This document shows positions 1-64,000 of a stretch of 64,000 bases of DNA, piece after piece. The stretch is from contig NC_003071.7 of assembly GCF_000001735.4 (NCBI RefSeq), positions 6,193,151 to 6,257,150 on the forward strand, given 5' to 3'. A program made the translations under genes and the position numbers. The notes beneath the pieces were generated by a model, which was given only the letters and a program-made list of their open reading frames with translations, was not told the origin of the DNA and searched no databases. How positions within the stretch are numbered: the first letter of the stretch is position 1; every line of letters starts with the position of its first letter. This DNA is from Arabidopsis thaliana (lineage: Eukaryota; Streptophyta; Magnoliopsida; Brassicales; Brassicaceae).

Positions 1-180
1 GTTCATCATCTTTGTGGCTACATCATTTTTGCAGTTGATAGATAACCACTAAAAAATTCTGGGAAAAAAGTTGAATTTGAACGAACCCATCTGCTGCAGT
101 CTCCTTTTCTAAACTTACAGGTACTACAGCAATTGGATGTTTGATTGCAATAACTGCCTTGGCTTTTGATATAATTCTTC
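1..180. repeat. Partial copy of a dispersed repeat block
   Basis: This stretch is closely similar to about 26155-26340, and its first ~60 bases match the ends of the 343-bp units at 2285-3310. It diverges from those units after the shared phrase ending in CCCATC. It reads as the truncated end of a larger block that recurs three times in the window. Short open frames here are also present in the 26 kb copy and show no known domain. I see no gene. Confidence 0.65.
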
Positions 181-300
181 GAGGAACGCCTTATCTTGTT
201 CTTTACTTCAACCAAGGAGCTCAACCGGGTTTGGTAGGTTATAGTGATAGCAGCCATAACGTGGATGTGGATGATGGTATGAGTATAGGCGGTCATGTTT

Positions 301-1080
301 TGTTTTTATCATAATGTGATATAACTATTCCCGAGCACCACCCGGAACTAGAACCAGCGGACTAGCTTGTAGTCGAGGAACTACTTGTAGCCGAGGAGCA
401 GCGTGTAGCGGAGGAAGCTTTGGAGGAAGCTTTAGCTGAACCAAGAAGACAAATGACTCGCTCGAAGACCAAACTTCTCAACCAAGCTATTTCGGACTAC
501 CCAAACACTTGGACAATAACCACGATGGTTGCGATATCTTTCCAAGACGATTGGTAATGGGCTAAGTGTTGCTTTGGGTGCTCTTTTTGCCTGCTAAAGT
601 TTTGTCCCATTGGGTTTTCCTTAGTAGGTTTTTAACGAGGCCTAAATAACACTTTCAAAACCCCCATTATCAATCCGGCCCAAGCCCAATAAGAGGAGCA
701 AAAATTTGGAAGGCCAAGAGTCTATTTTGTGTTCAAACTTTCATTTATGATTTCTCCTTTTCCGAGTTATCTTGGAGTTTGTTCCAAGACTAACTATTCC
801 CCTTTTCTTCTTCTCTATTTAAACTCTTGTATTTCCTCTTTGTAAACTCATCAATCTTTTTATTCTCAAACTCTTTTAAGCTAGATCAAAGGTAAATCAA
901 AGAACTTTTCGCAACCTTTGTGTGACCCATCGCTCCACCGGTAAATCAAAGGCTATCCGCAACCTTTGTGCGACATTCGCTCAACATCCTTTGGTTTGAG
1001 TGATCTCACGATCGCTTAGATGCAAAGCCTATCTCCTACTCAACCTCAAGAGTGTCGATCTTAGGGAAGTCATATTACAA
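301..1080 (+). mobile_element. LTR-retrotransposon remnant (polyprotein tail plus LTR-like sequence)
   Basis: Around 430-545 the plus strand reads through an acidic stretch into MTRSKTKLLNQAI, the kind of tail found at the end of plant LTR-retrotransposon polyproteins. It is followed by TGGGTTTTCCTTAGTAGG and TTTTTAACGAGGC, phrases common at the 5' side of plant LTRs, then an AT-rich promoter-like stretch with CTATTTAAA near 820. No second LTR or target-site duplication is visible, so this is a fragment abutting the copia remnant that follows. The superfamily is not certain. Confidence 0.5.
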
Positions 1081-1109
1081 TGAGTGTCCGATCACTTGGT
1101 GTTCTTAGA

Positions 1110-1496
1110 AGCAACAAATTGTGGCGCTTTCTTCATGTGAAGTTGAGTTCAGGCAGCCACTGAAGCGGCTAAGCAAGCCATTTGGCTCCAACACCTGTTT
1201 GCTGAAGTCATGGGAACAACATGTGAGAAGGTGATGATACGAGTTGATGATAAATCCGCAATCGCACTAACTAAAAATCCGTTGTTCCATGGGAGAAGCA
1301 AACACATTCATCGGAGGTACCATTTCATACGAGAATGTGTAGAGAATGGTCAAGTTGAGGTAGAACATGTTCCCAGAATTGAACAAAAGGCTGATATCCT
1401 AACGAATGCGCTTGGAAGAGTCAAGTTCGGAGAAATGAGGGATCTCATTGGAGTTCAAGATGTGCCAAAGGAAGATTTCAAGCTTAAGGGGGAGGA
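1110..1496 (+). pseudogene. Ty1/copia polyprotein, RNase H C-terminus, frameshifted
   Basis: The translation gives the C-terminal end of a copia RNase H domain: a degenerate ALSSCEVEF motif, then AATEAAKQAIWLQ, then the DDKSAIALTKNP and KHIHRRYHFIRE motifs that copia elements place before the stop. A one-base frameshift near 1153 separates the first motif from the rest, and nothing upstream continues the polyprotein. The frame from 1210 to 1524 is open and runs through the polypurine tract (about 1486-1496) into the LTR. It is a truncated, non-functional element. The family assignment is firm; the exact lineage is not. Confidence 0.85.
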
Positions 1497-1810
1497 TGTT
1501 GGTTTAAACTTGAAGATAACTTGAGTGATAAGTTATTAATTAAAAGAGAGATAATGTGGGAATCATTAGGAGTTCTCTAAAGGTTATATGTTTAGGAGTT
1601 ATCTAAACATATTCCTAATGTGATTAGGATTAGTCTTAGGATTAGTCTTAGGTGTGGTATACCTTTAAGAATTTTAAGAGAGAGATTGGGGATCTTTGGT
1701 TTTGAGTTATTTTCTAAAGTTAATAAGAGAAGTGCTTTTATATTTCCTTGATCTTATATTCAAACTCTAGAGAGCCTATAAGATTATTTTCAATTTTCAT
1801 TTTTAGTTCA
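1497..1810 (+). mobile_element. 3' LTR of the copia remnant
   Basis: The sequence begins TGTTGGTTTA immediately after the polypurine tract AAGGGGGAGGA, as a 3' LTR should. A second copy begins at 25186 without any polymerase sequence before it. Similarity between the two copies continues past the likely LTR end to about 2560, so the downstream boundary is uncertain and the two loci probably share a larger duplicated block. Confidence 0.6.
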
Positions 1811-2284
1811 AGGATTTAATCCATAGATATGGTAGTTATGTATATGCAGAACCTGAATTAGACTATTTAGTCTTTTTTTAATGTGATTTGTCGTGGCTCA
1901 ATTTGAAAATGCTTTGAAAATGTTAGCTGAAATGTTTAGTGATATCTTGTCATGGACTTTGATCTGATTCAAAAGGAGCTTATAACCATTGATTCATGTA
2001 TTTTAACTCTTACAATGAACTTATAGCCTAAGTTCATTTATTTTGATTCATTCTATCAGTTATCATTTGTTTTCAGAATTACACAAGTACAAAGGTTCGT
2101 CCGCCATGATCAACTTTTTTGCCATATAACTTCAAAACTCACCTTCATAGATTTACATGGGGGAACAAGGATTCATTTTCCGGATGTGACTTTCAATCTC
2201 TCCATTTAGGTTTCGAGAAGCTATTTCAATGATTATTACATAGCTTCAAACATGGAGTTCGTAATAATTTTTCATGATGTTAAT
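1811..2284. repeat. Flank of the duplicated block (copy at about 25505-25975)
   Basis: AT-rich DNA without coding features, closely similar to 25505-25975 in the same orientation. It links the LTR copy to the tandem 343-bp units. No gene seen. Confidence 0.6.
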
Positions 2285-3310
2285 GTCATTTAATTTCAAA
2301 TTTATTTTCGCATTCACTTTTATTCAAGTTTACTTATCATAACTTTTTCTCACTGCTTAATATTTTTTCAGACATTTAGATGACATTGGGCAATTCATCA
2401 ATTAGTTCATGCTCATTATGCACATCAACATCATGTCATCATCTCCATTGGATCTGTATATACATATTGTAGTTTATCATCTTTATGGCTACATCACTTT
2501 TGCAGTTGATAGATAATCACTTCAACTCTGGAAAAAAAAAGGTGAATCTGAAAGAATCCATCAATGGTTCATGCTCATAACCCACATTAATATCATCACT
2601 TAAATGATACCTTTGTATCATTTAATGTTATTTAATTTCAAATTTATTTTCGCATTCACTTTTATTCAAGTATACTTATCATAATTTTTTCTCACTGCTT
2701 AATATTTTTTCAGACAATTTAGATGACATTGGGCAACTCATCAATTAGTTCATGCTCATTATGCACATCAACATCATGTCATCATCTCCATTGGATCTGT
2801 ATATACATGTTGTAGTTCATCATCTTTGTGGCTACATCATTTTGCAGTTGATAGATAACCACTTCAACTCTGGAAACAAAAAGGATGAATCTGAAAAAAC
2901 CCATCAATGGTTCATGCTCATAACCCACATTAATATCATCAATTAAATGATATCTTTGTATCATTTAATGTTATTTAATTTCAAATTTATTTTCGCATTC
3001 ATTTTTATTCAAGTTTACTTATCATAACTTTTTCTCACTGCTTAATATTTTTTCAGACAATTTAGATGACATTGAGCAACTCATCGATTAGTTCATGCTC
3101 ATTATGCACATCAACATCATGTCATCATCTCCATTGGATCTGTATATACATGTTGTAGTTCATAATCTTTGTGGTTACATCGTTTTTGCAGTTGATAGAT
3201 AATCACTTCAACTCTAAAAAAAAAAAGGGTAAATCTGAAAGAACTCATCAATGATTCATGCTCATAACCCACATTAATATCATCAATTAAATGATACCTT
3301 CGTATTATGA
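2285..3310. repeat. Three tandem copies of a ~343-bp unit
   Basis: The phrase TTTAATTTCAAATTTATTTT recurs at about 2290, 2632 and 2975, a spacing of 342-343 bp, and the rest of each unit follows with few differences. Each unit carries a GA-rich stretch and CATCAACATCATGTCATCAT. Related single units occur at 1-70 and 26000-26220. No protein is encoded. Short open frames inside are repeated with the unit and are not genes. Confidence 0.9.
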
Positions 3311-4771
3311 GACAATCTTTATTTTTTTAATTATTTTTTTAAACGTAAGCCCACAACCTTCATAATAGAATACATCGTTGGGTTACTTCAAGAATTGTCA
3401 CAATAAGTGGCAGATCTACAGTGTTAGTTGGTGGGACACATATCCTAACTAATTATTAACTTTAATAAGTAGAACTTTTTGTCATTGTCATCGGTTGGAT
3501 CATTTGGTAATATATACATCCTCATATTACGGCTGGTCAAGAGTCCTATTTTTAGATCCGCCACCCACATGGTTTCCGTTTTTCACTTGCAATATCTTAG
3601 TGATGATATTGAATAATTTTAGGTTCGGGTTATCTCCGACTTCTCTTAAGACTCCTCTTTTTAAGAGAGAGGGTCAGTGGCAATGGCAATCTCAAACCCA
3701 AAAGACAAACAATCACAAACACAAAACACAAACAATCACGAACCCAAACACCACACATGCATGGCTTCACCAAACTTAACCCGAAAGCGATCATGGCGGC
3801 ATTTAAAACGTTTAACAAAAAGACCTAAGAGCTGTCATTCTATGTAAAAAGGAAATATTTTAAATTGATCCCGATATCTCCAAACAAATCTTTGAGAATA
3901 AAGTAGATATAAAAAATGAAACGGATTTGTTTTGTGTTGTTCAAAAGTTAAACGAAAGTAAATAGCGACTAAATTAAAATAAAAGATTCATGATTTGTAA
4001 GCAAGAGATTAAACAGAAGTGAGATATGTTCACAAATTAAAACGCTTTCATTTCAACTCTCACAAACTAAAGAAACGATATGGATGAAGATGACGTTGAG
4101 GTCGTAGAAGTTCTCAAGAAAAGGAGGACCTTATCGCTATCGGCGATGACTGGAGAATCGCTATTTATAAGCTGGTTCTACATCAATGTTTCATTCTGAC
4201 CTGTAACTAATTAGAGAGATACACACTCACTGAGATTGAGCTACTACTAATAAAACACAATGCATTTTTTATAGAATTGAGAAATAACAAATCATCTTTC
4301 CAAACCATAATATCTTAACATTTGTCAAATATTTATTTTCATTTTTAAAGTTTTTTATGATATAATTATTTTTGGTACAAAGTGTTTTGTGATACAACTA
4401 TAGTTACTTAGCTTTTCCAATTAATTTTGAGTTTTGACGTATGCCAAGTTTCAAAATTATAACAGATATTAAATCACTTATCCCATTTTTTAAAAAAGTA
4501 TGTAAAAATATTTGAGAAATTTAAATTATTTATTTAAATTGTTTATTTAAATCATTCCATCAATAACGACATCAGTAGCAATCGCCAATCTAGTTAAACC
4601 CCTAAACCCAACAAAATTTGTTTGATCTCGATTCTATCCATTAAACATTTTCCAAAAACTTTAACCAACCAGAATCAAATTAAACCCCTAAACCCAACAA
4701 ACTTTGTTTGATCAAAATATAGTCCAAAATTATAAAAAGAACTAAATCTAAAATACCAAACCCTTATCCGG
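3311..4771. other. Non-coding spacer between the repeat block and the serpin gene
   Basis: 3311-3540 still belongs to the repeat block (copy at 31490-31690). 3541-4771 is mostly unique and AT-rich. A 39-codon open frame (4080-4199, plus) starts MDEDDVEVVEVLKKRR; it has no recognisable domain and could be a coding remnant or chance. A short direct duplication, TTAAACCCCTAAACCCAACA, occurs at about 4593 and 4680 downstream of the serpin stop. No gene is supported. Confidence 0.5.
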
Positions 4772-6240
4772 TTAAGCCCGGTCCAACGCAGAAGAAAGTT
4801 CAGAAGGATCGAAGATTTGACCAGCGAACAAAAGAGTTCCGGTTTTGTCTTCTCTAATCAAAAAGAGAAATGGATGATCTGCCACAAAATCTATCTTCTT
4901 CTTCGGCTCCCACAAACAGCTGCCGGTTACTACTACAACAGTAGTAGCAGCCGCAGCTTCAGTACCTTCTTCATCGATCTCAATCAAAGCTTTCTGGTGT
5001 AATGACACATTAAGCTCAAAGTCATTAAAAACACTTGAAGCTTCAAACCCGAATTCGATCTTAAATTTTGGAATTCTGAAATCACCAACATCAACGCGGT
5101 ATTCCGGAATATGACTATCCAAGAATCCAGGATTAGATGTTATTCTCTCCAAAAGATTATCCAGTTCACCTTTCTTGTCAGGGAGATAGAGATACATCGA
5201 AAACTCGCGGTTGGTATCATCACGTCCTTGTCGATAAGGAAGGCGTAGGACTTTGAAACCATCATAAGCCTCTATGAATTGTTTCTCATAGCTTCTCATG
5301 AAAGGCACAGAGACTGATTTGCCATTGAGAAGGTGAAATGGTTTATCTCTTGTCATGGACTTATCGAATGCCTTTTCCCAAGCTCCCTTGAAGTACAAGG
5401 CGTTTCCATATATCCAATTAGTTAGGCTTGTAACAGATCCACGAGGAAGAATTTCTTTGATGAGATCATTGGTGTGACGTGAAGCCCACGTATTTACGTC
5501 CAGACGCACTTCTTCAGCCTTCAAAACAACAACACAAAATCCATAAACCCTAAACCACATAATAGAAAACAACCAAATATCACAGAATAAAAAGTGCAAT
5601 AAGTACATAACTCTTGACCTAATCTAATCAAGCAAATTTGAAATCGAAAAGCTATATATTTATTTAGCATAAAAATTGACAAAAATCTTCTCATTCTGAA
5701 CCTAATTATCTAATCAAAGCATATTATATTTGAAATTGAAAAGTAGAGAAATCAGAAACTAACCTTGTGTCGGAAATCAACTTTAGCGAAACTAGCCTTG
5801 AAGAAGTTCAGAAACAGATCTTCCCAGTCGGGGTTACACGAAAGCGATTGCTCCATCCACACTCCATTAACCGCCGCAATTTTGGGCCCGCCTGTTTCAC
5901 TTCCGTCTTTGAAGACGACGGAAGCGAGTTCGTGGAAGATGGCGTTGGTCTCTTCGGTAGAAGAAGACTTAAGAAAAGAGAGGATGAAAGATCTTAATGT
6001 TTTGTTGTCGGTGTTGGCAGCGGTCACGGTGAGAACGGCGTTGATGGATGCCGGAGAGAAGACACAGTTTGAGTTTTTGGCTACGGCAGAGATTACTTTC
6101 CCCACAAGTAACAGAGAAACCTCGTTTTGGTTCTTCATCGCTTCTTGCATATCAATCTTTTGCTTTTTATTCGTCTTTGAGAGAGAGGGATCTGCGGTTT
6201 CTGATGTGCTAAGTTCTTGGTTCTTTCTTTTTGAATCCAT
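4772..6240 (-). CDS. SRP2: Serpin (serine/cysteine protease inhibitor), AtSRP2-like, 407 aa
   Basis: Two exons on the minus strand: 6240-5764 (159 codons) and 5518-4772 (248 codons plus stop), joined across a GT-AG intron, giving 407 residues. This is a typical serpin length with an N-terminal extension. The core is complete: SVTSLTNWIYGNALYFKGAW in the breach region, the hinge EEGTEAAAA at residues 342-350, and FVADHPFLFLIRE near the C-terminus. The extension carries a basic KTNKKQK stretch at 22-28 (possible nuclear signal) and there is no secretion signal, so a nucleo-cytoplasmic protein is expected. The reactive loop reads TTVVVVTGSCLWEP, without the basic P1 found in AtSerpin1. From memory the sequence matches AtSRP2 (At2g14540), reported to act in DNA-alkylation responses. 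Its ATG lies only 42 bp from a probable Helitron end. Confidence 0.93.
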
Positions 6241-6283
6241 ATTGTAAGTTTTCTTCTGTGCATATATTCAAATACATGTGAAT

Positions 6284-6295
6284 CTTATATAATAA
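6284..6295 (-). promoter_or_regulatory. Candidate TATA box of the serpin gene, inside a Helitron terminus
   Basis: On the minus strand the sequence reads TTATTATATAAG about 45-55 bp upstream of the serpin ATG. It is the only good TATA-like motif close to the start, and it overlaps the presumed 5' terminus (TCTTATATAATAAG on the plus strand) of the adjacent Helitron. The short leader this implies is unusual, so a start further upstream inside the element is also possible. Confidence 0.4.
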
Positions 6296-7600
6296 GACAA
6301 GGTTTTTTTGTAAGAAGCTCTATTATCATGACATTTGACATTTTTTTTTATGATATGTGGCATATACATTACTTAAATATTTATTCTCTACAAAACTTTA
6401 TTAATATGACATTTAATATATACACTAATATCTCAACATTTAACCAATTAAATACACAAAAGTTTAAATACAAAAATATATATAATGCTATAAAATATCT
6501 TAGAATTTGTTTTTTCATATAATTTATCATTTACACTAAGATTTTAGAATTAGTTTTTTTCCATAAAATTTATTATATATAATTTATATATAAAGATATA
6601 TAATAAGATAAGATTTTTTTGTAAGAAGCTCTATTATCATGATATTTGGCATTCTTTTTTTACGACATATGGCATATACAATACTTAAATATTTATTCTC
6701 TACAAAACTTTATTAGTATGACATTTAATATATACACTAATATCTCAACATTTAACCAATTAAATACACAAAAGTTTAAATACAAAAATATATATAATGC
6801 TATAAAATATCTTAGAATTTGTTTTTTCATATAATTTATCATTTACACTAAGATTTTAGAATTAGTTTTTTTCCATAAAATTTATTATATATAATTTATA
6901 TATAAAGATATTGATGTTTGAGAAATGCCATTTTCCCTTCTAACAATATCTGTAGTTTATTACATTTAACCTTTTAACTTTGTAAAATGTAATCTAATAG
7001 ATGATTAAATCAAATCTGTATTTTTATTATTTCCCCCTTCCAATAATATATGTATTTTAATAAGTTTAACTTACTTTTTACTACATGTGGCATATACAAT
7101 ACTTAAATATTTATTCTCTACAAAACTTTATTAGTTTGACATTTAATATATACACTAATATCTCAACATTTAACCAATTAAATACACAAAAATTTTAAAT
7201 ACAAAAATATATATAGTGCTATAAAAAATCTTAGAATTTTTTTTTTTCATATAATTTATCGTTTACACTAAGATTTTAGAATTAGTATTTTTTCCATAAA
7301 ATTTATTATATATAATTTATATATAAAGATATTGATGTTTGAGAAATGCCCTTTTCCCTTCTAACAATATCTGTAGTTTATTACATTTAACCTTTTAACT
7401 TTGTAAACTGTAATATAATAGATGATTAAATCAAATCTGTATTTTTATTATTTTCCCCTTCTAATAATATATGTATTTTAATAATTTTAATTTTTAGAAT
7501 TGCAAAAACTAATAAAATAGATGATCAAATCTGTATCCTTAAAATCTGTATTTTTATTATTTTCCCCTTCCAATAATATCTGTATTTTAATTAATTTAAC
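6289..7600. repeat. Internal ~311-bp repeat units
   Basis: A unit starting near AATAAGACAAGG recurs at about 6291 and 6602 (311 bp apart), and most of it again at about 7080-7330. A second module starting GATATTGATGTTTGAGAAATG follows copies two and three (about 6908 and 7329), with a shorter variant near 7540. Short open frames within are copies of one another and are not genes. Confidence 0.8.
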
Positions 7601-8698
7601 TTCTAGATTTACAAAATTATAGTATGTTTTTTTTTAAAATGTTATGCAGCGTCTTGCATTTTATAAGCAGAAGTGTATACCCAATTACAAAACTGAAATT
7701 TGTATTAAATATGATAATCATGTACTCAAAGAAACGGCAATATTTCATATCAATTATTTTCTTTCTATATTAGTATTATTATTTTTCTCTAACTCCTTTT
7801 ATATTATGCAATTCATTCATGTGTTTGTGTAACTGATTTTTCTTAAAAGTTGCATAATAATTGTAATTGTGAAGTCAATAATAGTAGTTTTGATTTATCG
7901 TTCAAAATATATTTAGGTAACTGATTTTTCTTAAAAATTCAATAATGAATTTAGTTTTGCATATGTATAGCAGTTTGTTGTAAATTGAGATGCGAAATGC
8001 ACGAAGAAAGTCAATATGTATAGCAGTTTGTTGATTTTTAATCATTTTGGCTTTCTTTTCATTAAAATAAAAAATTCACATCAAATAAAGCTTTCACTTT
8101 CTAGTGGATTGACCTTCTTTGCTAAAAAAATCATATATAAAACGAAAAACAAAATCTACTATACATTTTAAAGAAATAAAAATTCATCAATGTAATTAAT
8201 GAATAGTGATTAAGGTTAGTAAGACCACTTGACTATTGTAAAAAACCTAAAACCATACTAATATTTTTTGGTTTGAAAATTTTAATGGTTACAAATTAGA
8301 AAGACATTAAATCCTACATTAAGTTGAGTACATTTAGACCGAAACTAATAATGGGGACAACAAAATAATCAATCAATGCCTATACGTTTTTTTATATACA
8401 TATATATATCTCCGTTTTTCATCATTATGGTTTTATGCAAATCCCAAAAGTGAGTCATTCCACCTTCCCGAATCTTGGTTACATATTTAATCCAAATGAT
8501 ATATTATATAGAAAAATAAAATTGCAAATGGAACTAAAGAGTTCACCACCACAAGAAGCCAAATTTATGTTTCATTTTCTATTTTTCTCTACTCGACTAT
8601 GGAGCAATGACTGCAATGGATAAGGTACGGTAGTTGAAACCTGATTTTTCTTTCATTATCTACCAGGTTTGCAGTCCGTTTGTTTTTCTTACCATTTT

Positions 8699-8780
8699 CT
8701 ACTCTTTTCTCTTTGGAATATACAAATACCTCCTCAATCTACTCTTTTCTCTTTGGAATATACAAATACCTCCTCAATCT
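8699..8780. repeat. Perfect 40-bp tandem duplication
   Basis: The segment starting ACTCTTTTCTCTTTGGAATA at 8701 is repeated exactly from 8741. It lies in non-coding DNA inside the probable Helitron. Confidence 0.9.
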
Positions 8781-9568
8781 TATGAACATCTCTTAAATTG
8801 ATTTGTTACTGGTCTCTACTATATTTGTTAGTTTGTGATATCTAGGTGAAATCAAAGACAAAAAATATAAAATAAAAAAATATAAAATATTTTATCTAAA
8901 ATCATATAAGAAACAAAGACAAAAAATATTTTTATTTCATATTTATTTATTTTATTATATCTATGCCCCAAAAAAAAAATTATGCATATCTAATAATACA
9001 CCCCCAAATTACCAGTATGAGATCAATCTCTTGGAGTGGGAAATAGTACATATATTATGTATGTTATTAATTATTTAGGATTTTTAACATGTAACAATAA
9101 GGTCAATAATTGTTTCTCAAATTCATTGACTCAATTCTAATGCAAATGTAAATTTCTCTAAAATCAAAATTTACAAAGATTTATAAAAAAGAATTCAAAT
9201 GTTTTCATTTAAAATTGTATAGAAATAATAATTCCTATCCAACAATACATTATGCCAATTTATAAAAATATGCTAATTTTCATGAGTAAGACATTGGTTG
9301 TAGAGAAAATAGTTTGGTAAGTCTTGCATTCATCGCAATCTACAAACACTATGTTATAATGTGTGGAAAACTATCTTTTGGAAATTAATCCAAACAACTA
9401 TTTTTTTTTCAGCATAAATAAATGAATTATTTTAAATTAAAAATGTTTGTATAATATATATATATATATATAGTTATAGAGTGTTGCATATAGTTAGATA
9501 AAAAATATGTAAATTACATATTTTTATATATATTTTAAAATCCACGCGTTGTGTGGGACATTACCTAG

Positions 9569-9837
9569 TATATATTGAAGATATAACTTTGGTTTCATAA
9601 AAAAAAAAAAAAAAATGAAACTATAGGGTTTGGTGAAAATATGTCTAATGGGCATATCGGCCCATTAGTGGCGGCGCGCACCACTCTAAATAAACCGTCA
9701 TTCTTCACCACCTGTTAGAAGTAAGATAATCGGCAGACGTGACGGACACGAAACTGAAACCCTTAGATTTCTCAATCGGGAGGCTTTTTTCTTTTTTTTT
9801 TTTGCCGGAGACAGAGTAAGGAAACAAAGAGAAGAAG
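9569..9837 (+). promoter_or_regulatory. Promoter-like region of the SF3b49 pseudogene with site II motifs
   Basis: Just upstream of the pseudogene the sequence holds TAATGGGC and GGCCCATTAG (about 9647-9668), TGGGC(C/T) motifs typical of plant housekeeping and RNA/translation gene promoters. They sit about 170-190 bp before the former ATG. This suggests that the duplication included the promoter, not only the transcribed part. Confidence 0.45.
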
Positions 9838-11597
9838 ATGACGACTCGAATAACTCCTGGTGTATGAGCTAATCTTCTCGGCCAACACGCCACTGAGAGG
9901 AACCAAGACGCCACCATCTCTCTTCCAACTTCCATGTCTCTCTTCTTTATTTTATTGTGCATCTTTCTGAGTACGTAAAGAAAAGTAATTTTATGGTTTG
10001 GAATGATTTATGGTGAAACTGATCCATTCTCTTCTTTGTATTTTTAGATTTCTGAAGATTTGCTTTGGGAATTGTTTGTACAAGCCGGATGAGTTGGTAA
10101 GTTAATATCAATGTATCTCGTTTAGTTTCGAATGGTTTAGGGTTTGGTTTGGTTCATATTTCTGACATTAGCTTATTTATCTCCTCTGTTTTTTGAATTT
10201 GTATCAGTTAGCGTCTTTATTCAACAAAAATTTGGATTCGTTCAATTCCATAATGAGGAAGATGCTGACTATGTAAGTAGTGTTACTATTTTCCTTTATG
10301 TGAGGAGTTTTTTTTATAGACTTCTTTTGGGTACAATGATTAACAAATTTCAGTTTTTTTTTTGTGTGTGTAGGCAATTAAGGTTTTTAACATGATTAAG
10401 CTCTATGGGGAGCCTATACGTGTTAAAAAGGTATTAAATCGTATCTTATAAATTTGATTATTTTGTGAGTTTTGATTCTAACAGATTTGGTTTCTTGATG
10501 GAAATTGTATTAGGCATCTCAAGATAAGAAGAGCTTGGATGTTGGTGCTAACCTGTTTCTTGGAAACCTTGATCCTGTAAGTATCTTGATGGTACTATAC
10601 TCAGAAATTAGTACTTTCAACAATAGCTGACTAGGGTTTGCTTCTTTTTTTTACAAGATGTGGATGAAAAGATGTTGCATGATACTTTTAGCGCGTTTGG
10701 TGTAATTTCTGATCATCCTAAGGTAAAATTCGTTCTTTAATTTCGTGATATTCTTGATCTGTTCATAGATACCATTCGTTTGAAAAGAATCTGATTTTCA
10801 TTTTTTCAGATAATGCGAGATCCCGATACTGGAAACCCACGAGGTTTTGGTTTCATTAGCTATGACTCTTTTGAAGCATCTGATGCTGCTATTGAGGTAA
10901 TTCTATATATGGTTATTTTGTGACTTAAACATTTTGATAAAAAATGTCTCTACTCACATAATCCAATGGTGGTATTTCTTGGACCGTTGCATGCAGGCAA
11001 TGACTGGACAATATCTGAGTAATCGTCAAATAACAGTCACTTATGCATACAAGAAAGACACCAAAGGAGAGCGCCACGGTACTCCTGAAGGTTAGGCTCT
11101 TACTCTTGTAGTTGTCTTAACTTGTGGATTCAGTATCTTTCCATCATTGGAACAATAACAAATTACTTTTGTGAATTACAGAGAGGCTTTTGGCTGCAAA
11201 TTCCCAAAGAAGCAGACCCCATAAGCTATTCGCAACTGGCCCTTCTACGCATAATGCTCCTAAAGTTAACGGTCTACAACCTGTACCAATCCCGGGTCCA
11301 CGTCCACCACCACAACCACAAGTGTATCAAACTCAGCCACCATCTTGGCCATCTCAGCCACAACAACAATACGGCTTAGCGGTTCGACCACCTATGCAGT
11401 TCCGTCCGCCTCAAGGTATGCAGTCGCAACCACCACCTCCTCAGTTTCCTCATCACCAACAAGGTTTTGGTTGTCCGAGGCAGCCACCACCATATCAAGC
11501 CATGGGAATGCACCAACATGGTTGGCCACCGCAACATATTCAGCAACATGGTGGGTTAGTCATATTAATATTAAATAACAAATCTTTGGGAGATTGA
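9838..11597 (+). pseudogene. Intron-containing pseudogene of spliceosomal SF3b subunit 4 (SF3b49)
   Basis: Successive exons encode a diverged SF3b49 protein: MTTRITPGV at 9838, SEDLLWELFVQAG near 10048, the RRM1 end with EEDADY, AIKVFNMIKLYGEPIRVKK (10374-10430), ASQDKKSLDVGANLFLGNL (10514-10576), DTFSAFGV (10658-10722), [16 protein letters not shown] (10810-10896), [19 protein letters not shown] (10997-11090), then a proline/glutamine-rich tail from 11182. Introns are retained, so this is a DNA duplication and not a retrocopy. It is broken by a TGA at codon 10 (GV*ANLLG), a missing part of RRM1, and loss of the C-terminus at about 11553, where foreign AT-rich sequence begins. Confidence 0.92.
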
Positions 11598-12379
11598 CAC
11601 AAATAGGACCAAAAAAGTTTTTTCTTCCAAAAATAACACCTCATTTTAAAAGTTTCACAAATAGCACTCAAAACTTTAATTAAATATTAAATATAAATAA
11701 CTAATTTAATTAAAATAAGTAAATAAAAGTAAATATTTTCCGCCAATTTTTTTTGTCAAAATTTATCTGTTAAAAACATTTCCGCCAAATTTTCTCGCCA
11801 AATAAATTTTCGTCAAAAGTTTCGCGCCAAAAAAACAATCCGTCAAATTTTCCCGCCAAAAAATCTTTCGTTGAACGCTTTCTGAATTTAGTGAAACTTT
11901 TTTTGAATTTCGTAGAATCCTTCCTAAATTTCAGGAAAGGATTCCACGAAATTTAGGAAAGATTCTACAAAATTCAGGAAAAATTCTACAAATTGAGAAA
12001 GGATTTCATGAAATTCAAGAAAAATAACACAAAAAATAAAAGTTCTGAATTTCGTGAAACCCTTCTTAAATTGCTTAGTATCCTTCCTAAATGTTGTAAC
12101 ATCTTTCCTATATTTCTTATTTTTGGGGGAAAATTTGGGTGTAATTTGTTTTTGTGGAAATTTTTTGACGGATTTCTTTTTTGGGGGCAAATATTTTGGC
12201 GGGAAAATATTTTCAGGAATTTTGGTGATGAATTTTGTGTATTTTTTGAATTTTCTTAATTGTTAATTTTAATAATAAAAATAAAATATTTATTTGAATG
12301 TTATTTTTGTCAAAAAAAATTTGAAGTACTAGTTTTTGTCCGAAAATCATGAAATTGTGCTATTTGTTGGAATTTCTCC
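11589..12379. mobile_element. Foldback element / non-autonomous DNA transposon (about 790 bp)
   Basis: The ends are related inverted repeats (GGAGATTGACACAAATAG on the left; the right end read in reverse starts GGAGAAATTCCAACAAATAG). The middle is self-complementary around 11930, where AATTTCGTAGAATCCTTCC faces GGAAAGGATTCCACGAAATT. It is rich in short CCGCCAAATTTT-like repeats. Open frames in this region are by-products of the repeats. No target duplication is obvious. A fragment with the same left end occurs at about 18125-18170. Confidence 0.55.
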
Positions 12380-13445
12380 AGATATAGCACAAAAAAGAAT
12401 TTCTTCCAAAAAAGCATCTAATTTGATAAGTTCTACAAATAACATTCAAAAATTTAATTAAATATTAAATCTACTTAACATTTTTGAAGTACATTTTAAG
12501 AAACCCAATTGGGTCAGATTTTTTATTTGATTTTGACCCGAAAATCTTCAATAGGATCTTTCATAATTGGTTTTTATTACCATTTTCTACCAAAAAAATA
12601 ATTAAAACCGAAATTAATTTAATTACCAAATTTAATATATATAATATCTCTAAACTAACCATATTTGTTATTTACCTTAACTAATTTCTTAAAACATTTT
12701 TACCTAATTTAAAAATAAATATATGATTCTTCTTTGAAATTTATATGATCTTATATTTAATTTATTTTGAATTTATATAAAATATAAATAGTTAATAAAA
12801 TATTATATTTTTTTCAGTATATGATGTAATTCAAATTTTTTAAAACGAACATATATTATTCAATCGATGAAGAAATAATATGTGTATAATGTTCCACATT
12901 GCTTAAAAAAATTAGACATTGGTTCAGAGCCATACTATAAAAAGGACCAAAATGATTTCAGTTACGAAGAAGCAGGAACCTTGATTTATCAGGCGTCCAA
13001 AATTAAAATAGTTATCCGGTTTACTCGGGTTCTTTATTTTAAAGAATAGAAACTTTACAAAGTTTCAAAAATTATAAATATTTAAACTTTTTATCAAAAG
13101 TTAAATATTATAATTTTGCAAACTTTTTATAAAGTTTAGCTTTAAATTTTTTTTTTAATATTTATAATTTTAAAACTTATGAAGTTTTGAAAATTATAAA
13201 TTGAATTTTATAAAAAATTTAAACATTATAAATATATATAAAATATATTAATACGGGACGATATACTACGGGAGAAATTCTAGATATAACAATCAAAAAT
13301 TTCACCCGTCGTATAAAGTTAAAATATTTTTAATGTTTAAACTTATTATAAAGAATTGAGATGTGTTTTAAAAAAATTGAAGTTTTAAGTGTATTTGTTT
13401 TGTTAATATTGTTAATTTTGTTTAGTGTTTAAGATTGTATAATTA
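12380..13445. other. AT-rich non-coding DNA
   Basis: It starts with another end of the foldback family (GATATAGCACAAAAAAGAAT at 12380) and continues as low-complexity AT-rich sequence. Local inverted repeats of the AAACTTTxxAAAGTTT type lie at about 13050-13250. No protein or RNA gene is supported. Confidence 0.5.
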
Positions 13446-14240
13446 CTAGATTTTAACCCGCGGTATACCGCGGGAATAATTTATTTTTTAAAGTTAGTAT
13501 ATATAAAAGTTTATAAATTGTATCTATCTATAAAATAATTTTATTTTATAGTTTATAAATGTTATTAAGTAACGTCCTGCCAAACCCGTCCTGTAAAAAA
13601 AAACCCATTTATTTTATTAATGTTGATCTTATTTATGATATGTTTATGAATCATTGTCTAAATATTTTGTAATTTTGTAGTAATTAAATGCTATCAGATT
13701 ATATCTCTGCGCTTTGATGATTATAATCGAATTGTTATAGTTATGGAGAAAAGCAATATCAAAAATGATAATTTTGTAGTAATTAAATGATATTAAATAT
13801 TTTGGAAGTATTCTTTTAGTAAATAATCGTGTAGTTAATATGGAGAGATTTTGGGAAGATTGTTAAATATCAAATATTTAATTCGAAGATTTTTTTTTTA
13901 ATTATCAAAAACAAACATTAAAATTCAGTGGCAGCCATTGTAAATAAGTCTCAACTATAGGATTTATTTCATAAAATGGCTGCAAAAATGTATATATAGA
14001 TATTATGATTTTTCATTTTAAGTTTTTTTCCGTAATATACCATCCCATGTTATTATCCACCCAAACTCGTCCCACAATATAACCCCGTCCCATGAAATTA
14101 AACATAATTTTGTCATTTTCTTATAAATTTCAAATATTTATAAAATTTGAAACTTCAAAATAAATTTAATATCGATATGAATATTGTTTTCTGAAATTTT
14201 TAAACTATTACAATTAAACATATAATTTACAAAATGTTTT
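13446..14240 (-). mobile_element. Helitron 3' end, minus orientation
   Basis: Read on the minus strand, the sequence ends with the perfect palindrome CCCGCGGTATACCGCGGG (13457-13474), then TTAAAATCTAG and T, the canonical Helitron 3' terminus, with CTAG at 13446-13449. A conserved subterminal phrase GGACGGGTTTGGCAGGACG lies about 120 bp inside. No helicase is encoded. The 5' end cannot be placed, so the right boundary given here is nominal. Confidence 0.6.
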
Positions 14241-15358
14241 TAAAAATAATCTACAAATTCTATAATCAATATGTAAACGATATTATACTTTACAGATCTT
14301 TTTGCAACTTCACCTTTATTATGATAGACCTTGCAAACAAATAAAGGCAACAAAAAATAGACACTAAAAAATCTCAACAACAAATCTAAACAATATATAT
14401 TTAGCTTTAAATTATAAAAAATCATATAAATATCTTCGGGATTCAAATTTTAATAATTATTTGAACAGGTTTTCTAAAATATATCAAAACCAAATATATT
14501 GAATATAAAAAATACAAATAGGAAATATATTAATTTAAAAGATACAAAATATTTAACAAGAAATTGTGTTATTTTTTGTTCAAAGAATTTGATATAAAAT
14601 CTTCAAAACGATCCGATATTGATTCTTATTAGATTAAAATTGTTATTAGATTGAAATTGTAAATTGACTCGAAGTATATTAAATAAAAACAATTTGATTT
14701 TTAGTTATCACGGGACAGATTTATATAGCGGGATGGGTTTAGAGGAGACGAGTTTACATGGTAGGACGGGTTTGGATGAGACGAGTTTATATGGTGCTAT
14801 GAGTTTAGATGGAACAAATTTGGATACCACGGATGTACTCCTAGAATTAACTATCAAATTACAACTATACAATACTAAACAAAACAAACAATAATAACAT
14901 AACAAATACAATTTCAATTTTAAATTTTTAGTTACAAAAAATACATAAAATCAACATTATAGTATAAGTGTTAATCTTCTTTGACACCTCTAAATGTTAT
15001 TCTTCTTTGATACATTTAAATATGTAATTTTAATACAAAGTTACTAAATTACATATGTTCCACGGGTTAAATTTGAAAATACCAAAAGTTTAAACTATAT
15101 AATTTTTTTTTAAAACAAATTATGAATAAAAAATAAAATATTATCCCGTGGTATGGTCTATCACAAGTCAAATCTTAGAAGATAAAATAACACATATTAG
15201 ACTTACTAATATCATAATTATGACTCAATAAAAAGCATACACAACCTTATCGATAATTATTAATCATCACAAACAACAACAACCAACAAATTCTATTTTA
15301 TGATAAAGAAAAATAAATAAAATATTTAACCTGCAGTATACCGCGGATCATATCCTAA
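14241..15358 (+). mobile_element. Helitron-related sequence with a degenerate 3' end, plus orientation
   Basis: The end at about 15329-15358 reads CCTGCAGTATACCGCGG followed by ATCATATCCTAA, a decayed version of the hairpin-plus-CTAG terminus. Inside, 14707-14830 contains about four degenerate copies of a ~27-bp unit like GGACGGGTTTGGATGAGACG. The short open frame there reflects the repeat. The left boundary is nominal; this element and the previous one face outward in opposite directions. Confidence 0.45.
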
Positions 15359-15360
15359 TA

Positions 15361-17900
15361 GATTGTTAAAAGTGGGGGCTTACCGGCGTACTTTCTTTAC
15401 TCATTTTACACTTACAATCTCCATTCTGTGTTATAAAACTTTCTACCTTCACTACTAAAATATGTATAACTATTAATATTGCCTCTGGACATATTCAAAA
15501 CCCCATTAGGAAACCACATAATTAAATCTATCGTATTATTTGTGTTTTTGTGACAAGAGATACATTCGATTATAAGAAGAAAAAAAGAGAGTTTAAAATG
15601 TAATGAAATAGTGTTTCATGCATGTATGTATTTCCTACCGTCTTGTATATGTTTATGCCGTCACGTTTGTAAGAAAACTAGTAACATGGAAAAATATCAG
15701 ACATATTTATCTACAAGATAGCAACATGAAGAGTGGGAAAAAAAGATAGCAACATGAAGCCTTCTTTAATAATTTACGGTAAATCCATGAAGGAAGAAAA
15801 CAAAGATATCTTAACTTGTTAACTAAAAAAGTCTTTGGGACCAACCAATATTTCCATGGTTATCGTTACTTGCTTCTTGGAGGTGTTATGGAATATCAAA
15901 GCTGCTTCTTATTGATATTGGTTAAATTAGACAAATATGACATATTTATTAGTTTTAAAAACTAATTAGAAGTTATTATACTAAAATAATTAGATGCTAT
16001 TTTTTGGAAATGTTTACAAAATTAAGACTACACAGGCAATTATTAAAAAAATATAGTCATGAAGAATATATATAGTCTTTTAATTATTCTTGCATGTATC
16101 TCTCCCACTTGCTTTACATATGACGTCATGTTTAATACGTAGGCAGAACCAGTAACATCGGATACTATCAGACACACATTCATACCTATGGCCAGAGATG
16201 ACCATTATCCATGATGCAATATAATAAAACAAAGTCATCTTGACTTGTTAACTAGAACAATTCTTAAGACTTATAATTCCATCATTATCTTTACTGGATT
16301 CATGCAATGATTATGGAATAATCAAAACTGCTTATTGAACGAGGTTGGTTAAATTAAATTACGCAAATATGACATATCATTATAAAAGTCTAAGAGCTCC
16401 TTCGTTTCTAAATTTGGAAAACCATATACAACATCTATATTCAACATCCGAAGATCCGAAGCAAGTTACATCCGAAGATCTTTGTTTGAAACTTTAAACT
16501 CGTTCTTTTTTTTCATTTCTTTTTCGTAACTCCGGAGATCCGATCCGGTTCAACGGACACCATGACCTCCGAAGCAAGTTACAGGGACTTTTCTCCCTAG
16601 TTGGTTATCGAATAACGACCCATAAAATATGACTAATCCTGGGATCATGGGGAGTCATGTAAAAGCTTTTGACACTCACACATTTGTGAAGTAGTTTTTA
16701 GGGTGGATCAAACATGGGTAGCTCATTATAATCTCCCTTAGTCTGATCACTACCACTAGACCACTCCCGTGTGGGCAAAAAAACTCGTTCTTGCATATAA
16801 ATGTAAATTTTGGTTATAGTTGAGTATGCAGAAAAATACAAGTACTATATATATATATCAAAATGGCTTAACAAATTATTATTTTTAGTCATGTAAATTA
16901 TCATTAAGGAATGAATGAATTTGTAAGTTAGAAAAAATTGCTTTACCAGCCAAGAGGATAAATTAAACCTTGCCAAAAAAGAATAAAGAACAAGGATATG
17001 TTTTGCATGTTAGAGATTAGGAATTAGCAAGCCAAAGCTGAATTAGAGAAATCCCAACTATGATCTCGTTAATATGGAATTATACAACGCCTGATCTTTG
17101 AATATGGTTGCCTTAGACTCTCTCAAATCTTATCTCTACTGCATATTCGATTGGACGAATTGAACTATGATTGACGAAGAAAAGAAAAAATGGAACTATG
17201 ATTATTTGCCAATTTTGTCCATACATCAATATTCAAAGTATTCCCTGCAATTGCTTCTTATTGGTGTTGTGATTTTGTCATTGTTGAAGTACTTTTGATG
17301 TTAGTTTTATACGTAATTAAATTTAAGTGAAGTGAAAAACAAGAAATAAAACTTTTTGTTTTTGATTCAATTGTTCCTTTTGTTAGTTTTTATATTTCTA
17401 AAATCTTATATTTCAAACTTTGGAATATTTTTTAGTTTTTTTTGTTTGTCAAATATCCTATAATTTATTTTATTTAATTTTTTTTAACCTAATGTAGTTA
17501 TACAAAATAAATTAGACGGTACGCTTTTGTAAATGTTACAGAATTAAGATGACATTTAATCAATTATTTTTAAAAAATTAACGAGTGATGAAGAATATAT
17601 AGTATTTTTACGTTTCATGCACATATCTCTCCCACTTGCTTTATATATGACGCCACGTCTATGACGTAGGCCAAAACAGTAACATCGGATACTACCAGAC
17701 GCACATTCATTTATCCAAAAACAACGATTATCGACCATCATTAAAGTGATCCCAAACAGCCAAAACCGCAAAAGATCGAGATTTTCCATTCTCTCAATCC
17801 GGCTCAATAGCCCATGCCGCGAAATTGATCCCTAACGCTCAAAATTCTTTCCAACAACACTTAGTCAAATATTCATTCCTTTGCATATAAAAAAAATAAA
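15361..17900 (+). repeat. TGACG-box repeat, copy A
   Basis: A ~2.5-kb block repeated in the same orientation as copy B (18171-20815), about 2.8 kb away, and as copy C (34160 onward, interrupted). Within it a sub-block occurs twice: CTCCCACTTGCTTTACATA then TGACGTCA at 16121, and CTCCCACTTGCTTTATATA then two TGACG motifs (17648 and 17662), each followed by a conserved GTAACATCGGATACTA. It encodes no protein. 16690-16790 contains a stretch with ACCACTAGACCACTCCCGTG that resembles old retroelement sequence. Confidence 0.85.
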
Positions 17901-18170
17901 ATTCCTTTACTAATAAGTAAGGCAAGTCAAGGTTTCAAACCAAATAAATGGTACAGGAAGAAGATTTAATAACAAATGGTGTGATTTGTTATACATTTGC
18001 AGAATAAGATAATAGGGAGTAGACTTTAGCGTTGAGCCTTAAATATTTGAATATGACATAGAATTCTAAACATATTAGTGACTTGCAAACAACTTTTTGA
18101 AAACCCAAATAGTATTTCATTTGAAAATTTCTACACCTAGCACTCAAAACTTTAATTAAATATTAAATAG
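17901..18170. other. Spacer between repeat copies A and B
   Basis: Unique AT-rich DNA, ending with a fragment of the foldback element family (CACTCAAAACTTTAATTAAA at about 18139). No gene seen. Confidence 0.5.
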
Positions 18171-20815
18171 GTTCTTAAAAGTGGGGGCTTACTTTCTTTA
18201 CTCATTTTACACTCTCCATTATGTGTTACTCATTTTACACTCTCCATTATGTGTTATACAGGCGATTTTAGGAAGGAAAAAGAGAGAGTTTAAAATGTAA
18301 TGAAAATAGTGTTTCATGCGTGTATGTATTTTCTACCGTCTTGTTTATGTTTGATTTGTGAACATATATATGCCGTCACGTTTGTAAGAAAACTTGTAAC
18401 ATGAAAAAATATCAGACATATTTATCTACAAGATAGCAACATGAAGAGTGGAACAAAAAAAATGATAGCAACAGCCTTCTTTAATAATCTACGGTAAATC
18501 CATGAAGGAAGAAAACAAAGATATCTTGACTTGTTAACTAAAAAAGTCTTTGGGACCAACCAATAATTTCATGTTTATCTTTCTTGCTACTTGGAGGTGT
18601 TATGGAATAATCAAAGCTGCTTCCTTATTGATATAGGTTAAATTAGGCAAATATGACATATTTATTAGTTTTAAAAAATTACTTAGATGTAATTATACTA
18701 AAATAATTAGATGCTATTTTTTGGAAATTTTTACAAAATCAAGATTACACAGTCAATTATTAAAAAATATATAGTCATGAAGAATGTTATATAGTCTTTT
18801 AATGATTTTGCATGTATCTCTCCCACTTGCTTTACATATGACGTCATGTTTAAAACGTAGGCCGAACCAGTAACATCGGATACTATCAGACACACATTCA
18901 TATCTATGGCCAGAGATGACCTGACCATTATCCATGATGCAATATAATAAAACAAAGCTATCTTGACTTGTTTACTAAAACAATTCTTAAGACTTATATA
19001 TAATTCCATGGTTATCTTTACTGGCTTCATGCAAGGATTATGGAATAATCAAAACAGCTGCTTATTGAATGAGGTTGGTTAAATTAAATTACGAAAATAT
19101 GACACATCATTATAAAAGTCTAAGAGCTCATTTGTTTCAAATTTGGAAAACCATATACATCATCTATATTCAACATCCTATATATTGTTTAAAACTTTAA
19201 ACTCGTTCTTTTTTTTCAATTTTTTATTTTTTATAATTCGGATGATTTGGTTCAACAGATTTTATGATCTCTGAACCAGAGCACGAAGATTTCTTTTTCT
19301 AGCTGGTTCTTGGGTCAATGGACCATGAGAACTGACTAATCCCAGGACGAGGGGAAGCCATGTGAAAACCTCTAACACTCACACATTTGTGGAGTAGTTT
19401 TTAGGGTAGATCAAACTTTGGATAGCTCATTACAACTTTTTTTAGTCTGATCACTACCACTAGACCAAGCTTGTGTGGGCAAAAAGACTTCGTTCTCAAG
19501 GGCGGACCTAGTAAAGAAGAAGGGGGTCACTTGACCCAAGTTGAATAGTCAAATTTTATTTTTTGCATAGAATTTTGTTTAGAATTAGCAGAACAATTGG
19601 TAAATTCCAAGGTGTTGACACCCCCAAAACATGAGTTCAAATCTCTATAATGACACTTTTACTCTTTTCTCCTCAATTTAGTTTTAAATAAATGTTTTTT
19701 TTGTCTTATATATTTCTTTACTTTTTCCAAAATAACAGCAATTAATATACTATTTTTATTTCCTTATGAAATTGATTTTATTTTTGTGAGTTTGTATAAA
19801 TATTATAAGAAAGTTAGTTATAAAATACTGTTTATAAATTTTTTTTGACCCCGGTAAAATTTATTTATGGGTCCGCTACTGCTCGTTCTTGCCTATAAAT
19901 GTAAATTTTGTTTCTATTTGAGTATGCAGAAAAATACAAGTACTATATATATAAAACACTCGTTTTTTAAGTCATGTAAATTATCATTAATGAATGAAGG
20001 AATTTGTAAGTTACCAAAAAATTGCTTAACCAGCGAAGGGGATAAACCTTGCCAAAAAAGAATAAAGAACAAGGATATATTTTGCATGTCAGAGATTAGG
20101 TATTACCGTATTAGCAAGCCAAAGCTGCATTAGGGAAATCCCAATAAGGTTTTTACGTTCATGATTTCTTGCACGACTATGATCTCGTCAATATGGAATT
20201 ATACAACGTCTGCTATTTGAATATGGCTGCCTTAGGCTCTCTCAAATCTTATCTATACTGCATATTCGATTGGACGAAATGGAACTATGATTATTTGCCA
20301 ATTTTGTCCATACATCAATATTTTCAAAGTATTCCCTGGAATTGTTTCTTATTGGTGTTAAGATTTTGTCATTGTTGAAGTACTTTTGATGTTATTTTTA
20401 TACGTAATTAATTTAAATGAAGTGAAAAACAAGAAATGAAACTTTTTTGTTTTTATTCAATTGTTTCTTTTGTTAGTTTTTCTATTTCTAAAATCTTATT
20501 TTTCATACTTTGGAATATTTTTTAGTTTTTTTGTTCATCAAATATCCTATAATTTATTTAAACTTTTTAACCTAATGTAATAATACAAAATAAATTAGAC
20601 GGTATGCTGTTGTAAATGTTACAGAATTCAGATCAAATTTAATCAACTATTTTTAAAAAATTAACAAGTAAGTCATGAAGAACATATAGTCTTTTTATGT
20701 TTAATGCATGTATCTACTATCTCTCCCACCTGCTTTATATATGACGCCACGTCTATGACGTAGGTCAAAACAGTAACATTAGATACTATACTATCAGACA
20801 CACATTCATATGGCC
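18171..20815 (+). repeat. TGACG-box repeat, copy B (directly upstream of LURP1)
   Basis: Direct duplicate of copy A with small differences throughout and one inserted hAT-type element (19497-19881). It keeps both box sub-blocks: TGACGTCA at 18839-18846, and TGACG at 20742 and 20756 beside TAACATTAGATACTA. The end of copy B forms the proximal upstream region of LURP1. Confidence 0.88.
19497..19881. mobile_element. hAT-type non-autonomous element (385 bp) with target duplication
   Basis: The left end is CAAGGGCGGACCTAG; the right end, reversed, is CAGTAGCGGACCCAT, matching the CA-x-GCGGACC ends of plant hAT elements. It is flanked by TTCGTTCT and CTCGTTCT (7 of 8 identical). Repeat copy A lacks the insert and reads ACTCGTTCTTGC at the same place (about 16783), so the empty site is available within the window. 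Confidence 0.8.
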
Positions 20816-20915
20816 AGAGATGACCAACCACTGGAGATGCTCTAAGAAATTTATCCTCGTAGGCTTTTCTCTTTTAAAAGTCAACATATTGGAGCCAGAT
20901 GTTTATTTTATAAAT
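20742..20915 (+). promoter_or_regulatory. LURP1 upstream elements: paired TGACG, W box, TATA
   Basis: Two TGACG motifs (20742-20746, 20756-20760) lie about 250 bp before the ATG and about 150 bp before a TATA box, TTTATAAAT (20907-20915). AGTCAA at 20879 is TTGACT (W box core plus T) on the other strand. These fit binding by TGA bZIP and WRKY factors, which is expected for a pathogen-induced gene. Function is inferred from the motifs. A relic MITE end (TGGAGATGCTCTAA, about 20833) lies between them. Confidence 0.55.
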
Positions 20916-20999
20916 ACTAAGAACCACACCAAAGAAAAAACATTTCAAAGCAAAACAAAAGAGAGAGAGTGTATCCATTTTTGGAGGGGAAAACAAAGT

Positions 21000-22020
21000 A
21001 TGCAGCAGCCCTGTGTGATAGTGGGTTCGAAGTACTGCTCACCAAACCCTGTAGGTTTGGCGATCGTCCGTAAGGTGATGAAGATAACGGACGGTAACTT
21101 CGTGATAACGAGTGCGGACGGTAAGTTATTGTTCAAGGTGAAGGATCCTTTGTTTAGTCTTCACGGCAAGAGGATCTTGCTGGATTGTTCTGGAGCTAAG
21201 GTCTTAACTTTGAGAGGGAAGGTAATTAAAAACAGAGCACATAACTTGATATATACAATTACTAATAGAGCTAGATTTGTTAATATTAAGATTTGGTGAT
21301 TGCAGATGATGACCATGCATGACAGGTGGCAAGTGTTTAGAGGAGGGAGTACGGAGGAGGGTGCTCTACTATACACGGTGAAAAGATCGTCGATGATTCA
21401 GCTAGCCCCTAAACTTGAGGTGTTTTTGGCTAACAACGTAGAGGAGAAGATATGTGATTTCAAAGTCAAAGGGGCCTGGCTCGACGACTCTTGTGTTGTC
21501 TACGCCGGCGATTCTGACACCATTATTGCCCACGTAAACAAACTCTCTTTCCTTATTTTTGTTTTAGAAGACAGTATTTTACATGTAAATGTTTATATCA
21601 TATATTTTCTAAATATCGAATAAAGTTTTTTTTTAAAATGCATTTAGTGATACATTATTTTACTACAAGTTTTACAGTATATTAAATATTTAAAAATTAA
21701 AGAAGATAAAAATTTTTTGATACATCTGGAATAAACATGTGTATATATTATACACATCGATATATATTATTATGAACTGGGAGTTTGCCAATGTGTTATT
21801 AATTGTTAAAACTTGAAAAATAAAAGTGGTATGGTTTGAATGGCAGATGTGCGGAAAGCAAACGATGCGAGGCTTTTTCTTCGGAAAGGACCATTTCTCC
21901 GTCACTGTTGATAAGAACGTTGATTATGCCTTCATTGCATCTCTCATTGTCATCCTTGTAGAAATAGAAAAAGCTGGTTTTATTACGAAAATGACAACAC
22001 AAATGATAATAGGTTTTTAG
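21000..22020 (+). CDS. LURP1: LURP1 (DUF567 / LOR, tubby C-terminal-like fold), 207 aa
   Basis: Three exons: 21000-21221 (74 codons), 21306-21533 (76 codons) and 21847-22020 (57 codons plus stop), all with GT-AG junctions and phase-0 joins, giving 207 residues. The protein has the LURP-one-related (DUF567) pattern: VGLAIVRKVMKITDGNFVI, then a DPLFSLHGKR stretch, RWQVFRGGS, and an ICDFKVKGAWLDDSCVVYAG segment. The fold resembles the tubby C-terminal barrel. It has no signal peptide. From memory the sequence is LURP1 (At2g14560), required for full resistance to Hyaloperonospora and strongly induced late after infection; its biochemical activity is unknown. The C-terminal exon ends in a hydrophobic LIVILVEIEKAG run. 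Intron 2 and the start of exon 3 have an inverted copy downstream of the gene. Confidence 0.95.
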
Positions 22021-22213
22021 GTATCAATTTTTAAAGCACTATCATATCGTTGTAGTAATTTAGGTTGTCAATACAATTTGGTGTAATGCACTAGCATCGT
22101 TTGCTTTTCGTACATCTGCATTCAAACCATACCAATTTTATTTCAAGTTTTAACAATTAATAAAACATTGGCAAACTCTCTGTTCATAATAATATATATC
22201 GATGGGTATAATA
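21751..22213. repeat. Inverted repeat spanning the LURP1 intron 2/exon 3 junction
   Basis: The arm at 21751-21870 (end of intron 2, 3' splice site, first 24 bases of exon 3) is present in reverse complement at about 22093-22213, downstream of the stop codon, with roughly 90% identity by eye. The arms are ~120 bp and the loop ~220 bp. It looks like an inverted partial duplication of the gene. Confidence 0.9.
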
Positions 22214-23900
22214 TAGTATAGATATGTTTATTTTTGCTAAATACAAACACATGCCCTTAGCATATCTTCTAAGGACCACCTGTCATCAAGCTCGCTTAAC
22301 GTCTTCAAGTCATACACCTCCACTACCACTTCTTGTTGCTATGTTTTACCTAAGCTCAACTTCCATTCCGCAACAATTCGAACAAATAAATCCAAGCACT
22401 AAAGCACCATCACCATTACCCGAACCTTTGTCAAAGCTCTACTTCATGTAGCTCTCCTCATGCCAGCGAGAATCATGTCTTTGACCCCTTCATCAACGCC
22501 ATTTCTTCTCTTGACAGTGGCAATTTGTTCTTCCTTTGAATCGTTCTTGGAAGAATCGTCGATAAACTTTGATCTCACAAATACCATAAAGTTTCTTTGC
22601 TTTTGGCTCAAACCTCTCAAGAACCCTTTATCGATTAGCCCTATCTATCTTTTTATTTTTCTTTATTGTAACTTTGAGTATGCTCGTTATTGTTGTGCTT
22701 TAAACTTTGATAATTTTTCCCTCTATCTCTGTATTTGACTTCTACGTTAGTGGAATAAAAACAAACCATTGTCCAAAAAAAATTATATATATTAATATTT
22801 ATTTTGAAATTATTACAGAATATTCTATTTTTGGCTAATTAGTTTTTTGATTTACCATTTTCCATCAAATATTGGAGATTTGAGACATTTTTGCCACTTA
22901 AAAACCTAAATATTTGGGAAAATAATTTCATAAAATACATACTTAATAAGAAATAGTATAACCTAAAAAGAACCAAAAATTAATGTATAAAATTATATTT
23001 TTAGATATTAAAAATGGCAAATTTAAAATATTTTAGGCAAAATTGCAAAAGTTACAAATGCTATTAAAATATGTCCCTTTCTCATAATTGACTTTATATT
23101 TTGCAAACTAATAAGTAAACAAATTTACATCCAAATACCAAAAACGAATTTAAGAAGCAAGAATTATTTGGATGTCGATTATATAGGATGCACGTCGTCT
23201 TAGCCTTCTATAAGTTAACAAACGTGAAAAAAGTTTTGATTAATGAAATCTTATATTTCTGAAGACTTTGATTATTTCCTAACCGCTGCAAGAAACAGTA
23301 TACATATTACCATGCAATAATGGTCTCAAAGTCTTTTTAGTTAACAAGTCTTTCTAAATTATGCTACAGTTCAAAACAAATTCTTCCTCGCAAATGATGT
23401 TTCACATTTGTTATCTTGAGGGTATCGTAAATTGTTGTAATTCTAATGAATAAACCAACATTGATCTTGATTTTATATATTGATTTTTAGAGACCACCAT
23501 AAACTTACATAATTTCCATCACAACTAATTTTACTCTAAAAATAACTTGTGATGAAATTCAAATGAAATTATTTATAATAAAAATTAAACTTTTATTTTA
23601 ATAAGATTTTTTTGACCAAATTCTCTTCTTCCTTTATTTACCTAGCATTCTTACTTTGATTGTGGGCAACGAATTTGAAAAAGCTTGAAATTCTGAAATC
23701 AAAACTAAAGGGAGTGTATTCAGTCAAACATTTTAAGTGATTTGTATTCAAATAACGAATCCTATGTTGTTCAATTATAGATTTTTAAAAGTCTAATGAA
23801 ATATAATGTTATTGAACTAGTGATTTGAAAATCTACTTAAAAATCCCTGTTATTAAAAACATTTTAAGGATTAACCTTAAGATCTTTAGTCCCTATTAAA
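22214..23900. other. Intergenic DNA with weak coding-like remnants
   Basis: 22430-22640 has more even base composition than its surroundings. On the minus strand it shows a lysine-rich coding-like stretch (phrases such as LERFEPKAKKLYG and FIDDSSKNDSKEE in different frames), but I cannot assign it to a family. 22740-23700 is AT-rich. From 23710, GGGAGTGTATTCAGTCAAAC resembles the end of a small DNA transposon. No intact gene is supported. Confidence 0.4.
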
Positions 23901-25185
23901 ACATTGGCCCTATTAATAACAAGGAAGATTTGCAAAAGTACCATTTTTCTAATCACCTTTTGCAACATTACCCTTTCTTCATGACCATTTTTTAAACTGC
24001 TCCTTCTAGTGCGGAAAATGACAATCTTGTCCTTAATGAAAGATTAGGATTTCACTTCATTTCTCTTCTGTTCGACAAACTGTTCCTCTTCGCTGAACTT
24101 TATCTCCGACGACGAATTGTATTTCAGATCTATCGCCAGATCCGATGACGACGACGAACAATCGCCAGATCCGACAAAGATCTGACAAAAAAAGTTTCAT
24201 GCAATTTGGAGATCGCCAAATCCGACGAAGATCCGACGAAGAAATCACCAGATCCGGCAAAGGAATCTACGGTAATATGATTCTCGATTTCATAGTGGAT
24301 CTGATAATAGTTTAGATCTAAATTTCAGTTCTAATTTGATTTATTTTGTACATGTTTCGCAGATGGATTCAGAGAGTGAAATCCTCACCTTACCTGAACA
24401 GATCTATAAAGAAGGTGACGAATCGATTTCAATGGGTTAGGCGAGAGTCTGTTTGAGAAGATTATAAGTTATTTTCTTGGTCCTTTAGTTGATTTGGGAC
24501 CAAGAATTAAGGCAAAAAGGGGGACCAAGAATGAAAGCAATTAAAAAATTATTTTTTGGTGGTATTTCTGTCAATTGCCCTTAATTTTATATCTTAACGA
24601 TGGTTAGATCACAAAAAAATAAAACTATACAGATTAAAAATATAAAAAAATAAGATTTTTCTTTGACAATGCTTCACACCATTCTAGTTAAACTAACACA
24701 AATATACTACTTCAATTTCACAACAATTAATTACAATAGTATATTGGATATCAAAGCCTCAAAAAACAATGAATCATACTACTAATCTTGTCAAGTTTGG
24801 AGGAAACACTAAGTAGTAGAATAATTTCTCTCAGTTTTATTAATCAGTCCAATATGCTTATTTATATAAAAAATATAATTTGTCTAACAAGTTTTTTTAC
24901 ATTTATGATACGAGTAAATTTACCTTTATAACAATAAGAAAATATATACAATTGTTAACTTTCCTAATACCAATAAAAAATATATTTCACATCGATGTCA
25001 CGAAATTTCTGTTAGATGTGGTAGCTTTGCTGATCCTCCAAATTAATATGCAAGGTCTAGCTCATATTTTCGAATATGTGCTGTTTACGTTCAAAATAAT
25101 ATCATGGAGGGAATGAGGTTGGTAATTAGAATAATATTTTAAAATTCATGTTATTAAATATCTCTAAATCACATGACATTGGGCA
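23901..25185. other. Possible non-autonomous transposon with captured GC-richer DNA
   Basis: 23940-23975 (GCAAAAGTACCATTTTTCTA) looks like a MULE-type end. It is followed by a GC-richer stretch with repeated GATCCGACGA/CGCCAGATCCG phrases (24110-24270) and GACCAAGAA repeats (24478-24530). No recognisable protein is encoded and no matching second end was found. The remainder to 25185 is AT-rich and featureless. Confidence 0.3.
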
Positions 25186-25505
25186 TGTTGGTTTAAGCTT
25201 GAAAATAACTTGAGTTATAAGTTATTAATTAAAAGACAGATAATGTGTGAATCTTTACGAATTATCTAAAGGTTATATGTTTAGGAGTTATCTAAACATA
25301 TTCCTAATGTGATTAGTATTAGTCTTATGAATCTCTATATAAAGAGTTGCCATAGTGTGGTATACCTTTAAGAGTTTTGAGAGAGATAAATTAGGGAGCT
25401 TTAGTTTTGAGTTATTTTCTAAAGTTAATAAGAGAAAATCTTTTATATTTTTTTTATCTTATATTCAAACTCTAGAGGCCCTATAAGATTATTTTCAATT
25501 TTCTT
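25186..25505 (+). mobile_element. Second copy of the copia LTR (solo-like)
   Basis: Starts TGTTGGTTTAAGCTTG, parallels 1497-1810 closely, and is not preceded by polypurine tract or polymerase sequence. Similarity to the first locus continues downstream to about 26220, so it belongs to a duplicated block and may not be an independent insertion. Confidence 0.6.
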
Positions 25506-26905
25506 TTTTAGTTCAAGGATTTAATCCATATACATGGTAGTTATGTATATGCAAAACCTGAATTAGACTATTTAGTCTTTTTTAATGTGATTTGTTGTGG
25601 ATCAATTTGAAGATGCTTTGAAAATGTTAGCTTAAATGTTTAATGATAACTTGTGATGGATTTGGAACTGATTCAAAAAGAGCTTATGACCATTGATTCA
25701 GGTATTCTAACTCTTCTAATGAACTTATGCTATAAGTTTATTTATTTTAATTCATTCTATCAGTTATCATTTGTTTTCAGAATTCTAATTACACAAGTAC
25801 AAATGTTCAGTTTGCCATGATCAACTTTTTTCCCATAGAGCTTCAAAACCCACCTTCTTCATAGATTTACATGGGGGAACAAAGATTCATTCAGATGTTG
25901 AGAAGCTATTTCAATGATTATTACATAGCTTCAAATATGGAGCTTGTAATAATTTCACATGATGCTAATGTTATTTAATTTCATATTTATTTTGGCATTC
26001 ACTTTTACTCAAGTTTACATATCATAACTTTTTCTCACGACTTAATTTTTTTCCAGACAATATAGATGTCATTGAGAAACTCATCAATTAGTTCATGCAC
26101 ATTATTCACATCAACATCATGTCATCATCTCCATTTCATCCGTATATATCCGTTGTCGTTCATCATCTTTGTGGCTAAAATCATTTTTGCAGTTGATAGA
26201 TGACCACTTAAAACTTTGGGGGAAAAAGGTGAATTTGAACGAACCCATCTGCTGCAGTCTCCTTTTCTTAACTTACAAGTACTGCAGCAGTTGGATGTTT
26301 GTTTGCAATAACTATCTTGACTTTCGATAGAATTCCGGTTTACTAGGATGCTTCTCTTAGAAGAAAATGCTTCCAGAAAAGAAACAAGAGGGTGGTTCTC
26401 TTGGGTCAGGAGGAGATAGATGTGAGTTTTGTTTACCTTTCTATACTCTGTCATTGTTAACTTTGTTTTGTCTTGCTGCAAAATTTCTTTGGAGTTGTTG
26501 CTAGGGTCTCTTATTACTTTTGATGTGTGAATTTAAATTCTATGCTTGTAGGAGAATTCTACTAGAAAGCATATAGGTAAGCCGCGCGGAGAAAATAGAA
26601 TAGAATATGCAGATTGTCTCTTGTTTGGGGCTTCACTGTGTAGTTTTGTTGCATTATTTATTTGTGTAGAAATTGAGCCACTTGATATCTTACCAAATAT
26701 ATTGTAGAAAAGACTTGAATTCTTTGTATATTACATTTTAAATGCAGTCTTCGTTTACATTAGTCTTGCAGCTGGCAACATCTTCATCAAAACGGAATTT
26801 GTCAAAGCTTCACAAGAGGAAGCATCAAATCACTACAGTTACGGATGGTGATTTACTGATATTGTACATGAAGTGTCTCTAGGTAGAGAGTATATTGACT
26901 GATAC
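25506..26905. other. Duplicated block plus unrecognised flank left of the MULE
   Basis: 25506-26220 matches 1811-2560, and 26155-26340 matches 1-180. 26341-26905 has no copy elsewhere in the window. It has slightly coding-like composition (for example SSSKRNLSKLHKRKHQ in one plus frame near 26785) but no identifiable domain or intact frame. Confidence 0.45.
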
Positions 26906-27243
26906 GGGAAAACGGCTTTTTTCAACCCAAACTATTTGCTGGCGGGTTTTTCCAACCCGAACTCAGATCCCTAGTCTATTTCAACCAAAACTACAAACTA
27001 TTTCAAATTCCAAACCTCAACTACATAATCGTTAGCCGATTTCAACATGACCTGTGACAACGTTATGAAACCGTTAAACCGTGCTGAGTCAGCAACACTA
27101 TGGCATCAGAGCTGTACAAAACGACATTGTTTAACACAGTTTTGGTTGTCTGCTAGAGAGAAAACGACGTCGTTGAACATTTTGGGGAAATTAAAACTTA
27201 GGGTTCTTCGTGAGATAGAATACCGAGAGAGAGTTAGAGTGGA

Positions 27244-27720
27244 AACGATTTTGGAATGGGTGATAGAAGAAGAGGGTTCCCAACGAGCTGCAGATGCGAT
27301 AAGGCTGTAAAGATGGGTACGTCGAGGACTGCTAAAACCCCTGGAAGGTTATTTCACTCTTGTCCTAACGGATCCAATGAGGTATACTTTCAATTTTCAG
27401 ATTTAATCTAGTTTGAATTATTGGGTTTTGAGTTTGGGTTTGTTACATGATCGATGGTATCGCACATTTAAATGGACTGATGAGTGTATGATTGAGGATT
27501 TGAAGTTGAAAATGAGTAATGTGGAAGAAGATTCAATCACATTACAAAAGGGTTTCAATGCTTGTGAATCAGAAATTGAAAATCTTCAAATGGAAACTCA
27601 AGTTTGTGAAGCTGTAGTGAAGAAAGAAATCTTCGCAAAATGGAGCTTCAAAGCTTAAAGAATATGATCAGGTGTGTCTTAGTGATGATTGTGGTTTACA
27701 TATTTGTGTTCTGATGGTGT
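27244..27720 (+). pseudogene. GRF-type zinc-finger protein gene of the MULE
   Basis: A plus-strand frame at about 27272-27382 encodes CRCDKAVKMGTSRTAKTPGR followed by LFHSCPNGSNE, the GRF zinc-finger signature. It ends at a GT splice-like site. The next exon (about 27450-27655) gives RTFKWTDECMIEDLKLKM and a coiled-coil-like stretch. A frameshift near 27632 then restores a frame ending in LVMIVVYIFVF, a hydrophobic tail typical of small plant GRF proteins. The start codon is unclear because the upstream part overlaps the terminal inverted repeat. Probably a nucleic-acid-binding accessory protein of the element; function unproven. The copy is likely non-functional. Confidence 0.65.
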
Positions 27721-28282
27721 TTGTAATGGAATCACGTTTAGAGATAAGCTAATGGTGTTTGATTGTAGTAATTGTCTTAAGCTAATGGTGTTTGTTTGTA
27801 GTAATTGTGTTTGAACTATGAGTTAGTTAGTTATGTTGTTTGTAGTAATTGTGTTTGTATCTTAAAGTATGAGATATTGTAATGGGATTTGAATTATGTC
27901 TGAATTTGTAACCTTAAACTTGGTTTTCATTAAAACCTTAAACTTGTTCAATCATGTAGACAAGCAAACCAAACATCTATAACAAGCATTCTTATATGTT
28001 CTAATAAGTCATCTTACCACCAAAAAAAAAATGTCTTCATGATTCTGATATTGTCCATACCCGTAGCAGTTCCATTGCCAAAAACCTACCAAATCGTCAA
28101 CATCACCGGATTCTACATCCTCTAAAAACCCACAAAAGCATCATAACATCTCCTCCATGCTCCAAAATCCACCTAAAATAGCAACTCTTTAAAAAAAAAA
28201 CAAGTCAAAGTCAGAGATTTGATAGACCAAAATTATTACAAAACCAAAAATGTGCATAAAGAGAAGAGTTAAACCTGATCTA

Positions 28283-30839
28283 CTATTTTGTTAGTTGAGT
28301 TGGACCTAGAGACTGAGACTCCTCTATTGGAGTATTTTTCTTTGACTTATGCATCTTCAGGACCATATTATTGCATTTGGTTACATTGTGGCCATCTTCT
28401 CCACATCTTCCACAATGCATAATTCTCCTCCTCCTTGAAACTTTCTTAATTGGAGATTCATGTCTTCCCTTTTTTTCTTTGGTTTCGGTTTCCTTCCTTT
28501 CATGTTCTGGATTTCCTCAACCATAGCAGGTGGCGCCTTAATCACATCTCCAGAGATCCTCCAAAAACACAGACATTTTACAAGTTCTATTGATTTACTG
28601 TAAATATGTTTCTGCTTTGCATTCGAGTACTATTCAGATGTATAATCTTCATGGTTTAGTCTCTTGTTATTAATGATCCATAATGCATGACGACAAGATA
28701 GCCCAGTCATCTCCCATTTCCGACAAGCACAAGTCTTCATTCCCATGTGCAAGCTGACATATTTGCCACAATCAAGAACCTCACATCTACCATTCTCTAA
28801 TCCTGAAACATACTTGGTGAACTTCAATTTTTCCTGCTCCAAAGCTATGAACTCTGCAGCTCTCTTTGTGAATCTTCCTTTGTAAGTCTCCGCTTTCTTC
28901 ATCCGCATCTCAATACACTGCATTGTTCTTCTCCTCATAGTCTCTAGCATCTCAACCATCGGCAAATATTTTGTAGGATCAATTGCATTGTTGAATGACT
29001 CTAACATGTTATTGTGCACATCTTTACAACTCGTTGTGGGTGCACAGAAGGCAAGACTGCAATTCTATGGAGTTCTCTGCATTATTGCATCATACAGCCG
29101 CATATCATAAGCTTTTACCCTTTCAAGGTTAGCTTCATACTCTTACAATATATAACTCTCAACCACACTCCAAAACAAACCTTTCATATCGTTTTGACAT
29201 GGGGAAAGCTTCTTCAGATTCCCATATATATGTCTAGCACACATCCTATATTCAACCTTTGGTAGTTTCCTCTCTATAGCATTCAACAAACCCTGAAAAT
29301 GAAACAGAGAAATCATGAGAAGATAGCAAAAATGTTTTACAATCTTGAGAAAAGTAAACTCGCTGACCTTTTGTCTATAAGAGATGACGGTATATACCTG
29401 ACCATCTTGCAGATTTACACAATCACCATTCAGCTTCTGTATGAACCAAGTCCAGTTGTCTTCATTCTCTACATCGACCACAGCACAAAATGGGTACATT
29501 CCATTGTTTGCATATCTACCAACAGCTGCCAATAACTGTCCTTTAAGAGTGCTTTTGAGAAAGCATCCATCAAGTCCAAATATAGGACGACACCATGTGC
29601 TCCATTGGGTTCTTAGGTTTGCAAAACAAACATAAAACTTGTGAAAGAGTTTTGTTCTTTCATCATCTAAAACTATGTTTAACTCCACTAGATCCAGGGT
29701 TCGACCTATCAAACAAAAATAGACTAATCACATCGCTGGAAATATGTAAGACTCAAACTGGACATTCAACATCAAAAAAATAAAATCACTGTCACAGCTA
29801 CGTGTGGTAGTCTTTGAGCCTATAAAACTGCTCCTCATGCTCTTTTTGAATGATGTCCAATGCTTTCTTTTTTCCTTTTCTACACTTGTCTATTGAGGCA
29901 ATGAGATTGTAGGTCTCAAGATATTCTCTTCTATTGTCCTCGGCTTGAGGCCAGGATCAGTCCTTATATCATCAAAAAACAACTTTGCAATCACTCTTGA
30001 TTTCAAAATCTTGTTATTTCCATCTTATATGCAAGAGTGTTCATGCTCAAATGTCTTCACGTGCCACTTTCAAGGTACTCTTCGTACGAGCAATGTATCC
30101 TCCAATCACACGGATGTTCAGCATCTTCTACTCCACACTCTGCTGACTTCTTGTCTTTCCCCCATCTTGTTAACTTAATGTTATATCCAGTCTTTAAATA
30201 ATAGTCCAATAAAGCTTCTTGGAACTCATCTAAGCTTTCAAACACTTGGTACATCTTTAATTAACCACTTCCTCGCTTACATCTCACCAATGTCTCCTCT
30301 TCACCTTCATCATCAGAATTAGGAGGAGTATTGTGGTAGTCAAACTCTTCTTCATCCTCATCTTCTTCAGCACACGGAGCTACATTCCTTTCTACTCTCA
30401 GTTCTTCCTCACATGGCTCACCATCAATCTCCTCATCGTCATTCTCTGTTGACTCCTCCAAAAACACATTTAAAACTCTTACACATCGACCCCCATCACA
30501 CATCATCTTGAAACTATTATCCTTTTCAAACAATTGCCTCCGATCTTTACTATCCTCATAAGGATAAGTATACGACACCTTCTTCCAATACATTACATCA
30601 CCCAATTTATTCCTCAATTTTGTGAACAACTCTTCGTGTTCACACTCAAAACTTAACACCCCACCACCCATATAAGCAACATCTTCGTTTTCATTAATCA
30701 CCCAATGTCCACTGTGGTACACAGTGAATCTTACCTCTATCGGAAAACTGAAAAAGACATCGAACATCCACATTAAAACAAACGAAAATTCTCTTAGGCA
30801 TTTCATCGAACACTTGGTGTCTATCCTAAAATCGAACAC
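28283..30839 (-). pseudogene. MULE transposase (mudrA-like), multiply disrupted
   Basis: Reading leftward: an N-terminal PB1-like region (VRFTVYHSGHWV), an acidic stretch, the MuDR DNA-binding region (FESLDEFQEALLDYYLKTGY, then CDWRIHCS), a KSRVIAKLFFDDIR helix, the MULE catalytic domain (GLDGCFLKS, GQLLAAVGRYANNGMYPF), a SWIM zinc finger (CACRKWEMTGLSCRHAL) and a CCHC knuckle (CGRCGEDGHNVTKC). An in-frame stop at 30261 separates the first two parts, and at least two frameshifts lie in 29850-30060. About 29297-29367 is probably an intron kept in frame. The second catalytic Asp (family SDRQKG) reads SYRQK near 29377. Inactive. Confidence 0.9.
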
Positions 30840-31430
30840 TACCCTTGAACAAATAGAGTTTTAGACAATTTCATATAAAGAAAATGTATAAAAGGAATAT
30901 ATTCACACTCAATACCCTTTAAAACTGAAAATTCAACCCAAAAACATGCAAAATTGACATTCATAGTTTTAAAAGTAACTCATTACCTCATTTGAACTTC
31001 TCAAGGATCTAGAATTCTCCGATTATGAAGCCTCTTCCTCGTTTTCCTACTGCACTATCTTCATCGTTTTCTCCTCTCGGCAACGCACATTCACTCTTTC
31101 TCTGATTCGAAACAATGAACACGAAAGACCTAATTTTAATTTTCCCCCAAATTAAAACGACGTCGTTTTGTCAAATCAACTCAATACGAGTTAAACGACG
31201 TCGTCTTTACTATGCCCAAATGCCACGTCGTCGACCTTTAATCCGTTGACTCAGCATCCCTTAAACATCAATTAACACCGTTAAAATCTATATTGAAATT
31301 GGCTACTGTAACAAAGATTAGGTTTTCAATTTAAATTTAATTTCGGTTCAGGTTGAAATAGACTGGGATCTGAGTTCGGGTTGGAAAAACCCGCCAGTAA
31401 TTAGTTTGGGTTGAAAAATATCGTTTTCCC

Positions 31431-32552
31431 AATGGTCCATGCTGATAACCCACATTAATATCATCAATTAAATGATGCCTTTGTAATATGAGACAACCTT
31501 CTTTTTTTTTTAATTTTTTTTTAAACGTAAGCTCACAACTTTCATACTAGAATATATATCGTTGGGTTACTTCAAGAATTATCACAATAAGTGACGGATC
31601 TACAGTATTAGTAAGTAGAAGTTTGTCATTGTCATCGGTTGGATCATTTGGTAATGTATATATCCTCATATTACGGCTGGTCAATAGATCAGTATATTTG
31701 AAAAGTTTGTCTAAAAACTTCTTCAAATCATGAATTTAGTCAACAACAAAGAAGTTCGTTTTTTGGCGGAAGATGGACCAAGAACGAGATGTCAAACTGA
31801 TGGATCATAGAAAGGCTTAACTGAAACATTCTTAGGGTTAGGAATGGATTTCTTTTTGCAAATATATATTACACCATTGATGGGTGTAAGATGTTAACGT
31901 TTTAATATGGACTATGTCACATACATGATCGATTGCCAAACATTCAAGACGGACAGTTCAAAGTTGCTTACAATGACGTAGACTTCGTTCTAGTAACATA
32001 ATGGAGTATTTTTCTGTTCATGTTTTATAACGAGTAAATTGTTGATCTAATTAATTGAAGATTAAAATAAGTACCATAATTAGTTTTTCAATGACATAAT
32101 CATTAAAATATAGGATGCATTGTCTAGTGATTTCTAATCCTATTCTACCTTAGAATCATCTTTGACCGTTTTCATGATTCACAAACAGAATAACAACAAG
32201 CTTTGGTAACCCAATTCACGACCGCAGCCACTACATCTGGGGAGAGTCTGTCCTCTCAACAGCCACTAAGGTGAATTCTAATAATCGGGAATGTAGAACC
32301 AAAATATGTGGAAACGGATTTTTAAGAATATTACGTGCTCTAACTCTAAGAAATGCCAATATATTTTTTTCTTAGAGCAAGCCTAGAGTTTTCTTTTGGT
32401 TTTAGAGGCCTTTAACTTATTTGTATTTTTTAATAAATATTTATACACATCCTGCATATGATGCTTCTTATTGAAATATATATTCACGTCCTTTGTGCAG
32501 GTCCGTGTTTTATATGTGTGTGTATATGCCATATGTGTAACATGATCACACA
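31431..32552. other. Repeat block end and PRB1 downstream region
   Basis: 31431-31690 continues the dispersed block (copy at 3255-3540). 31935-32000 reads DRLPNIQDGQFKVAYNDVDF on the plus strand and has a diverged partner at about 47655-47735, downstream of PR1. 32380-32530 resembles 48660-48780, the region downstream of PR1, including TCCTGCATATGATGCT. So the flanks of PRB1 and PR1 are duplicated together with the genes. No intact gene. Confidence 0.55.
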
Positions 32553-33038
32553 TCAGTAAGGCTTCTGGTTCGCATAGTTCCCCGGAGGATCATAATTGCA
32601 ACTGATGATGGTTCCACCATTGTTACATCTCACTTTAGCACATCCGAGTCTCACAGAATTTCTCCAAACGACCTGAGTGTAGTGACCGCAAACTCCGTTG
32701 CACGTGTTTGTATCGTAGTTGTAGTTAGCCTTCTCGTTAACCCACAAGTTCACGGCAGCAACACCAGACAAGTCACCGCCACTCTTTGCCAAGTTCTCCC
32801 CGTAAGGCCCACGGGAATGTACGAGTCTGCAGTCTCCTTTTAGTTGGTTTGCGTAGTTCCGAGCGTAGGCTGCAAGTCCTTCGTCCCACTGCATGGGGCC
32901 TACGCCTATCTGCGATCGTGCCTGGTTGTGAGCATTTACATAGTCTTGCTGGCTGTCTTGAGCCTTCAAGGGAACAACAAGAGCACCCACAAGTGCTGCC
33001 AAGATTATTAGAATTCGAGAGTAGCTTGTGACTTTCAT
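32553..33038 (-). CDS. PRB1: Basic PR-1-like protein PRB1 (CAP superfamily), 161 aa
   Basis: Single-exon gene. Residues 1-26 form a secretion signal ending PLKA|QDS, so the mature protein is extracellular. The CAP domain follows, with HNQAR at 37-41, GENLA at 80-84, CGHYTQVVW at 117-125 and six cysteines for three disulfides (70, 113, 117, 133, 138, 147). It ends CNYD then [11 protein letters not shown], the position of the CAPE-type peptide. CAP proteins of the PR-1 group bind sterols and inhibit oomycetes. From memory this is PRB1 (At2g14580), which responds mainly to ethylene/jasmonate in roots, unlike PR1. It is a local duplicate of PR1 at 48794-49279, same strand and length, about 16 kb away. 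A TATA box lies about 75 bp upstream. Confidence 0.97.
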
Positions 33039-33108
33039 TTTTCTTAGTTGAAATAATGGCTATTTCCAAGCTTTGTTTGTGTTATGATTTTGGGGTTTGT
33101 AAACATTG

Positions 33109-33117
33109 TTTATATAG
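33109..33117 (-). promoter_or_regulatory. TATA box of PRB1
   Basis: On the minus strand the sequence reads CTATATAAAC about 75 bp upstream of the PRB1 ATG. The same element and surroundings (ATCTCTATATAA) are conserved upstream of PR1. Confidence 0.7.
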
Positions 33118-34159
33118 AGATTTGAAAACTATCTTTCGTTTTGTTTGCCATAATAAATAAACAAAGTCTTGCTGAACATTTAAACCTCTTTTATGGGTTT
33201 AATCTTTCACCTTTGGATAGGAGATAGGAGATAAAATAAACCCAACATTTAATACGGTAGCTAGTCGGGAACCCCCTAACCCATAGGTCTAAATTTCTTC
33301 TCACATCTTCATATGAAAACAATTTTTAAAAAGAAACATAAGAAAGTACCAAAAATATATAACAGCCTAAACAAAATAACAAACAAATTTAAACCAAGAT
33401 TATCGAAATTTTTGGTTCAATTCGGCAAGGGATATCTAACTACAACCAAACCAAATTTTTATAATTTTGAATTTAGTTAAGCGAAGATTTTGTTCAGTCT
33501 AACTCTGGATACCCTTCTTTCAAATTGAATAACTGAAGTTCATAAATTTTGTGAACATGACTTATAAGCCCCAATGCCTAACCATAATTATCTCTTCAAT
33601 CTTGTAAATAGTCTGAACTAAAATTGCCAAAATATTTATTACAACCTAAATTTTAGATATGGGCATATATCGTATTATAAAGTGATTATCTATGTGGTGT
33701 TGGAGATTAATATTATAATGAAAACAGTTAAAACAAATCATAAGCACCCTAAAAATTCTTACTTGTGGTTTTTATCTCTGATTTAACAAAATCGATCATA
33801 TCTTCAACATTCTTTAATGTTGTAGTTTATTTTTTGTTTTCCTGCAAAAGTAAGAATTTTTCAAATCTATTAAAAAATAAAATTTTCAAAATGCTATTTT
33901 TACGAAAATCTGACGAATTTGCCATTTTTAACATTTAAAAATATATGTATTTATGATTTTATTTTGGAAAAATACGTACTTATATCAAATACTAAACTCT
34001 AAAAACAAATGAAAGAGAATAAACTCAAACATAATGAGTAAAATGTACGTTAAATTACATTTTTATATTATGAAAAAAGGCAAAATCAAACTATTTAAAA
34101 GAAGAAAAAATCCACAAATGTCAATAAAAAAAATGGCGAATCCATAATTAATTCGATTT
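33118..34159. other. PRB1 upstream DNA, AT-rich
   Basis: No coding features. Low-complexity AT-rich sequence with no clear repeat membership until copy C of the TGACG repeat begins near 34160. Confidence 0.5.
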
Positions 34160-35150
34160 TTAAAGCATTTTTGAGAAAAGTGGAAGCTTATTTTCTTTAT
34201 TCATTTTCCAGTCTCCATTGTATTACAAAACTTTTTGCCTCACTGCTAAAATATGAATTAATATTGTCCGTGGACATATTTAATACCCCATTAGAAAATC
34301 AAATAATTATGAGAAAAGATACATGCAATTATTTAAAAGAAAATATTTACAAGTGAAATGTTATGAAAATAGTGTTTCATGCATGTATTTCTTTCCTACG
34401 GTCTTGCTTATGTTTGTAACATGGAGCCATGAGGGAATAAAACAAGAAGTCTTTCTTTATGATTTATAAAAAAAAAGGAAGGAAAAAATAAGGAAAAAAG
34501 ATAGTCAGCTACACCAAGTATGACGAAATACATGATCACACATACCAAGTTTAAAAATGTACAACTAATTACACAAATTAGATGTATTGTATGCCCACAT
34601 ATACCAACTATATGACGACATGTGGTCAACATCACGAAATCCGGTGTTGACCATCGTTGATCGGCATTGACCACATGTCGTGATGTTGATGTTGACCACA
34701 TATCGTCATATAGTTGATATATGTGGGTATGCAATAAATTTAGTTCGTGTAGTTGGTTGTACATTTCTAAACTTAGCATGTGTGACCCATGTATTCCCTT
34801 CTACTTGGTGTAGCTGAGTATTTTTTTTCCAAAAAATAAAGCATAATCCATGAGGGAATAAAACAAAGCCATCTTCACTTGTTAAATAAGTCATTGATAC
34901 AATAATTCCACGGTAATAGTTACTTGCTTCTTGCAGGGGATGGAATAATCAAAGCTGCTTCTTGAATGAGGTTTGTTAAGTTAGGCAAATATGACATATC
35001 ATTTTGAAAGAAAACACAAATTGAATGGTGGCTAAGCTAATAGATAAGAAGTCTAATAGCTTTTTATTCATACTGGATGCTGTCAATTTGTCATTATTAA
35101 ACTATTTTCATATAATTTATACGTAATTAAATAAATGTAAAACAATAAAA
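34160..35150 (+). repeat. TGACG-box repeat, copy C, first segment
   Basis: Parallels 15370-16400 of copy A in reduced form (GTTTCATGCATGTATTTCTT, CTTGCTTCTTGCAGGGGATG, AAATATGACATATCATT) and then jumps to the region equivalent to about 17300 of copy A. It is interrupted by a hairpin MITE (34506-34816) and cut at about 35150 by the VANDAL-like element. The repeat resumes at about 40966 and again at 43568. Confidence 0.75.
34506..34816. mobile_element. Hairpin MITE (311 bp)
   Basis: Nearly the whole element is one inverted repeat: the left end CAGCTACACCAAGTA and the right end TACTTGGTGTAGCTG are exact complements, and the arms match over most of ~150 bp, meeting near 34665 (ATGTGGTCAACATCACGA facing its complement). 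It is flanked by AGT on both sides, a probable 3-bp target duplication of Harbinger or CACTA type. It encodes no protein. Confidence 0.85.
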
Positions 35151-35686
35151 TACGTTAGGTCGGGTGAGTTAAATATATGTACATGCAGCGTGAGTTAATT
35201 AAGAATATATATATGTAAATCAGATATTTAGGTGTGATAAATCATGCAAAACGAATATTCCTATTTTAACCCTATTGTTCAGGATACTTGTAGGGGACTG
35301 AAAAAAGATTTGGGAAATATGGATATTGCGCATTTAATGCGGCGACAAAAACCTGCCAAAAAATCCCGCCGGCGTAAGTTACAGAAAAAGAATCGTAATG
35401 ATGAGCCATGATATTATTTGGGTTGCGTGTTTGGCTATTTGTTACTCCACTATCATTGTTGCTTCAACAACAAAAGTAGAAACACATGACGGAAAAGAAC
35501 CTACATTTACTATTGCGAAGATAACAAAATCAAAGTAATTAGAGACTCAGATAAGCAGTTAATTCTCGAGTTACTTTGTTCAACTTCGATAGAGGGTAAT
35601 AAATAGTCCACCCTGCCTTAGGGTTTGTAACTTCTGTCATACTTGTCTGCTAACGTTGCGGTTATGGTTGATTATCGACAAGCACC

Positions 35687-38600
35687 ATGGCGATGGTCGT
35701 TAGACTGGTTCGAGGAGAGTGGAAAAGACATGAATCCGGATGCTATGAACACGTAGCCGAGTTAGATGGGTTATGCTTGGCGGTAAAGCTCCGTGAGAGA
35801 GACACGTTCGCTAAAGTGGTTGAAGCTGTGAAGGAAAGACTGACGCTAAGACCGGAAGATGAAGTGGAACTATCCTATCAGTGGCCGCAGTGGATGATGG
35901 GGCCAGATTGGCAGCGGGCAAACCCAATCCATATTCTCGATGACGAGGATATGACGTTGTTTATTGCAATTCATTCTGATCTAGAGGAGGTTCAGCTGAA
36001 GGCCCAAACCATACGGAAGATTGTGGGGACCCCAACAGTTAATTCATACCAAAGCGTCTTAGATATAGGATGTATGACTTTAGAAACGATATCTGATAAG
36101 TACTGGAATAGCAGTGAAACAAGAGCAGCTTGGGATTCGGTAGTAACAAGAATGTTATTCGGTAACGTTCCTGGTATTAGTGTGACTGGGATTAACGGAC
36201 AGGACAAGAACGGTGCCAGAACACACTTAGGCAGGAGTGGGGGCATAATTATACGAGAGAATGCGAGAGAGACGGGTGTAGGAAGCGTCGCACCGAGAAA
36301 TCTAACCCAAGGGCAACCAAGTGCAACCGCTAAAGGGAAAGAATATGTCCTGGACGAGGAGAGCATTAAGGACTTGGAGTTTGCAATGTGGAGGGAAAAC
36401 AAACAGGCAAAAATGCTGAGAGAGATGCAAAATAGAGAAATCCGTCTGGCTGGCTCGCTAGGACGACAAGTCAATAGTACCCCGATTAATGTTCAAGATA
36501 ACGTGGTTGGAGGGCATTCAAATTCAAACCCAGAGGAGTCTATACGTCTTACCCTTGGAAGCGCAGATCTAGCTCGTGGCGATATCTCAATAGTGGCGCT
36601 ATCTTCAACAGACTCGACATTTAAGACACCACAGAATAGTATAACCTTCTCAAGTTGAGGAGCTGATGGACGAAGATGAATTATCTAGCAACAATTGTCT
36701 GGCCATGATAGGTATGTTATCTTGTAAAGTGTAGATTATCGAATAATGTATGTGTTGCCACATAACACTAACGAACACATTTGAAAATGGCTTCTTCGTC
36801 ATACTCAGACCCGTTCGGCACGAGGTGGCACATTACTACTCAGATCCGGACGGACCACTCTGTATGGAACCAATAAATACACCAAGATTGAGTAGGGTTA
36901 ACAACATTGTAAGGGGGGGTGGAAATCATTGCAACTCAAGAACAAGTTATGACGTTAAATACCCAGGTTAGCCGGAGGATGGCAGATATCTATTTGAAAG
37001 AAACACCAGTACCAACCGTGTTGTATGACGAGGACGCCCCACCATATTTCGACGATCCGGGAGAAGAAGGTAAAACATGTTAGGACCTAATTCAAAGTTT
37101 GCAAACTAAATTTTAGTGTAGCCGCTAATTTTAATGTGTTCTTATAGAATACTTATGGATACATTACAGTTATCAATCTTGTAGCTGCTAATATATATGG
37201 CGATTTAGATGTCTACCTGTAATCAATAAGTTATCTAACAAAATGGTAAACTGCACATTATTTGCATCACACTCTAAAGGATGCCGACTACGAAGGAGAC
37301 AATATCTTCATTGGCAGATTGTTCAAGAATAAAGAAGACTGCGCAACAAAACTTGCAATACATGCGATACGGCGAAAGTTTCATTTCATTTACGCGAAGT
37401 CTTACCCTAACATTCTCCTCGCTGCGTGCGTAAGCCATACATGCCCGTGGCGTATTTACGCAACAAAAATGGAGGATAGTGAACGATTCGAGATAAAATG
37501 TGCAACCCAACAGCACACTTGCAGTGTAGACGCAAGGGGAGACTTTCACAAACAAGCATCTACAGCTGTGATTGGGAAATTGATGAGAACAAAATACCTG
37601 GGGGTTGGTAGGGGGTCAAGGCCTAACGAGTTGAGGAAGATGCTCCGTGATGAGTTCAGCCTAAATGTCTCGTACCGGAAATAGCTATGGATAATGCCAT
37701 GGGCTCGGCAATGGGAAGCTACGCATTGATCAAGCCTTATTTCAAACTTCTGCTGGAAACAAACCCTAACTCGCTAGTGGCCCTTGATACGGAAAAAGAT
37801 AACCAAGGTGTGGAGCGGTTTAGGTACTTATTTTTTGCCCTAGCTGCTACAGTCCAAGGTTATTCTTATATGAGAAAGGTGATAGTGATTGATGGGAATC
37901 ATCAGGGGGGCCGATACGGAGGCTGCTTAATTGCTGTCAGCGCTCCAGATGCAAATTTTTAAGTCTTCCCCATTGCTTTTGGGATAGTGAACAGCGAGAA
38001 TGACTATGCGTGGACATGGTTCATGGAGAGGCTCACGGACACCATACCAGATGATCCAGATTTGGTCTTCGTTTCAGACAGGCACTCATCTATATATGCT
38101 AGCATACGCAAGGTAAGTTATATCCGGTAACAAGATAATGTTACTAGATAACGTTACACTTACAAAGCTAATTTTTCTAGTACCTCGCAAGACTTACTTT
38201 ACCTGATACGTGAGTATATATATATATATATATCATAACTCTAAAACATTGTCATGAATCTCCAGGTTTATCTCATGTCTTCACACGCGGCCTGCGTTGT
38301 CCATTTAAAGAGGAACATAGTCTCAATATTCAAGTCAGAAGGGTTGATTTGGTCGCCAATGCAGCTCGGGCTTACCGGTCGCCAATGCAGCCCGGGATTA
38401 CCTCGAAGGCATTGGGTTTGAACATTGCACGCGCTCGCATTTTGTGGGAGATATGTATGATTTCATGACGAGCAACATAGCAGAGTCGCAAAACAATGTT
38501 TTAACCATGGCAAGGGATTATCCGGTAAATTTGCTGCTAGAGACTCTTCGAACAACACTGGTCACATGGTTTGCCCTCCGGCAAGAAGCTGCACAACTCG

Positions 38601-39195
38601 AGGGGAATCATTTACCTTCAAATGTGAATGAGATGGTCATTGAAATTTTTGAAAAAGAGCAGGGTATGTCGTACTTAAAATCGGAGATGCATTTTATGAA
38701 GTGCGAGACAAAGAAGACTCGGCATTTGCGGTTAACCTTTGGGAGAGGACATGCACATGCACAAAATTCCAGCTACTAACAATTCCATGTTCCCATGCTA
38801 TAGCAGCAGCGATAAAGGAAGCAATTCGTGTCGAAACAATGGTAGGCGTCCGCTACACCGTTCCATATCTGAGATTGGCGTACAAGGGTATTATCATACC
38901 CGTCCCCGACATGGATACACTGACTCCTTCCCCCAATGATGTCGGAGGTGGCAAACTTGCCCACCTTACGTTTGTAGGCCACCTGAAAGGCCGCTGAAGA
39001 GAAGACTATTCTCTAGGGGAGAGTTCAAGGTAATCCACGAATCTGTGTATGAAGGTAACATTGCTGTTAAACGGATACACATAACGATAAGAAATCGATC
39101 TAGTGTGGCTGTTATTTTTGTCCAGAGGACATCAGCAAAATGTTGCTCAAGATGCAGGACAATAGGACATAATAGGGCAACATGCAGAGGACCAA
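35687..39195 (+). pseudogene. VANDAL-type MULE transposase, broken
   Basis: The first open stretch (35687-36658, 323 codons) has the N-terminal VANDAL pattern: VRGEWKRHESGCYEHVAELD, then LTLRPEDEVELSYQWPQWM. After spliced or shifted pieces, 37262-37684 has a MuDR DNA-binding region (IGRLFKNKEDCATKLAIHAI, CPWRIYATKM). 37687-38110 holds the MULE catalytic core (FFALAATVQGYSYMRKVIVI, DGNHQGG, then VFVSDRHSSI). 38700-38830 has a SWIM finger (CTCTKFQLLTIPCSHA) and 39140-39195 a CCHC knuckle (CSRCRTIGHNRATC). Stops follow NVSYRK and PDANF, and there are frameshifts around 38340-38440 and 38700. It was once an autonomous transposase and is now inactive. Confidence 0.85.
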
Positions 39196-39641
39196 TCACG
39201 GTAACATGGATATTAGCAATTAATAATACTAAAACATGCCAACAATCAACCATTGTAACCAAACAAGTAATTTCGTGTAGGATCTTTAGATGGGATAAGG
39301 AGGAATTTCGTGTAACCAAACAAGTAATTTTGTGTAGGGTCCTTAGATGGGATAAACATTGTTATCAGCTAAGTACAGTGGTATGGCGTTAAGGACAGTA
39401 AAAAAATATCTCCTACACAACTGAGCAAGTCCGGTTCAGATCCTTTACAATAATCGGTAGGTAAAACATTATCCTGATATGAAGTTGCCGCATACTAAAC
39501 TTGTTATCAGATACTGATAGTAAGCATATATCATAAAATTAACATCGGTATTATCAACGATAACAACAGTTGAATGGTGTTAACAAAACTGTTAGCGCTA
39601 GAATGAAAACAAAGCGTTACCTCGCATTTTGCATCCACATC

Positions 39642-40455
39642 TTAAGCATTGCCGAGCTTGAGGGCCACGACCTGACGAGGACCTACGACAACGGCGGGAT
39701 CTTCATCGGAATCAGAACCAACGACCTCATCTATTTGAGGGCCTTCCTGTATATCAGGTGCTGCTTCCAAGACAATGAGTTGCAATGCGTAAAGAAGACC
39801 TTGAACCGCCACGCAAGTGGTAGCGAGCTGTTTAACTTCCCTCTCTTTAATGGAAGTCATCATCATCTCAAAAGACAATCGCACCCAAGGGTATTTCAGA
39901 AATCTCTACAGATCATCAGCCATTTCGGCGGTAGGCAACAAAAAACCATCCACAAGAGCCAAACAAGCATATCTTAACCTAATTTTCCGATCTGTTACCA
40001 CCTTCTTCTTAAGCATCGTTATAACTCTTTCAATAGTTACGTCTTCTTCGAGACCAAACAAGGAACTGTAATAGGGATCTGCTTCCCAGCCGTCCTTTTC
40101 TTCTTCTTATTTTCTACCTTTGGATATTTTCCACACGGAAGGCCAGTAACAATCTTGAACTCCCTCAACAAAAATCGGACAGGAGTACTAGCGTAAACTA
40201 CCCAAATTTCATGCGGTTTGGCAACTTCCAATTGCCTACTCAGTAAAAAAATACCAAAGCTCGCAGAAAACGCCGGCTTATTCAGAAAATCCAAAAGTCC
40301 CCAAGCGAACTATTAAGGACGAAGGACCGCTCTTCATCGTCAAGGGTGTTTATAATGCCGCATAGGGTTTCGATTTTGTGATAGACATTAACCCTCTCGC
40401 CGAGAGGTTCTTCTCCAAAGGCAATCAAACGATTCGGTAAATCAACTTCACCCAT
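39642..40455 (-). pseudogene. DUF1985-domain protein, broken
   Basis: On the minus strand the frame starts MGEVDLPNRLIAFGEEPLGE at 40455, shifts near 40315, then gives LLDFLNKPAFSASFGIFLLS, the DUF1985 hallmark VRFLLREFKIVTGLPCGKYP (about 40190), a gap with a stop, and RLRYACLALVDGFLLP and YPWVRLSFEMMM further on, ending in an acidic tail. DUF1985 proteins of unknown function are frequently carried by plant MULEs, sometimes with Ulp1-type protease domains; no protease part is visible here. It converges on the transposase pseudogene and probably belongs to the same element. Confidence 0.75.
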
Positions 40456-40965
40456 CTGCAAAAAAAAAAGGGTTTTATCACCAACGGCAGAGCCAACGAA
40501 AACCCTAAATCAGAGCAAATTGAAATCAAATCCATACTGTACAAGCGAATCCCAGCGGTAACCGAGTTAGATCAGATATAAAGGAGTATACTGCCTAAAC
40601 AATGAAAGATTGAGCACGGTATTGAACAACGAAATTCCTGCTATGAAAGACGGTTTACTCTTTCACTCTTTCTAGGGTACTTCAATAAACGAAGATAAGA
40701 ACAGATAAGTAGAGATGAAAGGTGACGACGCTTCGGGTTTCTAGTAAAGTTCAACTCAGTTCATTATTAGGATCACGTTTCTTCAAAACAAATTTACCAA
40801 AAAAGATTATGTTGCCGTCTGACACAATACTAGTCTAGCGGTAATGAAATTTTCGAAAATATAATACAGGGGTATCATGGTATTTGCCATAGGAACAGCG
40901 TAAGATAAACAGTCGAATAACGATCGACTTAATTTTCGAGTCTTCCGAGTACAGATAATGATAAT

Positions 40966-41151
40966 ACCCTTATTAGTTTTCATATATCTAATTAAAATCT
41001 TCTATATCGAATTATCTCTTTTATTTTTTTTGTCCTTTTGGGTCATAAATATCTTTTTTTTGGTCATCAAATATCTTATATATAGGTTCACTTTTAAAAA
41101 ATCCTAACATAATTATACAAACTAAATTAGAAATATGGTACGTTTTGTGAA
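40966..41151 (+). repeat. TGACG-box repeat, copy C, second segment
   Basis: Matches about 17380-17535 of copy A (TTAGTTTTCATATATCTAA..., ATTATACAAACTAAATTAGA, GGTACGTTTTGTGAA). It lies between the VANDAL-like element and the minisatellite Helitron, both of which inserted into it. Confidence 0.7.
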
Positions 41152-43567
41152 TCTATTAATAATAACAATCCGAATAAATGACATTTGCACTTCCGAACAG
41201 TTGTGTCTATTAAAATATTGACGGTTACTTTTTTAACATTTGTGTCTTTTCATCATAAACAGTTGTGTCTGTTAAATTGTTGACTGGTACTTTTGTACAT
41301 TCGTGTCTTTTCATCGTAAACAGTTGTGTCTGTTAAATTGTTGACGGTTACATTTTTATATTCGTGTCTTTTCATCGTAAACAGTTGTGTCTGTTAAAAT
41401 ATTAACGGTTACTTTTTTATATTTGTGTCTTTTCATTGACGGTTATTTTCTATATTCGTGTCTTTTCATCATAAACAATTGTGTCTGTTAAAATATTGAC
41501 GGTTACTTTTTTGCATTCGTGTCTTTTTAGCGTAACTTTTGGTTAACATTGACGGTTATTTTTCTGTTAGTTTCTTTTTATCGCAACTTCTCATAAAACT
41601 GTATTTTAATCGTAAACAGTTATGTCCTTTAAAATATTGACGGTTACCTTTTAACATTCGTGTCTTTCATCGTAAATAGTTGTGTCTGTTAAAATATTAA
41701 CGGTTATTCTTTTATATTCGTGTCTTTTTATCGTAACTATTGGTTAACATTGACAGTTACTTTTTCTGTTAGTATTTTTTTATCAAAACTTCTCGTAAAA
41801 CTGTATTTTTTATCGTAAGCAGTTGTGTCTGTTAAAATATTGATGGGTTACTTTTTGACATTCATGTCTTTTTATTGTAACTTTTTGATATATGATTTTT
41901 TCCATTAGTGTCTTTTTATTGCAATTTTCTGTAAAAATATTTAAAGTTATTGTTTTGTTGTTGTGTCTCTTTATTGCAATTTTCCGTTATAATATTGACA
42001 GTTATTTTTTTCGTTTGTGTCTGTTCATTGTATATTTCCTTATGAATAGTTTTCTACTTAAATATTTGTAACTGTTGAACTCTATATATTCGTCCTTCTT
42101 CTTAGGTAATTATAAAATTTTTGTTTTTTTATCACATATTATTTATTTCATGATGAATCCAAAAAAATATCTTTTGCATTTCTGGTTGTGTTTTTTTTAT
42201 CGCAACATCAGGTTAAAATGTTGACGGTTATATTTGTTGTTCATGTCTTTTCATCGTAACTTTCCGCTAACATTGACGGTTATTTTTTCCGTTACTACAT
42301 TTTTATCGCAACTTTTTGTTTATATCTTTGTCATTTTAATATTGACGGTTATTTTTTTGTGTTTTTTTATTGCAACATTTCGTTAAAATATTTACAATTA
42401 CTTTTTTAGTTAGTATATTTTCATCGTAACTTTCTATTTACATTGACGGTTATGTTTTTCTTTAGTTTCTTCTTATCGCAACTTTTTATTTGTGTCTTTT
42501 TATCGTCATTTTCTGTTATTATCGACGGTTATTTTTCCGTTTGTTTTTTTTATCGTCACTTGGTAAAAATATTGACTGTTATTTTTTCTTGGTTGTGTCT
42601 CTTTATTGCAACTTTCTGTTATAATAATGACGATTATTTTTCGGTTGTGTCTCTTTTATCGCAACTTTCCGTTAAAATATTGACGGTTATTTTTTATTCG
42701 TATCTTTTCATCGTAGCTTTCCATTAATATTGACGATTATTTTTTTCGTTAGTGTCTTTTTTATCGCAACTTTTTTTGTTAGTGATTTTTCATCATAACT
42801 TTTTATTAATATTGACTGTTATTTTTCCTTTAGTATTTTTTTATCGCAAATTTTCATAAAAATATTGAAAGTTATTTTTTCTTGGTTGTGTCTGTTTATT
42901 GCAACATTCCGTTAAAATATTTACGGTTATTTTTTCGATTATTTCATTTTATCACAACTTTCTGTTAAAATATTGACAGTTATTATTTTCGTTCATATTT
43001 TTTCATCGTAACTTTCCGTTAACATTAACTGTTATTTTGTCGTTTTTGTTTCTTATTGCAATTTTTGTAAAATTATGGACGGTTATTTTTCCTTGGTTAT
43101 GTCTTTTTGTTGCAACTTTTCGTTATAATATTGACAATTATTTGTTGGGTTGAGTCTTTTCATCGCGTTTTTCCATTAAAATATTGACACTTACCTTTTT
43201 CGTTCATATATTTTTATACTTACTTTTGGTTACTTATTGACAGTTATATTTTATGTTTGTATATTTTCTTCGCTTATTTCCGTTAAAACATAGATGATTA
43301 TTTTATTCGTATTTTTTTATCGTAATTTTTCGTTAATATTAATGGGGTTTTTTTTTTGACTATATCTTTTTTTTATTGGAATTATTTGTAAAAATATTGA
43401 CTGTTATCTTCCCGTCTATATATATATATATATATATATCTAATTATCTATATATATTTTTTTAAATAATTACTAAAATTTATAATATACTATTTGTTTT
43501 AAAAAAATTATTATATAAACATATTTAAAATATTCTCCCCGCGATATCGCAGGGAATCTGAGTCTAG
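41152..43567 (+). mobile_element. Non-autonomous Helitron made almost entirely of a minisatellite
   Basis: The left end is TCTATTAATAATAACAATCC after A. The right end has the hairpin CCCCGCGATATCGCAGGG (43541-43557 area), then AATCTGAGTCTAG and T. Removing 41152-43567 restores GTTTTGTGAATGTTTACA, which aligns with CTTTTGTAAATGTTACA in copy A (about 17525), so the insertion site A|T is confirmed by an empty site. The interior is a degenerate tandem array with the core TTGACGGTTA and TCGTGTCTTTTTATCGTAAC. No Rep/helicase is encoded. Confidence 0.9.
41195..43420. repeat. Degenerate minisatellite with TTGACGGTTA core
   Basis: About 2.2 kb of head-to-tail units of roughly 55-60 bp or multiples, alternating GTTAAAATATTGACGGTTA with TCTTTTTATCGTAACTTTC. 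At least a dozen exact GACGGTTA copies and a similar number of one-base variants are visible. The first units (41195-41530) are the most regular, carrying AAACAGTTGTGTCTGTTAAA. A (TA)n run ends the array at about 43418-43438. Confidence 0.9.
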
Positions 43568-43873
43568 TGTTTACAAAAATCCTAACTGAACTATTTTTTT
43601 AAAAAAATTAAGAAGTGAAAAGTCATGAAGAATAAATAGTCTTTTAATGTTTCATGCATGTATCTATCCCACTTGCTGTATATATGACGCCACGTCTATG
43701 ACGTAGGCCAAAACAGTAACATCAGATACTATCAGACACACATTCATATGGCCAGAGATGACCGACCATTATCGACCTTCCTTAAACTGATCTCAAACCG
43801 CAAAAGACTACTTATCTCAAAACTGTTTCCAATAACACTTCGTCAAATATTCCTTTATTAACAACGAAGGCAA
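43568..43873 (+). repeat. TGACG-box repeat, copy C, third segment
   Basis: Closely matches 17535-17930 and 20640-20815: CATGCATGTATCTATCCCAC, TGACG at 43685 and 43699, then AAAACAGTAACATCAGATAC and CATATGGCCAGAGATGACC. It ends at a hAT-like MITE. Confidence 0.85.
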
Positions 43874-44067
43874 CTAGCCGGTCCTGACAATTTGGAGACC
43901 AAAACAACAAATTATATATTTTAAATTAATGTAAACTGTTTTAAAATTTGGAAGCCTTCTTCAGAACTAAATATTTTTGAGAGTCTATTTACAAGTAATT
44001 TTTGGTGTAAATTGTTTTAAAAAAAAAAATACAAATATTTCATGTTGCTCTTCTCAGGGTCGGCCCT
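43874..44067. mobile_element. Small hAT-like MITE
   Basis: The ends are related inverted repeats of the hAT type: GCCGGTCCTGACA on the left, and the right end reversed gives CAGGGCCGACCCTGAGA. Candidate 8-bp target duplications GAAGGCAA and GAAGACAG flank it (6 of 8 identical). The interior is AT-rich and non-coding. Confidence 0.5.
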
Positions 44068-44770
44068 GAAGACAGGGTACAACAATTAGAAAAGTAATCC
44101 AACTTATACATAGGATAATATCTTGGTTCGACTCAAGCTTACAAAATTGAAAACTCCAAGAATGGATCGTAACAACTTCGTCACTCAAAAATAATTTGTA
44201 TCAGAATTCTAACAATCTCCTCAAGCATCCATTGGTTTCATGTTAAATCATTCTAGTCCACCCATCATGAAGACTCTTGTATCTACGGTTTTCTGTTTTA
44301 GTGGTGGTGGAAACTCTCCTCCACGACGTTTACCTTGTAATTGTATATTTTTATCCATTAACCAGTGCCTTGCAATCTCGAGCGAAGCGTCGTGCAACAC
44401 TACTGCACCTAAAACATTATTGCATCACATCAGCTGTTCTAATATGTGATGGATACGTCCAACACCTACCACACTTGTTAAATTCTCGCTAATTAGTGAT
44501 TATAATTTGTCTTTAAATACCGACAAACATATAATCGTTGTATTAAATATAAACTAGTGACGAATCGTTTGGTCGCTACATATATACCAACGTACGCATG
44601 TAGCATTGGCATTTGGTATACAAGAATTAGCGATAGATATTTGCAATCAATTTATGATGCGTTTTTCTATCTTAGGACAAACTTAAACAATGACGTCTAT
44701 ACCTCCAAGTAGTGATATAATACTGCATAAAACTGAATCGATCTTTTTACGGATTGAAATAATCAGGAAA
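44068..44770. other. Unassigned DNA with a minus-strand coding-like fragment
   Basis: On the minus strand, about 44420-44250 reads after an acceptor-like TTTTAG into VLHDASLEIARHWLMDKNIQ and then LQGKRRGGEFPPPLKQKT, ending in a stop. It looks like the last exon of a gene, but I do not recognise the family. Surrounding DNA is AT-rich with no further exons visible. Confidence 0.35.
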
Positions 44771-45365
44771 AATGTGGTATAATCGTCTTAGTGAGTACTT
44801 ATTAAAATAAGGTTATAAGAATGATCCGATTAGTCCATGCATTTTTATAAAGAGATTTGGATCGGGATTTGTTATCATTGCAGTGTATGTTGATGATTTA
44901 AACATTATTGGAACTTCTGCAGAAATTTAACAGACAGTTGAGTATTTGAAGAAAGAATTCGAGATGAAAAATCTTGGAAAGACAAGATTTTGTGTAGGAT
45001 TACAGATTGAGCACCTGAAAAATGGAATTCTTGTGCATCAAACGACATACACTGAAAATGTGCTTAAGAGATTCTCTTTAGACAAAACACATCCGTTGAG
45101 TAGCCCAATAATTGTAAGAGCACTTGATGTGGATAAAGATCCATTCCATTTTCGAGAAGAAAATGAAGAAATTTTTGTTCCTAAAATATTGTACTTAAGT
45201 GCAACATGAGCATTAATGTATTTTGCTAATCATACAAGACCTGATATATCATTTTCGGTGAACTTGTTAGCAAGATTTAGCTCATGCCCAACTCAAAAGC
45301 ACTGGAATGGGGTCAAACATCTACTTAGATACTTGCACAATATAATTCTTCACAATTCATTGCCT
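44771..45365 (+). pseudogene. Ty1/copia reverse transcriptase fragment
   Basis: The frame reads WYNRLSEYL, then the catalytic YVDDLNIIGT box near 44886, FEMKNLGKTRFCVGLQIEHL, and after stops YFANHTRPDISFSVNLLARF and HWNGVKHLLRYLHN. These are the consecutive C-terminal RT and linker motifs of copia polyproteins. Stops at about 44817, 44929 and 45207 and the lack of flanking domains show a dead fragment. Confidence 0.85.
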
Positions 45366-45430
45366 TCTTGTAATATAAACTATTTTATTTTTATAGTACA
45401 AGTAGAATTTAAAGAAAAGTCTATTCTTAC

Positions 45431-45434
<4 letters not shown>

Positions 45435-45464
<30 letters not shown>
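45435..45464. repeat. (TA)n microsatellite
   Basis: Simple TA dinucleotide run directly downstream of the copia fragment; slippage-prone and without coding meaning. Confidence 0.9.
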
Positions 45465-45466
<2 letters not shown>

Positions 45467-45939
45467 GTGTTGATTCGGAAAAAGTCTTCCATTCTTAGGC
45501 AGGAACACTACCTATAAAATACGTAGATACAAAAAAAATTCAATATGAATGGATTAATTTTCTTAAGGAAAAAAAGGAAAGCTTCTACAGTTTCAATTTG
45601 AATATCAGATTGGTAGATGTAGTTATGATTATAAAGGTTAGGTCCACTTACTTGGAGGAATATAATTCATCGACGATTCAAAAAAAGAAAAATTAATCAT
45701 TATTCATCGTATTGTTATATAAATATATGTTCAACTTTTTCCTGTAAATTACTCTCTAACTTATTGTTATTAATTATTTTAAATGAAATTATAAAAATAT
45801 AAATTTACGTTTGTGGCAGTTTCGAATTTTCTGGTAGATCGAATATAGAATGTGATCAGCATTATTCATTCTATTTGTTACAGCTTAACACCAATAACTG
45901 GTACAAGATAAGTAGAACCAAATCATTTTGAAATGGCAT

Positions 45940-46400
45940 ACCGGACTAAGCACAGAGCAAAACGTCATCTATTATCTATCAGGGAAAAAACCAAAGCCAT
46001 CTTGACAATTTGACCAAAACGACTTTGTAACCATCATAATCATTGCATTCAAGTTATTTCTATGTAATAGTAAAAGTATGCTTCTTGAAAAAGGGGTTCT
46101 GTAGATAAATATGACATTTCTTTAGCTAATAATTACTTGAATCGGTAACTAATATAACCTAATAAAGACCTTGTTTGTTTTTTAATCTTGTGGAAGCATA
46201 TTCTTTAGCAAAATATGACATTTCATTAACTATAAAAATAACTGAATGGGGATGGGGGCGTATCTCATTTATTTATATAGCCAGATTTATAGACCTACTA
46301 ATATGGCTGCTAGTTTTTACCATTTAAAAGACCTTGTTCGTTTCTGAAGGTTCTTACCATGTAAAAGACCTTGCTGGTAAATCACATGCATCATTTATTT
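45940..46400 (+). repeat. Diverged fragment of the TGACG-box repeat (copy E)
   Basis: Shares AAAGCCATCTTGAC, TGCTTCTTGAA and AATATGACATTTC phrases in the same order as copies A-C (for example 34860-35030). The TGACG boxes are not present in this fragment. Similarity is weak and judged by eye. Confidence 0.4.
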
Positions 46401-48793
46401 TCGAAAATCGAATATAGCTATCTCGTTGAACTCGGTTGTGCATTTGGATGTAAAGTTTGCAAAACAATATGTGGACGTAAAAATGACGTAAACAAAAAAA
46501 ACTGCAACTAGGTATTGCATTGTTTTTTTTAAAGCACAAACTAGGTATTACGACGTTCGTAGAATGTAGCTAATTGAAGTCTACTAGACCATCTCCATTC
46601 TTCATCGCTGTCTTCCCACAATTAAAATAAGGAAAACGACCACAATCAATACAAATTATTTTACGCGGCTTTTTTAACTTAAATTCTAATTCTCTGCATT
46701 TATCAATCCGAATCCAGAATAATTTTTAAATTATAAACTTAAACGATGTAACCCTTAATCAATTAATTTCAACATAGTTTTTTTATACTTTTTAATGTCA
46801 ATTATAATTGTTAAGTCGTAATTATATGTTCTTCGTATCTGAATTATTCTTTTTATAATTAGCTAACAGTTATATAGTTCAGATTTGTTACATTATTTAA
46901 TAATAAATATATGTTTAAATTCAGATTTGTTATTTAACAGTTAAGAGAGTTCGGATGGATAAATACAGAGAATTAAAGTTTGGATTCGAAAAAACCGCAT
47001 GAAAATAGTTGAGTTGATTTGGCCGTTTTCCCGACTAAAATAAATACATAAAATATATATATTACTTTAATGTTCGTGTATCGACAAACCGAAAACACTA
47101 TGTCTTAAATGTCTTGTTAGAAACACTTTTGAGAAGGATGATTTTAATTTAAAACACCTTCATATTTAATTATTAATATTTTATAATTTTAGTTTTTTTT
47201 AATATTATTAAAGACAACTCGCTCTCTTCACATGTACAATAGAATAGGTGGTAGATTCAGATGTACAAGTATTTTTCTTCGTTTTACGTTTTGCATTTAA
47301 ATCTAAAATCCAAATTTGGAAGTGGAAGGGGCAAATATCCATATTCCACATCAAAACGTTATCCTTTTAATAACTTCTCTTCCTTATTAAATAATTGCAT
47401 TTGGATATTAATCATATTTCGTTTTGAGTTGCATACTTTGATCAATCTGATATATAAAATTAGTTTCATATAAAAAAATTAATAACAAAAAATCTGGATT
47501 CTTCTTGTACCATAACATTTGAACAAAATCATGATCTACGATTTTTAGCGTTAAAACGAGATTGCATAGTTTTAACAGAACTACAGAAGAATATAAGACT
47601 TTAGATGACCGCAAGTTATCAAAGTTTTCGTTTTTGTTCAATTTTACCTGACGTGATTGGTTGCCAAATTTTCAAGACGAATTTGATTACGACGATTTAG
47701 GCTCCGTTCTAGTACTGGTCAACATACATAATACAGTAATTTTATGTTAAGAGTTTTTTATTTATTTACAAATAACATCTTCTAGTGGTAACTATTGATC
47801 AAATTAATTTAAGAATTAACTAACTACCACAATTAGGATTTTAATAAAATAATAATTATATTTATTTTTCAGAGTAATAAAATTAATTGAATTAATTTGA
47901 TTTTTCTTGTATATTAAAATTAGGAAAGAATAGCAAAATTCAAATAACAAAAAATCTATTCTTCATCGGGCGCCATATTAGTGTTTTACGTTTTTCAGAG
48001 AAAAAAACAAAATCACTCAACTCTAAAACTTTTCTTAAAAACACCGTACAACAATTTTAGTGGAACAATTTGATGCTAAACTGTGGTTCCATATATGACT
48101 AGATATGAGCGGTCTTTTATTTTATTTTTGAAAATGTACAATCCTTAATTAACGCTTTAATAAAAATTTCGATTATGAAGATGTATTACAAACTGCCTAT
48201 ATTGTTGGACTGAACCGCAGTAGTGATTTCCGGTTATAGCATCATGAGTAGTCCAGAGCCGTGTTTATAGTGTTACCAAAAAGGCATTTGCCTTAGGCCA
48301 CTTGAACGTTTTAACATTTTAAAGGCCACATTTACATATGAATTTATTGTTTTAGGTAATTTGTTTCCTTATTTTTAATCATTCTAATTAGATTATGATG
48401 AAATCTTCGGTAATATCATATTTTTATTATGTTTTTCTTAAAACATACATGTGTATATATTATTAATCCTTACATACACATACTAATATGAACATAAGAA
48501 ATATTGTTTTTGTATTACATAGAATAGAGGATGTTATAAAGTTATAAATTTTTGAAAGACATTAACTATAATAATTAATTATGTAACTTTTAAAAAGGCC
48601 ACATATTTTACATATATAACTATAATAATTAAGTATGTAACTTTTAATTTAAATAGATTCTCGTAATCTCAGCTCTTATTTGTATTATTTGATAAATATT
48701 GATACATCCTGCATATGATGCTCCTTATTGAAATACTGATACATATACACGTCCTTTATGTACGTGTGTATGCATGATCACATCATTACTTCA
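46401..48793. other. Intergenic DNA downstream of PR1
   Basis: Mostly AT-rich. 47655-47800 is a diverged copy of 31935-32100 and has a coding-like start (DWLPNFQDEFDYDDLGSVLV). At 48257, AGAGCCGTGTTTATAGTGTT and GGCATTTGCCTTAGGCC resemble the left end of a hAT-type element without a clear right end. 48660-48780 resembles the region downstream of PRB1. No intact gene. Confidence 0.45.
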
Positions 48794-49279
48794 TTAGTAT
48801 GGCTTCTCGTTCACATAATTCCCACGAGGATCATAGTTGCAACTGATTATGGTTCCACCATTGTTACACCTCACTTTGGCACATCCGAGTCTCACTGACT
48901 TTCTCCAAACAACTTGAGTGTAGTGACCACAAACTCCATTGCACGTGTTCGCAGCGTAGTTGTAGTTAGCCTTCTCGCTAACCCACATGTTCACGGCGGA
49001 GACGCCAGACAAGTCACCGCTACCCCAGGCTAAGTTTTCCCCGTAAGGCCCACCAGAGTGTATGAGTCTGCAGTTGCCTCTTAGTTGTTCTGCGTAGCTC
49101 CGAGCATAGGCTGCAACCCTCTCGTCCCACTGCATGGGACCTACGCCTACCGCTCCTCGTGCCTGGTTGTGAACCCTTAGATAATCTTGTGGGCTATCTT
49201 GAGCTTTCGAGGGAAGAACAAGAGCACCTACAAGAGCTACAAAGACGATTAAAAATCGAGAATAGCCAGTAAAATTCAT
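48794..49279 (-). CDS. PR1: Pathogenesis-related protein 1 (PR1, CAP superfamily), 161 aa
   Basis: Single-exon gene. Signal peptide 1-26 (cut before QDSPQDY), then a CAP domain with HNQAR at 37-41, GENLAW from 80, CGHYTQVVW at 117-125 and six cysteines at 70, 113, 117, 133, 138 and 147. The C-terminus is CNYD followed by PRGNYVNEKPY, the site of CAPE-type peptide release. The protein is secreted and is the standard marker of salicylic-acid signalling; PR-1 proteins bind sterols. The sequence matches Arabidopsis PR1 (At2g14610) as I remember it. Upstream lie a TATA box (about 60 bp from the ATG) and paired TGACG motifs about 680-700 bp away, the known NPR1/TGA-responsive region. Duplicate of PRB1 at 32553-33038. 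Confidence 0.98.
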   Translation of the reverse strand: MNFTGYSRFLIVFVALVGALVLPSKAQDSPQDYLRVHNQARGAVGVGPMQWDERVAAYARSYAEQLRGNCRLIHSGGPYGENLAWGSGDLSGVSAVNMWVSEKANYNYAANTCNGVCGHYTQVVWRKSVRLGCAKVRCNNGGTIISCNYDPRGNYVNEKPY

Positions 49280-49336
49280 TTTTCTAAGTTGATAATGGTT
49301 ATTGTTGTGTTATGATTTTGGGGTTCGTAAACATCG

Positions 49337-49345
49337 CTTATATAG
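49337..49345 (-). promoter_or_regulatory. TATA box of PR1
   Basis: Minus strand reads CTCTATATAAGC about 60 bp upstream of the ATG, conserved with PRB1. Confidence 0.8.
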
Positions 49346-49659
49346 AGATTTGAAAACTATTTTTTTCTTTTTTTTTTTGTTAACTATAGATCTCACGTTT
49401 TTGTAAATACATGGTCCATGTGTGAGTATTTTAGTAATATTCATTGCAATTGTCCAAATGAATAGAAGTTGTTTTCGTAACTATTTTTTTGTCAATCTTG
49501 TCCTTACACACATTTTTCCTAATATTGTTTCGTATCGGTAGCTTTGCCATTGTTGATATATTTTTTTAGTATATATGTAAGTATACCCTAAATGAAGTTT
49601 ATTAAGAAACATTGTATATAGTTGTTTCATGTCATTCAGTTGTTTTGTGTTTTTTTTTT

Positions 49660-50000
49660 CTTCATGATTCTAATTTAAGTCTTCTATTTCAAATTTGAAT
49701 TTCATATATTACTTCATTCAAAATGTTTTGAAGATATCTTCCTGTAAATAATACAGAAAAATCGTATCGGACAGTTTGGCAATTAAGATTATATTTACAG
49801 TCAGAAAAAATAAAAGTTTATATCTACAGTCAATTTTCAAATAAAAGAAAAAAAGTCAAGAATTATTTGTTTCTTAGTGTTTCATGCATATGAGTATCTC
49901 TATCACTCTTGCCTATGGCTGAAAAGTCCTGAAGAATATATGCCGCCACATCTATGACGTAAGTAAAATAGTGACGTAGAGAAACAGTCAATAGATCACC
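49660..50000 (+). repeat. Diverged copy D of the TGACG-box repeat, overlapping the PR1 promoter
   Basis: The order GTTTCATGCAT, AGTATCTCT, CACTCTTGCC, ATATATGCCGCCACATCTAT and GACGTAAG parallels CATGCATGTATCTATCCCAC, TTGCTGTATATA, TGACGCCACGTCTATGACGT in copy C. The earlier part (TTCTATTTCAAATTTGAATT, GTATCGGACAGTTTGGCAAT) parallels about 17400-17545 of copy A. One of the three ancestral TGACG boxes is TGCCG here, and a new TGACG lies 13 bp downstream of the retained one. Confidence 0.6.
49851..49990 (-). promoter_or_regulatory. PR1 distal promoter: as-1-like TGACG pair and W box
   Basis: TGACG motifs at 49955-49959 and 49972-49976 (CGTCA on the PR1 strand) lie 680-700 bp upstream of the ATG, at the position of the linker-scanning elements (LS5/LS7) known to mediate TGA/NPR1 control of PR1. 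AGTCAA at about 49853 and 49985 are W-box cores (TTGACT) on the gene strand. The motifs are seen directly; their function is established in the literature for PR1. Confidence 0.8.
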
Positions 50001-50021
50001 CATTGAGATTTATCCAAAAAG

Positions 50022-50049
50022 AAAAAAAAAAAAAAAAAAAAAAAAAAAG
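50022..50049. repeat. Poly(A) run
   Basis: An uninterrupted A tract of about 27 bases upstream of PR1. No adjacent retroposon body was recognised. Confidence 0.85.
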
Positions 50050-50277
50050 ATCACCGATTGACATTGTATACACTTTGTTTTTTTTTTCCAAACACTAATA
50101 CGCAGTTTAAATTGAAAAACTCTAGGTGACCGATCTACTTTTGTGTTCTTCTATCTTCAGTATACCTAATTTTGTACCGCCTTCGTATATCATTTACCAA
50201 TTTTGACTACTGATATGCACTGGCTTTAAAATTTTCCAATCCTGATATGAATCTGTGATTCTAAGCAATAACATATA

Positions 50278-50543
50278 CTCCCTCCGAATCAGAAAAATTG
50301 ATTTTTTAAAGTTTTTTTGTATTAAAAAGATTGAGTTTATGTATATTTTTATCAATCAATATTAAAAGGTTATGAATTTCAAGAATCAATTAATTGAGAA
50401 TTTTAAAATTTGATGAATTACTATTGGTTAATAGTTACGAGAAATAGTTTAGCATGAATAAATAGTAATTTATAACTAAGCATTATTATTTTTTTAATCG
50501 GTATAAACATTCTATAAAATCAAACTTTTTTATATGGAGGGAG
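50278..50543. mobile_element. Stowaway-like (Tc1/mariner) MITE, 266 bp
   Basis: The left end CTCCCTCCGAAT and the right end ATATGGAGGGAG are the classic Stowaway termini. The left flank is TA; the right flank is AA. The interior is AT-rich and non-coding. The element lies about 1 kb upstream of PR1. Confidence 0.75.
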
Positions 50544-51544
50544 AATCATTTTATAAGTTAAAACAAGCTTGTGCTAACTTATAAAATGACACCATAGGAT
50601 ATTATTACGTAATAATATCCTATGATATCCTATTCAATATTATATGTTATTAAAATATAAAGTAATTTAAGTAGAATAACATGTTACATTAGGTAAACAA
50701 CGTTTCAATATTTTCAAAAAAAAACTGTTATCAGTCCAAAAATTAACAAAATAGTTTAAATTTAAACTCTAAGTTCCGATCATAAACCTTAAACTCTCAA
50801 AACTAGAAAAGACTATTGTACTTTTCTTTTGCAACTAACAATTACATTTTTTTTTTGTCATCACACTATAGAAAAGCTTTTAAAAAGATAGTTGTCTCCT
50901 TTCGAAAAAACACGAAACCAATGTAAATTAGAAGATAGTTCGCATATTGATTTGGAAAAGTCAGTCCTAAGATTGATGAAGCAAATTAGAGTGAGTGTTT
51001 CATGAAGCAAAGTCAGTTTTTGGAAGCTTTTCTTTGGATTGAATAAATCCCCACGCGATGATATGTTATCTCTCTGCATGAAAGTAATGAATAAACCTTT
51101 TCAACAATCTATTAACAATGCAAAGACTTCTAAGCAAGAAAAGTCGTATAAGTTTTTTCTTTTTGGTAAAATTTAGTTTAAAATCGTGTCCGTTGTTTAT
51201 TTGCCAGATGGCATTTTCTATTAGATTTAAAATATGTCAGCAATCTATTTAACTTTAATGCGAACGGATAAAATGAGATTTTAGCGGTTAACTTGATCAA
51301 AATCTAATAAAAAGTTACAAACTAAAATGAATGATAAATGAAGGTTACATGCATGGAGAAATTTTTTACTTTGTAAATGACTTGCTGCCTAATAAAAATT
51401 AGTTATTTTTAATATTTAAAAGAAAACATAATATGTAAGTTAATAAGTATGAATTGTAAGGAAGCAAACATTCTTACGTTTTGAAAAAAGAAAACAAAAA
51501 GATTCCTACGTAAGTATGTATTCTCTTTGCTTCTCCACAAAGAT
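50544..51544. other. Intergenic DNA between PR1 and XTH10
   Basis: AT-rich, with a local palindrome GGATATTATTACGTAATAAT (about 50598) and no supported gene. PR1 (leftward) and XTH10 (rightward) are divergent, so this is shared upstream DNA. Confidence 0.5.
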
Positions 51545-51707
51545 ATTCTTTGTATAGGACACAATTTACTTTAAACACACAATACAATATGTATATATAC
51601 TAATCAATGATCGTTATATATATTCTTTGTATAGGACACAATTTACTTTAAACACTTTTCATGCAATACAATATGTATATATACTAATCAATGATCGTTA
51701 TATATGT
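51545..51707 (+). promoter_or_regulatory. XTH10 proximal promoter with a tandem duplication
   Basis: A segment starting ATTCTTTGTATAGGACACAA (51545) is repeated from 51622, the second copy carrying about nine extra bases (TTTTCATGC). Each copy contains TATGTATATATAC, so the promoter has two TATA-like boxes about 80 bp apart. The second lies about 65 bp before the ATG. Confidence 0.65.
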
Positions 51708-51738
51708 CCATCGTACTCAACCTCAAACATCTTAAATA

Positions 51739-52860
51739 ATGACTCTAATAAATCGCTCAAAACCATTTGTACTTCTCGTAGGCTTCTCAATTATCTCAAG
51801 TTTGCTATTATGGGTCTCACAAGCTTCCGTTGTTTCATCAGGAGATTTTAACAAAGACTTCTTTGTGACATGGTCTCCTACCCACGTTAACACCTCCAAT
51901 GATGGTCGATCAAGAACCCTTAAACTCGATCAAGAATCTGGTATTTTCATATATATGTCCAAATGTCCTCGTTATATTTTTCCGCATTGAGAACTTATGT
52001 TTTGATAATATTAGGAGCTTCTTTTTCTTCCATTCAGACGTTCTTGTTCGGCCAAATAGATATGAAGATCAAACTTATCCGTGGAAGTTCTCAAGGAACC
52101 GTGGTTGCTTATTATGTAAGAAACCGTCTCTATCTCTTCATCTTAACGGGTTGATGTGAATGAATCTCATAATTTCCATGATTTATCAGATGTCCTCAGA
52201 TCAGCCTAACCGGGATGAGATTGACTTTGAGTTCCTCGGAAACGTTAATGGGCAGCCTTACATTCTCCAGACAAATGTCTATGCCGAGGGACTTGATAAC
52301 CGCGAAGAAAGGATCCATCTCTGGTTCGACCCAGCCAAGGACTTTCACACTTACTCTATCTTGTGGAACATTCACCAAATTGTGTAAGATTCATCAACCA
52401 AAAATATATTCCACTACGTACTCAAGACGCATAATAATGGTACTTTGGTGGTTTCAGATTTATGGTGGATCAGATTCCGATAAGGTTGTATAGAAACCAT
52501 GGGGAGAAAGGCGTAGCCTACCCAAGGTTGCAACCTATGAGTGTACAGGCGAGTCTATGGAACGGTGAGAGCTGGGCTACGCGCGGTGGACATGACAAGA
52601 TTGATTGGTCAAAGGGTCCATTTGTGGCTTCCTTTGGGGATTACAAGATAGACGCTTGTATTTGGATAGGCAATACAAGTTTTTGTAATGGAGAGAGCAC
52701 TGAAAACTGGTGGAACAAGAATGAGTTCAGTTCTTTGACAAGAGTGCAAAAGAGATGGTTTAAATGGGTGAGAAAATATCACTTGATTTATGATTATTGC
52801 CAAGATTATGGAAGGTTCAATAACAAGCTACCGAAGGAATGTTCTCTTCCTAAATATTGA
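51739..52860 (+). CDS. XTH10: Xyloglucan endotransglucosylase/hydrolase (GH16), XTH10, 299 aa
   Basis: Four exons: 51739-51940, 52015-52115, 52190-52383 and 52458-52860, all GT-AG, encoding 299 residues. An N-terminal hydrophobic signal (about residues 8-30) sends the enzyme to the cell wall, where it cuts and rejoins xyloglucan. The GH16 active site DEIDFEFLG is at 110-118, with E111 as nucleophile and E115 as acid/base by family analogy. The C-terminal XET_C region has paired cysteines (ACIWIG...FCNG, YCQDYG...ECSL) and RWFKWVRKY. The usual N-glycosylation sequon after the active site is absent: FLGNVNG lacks Ser/Thr at +2. From memory this matches XTH10 (At2g14620). Confidence 0.95.
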
Positions 52861-53649
52861 ATTTGCTCAAATCTTGGGTTCACCTCCTTTTCTATTAGCC
52901 AATAACATTATGCCATGTTAGACTGAATTTAAATAAAAATAATTAAGTAAAACTAAATCAGAAAAACCAAAAATGGAAAGAAAATTCTTGTATGTATTTA
53001 ACGTACCTTAACGTCAAGGTTGACATCTTCTCCTCTTTTTTTATTATTTAATGTAACTATTTTAATATGAGCAAATTTGAAAGAATGACAATAAAAAGCT
53101 GTTACAACCACGAGCCAATAAGATTTGCCATTTTAAAGATATATAAACACAATTTTACCCGTGATGATTGGATTAATTTTGAGCCAATCGTAGGACACTA
53201 TGATTGGGGTAAGCGAGATTCCGCGGATCTATCATCTCCCACGATCTTAATCGTTCATTTTCTGGCATGAACTATTAAATCTCGAAGGGATAATAATTAT
53301 TTATCCCTTATGTAAATCACTATCCTGGCTTCATATATTGGTATTAGTGTACAAGGTTTTGCGGAATGTCATTTGATTCATCTGAGGTAAACTTGCTTTC
53401 ACACATAAATAATCACCTCCTAAACAATTTTTTGTTTTGCAATAATCTCAGGAAACAAAGACATGTTTTAAACCATACACTCCTACCATGCACTCAAGTC
53501 ATCTTCTAAGAATATGAATATGAAAGTACATAGCAGACACCGACTAAGAATATGAAAGTACATAGCAAATATGAGAAGAATTTTAATGTAAATGCTCTTT
53601 GGGTTGTAGCATTTCGGTTACAATTATCTCTTGATCTGATATCTTATAC
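52861..53649. other. Intergenic DNA with promoter-like motifs
   Basis: 53105-53225 holds two CCAAT boxes (GAGCCAATAAG, GAGCCAATCG) and two ATTGG inverses. 53285-53309 is AAGGGATAA, a 7-base spacer, then TTATCCCTT, a perfect inverted repeat with GATAA (I-box-like) cores. A 67-codon open frame crosses this region but has no domain and is not supported. The F-box/kelch remnant to the right is transcribed the other way and ends here. Confidence 0.4.
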
Positions 53650-54150
53650 TTGTCACGTTTCTACGCTAACCAATGCTTCAATAGTTGCAAAATACATCTG
53701 AAAAATAACATTAGATGATTCAACATTACCCCATATCTCAAGCCCCCTCATTTGTAAAGTTATGACTTTGAATGAAATCTCTTTATGTCTCTGCTGCTTT
53801 ATGTCGAGGATTTTTCCGTTGAGTTTAAATAGGCCAGAATTCAATATGTCAAAATCAGGTAAACCTTTCACCATTGTCCATGTCCTGACTGTGGCATCAA
53901 AATATTCGATCTTGCAATTGGTTCCAAATGCAAAGATCTTTTTGTTGATAACAAAAGAGTTGTCATACATTTTTTCACGCATAACATATCTGTCAAGTAT
54001 TCATGTTTCTTTTAGGTCAAAAGTTGTGCACTGAGTGTCATAGTTTAGGATGAAAAAGATCTTTCCACTCAAGATCACAGTTTGGCAAAGCGAAGGTATG
54101 GTTCTGTTTTGCTCAGGCATATCAATATCCATTTTTTTCTTGAGTTTTTG
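53650..54150 (-). pseudogene. F-box/kelch-repeat protein fragment
   Basis: The minus strand reads ILSGKIFFILNYDTQCTTFD, a TGA stop, MREKMYDNSFVINKKIFAFG, then TNCKIEYFDATVRTWTMVKG, LFKLNGKILDIK and LQMRGLEIWGNVESSNVIFQ. These are consecutive kelch repeats and the C-terminal segment of the large Arabidopsis F-box/kelch family (adaptors of SCF ubiquitin ligases). The F-box itself is missing and a stop interrupts the kelch region at about 54004, so it is a dead fragment. Confidence 0.75.
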
Positions 54151-54345
54151 ATTTGGTCAAAGACCTCTAGGAAGGTTGCTCAAAGGTATGGTTACAATAA
54201 CCATCGACCACATCCATAACATAAGCCACCTCAATGTGGCCTGGTGCCACCTCAATGTCACCATCAGAAATCCTCATAGCATGTATGTCATCTAACAGCT
54301 CTCTCCGAAGTTCTCCCACATTTGCCAGAATTTATCTACACACCT
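54151..54345 (-). other. Unrecognised coding-like fragment
   Basis: The minus strand reads ANVGELRRELLDDIHAMRIS, then GDIEVAPGHIEVAYVMDVVD and GYCNHTFEQ, open for about 55 codons after a stop. Composition and codon use look protein-like. It may be part of the neighbouring pseudogene or a different captured exon; I cannot name a family. Confidence 0.35.
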
Positions 54346-56038
54346 TATTTAACCATCTCAACAAAAATATTATTTTTCAAATGATTTAACATCTCAACAA
54401 ATTAAATATTTATAAATATCAAATATAAATAATTCAATGTTGGGTTCCCCTTATATCTGTTGATATATGGCCGTGAGACGTACAATGACGGGATGGAGGT
54501 GAGTTACACTTGCTTTGCAATTAGAGAAAGTCAGTGTAGATGGATCCGCGAGGTGTGCATGAGTCAACCAGACTAAGATACATTTTCCTACGATAAAAAC
54601 AAAAAATTGTAACATAAGTAAGTATACTATAATTTAGCATGCATATCCAAAACAAGAGACCAATGAAACATTATATCACTTATAACCAAAACAACACACC
54701 ATTTATGTTGTATCTCATCTACAATTATACATTATGATATTTCTTTGGAAAATTACATAGTGAACTATTTAAAAAAGTCTAACTGCGATTAACAAGCTTC
54801 TACATGAAAATATTGTTGTTTTTGTTTCTCATAATACTTACAAATCAAATACTTAAATATCATGACCTTATTTTGAAATGTTAATTTTGTGATATAACAT
54901 ATATATCGTCTTATAAAAAAAACTTAAGTGTACTTTAAATACGTTGTTTGTACCAAATTTGTTAGGTTAAAACCATTTGATTCAATTGAAAAGTCTCAAA
55001 CTTATTTTTCTTTTTGATTATAGTTGTACTTCCACTCGAAAATAGACTTTTCTTCGAGATATGCTACACCCCACCCCTAATTTTTCTTCAAGACTATACT
55101 TTTTAACGACTTACATATCACTTTTTGTATATTTTGTTGTTGATCATGAATAATATTACCATTAATCTTCTTTCTTTTCTTAGATGATGAATTTTTAATA
55201 TTTAAGAAATATATTGAAGATCTTTTTTTCATATAATTTCCCAAAAGGTGTGACTTTTACAATGTATTATTCTTAAATAGAAAATTTAAATTGAGATTAG
55301 TAATCTCTTATGTTATGTTAAGTGGAGTTTTAATAATAAATAAAACTCTTTGTAATATATTGTTTTAGAAAATAATGTAACTTATTTTTCTTGTTGATTA
55401 TCTTATAGAGTTGTAGTTCCACTCGAAAATAGACTTTTCTTCAAGATATGCTATACAAATTATAAATCACTAGGTGATTTGTTTAAAAATAATTATTTTT
55501 AACTATTTTAATTGCTAATTTATGTTATTTTTGTGTATGCTATTATGTAGTTAATAAAGTTATATTCATTTTATGTAATTATATTTGTATAGTTAGATTC
55601 ACTTTTGATTCAAATATCAATTATCTTTTTTTTCATGTATAAATCTTCTTATCTATATACCCAAGTTTCTAAAAAATTTAACTATCATGAAATACTTACA
55701 TCAACAATATGATACAATTGTATGCAATTATGCTACTTATTTGCTTTAAAAGTTGCCTAACTTGATTCTAAGCAAACAATTTCTTGTTCCATGTATTCTC
55801 TCCTAATCTAGTATTCCAATCACATCATGATAGGCGCATGGTTAAATATTGGATTCACATAATTTGAATTACAAATATATAAACTACTCATTTGCTTTAT
55901 AAGTTTTCACATGAAAGAGAAAAAAGAAAGCATAAATTAAATAGTCTTTTGAGTCAACACTTTTAGGTTTCTCTCTTTACATTTGCATATATCCATATTA
56001 GAGAAAACGTCGTATATTAAACTTTTTGATATATCTAA
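54346..56038. other. AT-rich non-coding DNA with internal duplications
   Basis: A segment containing CCACTCGAAAATAGACTTTT occurs at about 55033 and 55420. 55080-55300 has a diverged partner at about 57180-57260 plus 57538-57640. No gene is supported. Confidence 0.5.
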
Positions 56039-56508
56039 GGCCTGGGCATAATACCCGAACCCGAAGAACCAACCCGAACCCGACCCGAACAACCCGATCC
56101 GAACCCGAACCCGAACTTTTAAAATACCCGAACGGGTCTAAACTTCAAAACCCGAAAAACCCAAACCCGAATAGGTACCCAAACATATCTCAAATATAAG
56201 TATATATTAGTTATATTTATACTTCTATATAGAAAATATTAAGATTTTTTGGATATTTTAGTTAATTTTGTATATTTTTAAATATATTCAAGCAAAACTA
56301 CTCGTGTTGTTTTGGAAATTTTTGAAATTTTCAAGTAATTTAATAGATTTACATACAAAATTCTGATATTTCAATATATAAATAAACCCGAACCCGAACC
56401 CGACCCAAAATCTTAAATTACCCGAACGGGTCTTAAATTTCTAAATCCGAAAAAACCCGAACCCGAAATACCCGACCCGAACCCGACCCGCATACCCGAA
56501 CGCCCAAT
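56039..56508. mobile_element. 470-bp DNA element with ACCCGAAC arrays and 11-bp flanking repeats
   Basis: The element begins GGCCTGGGCATAATACCCG and ends CCCGAACGCCCAAT, with clusters of ACCCGAACCCGACCCGAAC at both ends and an AT-rich centre. The perfect direct repeat GATATATCTAA flanks it on both sides (56028-56038, 56509-56519), indicating insertion with target duplication. The superfamily (hAT or MULE) is uncertain. Confidence 0.7.
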
Positions 56509-56760
56509 GATATATCTAACGTCTCAAAAGATCACTACTTAAAAAATATGCATGTCATTATTAATGTTACCAATTTATCATAAACACACAAAAATACCAT
56601 ATCATATAAACCAAAAAATGTAATAAAAAGAAAATAGTAAGTTAAAATTACTAAACTAAAAAAGGTTAAGTAGCAAACAGCTAAGTTGTAATACACAAAA
56701 ATTTCTAATCATTATCAAGTGATGACTATTATAAAAATAGCAAAAATAAGAAAAGTAAAA

Positions 56761-57155
56761 TGAAAGTAGTGTTTGATACATTAACATGATTTTTTGTATT
56801 TTTTATTTTAAATGAAAATATTTTGTTAAGAGTGAGATTAATGGATGATTTAATGCAAGTAAAACTTTTAAATTTTTATCACTAAGTTTTGTTATATTTT
56901 AATGATATTAATTTAGAATGACATGTGACACTCACTGGTGTGATGATATGTCACTCAATGAAAGTAGTGTTTGATACATTAACATGATTTTTTGTATTTT
57001 TTCTTTTAAATGAAGATATTTTGTTAAGAGTGAGACTAATGGATGATTTAATGCAAGTGAAACTTTTAAATTTTTATCAGTAAGTTTTGTTATATTTTAA
57101 TGATATTAATTTAGAATGACATGTGACACTCACTGGTGTGATGATATGTCACTCA
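56761..57155. repeat. 198-bp tandem duplication
   Basis: TGAAAGTAGTGTTTGATACA starts at 56761 and again at 56959; the two units are nearly identical. Each ends with GTGACACTCACTGGTGTGAT and TATGTCACTCA. Confidence 0.92.
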
Positions 57156-57258
57156 TATGGAGAGAGTTGACCAACTTTCATATATATGATTTTTTATAAA
57201 AGCTAACATATCACTTTTGTATATTTTATTGTAGAACTCATGAATAATATAAACATTA

Positions 57259-57534
57259 CACCATCTCCATCAATATAAATAAGAAAAGTTTCTCAAAAAA
57301 AAAAATATTAATATTTTAACCAAAACAGATATATTAATTATTATTTAATAGTTGAACTAATAGTATAATGACAACTGTCCAAATTGGATGAGAATAGTTT
57401 CTCAAAGTTTATCTTCCGAGAAACTCAACTCTCCTTCTCTCCTACTTTTTCTCCTTTCTCTCATACTTTTTCTTTTGTAATTATTATTACTTTTGTTGGG
57501 TATCTCATTGAGATACTTCCAATGGAGATGCTCT
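57259..57534. mobile_element. PIF/Harbinger-like MITE (276 bp)
   Basis: The ends CACCATCTCCAT and ATGGAGATGCTC are inverted repeats of the common Brassicaceae GAGCATCTCCA type, flanked by TTA on both sides (57256-57258, 57535-57537). It interrupts DNA that is otherwise similar to 55100-55300. No coding capacity. Confidence 0.75.
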
Positions 57535-58049
57535 TAGTTTCTTTCTTTTTTAGAAGATGATTTGTATTATTTAAGATATAATTTCACCAAAAGTGCGCCT
57601 TTTACAATGTCTTCGTCTTCAATTAAATTATATATTACGTTTATAAATAGTTTAATTTTTTAAGTGGAAAATTAATAATAAATAAAAATCTTTGTAGTCC
57701 ATTGTTTTTAAAACCTATTTTTTAACTTTAAATTTTATCTTCATGTTTAAAATTTTATAAATGGAGTTATATAAAAATAGTTTACTATATCAAGCATCTA
57801 GTCTTACTTCCATTCTAAAACTCATTAACACATCTAAAAATATGATATATGATCACTTCTAATTATTATTTTTGTTAAAAAATTGAAGTATATGATTACT
57901 ACTAATTCTATTTTTATAGTGTTGTTTCTACTATTTTAAAGTTTCATTTAATTCACTTAATTCGTTTTTAATTTGGTTAAGAATTCTATTTATTTATAAG
58001 TACCATAAATATGTAGTAAATAAATATTTAGAAATATTTTAACATAAAA
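57535..58049. other. AT-rich non-coding DNA
   Basis: Continuation of the duplicated AT-rich sequence; no gene or clear element seen. Confidence 0.5.
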
Positions 58050-58861
58050 ATAATAGTTTAGTATAAGGTCCTTCTTAATGGACAACCTAAAAGATTAATA
58101 ATACCACAAAGGGTTTTAAGACAAGGTGATCCGCTTTCCCTTTAGTTATTCATTTTATGTAGTGAGGTGTTAATTGCGAATATTCGGAAATTAAAACAAG
58201 GAAAGTTGAGTACGGGCATCAAAACTACAATAGTGAGTCCTTCAGTTTATCTTCTCTAATTTGCGGATAACAGTTTCTTCTTTTTTCAAAGCTACTAAAG
58301 AGTCGATTTTGGAGCATCCGTCTCATTTTATGAGGATCCGTGGATTAAAGCTCAAATCCCAAAACCAACAAAAAGTAAGACTCAATTATTGATCCATCTT
58401 TAAAAGTCACTACTATATATGATATATAGCCGGTCAAATTTGTGGAATATTGATCTTCTAAAGGAGGTTTTTGATCCCAAAGATGTCCAGCTGATTAGTG
58501 TTCTACACTAGGGTTTGTCAACAAAGGAGGATTCCTTAGGTTTGGCATTTCACCAAATCAAGAAAATTTAAAGTTAAGTCGAGTTATCATACAGTGCAGC
58601 TAGAAAAGTTGGATCACAATTTATCTTTTATTGGCTAAGATATCAAAGCACTCAAATCTTATACTTGGAAAGTGCAGTGTCCCCCAAAGTTGCGTTATTT
58701 GTCTTGACAAACTTTATTAGGTTGTGTGCCACTACGGAAAATCTATGAAAAAGAGGGATTAATTGTGATACTGGATGCGCCCGTTGTGTTGTTGTAGAGG
58801 AAACAATCATCCATACACTGTTTCAATGCCATCCAACGTGACAAGTATGGGCTCTCTCACA
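58050..58861 (+). pseudogene. LINE (non-LTR) reverse transcriptase, first part
   Basis: The frame reads LNGQPKRLIIPQRVLRQGDP with LSL and LFILCSEVLIANI, then FADNSFFFFKA (normally FADDS), the RT motifs of plant L1-like elements. Further on, CPPKLRYF, INCDTGCARCCVVEETIIHT and LFQCHPT form the zf-RVT segment. There are many stops and frameshifts. The coding sequence stops at QVWALSHT, where a CACTA element begins, and resumes near 59890. Confidence 0.8.
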
Positions 58862-59341
58862 TACTACAAGAAAACATGTGTTTTACGAGGGAAGGTTTCC
58901 TAGTAAATCCGTCGCAAACGCGTATAGCAAGAGAATTGCTACGCCACGTCATTCCTCGCAAATTTAATATCTCGCAATTTCCTCGCAAATTTTGCGAGGA
59001 ATCTATTCCGTCGCAAAATTTGCGGGGACCACAATCTCTCGTAAACCATAAGAGCAGCACTTCCCTCGCAACATTTGCTAGGGATTTGCAAGTCTGTTGG
59101 GAGTCTTTTTTGTTTTTTCATTTACGAAATTTATGCTAATTTATTTTTCTGGTGATTTTAATTTGATTTTTAGTAAACATATAAAAACATATATGAAATC
59201 AGTAGACATTCAAAAACATTAACTGCTAAATGATTCAAAAACATAAGTGTTGAGATTACAAAAGTTGAGATTAGCAAACCCAAGTCTTAAACCAAAAGTT
59301 GAGATTAGCAACTATAAACCAAGTCTTAAAACAGAGAGAAA

Positions 59342-59734
59342 TTAAAAAGCTTGTGAAGTAGAGGAGTCTGGTATGGTACCAGTTCTTGTCTCAGTCTCAG
59401 TTCCGGTCTGATCGGTGCAGGTCTGATCATCTCCGGTCTGGTTGCCCTCAGCATGTCTTGTGGCGTCTGCATTTGCTGGTTCAGATGGTCTTCGGTACAT
59501 GCATGCAAACACTGGATCCTTCTCTGCGAGGTATTCAAAATAGGCATCGAAACTATTGATCTTCTCAGCCTGAAGTTGAAGACAAGCTTCAGCAGCAGCA
59601 AGCTTCTCCAATAGAACAACCAGATCATTATGAGGTTGTGGACCAACAGTGGCTGAGGATGCTTCATTATGTAGAGAACCAACCCCATACAACCTTCCTT
59701 TCTTCCTTAGAGCAACCTGATACAAACCACACAA
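59342..59734 (-). pseudogene. En/Spm-type transposase C-terminal fragment
   Basis: A 130-codon minus-strand frame has KKGRLYGVGSL, a motif typical of plant Ptta/En/Spm (Transposase_24) proteins, then a coiled-coil-like LLEKLAAAEACLQLQAEKI stretch and a Thr/Glu-rich tail. It corresponds to the last exon of a TNPA-like gene inside the CACTA fragment; the upstream exons are absent. Its stop lies about 480 bp inside the left end. Confidence 0.65.
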
Positions 59735-59769
59735 TATAATGAGTGGACTGCCACGAGACTAAGTACTAA

Positions 59770-59889
59770 TGAAATAATCACACAAGTATGCTACTAACAA
59801 GTATGCTGCTAACATCATCACACAAGTATGCTGCTAACAAGTATGCTGCTAACATCATCACACAAGTATGCTGCTAACAAGTATGTACA
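59770..59889. repeat. ~40-bp minisatellite (AAGTATGCTGCTAAC)
   Basis: The phrase CAAGTATGCTGCTAACA is repeated five or six times with a CATCATCA spacer after every second copy, giving a ~40-bp higher-order unit at the right side of the CACTA fragment. Confidence 0.9.
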
Positions 59890-60560
59890 TAATCCTATGG
59901 TCCCCGAAGTTTTTCCTTTGAATTATATTTATGCGAATTTGGATTACTAATTCTCAATAATACCTTGAGAGTTTGATTCAACCTCATATCCATGGATAAT
60001 TTGGTATATTTGGAAAGCAAGAAATGAGAAGATTTTTAAGAATGTGGATAAAGATCCTCTAGAGGTATTACGTTTAGTAGAAAAAGAGGGAAAATCGTGG
60101 TAGTTAGCTCAACTAGAGCTTCAGTTAGCTCAAGTAGAGCTTTATAGTGATAATAATTATTCGGGATTCCGCTGTTTTGTTGACAGAATATGGAAAGAAA
60201 GCGATAACTTTTTAGAGACAATGTGGTTTTGTACATCAGCAAATGGAGAGTTGTCAACCATGGGTGCTGCTAATCTTTGAAGAAGTCTTTCTCCTTTACA
60301 TACCGAAGTCGAAGCTCTACTCTGGGCGATGAGATGTATGATTATAGTCGACAACTAAGATGTAGCCTTTTTTTACAAATTGTTGAGACCTGGTGAAGAT
60401 GTGGTCTTTTCTTAATGAATGACTGGTGTTCTCAGCATATTTGAAGGAATTTCATAGCGACAAGAAAGAGTTCACAAATTTTTCTTTATCTTTAATCTCT
60501 CGTAATGCAAATGTTTAATCTCCCGCTTTACATCACTTATGTAAACAACGTTCTTCAGGT
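59890..60560 (+). pseudogene. LINE, second part (RNase H-like domain)
   Basis: Reads VPEVFPLNYIYANLDY, WIIWYIWKARNEKIFKN, then CFVDRIWKESDN, a TSANGELSTMGAANL stretch and SPLHTEVEALLWAMRCM, the RNase H-like (RVT_3) domain at the end of plant LINEs, followed by a degenerate ISRNANV and HITYVNNV tail. Several stops. It completes the element interrupted by the CACTA fragment. Confidence 0.75.
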
Positions 60561-60689
60561 TTGGCTCATATGAGTTCTAATAAAAAGTTGATGACAAAAG
60601 AGGAATATTTTAAATATATTTTAATATATATATATACATATATATTTTTGGTTTTTAGTTTTTAGTTTTTTCTGAAATATGTTTGCTCA

Positions 60690-61130
60690 AAAATTGGCGC
60701 AAAAAGCAATTGTAATTAAAAATATTAATTGGCCCAACGAAAAGTGAATTAGCCCAAAAGAAAAGAGACTTGGCCGAATTTTAAATCTAATCTACATATG
60801 TCTTGGGAGAACATCTTGGGCCGCCGTGAATTTCATTCTCAGTCTCGTTTTGCTTCGGCCCAAGCTCTTTCTTGTGGCCATATTCTCTCTTCCACATTCT
60901 CCTCTACTATTAACGACCATGTTTGCTTCCTTTCTTCCGTAAATTATCTTCACCGCTTGTTTCTCATAAATATTTGAAGAATCGAAGACGGAAAAGAAGA
61001 AAAAAAAGATGATGATGATTCGGTTCGGTTCGTTTTTTTATCCCAGGCCTAAGTAAGTGTTCACAATTTTACCTTCTTCTTCTTCGCTAGAAAAAAAACC
61101 CTAAGACAACCTTCTTCTTCCCTCTGCGAC
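60690..61130 (+). promoter_or_regulatory. Promoter-like region with site II and telo-box motifs
   Basis: Contains TTGGCCCAACG (about 60730), AGCCCAAAA, CTTGGGCCGCC (about 60823), CGGCCCAAGC (about 60856) and AAAACCCTAAG (about 61096). Site II (TGGGCC) plus telo box (AAACCCTAA) is the arrangement found in many plant ribosomal and cell-growth gene promoters. A short fragmentary reading frame follows. Confidence 0.5.
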
Positions 61131-61400
61131 CATGATGTCTTCCTTATTTAGGCAGTAGTATTATGGATATATTGAAAGGCAAGTTCGTTCCTTTGAAATT
61201 TATGTTTCTTAGGTTTGGAATTTAGAGATTATTATAAAGGATTTCTGTTCCAGGTATGGGCTACTTTGATAGGAATGAAATTAGTCAAATAAATGCTAAG
61301 TATACTCCAGGCTTGGAACTACAGTTGACATTCGAGTATCATCAGATGTACAAAACTGACTTTATGGAATCGATTATTTACAACAACAAGGAGGTGCGTG
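61131..61400 (+). pseudogene. Unrecognised gene fragment after the promoter-like region
   Basis: After an ATG-rich leader, an acceptor-like TTCCAG at about 61255 opens into GMGYFDRNEISQINAKY, TPGLELQLTFEYHQMYKTDF and MESIIYNNKE, then a stop. The composition is clearly coding-like. I do not recognise the family. No further exons were found to the right, so it appears to be the 5' end of a host gene that was duplicated or captured and truncated. Confidence 0.4.
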
Positions 61401-62054
61401 TACTAGACATATGATCACTTCCATCAAACATGTATTCCAAAGCCAATGCAGCCATGAATGGGGACATTTTTGAGATAAAAGACGAACACAACTGAACAAT
61501 AGCTGGAACTCCTCCTTCATCAAACAAGCAGACATAGAACTCCTGCTGCAGTTTCATGTACATCCTAGTAAAAAAAAAACAGCACATAGAGGAAATTTTA
61601 TATCATATTATCCAAGATTGCTTGGCTAAGCTCAAAGCAACAAGATCTTAAACATATCACCTGAGAATCTATAAAAAGAACCCATAAAACTTAGAATTCA
61701 GAAGTAATTAGCACATATTTGCTTCTGACTCCAATAATCCTCAAAGTGCACCAGCAGCCCTTTCTTGAAGACATGTCGATGCATTTGAACAAGACTATGT
61801 GAGGGCCACCTAAGATAATCAACAAAACAAAAAAAAATCCCCTTATATATGTAGATGAACTGTGTAATCATACTAAACAACTCCCCATATATATGTAGAT
61901 GAACAACAATCATGTTGGAATTGTATCCTTGATTGAACCTGCAAAAAAGAGAAGAAGCTTCAGTGAGAAGAAGATCATAGCAAAGTGAAACAAAGAAGAA
62001 GAAAGTCGTGAAGAGGTCAACGACCAAGGAGGAGAAGAACAAGTCAAAGAAGAT
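61401..62054. other. Non-coding spacer
   Basis: Minus-strand open frames here (61378-61587 and 61698-62042) show no domain. The first, with phrases like GGVPAIVQLCSSFISKMSPF, could be remnant coding sequence, but I cannot support it. Confidence 0.35.
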
Positions 62055-62477
62055 GTTGGGCTTGTTGTTTTGTAATAAGTACTTGGCCTAATTGTTATGT
62101 TAGGCCCAAATGAGTAAAGTGTTGTTTAAGTTAGTCAAGTCTAGGTAAGAGTAGTTGTAAGTGTTGTTAGAGTTCCAACACAAGTAGGAGGCTTGTGTAA
62201 GCGTGCCCAGAACCTAGGAGTATGGTCTAAGTAAGAGTTATGATTAGGTCTAAGTGCAAGTGGGCAGTAGCGTCAAGTAGTGAAAGTAGTATATGTATGT
62301 GTGTCTTTGTGTTATGTAAGGTATCCAAGATATTATCAATGTAGAAGATTAAAGTAAAATGGTTTTTGTTCTTTCTCTCTAAAGACAATGAAACCGTAAA
62401 TGAGTGTGAGAAATAGAGAGATAGTGAGATTTACAACAAATCATTTGCGGTTCAATATCTAGAATATGTTCACAACA
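62055..62477. mobile_element. Possible solo LTR (423 bp)
   Basis: Starts TGTTGGGCTTG and ends TTCACAACA, giving the TGTTG...CAACA inverted termini of an LTR, with promoter-like and GT-rich content between. No target duplication is visible and it directly abuts the gypsy LTR that follows, so the call is tentative. Confidence 0.35.
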
Positions 62478-63510
62478 TGTGAGAATTAGACCTTAAAATA
62501 GTGAGATTAGATGAGGAGTTCTATTGTTTTTAACTCAGCGGAAGTAGATTGATATAACCGTATTTTTACTGCTTTTAGCTATGATTTAGGTAAAGGTTTT
62601 AGAGTTCTATTGTTATTTCTAGAGTCTTTTCTAGTCTTTTTCAGGTCTTTACATGTTTGAGAAGCATTTGGAGATTATGGAGCATTCTAGAGCAAAACAG
62701 ACAACTTAAGTTGCAGAAGCAGTTCGCAGATCAAAATCCGCGTAGGTGTCGAACGACACCACTCCTAGTGTCGAACGACACCAATACCTGACGGCAATTC
62801 GAAAACGCAACTTATTGATGTTTTGAAGATTTCTAAATTTGGCCCAAAACATTCTCTTATTTCTAAAGAAGGTCCATCACGTTTTTAGGTCATATATATA
62901 GTTTTAAAGAAGATCTTTCTAAACTCTATTCTCTTCTTGTTTCTTACTTTGATTTTTACTTTATACATGTTTTGTTCTTTGATAATCATGTCTGAGTAAT
63001 TCTCTTGTTGGGTTTTCAAGGGATTTGGATGAATTAGTAGATCAAAAACCCTGTTAGGATAATATAATTAGAATTCTTCATCTTAGATTGTTCTTAATGT
63101 TTTTCTTAATGCTAGTTCTAGAGTAATTAACTAGAACTTGATTTTAGGTTAATAGGTATGCCCACCATAGGTGTCTATTACTCGAACTATCTTAGATGAG
63201 CCTATTATTTAGATGCGTCATAGCGTCGATTACTTAGGTGAACTTATCAAACATGATTATAATGCTTTCATAGTTTTAGGGATTTACAAGAGAGATGAGA
63301 TCAATACTATTAAGCATAGTGAATTTCGCAGAATACCACTAGTTATTCTATTTTCCACTTTCCCATTTGTTATTTGCTTCTTGTTTTGTAGGAACGTGTA
63401 GTTCCATTTTGCTTCCATATAATCAATGAAAAACCAAAAGGAGGTAGTCATTACTACCCAAACCAATTGTCTTATGTTCTAGCAATCTCTAGCTTTGAAG
63501 AGGGACCGCA
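62478..63510 (+). mobile_element. 5' LTR of a Ty3/gypsy element
   Basis: Bounded by TGTGAGAATTAG on the left and GGGACCGCA five bases before the primer-binding site on the right (TG...CA). A TATATATA box lies at about 62893, with two GTGTCGAACGACAC palindromes 110-150 bp upstream of it. The left boundary is inferred; the element's 3' half is outside the window. Confidence 0.6.
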
Positions 63511-63515
63511 TTAAG

Positions 63516-63527
63516 TGGTATCAGAGC
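63516..63527 (+). other. Primer-binding site (initiator Met-tRNA type)
   Basis: TGGTATCAGAGC matches the 3' end of plant initiator methionine tRNA, the usual primer for LTR-retrotransposon minus-strand synthesis. It follows the LTR end after a 5-base spacer. Confidence 0.9.
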
Positions 63528-63628
63528 ACAATTCTTTTTTTTCTTTTCACAAAAATAGAGCCATTACCCTCCGACGATCCAAACGTAAAGGGAAGCAGGT
63601 CGTGTCTCCGGTGATAACCGTAGAGCCG

Positions 63629-64000
63629 ATGGCGACCAACAAGGATCAGTTAGAGCAGTTGGAAACGAGTCAGGACATGATGCAAGATGAGATGCAGAGA
63701 ATGACGGTGGCTATGGTTGATCTCAAGGGAGATAACGAGGACCGCCATAGGAGGTTGGAGGAGGCTCTCGCGCATTTGATAGAGGCAGTGACGCAGAGAG
63801 AAAGTGGAGGGTCAGCGGCTTCAAGAGGAAGTCGAAGGACCGAAAGGAACCAGTTCCAATCGACAGGGAACCGTGGAGAACCAGATAACCCATTCGCTGC
63901 GGTGACGGCTAACAACAATAACGCCATCGCCAGACCATCAAAACTGGATTTTCCACGCTTCCATGGAGGAGACTTGACGAAATGGTTGAGCAAGGCAAAA
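63629..64000 (+). CDS. Ty3/gypsy gag (5' part, continues beyond the window)
   Basis: An open frame starts MATNKDQLEQLETSQDMMQD at 63629 (the frame is open further upstream, so the start is uncertain) and runs to the window end. It contains a coiled-coil-like N-terminal stretch, a serine/arginine-rich linker, and then RPSKLDFPRFHGGDLTKWLS, the characteristic start of the plant gypsy gag (retrotrans_gag) domain. No stop or frameshift lies in the visible 124 codons. With the intact primer-binding site just upstream, this could be one of the less decayed elements in the window. Confidence 0.85.
   Translation, partial: MATNKDQLEQLETSQDMMQDEMQRMTVAMVDLKGDNEDRHRRLEEALAHLIEAVTQRESGGSAASRGSRRTERNQFQSTGNRGEPDNPFAAVTANNNNAIARPSKLDFPRFHGGDLTKWLSKAK

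Follow-up and report, generated by a model that had tools for sequence, protein, structure and literature searches.

Genes and module copies in the cluster

The window analyzed here is the whole 64,000-nucleotide stretch, corresponding to C2:6193151-6257150 of the 119.66-Mb genome of Arabidopsis thaliana. It contains a gene cluster whose members we take to be LURP1, PRB1 and PR1. Pfam domains support these names: CAP domains lie on the minus strand at 48794-49279 (PR1) and 32553-33038 (PRB1), and a LOR domain is found in ORFs from 20820 (LURP1). The identity of PR1 is further backed by the promoter motifs LS4, LS5, LS7 and LS10, which occur in order at 49981, 49972, 49955 and 49921, as given in PMC6053526. 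Salicylate immunity is routinely monitored through PR1, the standard marker gene. The individual elements of its promoter have been dissected one after another, and the origins of these elements have been little discussed in the literature that we searched.

An earlier note on this DNA had described a TGACG-containing block of the LURP1 type in five places and a diverged version, copy D, in the PR1 promoter. All six proved to be real, but three further copies, at 15.6k, 18.3k and 34.4k, had been overlooked. Altogether, the window holds nine copies of the module, all on the plus strand and spanning ~34 kb (Table 1). Some of them are orphans, as had been proposed. The two distances given previously also hold: in copy E the boxes precede the ATG of LURP1 by 258 and 244 bp (proposed, ~250 bp), and in copy D they precede that of PR1 by 676 and 693 bp (proposed, 680-700 bp).

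Table 1. Positions in the window of module copies and associated features
Feature	Position	Strand	Remarks
Copy A, orphan	16040-16209	+	Palindrome TGACGTCA at 16121; second box absent
Copy B, orphan	17564-17729	+	Paired with E by tandem duplication; TGACG at 17648, 17662
Copy C, orphan	18760-18933	+	Paired with A by tandem duplication; TGACGTCA at 18839; second box absent
Copy E, LURP1 promoter	20647-20835	+	TGACG at 20742, 20756 (spacing 14 bp), followed at 20763 by W-box-like GGTCAA
Copy F, orphan	43594-43774	+	TGACG at 43685, 43699; same core as B across 43 aligned columns
Copy D, diverged, PR1 promoter	about 49830-49980	+	PR1 is a minus-strand gene
Type-2 diverged copy (15.6k)	15585-15722	+	CGTCA at 15659; gap at box 2
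Type-2 diverged copy (18.3k)	18290-18432	+	Duplicate partner of 15585-15722; CGTCA at 18374
Copy upstream of PRB1-like CAP gene (34.4k)	34335-34426	+	~1.3 kb upstream of the gene; TGACG core absent
Tandem segmental duplication, segment I	15357-17710	+	Partner 18166-20809
Tandem segmental duplication, segment II	18166-20809	+	Stops just before LURP1 proximal promoter; 19497-19881 unpartnered
LURP1 proximal promoter common to two unlinked LOR genes	20843-20900	+	Right border of module
Helitron-like multicopy insertion	41152-43567	+	Splits F from its left flank, 40970-41151
LS10 WRKY50 site (PMC6053526)	49921-49928	+	GAAAAGTC, reverse complement GACTTTTC; in spacer missing from type-1 copies
LS7-position TGACG of D	49955-49959	+	CGTCA on gene strand; aligns to second TGACG of B, E, F
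LS5-position TGACG of D	49972-49976	+	Aligns to TAACA(T) of other copies reaching there
LURP1 ATG	21,000
PR1 ATG	49,279	-

Copies A, B, C, E and F constitute type 1, and the 15.6k and 18.3k copies type 2. A profile HMM built from the five type-1 copies detects the 15.6k copy with an E-value of 2.6e-7 (3.5e-4 with TGACG masked) and the 18.3k copy with 3.6e-4 (1.2 masked). With this profile the 34.4k copy is at chance level (E 0.07, masked 0.057), an unrelated minus-strand match at 38.1k scoring 0.074. It is instead tied to type 2, both by 89% identity over 61 bp with the 18.3k copy and by a common type-2 pattern. In a tree of the nine copies, drawn with a midpoint root for display only, type 2 and the PRB1 copy are separated from D and type 1 with 98/97 support.

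The copies differ in their TGACG content. The core of B, E and F consists of TGACG-CCACGTCTA-TGACG, with a distance of 14 bp between the boxes. The earlier note had ascribed this order to all five type-1 blocks, which is correct for these three but not for A and C, each of which has a single palindrome TGACGTCA. Two nearby TGACG motifs are thus present in four of the nine copies (B, E, F and D). Those without a pair are, besides A and C, the type-2 copies, with one CGTCA each near the position of the first box, and the PRB1 copy, which has none.

Homology of the PR1 promoter segment

We assessed the homology of copy D with the LURP1-type block by Smith-Waterman comparison of 49820-50000 with the five type-1 copies. 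Controls were 1000 dinucleotide shuffles and 3686 background windows taken from both strands with module regions excluded. Not one shuffle or background window reached the summed score of D, with or without masking of TGACG/CGTCA. Against copy B alone, the masked score was reached by 4/1000 shuffles and 71/3686 windows. In searches with the type-1 profile, D was the top non-training match in the window (E 6.4e-9), and remained significant when TGACG was masked (8.1e-5). D also aligns over 93-160 bp with both type-2 copies and the PRB1 copy; the scores of 44-46 were equaled by none of the 1000 shuffles or 3686 windows.

The signal is distributed unevenly along D. Its right half (49,926-50,000) outscores all controls when unmasked (0/1000 shuffles, 0/4466 windows), but with TGACG masked it is weak on its own, being matched by 2/1000 shuffles and 56/4466 windows. 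The left half (49,820-49,925) is free of TGACG and was reached by 0/1000 shuffles and 0/4456 windows. Due to this half, D passes the check posed in the earlier note, namely whether it aligns to the other copies any better than shuffled sequence outside the TGACG boxes. The sequence comparison gives good support to the supposition of the earlier note that this PR1 segment, with LS7, and the LURP1 block descend from one ancestor. That D resembles the block by convergence, through AT-richness and selection for TGACG boxes, is extremely improbable and refuted at the level tested: the weak masked right half would fit it, but the TGACG-free left half still exceeds every control, the profile match survives masking, and the TGACG pair of D differs from that of the block.

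This last point bears on the proposal that D coincides with the paired TGACG motifs of the PR1 promoter. The coincidence is real for LS7, which corresponds to box 2 of the block, but not for LS5, which aligns to TAACAT, nor for box 1 of the block, which reads TGCCG in D. Since its counterpart in other copies is TAACA, the LS5 box looks specific to D. Thus, of the paired boxes of PR1, only LS7 is, as judged from the alignment, inherited in common with the block. As for the WRKY50-binding elements, the 18.3k copy has a spacer at the place of LS10 but lacks the motif, while the LS10 8-mer recurs in F at 43617, at a different place within the block. LS4 falls outside the well-aligned stretch of D. 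The alignment thereby separates an inherited part of the PR1 promoter (LS7) from parts seen in PR1 alone (LS5, LS4 and LS10).

The PRB1 copy shows a clean 26-bp gap at the TGACG core when aligned with the 15.6k copy; against the 18.3k copy the gaps are placed differently. We infer that the gap reflects a loss in the PRB1 copy. PRB1 is not known to be salicylate-induced. Judging by the title of Santamaria et al. 2001, the AtPRB1 promoter reportedly responds to ethylene and methyl jasmonate. The missing core fits this regulation but proves nothing, because the copy sits 1.3 kb upstream. Between the block of the PRB1 copy and its downstream tail there is an imperfect palindrome of ~340 bp (34492-34830, 80% self-complementary), flanked by an identical 19-base stretch (34427-34445 and 34848-34866) that resembles filler DNA or a duplicated piece next to the site of the absent core. 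The proximal promoters of PR1 and PRB1 are themselves alike (49305-49376 vs 33077-33146, 89%). We also considered whether the PR1 and PRB1 module copies might be sisters resulting from gene duplication; this was not favored, as the tree groups the PRB1 copy with type 2 and D with type 1.

Local duplication of the module

The earlier note had called the module a dispersed repeat. A genome BLAST search, for which the LURP1 block plus its right flank served as query, produced seven matches. Five of these were in the cluster; the other two were restricted to the LURP1 proximal promoter (20843 onward) and fell in the upstream regions of LOR genes on C1 and C5. A degenerate 25-base core pattern had four matches in 119.66 Mb and the type-2 pattern had three in the genome, every one of them in the cluster and on the plus strand, with no matches for either reversed control; such genome counts are lower bounds. 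Neither BLAST nor the pattern searches found module copies at unlinked loci. However, D used as a BLAST query found only D, so diverged copies elsewhere may have escaped BLAST. With this proviso, the term "dispersed" does not fit: all genome matches are within one cluster, 9/9 copies share a strand, and the flanks are collinear.

The clearest trace of the process is a tandem duplication of ~2.5 kb (segments I and II in Table 1), which became visible by comparing pieces of the window, as the whole-window self-BLAST did not list it. The copy pairs A/C and B/E follow from this duplication. Aligned K between the duplicated segments is 0.12 and 0.08 in two parts, which at a substitution rate of 7e-9 per site per year would date the event, very roughly, to 6-9 million years ago. 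Collinearity beyond the module is not confined to the tandem pair (15357-17710 vs 18166-20809): it is also observed between the left flank of F, 40970-41151, and 17380-17534 and, in pieces, on the PRB1 side (34176-35137). For D, only the ~150-bp block aligns; a weak A-rich match of 50007-50051 to the PRB1 side (E 0.005) was not relied on. The ~2.5 kb duplication and the collinear flanks point to spread of the module by local segmental or tandem duplication, and not as a dispersed element. The window also contains another repeat pair, 25185-26000 / 1496-2315 (85% identical, with the query ending at 26000), which is unrelated to the module.

Copy F is separated from its left flank by a 2.4-kb insertion; once this is skipped, the flank is collinear with A, B, C and E. 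The insertion lies between A and T, starts with TC and ends with CTAG, the comparison being with the familiar Helitron end motifs. It has at least 66 matches listed in the genome, its own included, with 40 of 137 candidates scored. The same insertion is rich in TGACGGTTA-type tandem repeats and holds 15 of the 82 TGACG/CGTCA motifs of the window.

Could the module be a transposable element, such as a MITE or a Helitron fragment, that dispersed on its own? A short unit repeated nine times might suggest so, as might the Helitron-like element and the palindromic insertion in or beside the F and PRB1 copies. On the other hand, module matches are confined to ~34 kb and one strand, homology extends into the flanks, and the Helitron-like insertion interrupts F and is not its carrier, the rejoined flanks being collinear with those of A, B, C and E. 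We consider the transposable-element origin very improbable.

Regulatory implications

In the LURP1 promoter, the E-F homology extends to 20830 and the stretch common to LOR genes begins at 20843, so the module adjoins a promoter that is found elsewhere without it. The counterparts of this stretch are at C1:12285429-12285486 and C5:289827-289881, and neither LOR gene has a block detectable by BLAST or by the type-1 profile run over the 3-kb loci (best E 3.7). The proximal promoters of LURP1 and the C5 LOR gene have a W-box-like AGTCAACAT (AGTCAAC) in common.

B and F have the same 43-bp core, from which that of E departs at a single base. This difference creates, at 20763-20768 next to TGACG, the motif GGTCAA, which read from the opposite strand is the W-box TTGACC; it is absent in B and F. 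We asked whether conservation of the B/E/F core could be taken as a sign of selection, but the tests were borderline or negative, and we do not rely on them: scans at window sizes of 30, 40, 43 and 50 columns yielded p-values of 0.50, 0.10, 0.057 and 0.26, and for the longest conserved run p was 0.12 with gap columns left out and fell to 0.002 only when they were counted. Preservation of the core is no proof of its use in any case, because the cores of orphans B and F are intact as well, and the nearest listed ORFs of at least 100 aa lie more than 3 kb from them (introns ignored).

The published work on PR1 provides a context for the commonly inherited box. According to PMC6053526, LS7 is the main TGA2 site, LS5 is negative, and LS4 and LS10 bind WRKY50; Despres et al. 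(2000), as cited there, placed TGA2 on both LS5 and LS7. The box inherited in common is thus the better-supported binding site in that study. The same text describes mixed effects of LS mutants on SA/INA-induced PR1 expression and cites Pape et al. 2010 for LS5+LS7 double-mutant promoters whose activity exceeded that of the wild type and which INA could still induce; hence, even PR1 does not depend on the commonly inherited box as its only switch. NPR1 targeting proceeds mainly via TGA factors (PMC11039990), and pPR1::LUC was called low in SA responsiveness (PMC7272087).

One table of PMC7272087 rates the LURP1 and PR1 promoter reporters alike, as ">1.5-fold, stable", in its SA rows, and PMC3858237 terms LURP1 an SA marker gene. 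LURP1 is also among the genes raised by N-hydroxy-pipecolic acid in both Col-0 and sid2-2, in a table of PMC11663584 seen without its column heads, so LURP1 induction may not need SID2-route salicylate. Our search, which largely covered papers outside subscription, found no paper on the TGACG boxes of the LURP1 promoter or on TGA/NPR1 binding there. Control of LURP1 by TGA/NPR1 via the module is plausible, and so is the related control of LURP1 and PR1 put forward in the earlier note.

Taken together, these observations make the following course of events probable. An ancestral non-coding module of ~150 bp would have carried TGACG boxes for TGA-type bZIP factors and multiplied inside the LURP1-PRB1-PR1 cluster through several local duplications, segmental and tandem. 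Single copies would have landed directly upstream of the LURP1 proximal promoter, within the PR1 promoter and upstream of PRB1, leaving the others as orphans. The common box (LS7 in PR1, box 2 in LURP1) may recruit TGA factors and, through them, NPR1, and may thereby help salicylate induction of both genes. Subsequent divergence would account for LS5, LS4 and LS10 of PR1, which the LURP1 copy lacks, for the W-box beside box 2 in LURP1, and for the PRB1 copy without the core.

A narrower reading accepts this ancestry but gives the module a regulatory role at PR1 alone. The copy at LURP1, like the orphans, would then be a passive by-product of duplication, and LURP1 would be run by its own proximal promoter. 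Such a view agrees with the conservation of that proximal promoter in two LOR paralogs without the block (including AGTCAAC in the C5 gene), with core-conservation tests that are not significant without gap columns, and with cores that are intact in orphans B and F too. Against it, both promoters were rated SA-responsive in a single reporter study (PMC7272087), and the LURP1 copy, ~250 bp upstream of the ATG, retains both boxes. We regard restriction of function to PR1 as rather unlikely.

If the common box does act at both genes, several consequences may be tentatively suggested. The co-induction of LURP1 and PR1 by salicylate might derive in part from one inherited TGA box, with WRKY sites added independently (the W-box in LURP1; LS4 and LS10 in PR1). 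The missing core might help to explain the non-response of PRB1, a paralog of PR1, and the orphans with intact cores might dock TGA/NPR1 for the cluster. In any event, the LURP1, orphan and PRB1 copies represent natural variants of one module that can be compared side by side.

Promoter evolution by tandem or segmental duplication is of a general kind in plant gene clusters. The present case resembles it in that the copies are collinear, local and on the same strand and include one ~2.5 kb tandem pair; it differs in that the duplicated DNA is non-coding and now lies upstream of two unrelated families, LOR and CAP. The insertion at 41152-43567 resembles Helitron-like rolling-circle elements in its A/T insertion site, TC start, CTAG end and multicopy nature, but it disrupts a module copy and is distinct from the module. 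Finally, the as-1-like element of the PR1 promoter (LS5/LS7; Lebel et al. 1998, via PMC6053526) is contained in D, and its LS7 corresponds to box 2 of B, E and F. The pairs themselves are nevertheless built differently: that of PR1 consists of LS7 and the PR1-specific LS5, 17 bp apart, whereas that of the block consists of box 1 and box 2 at 14 bp.
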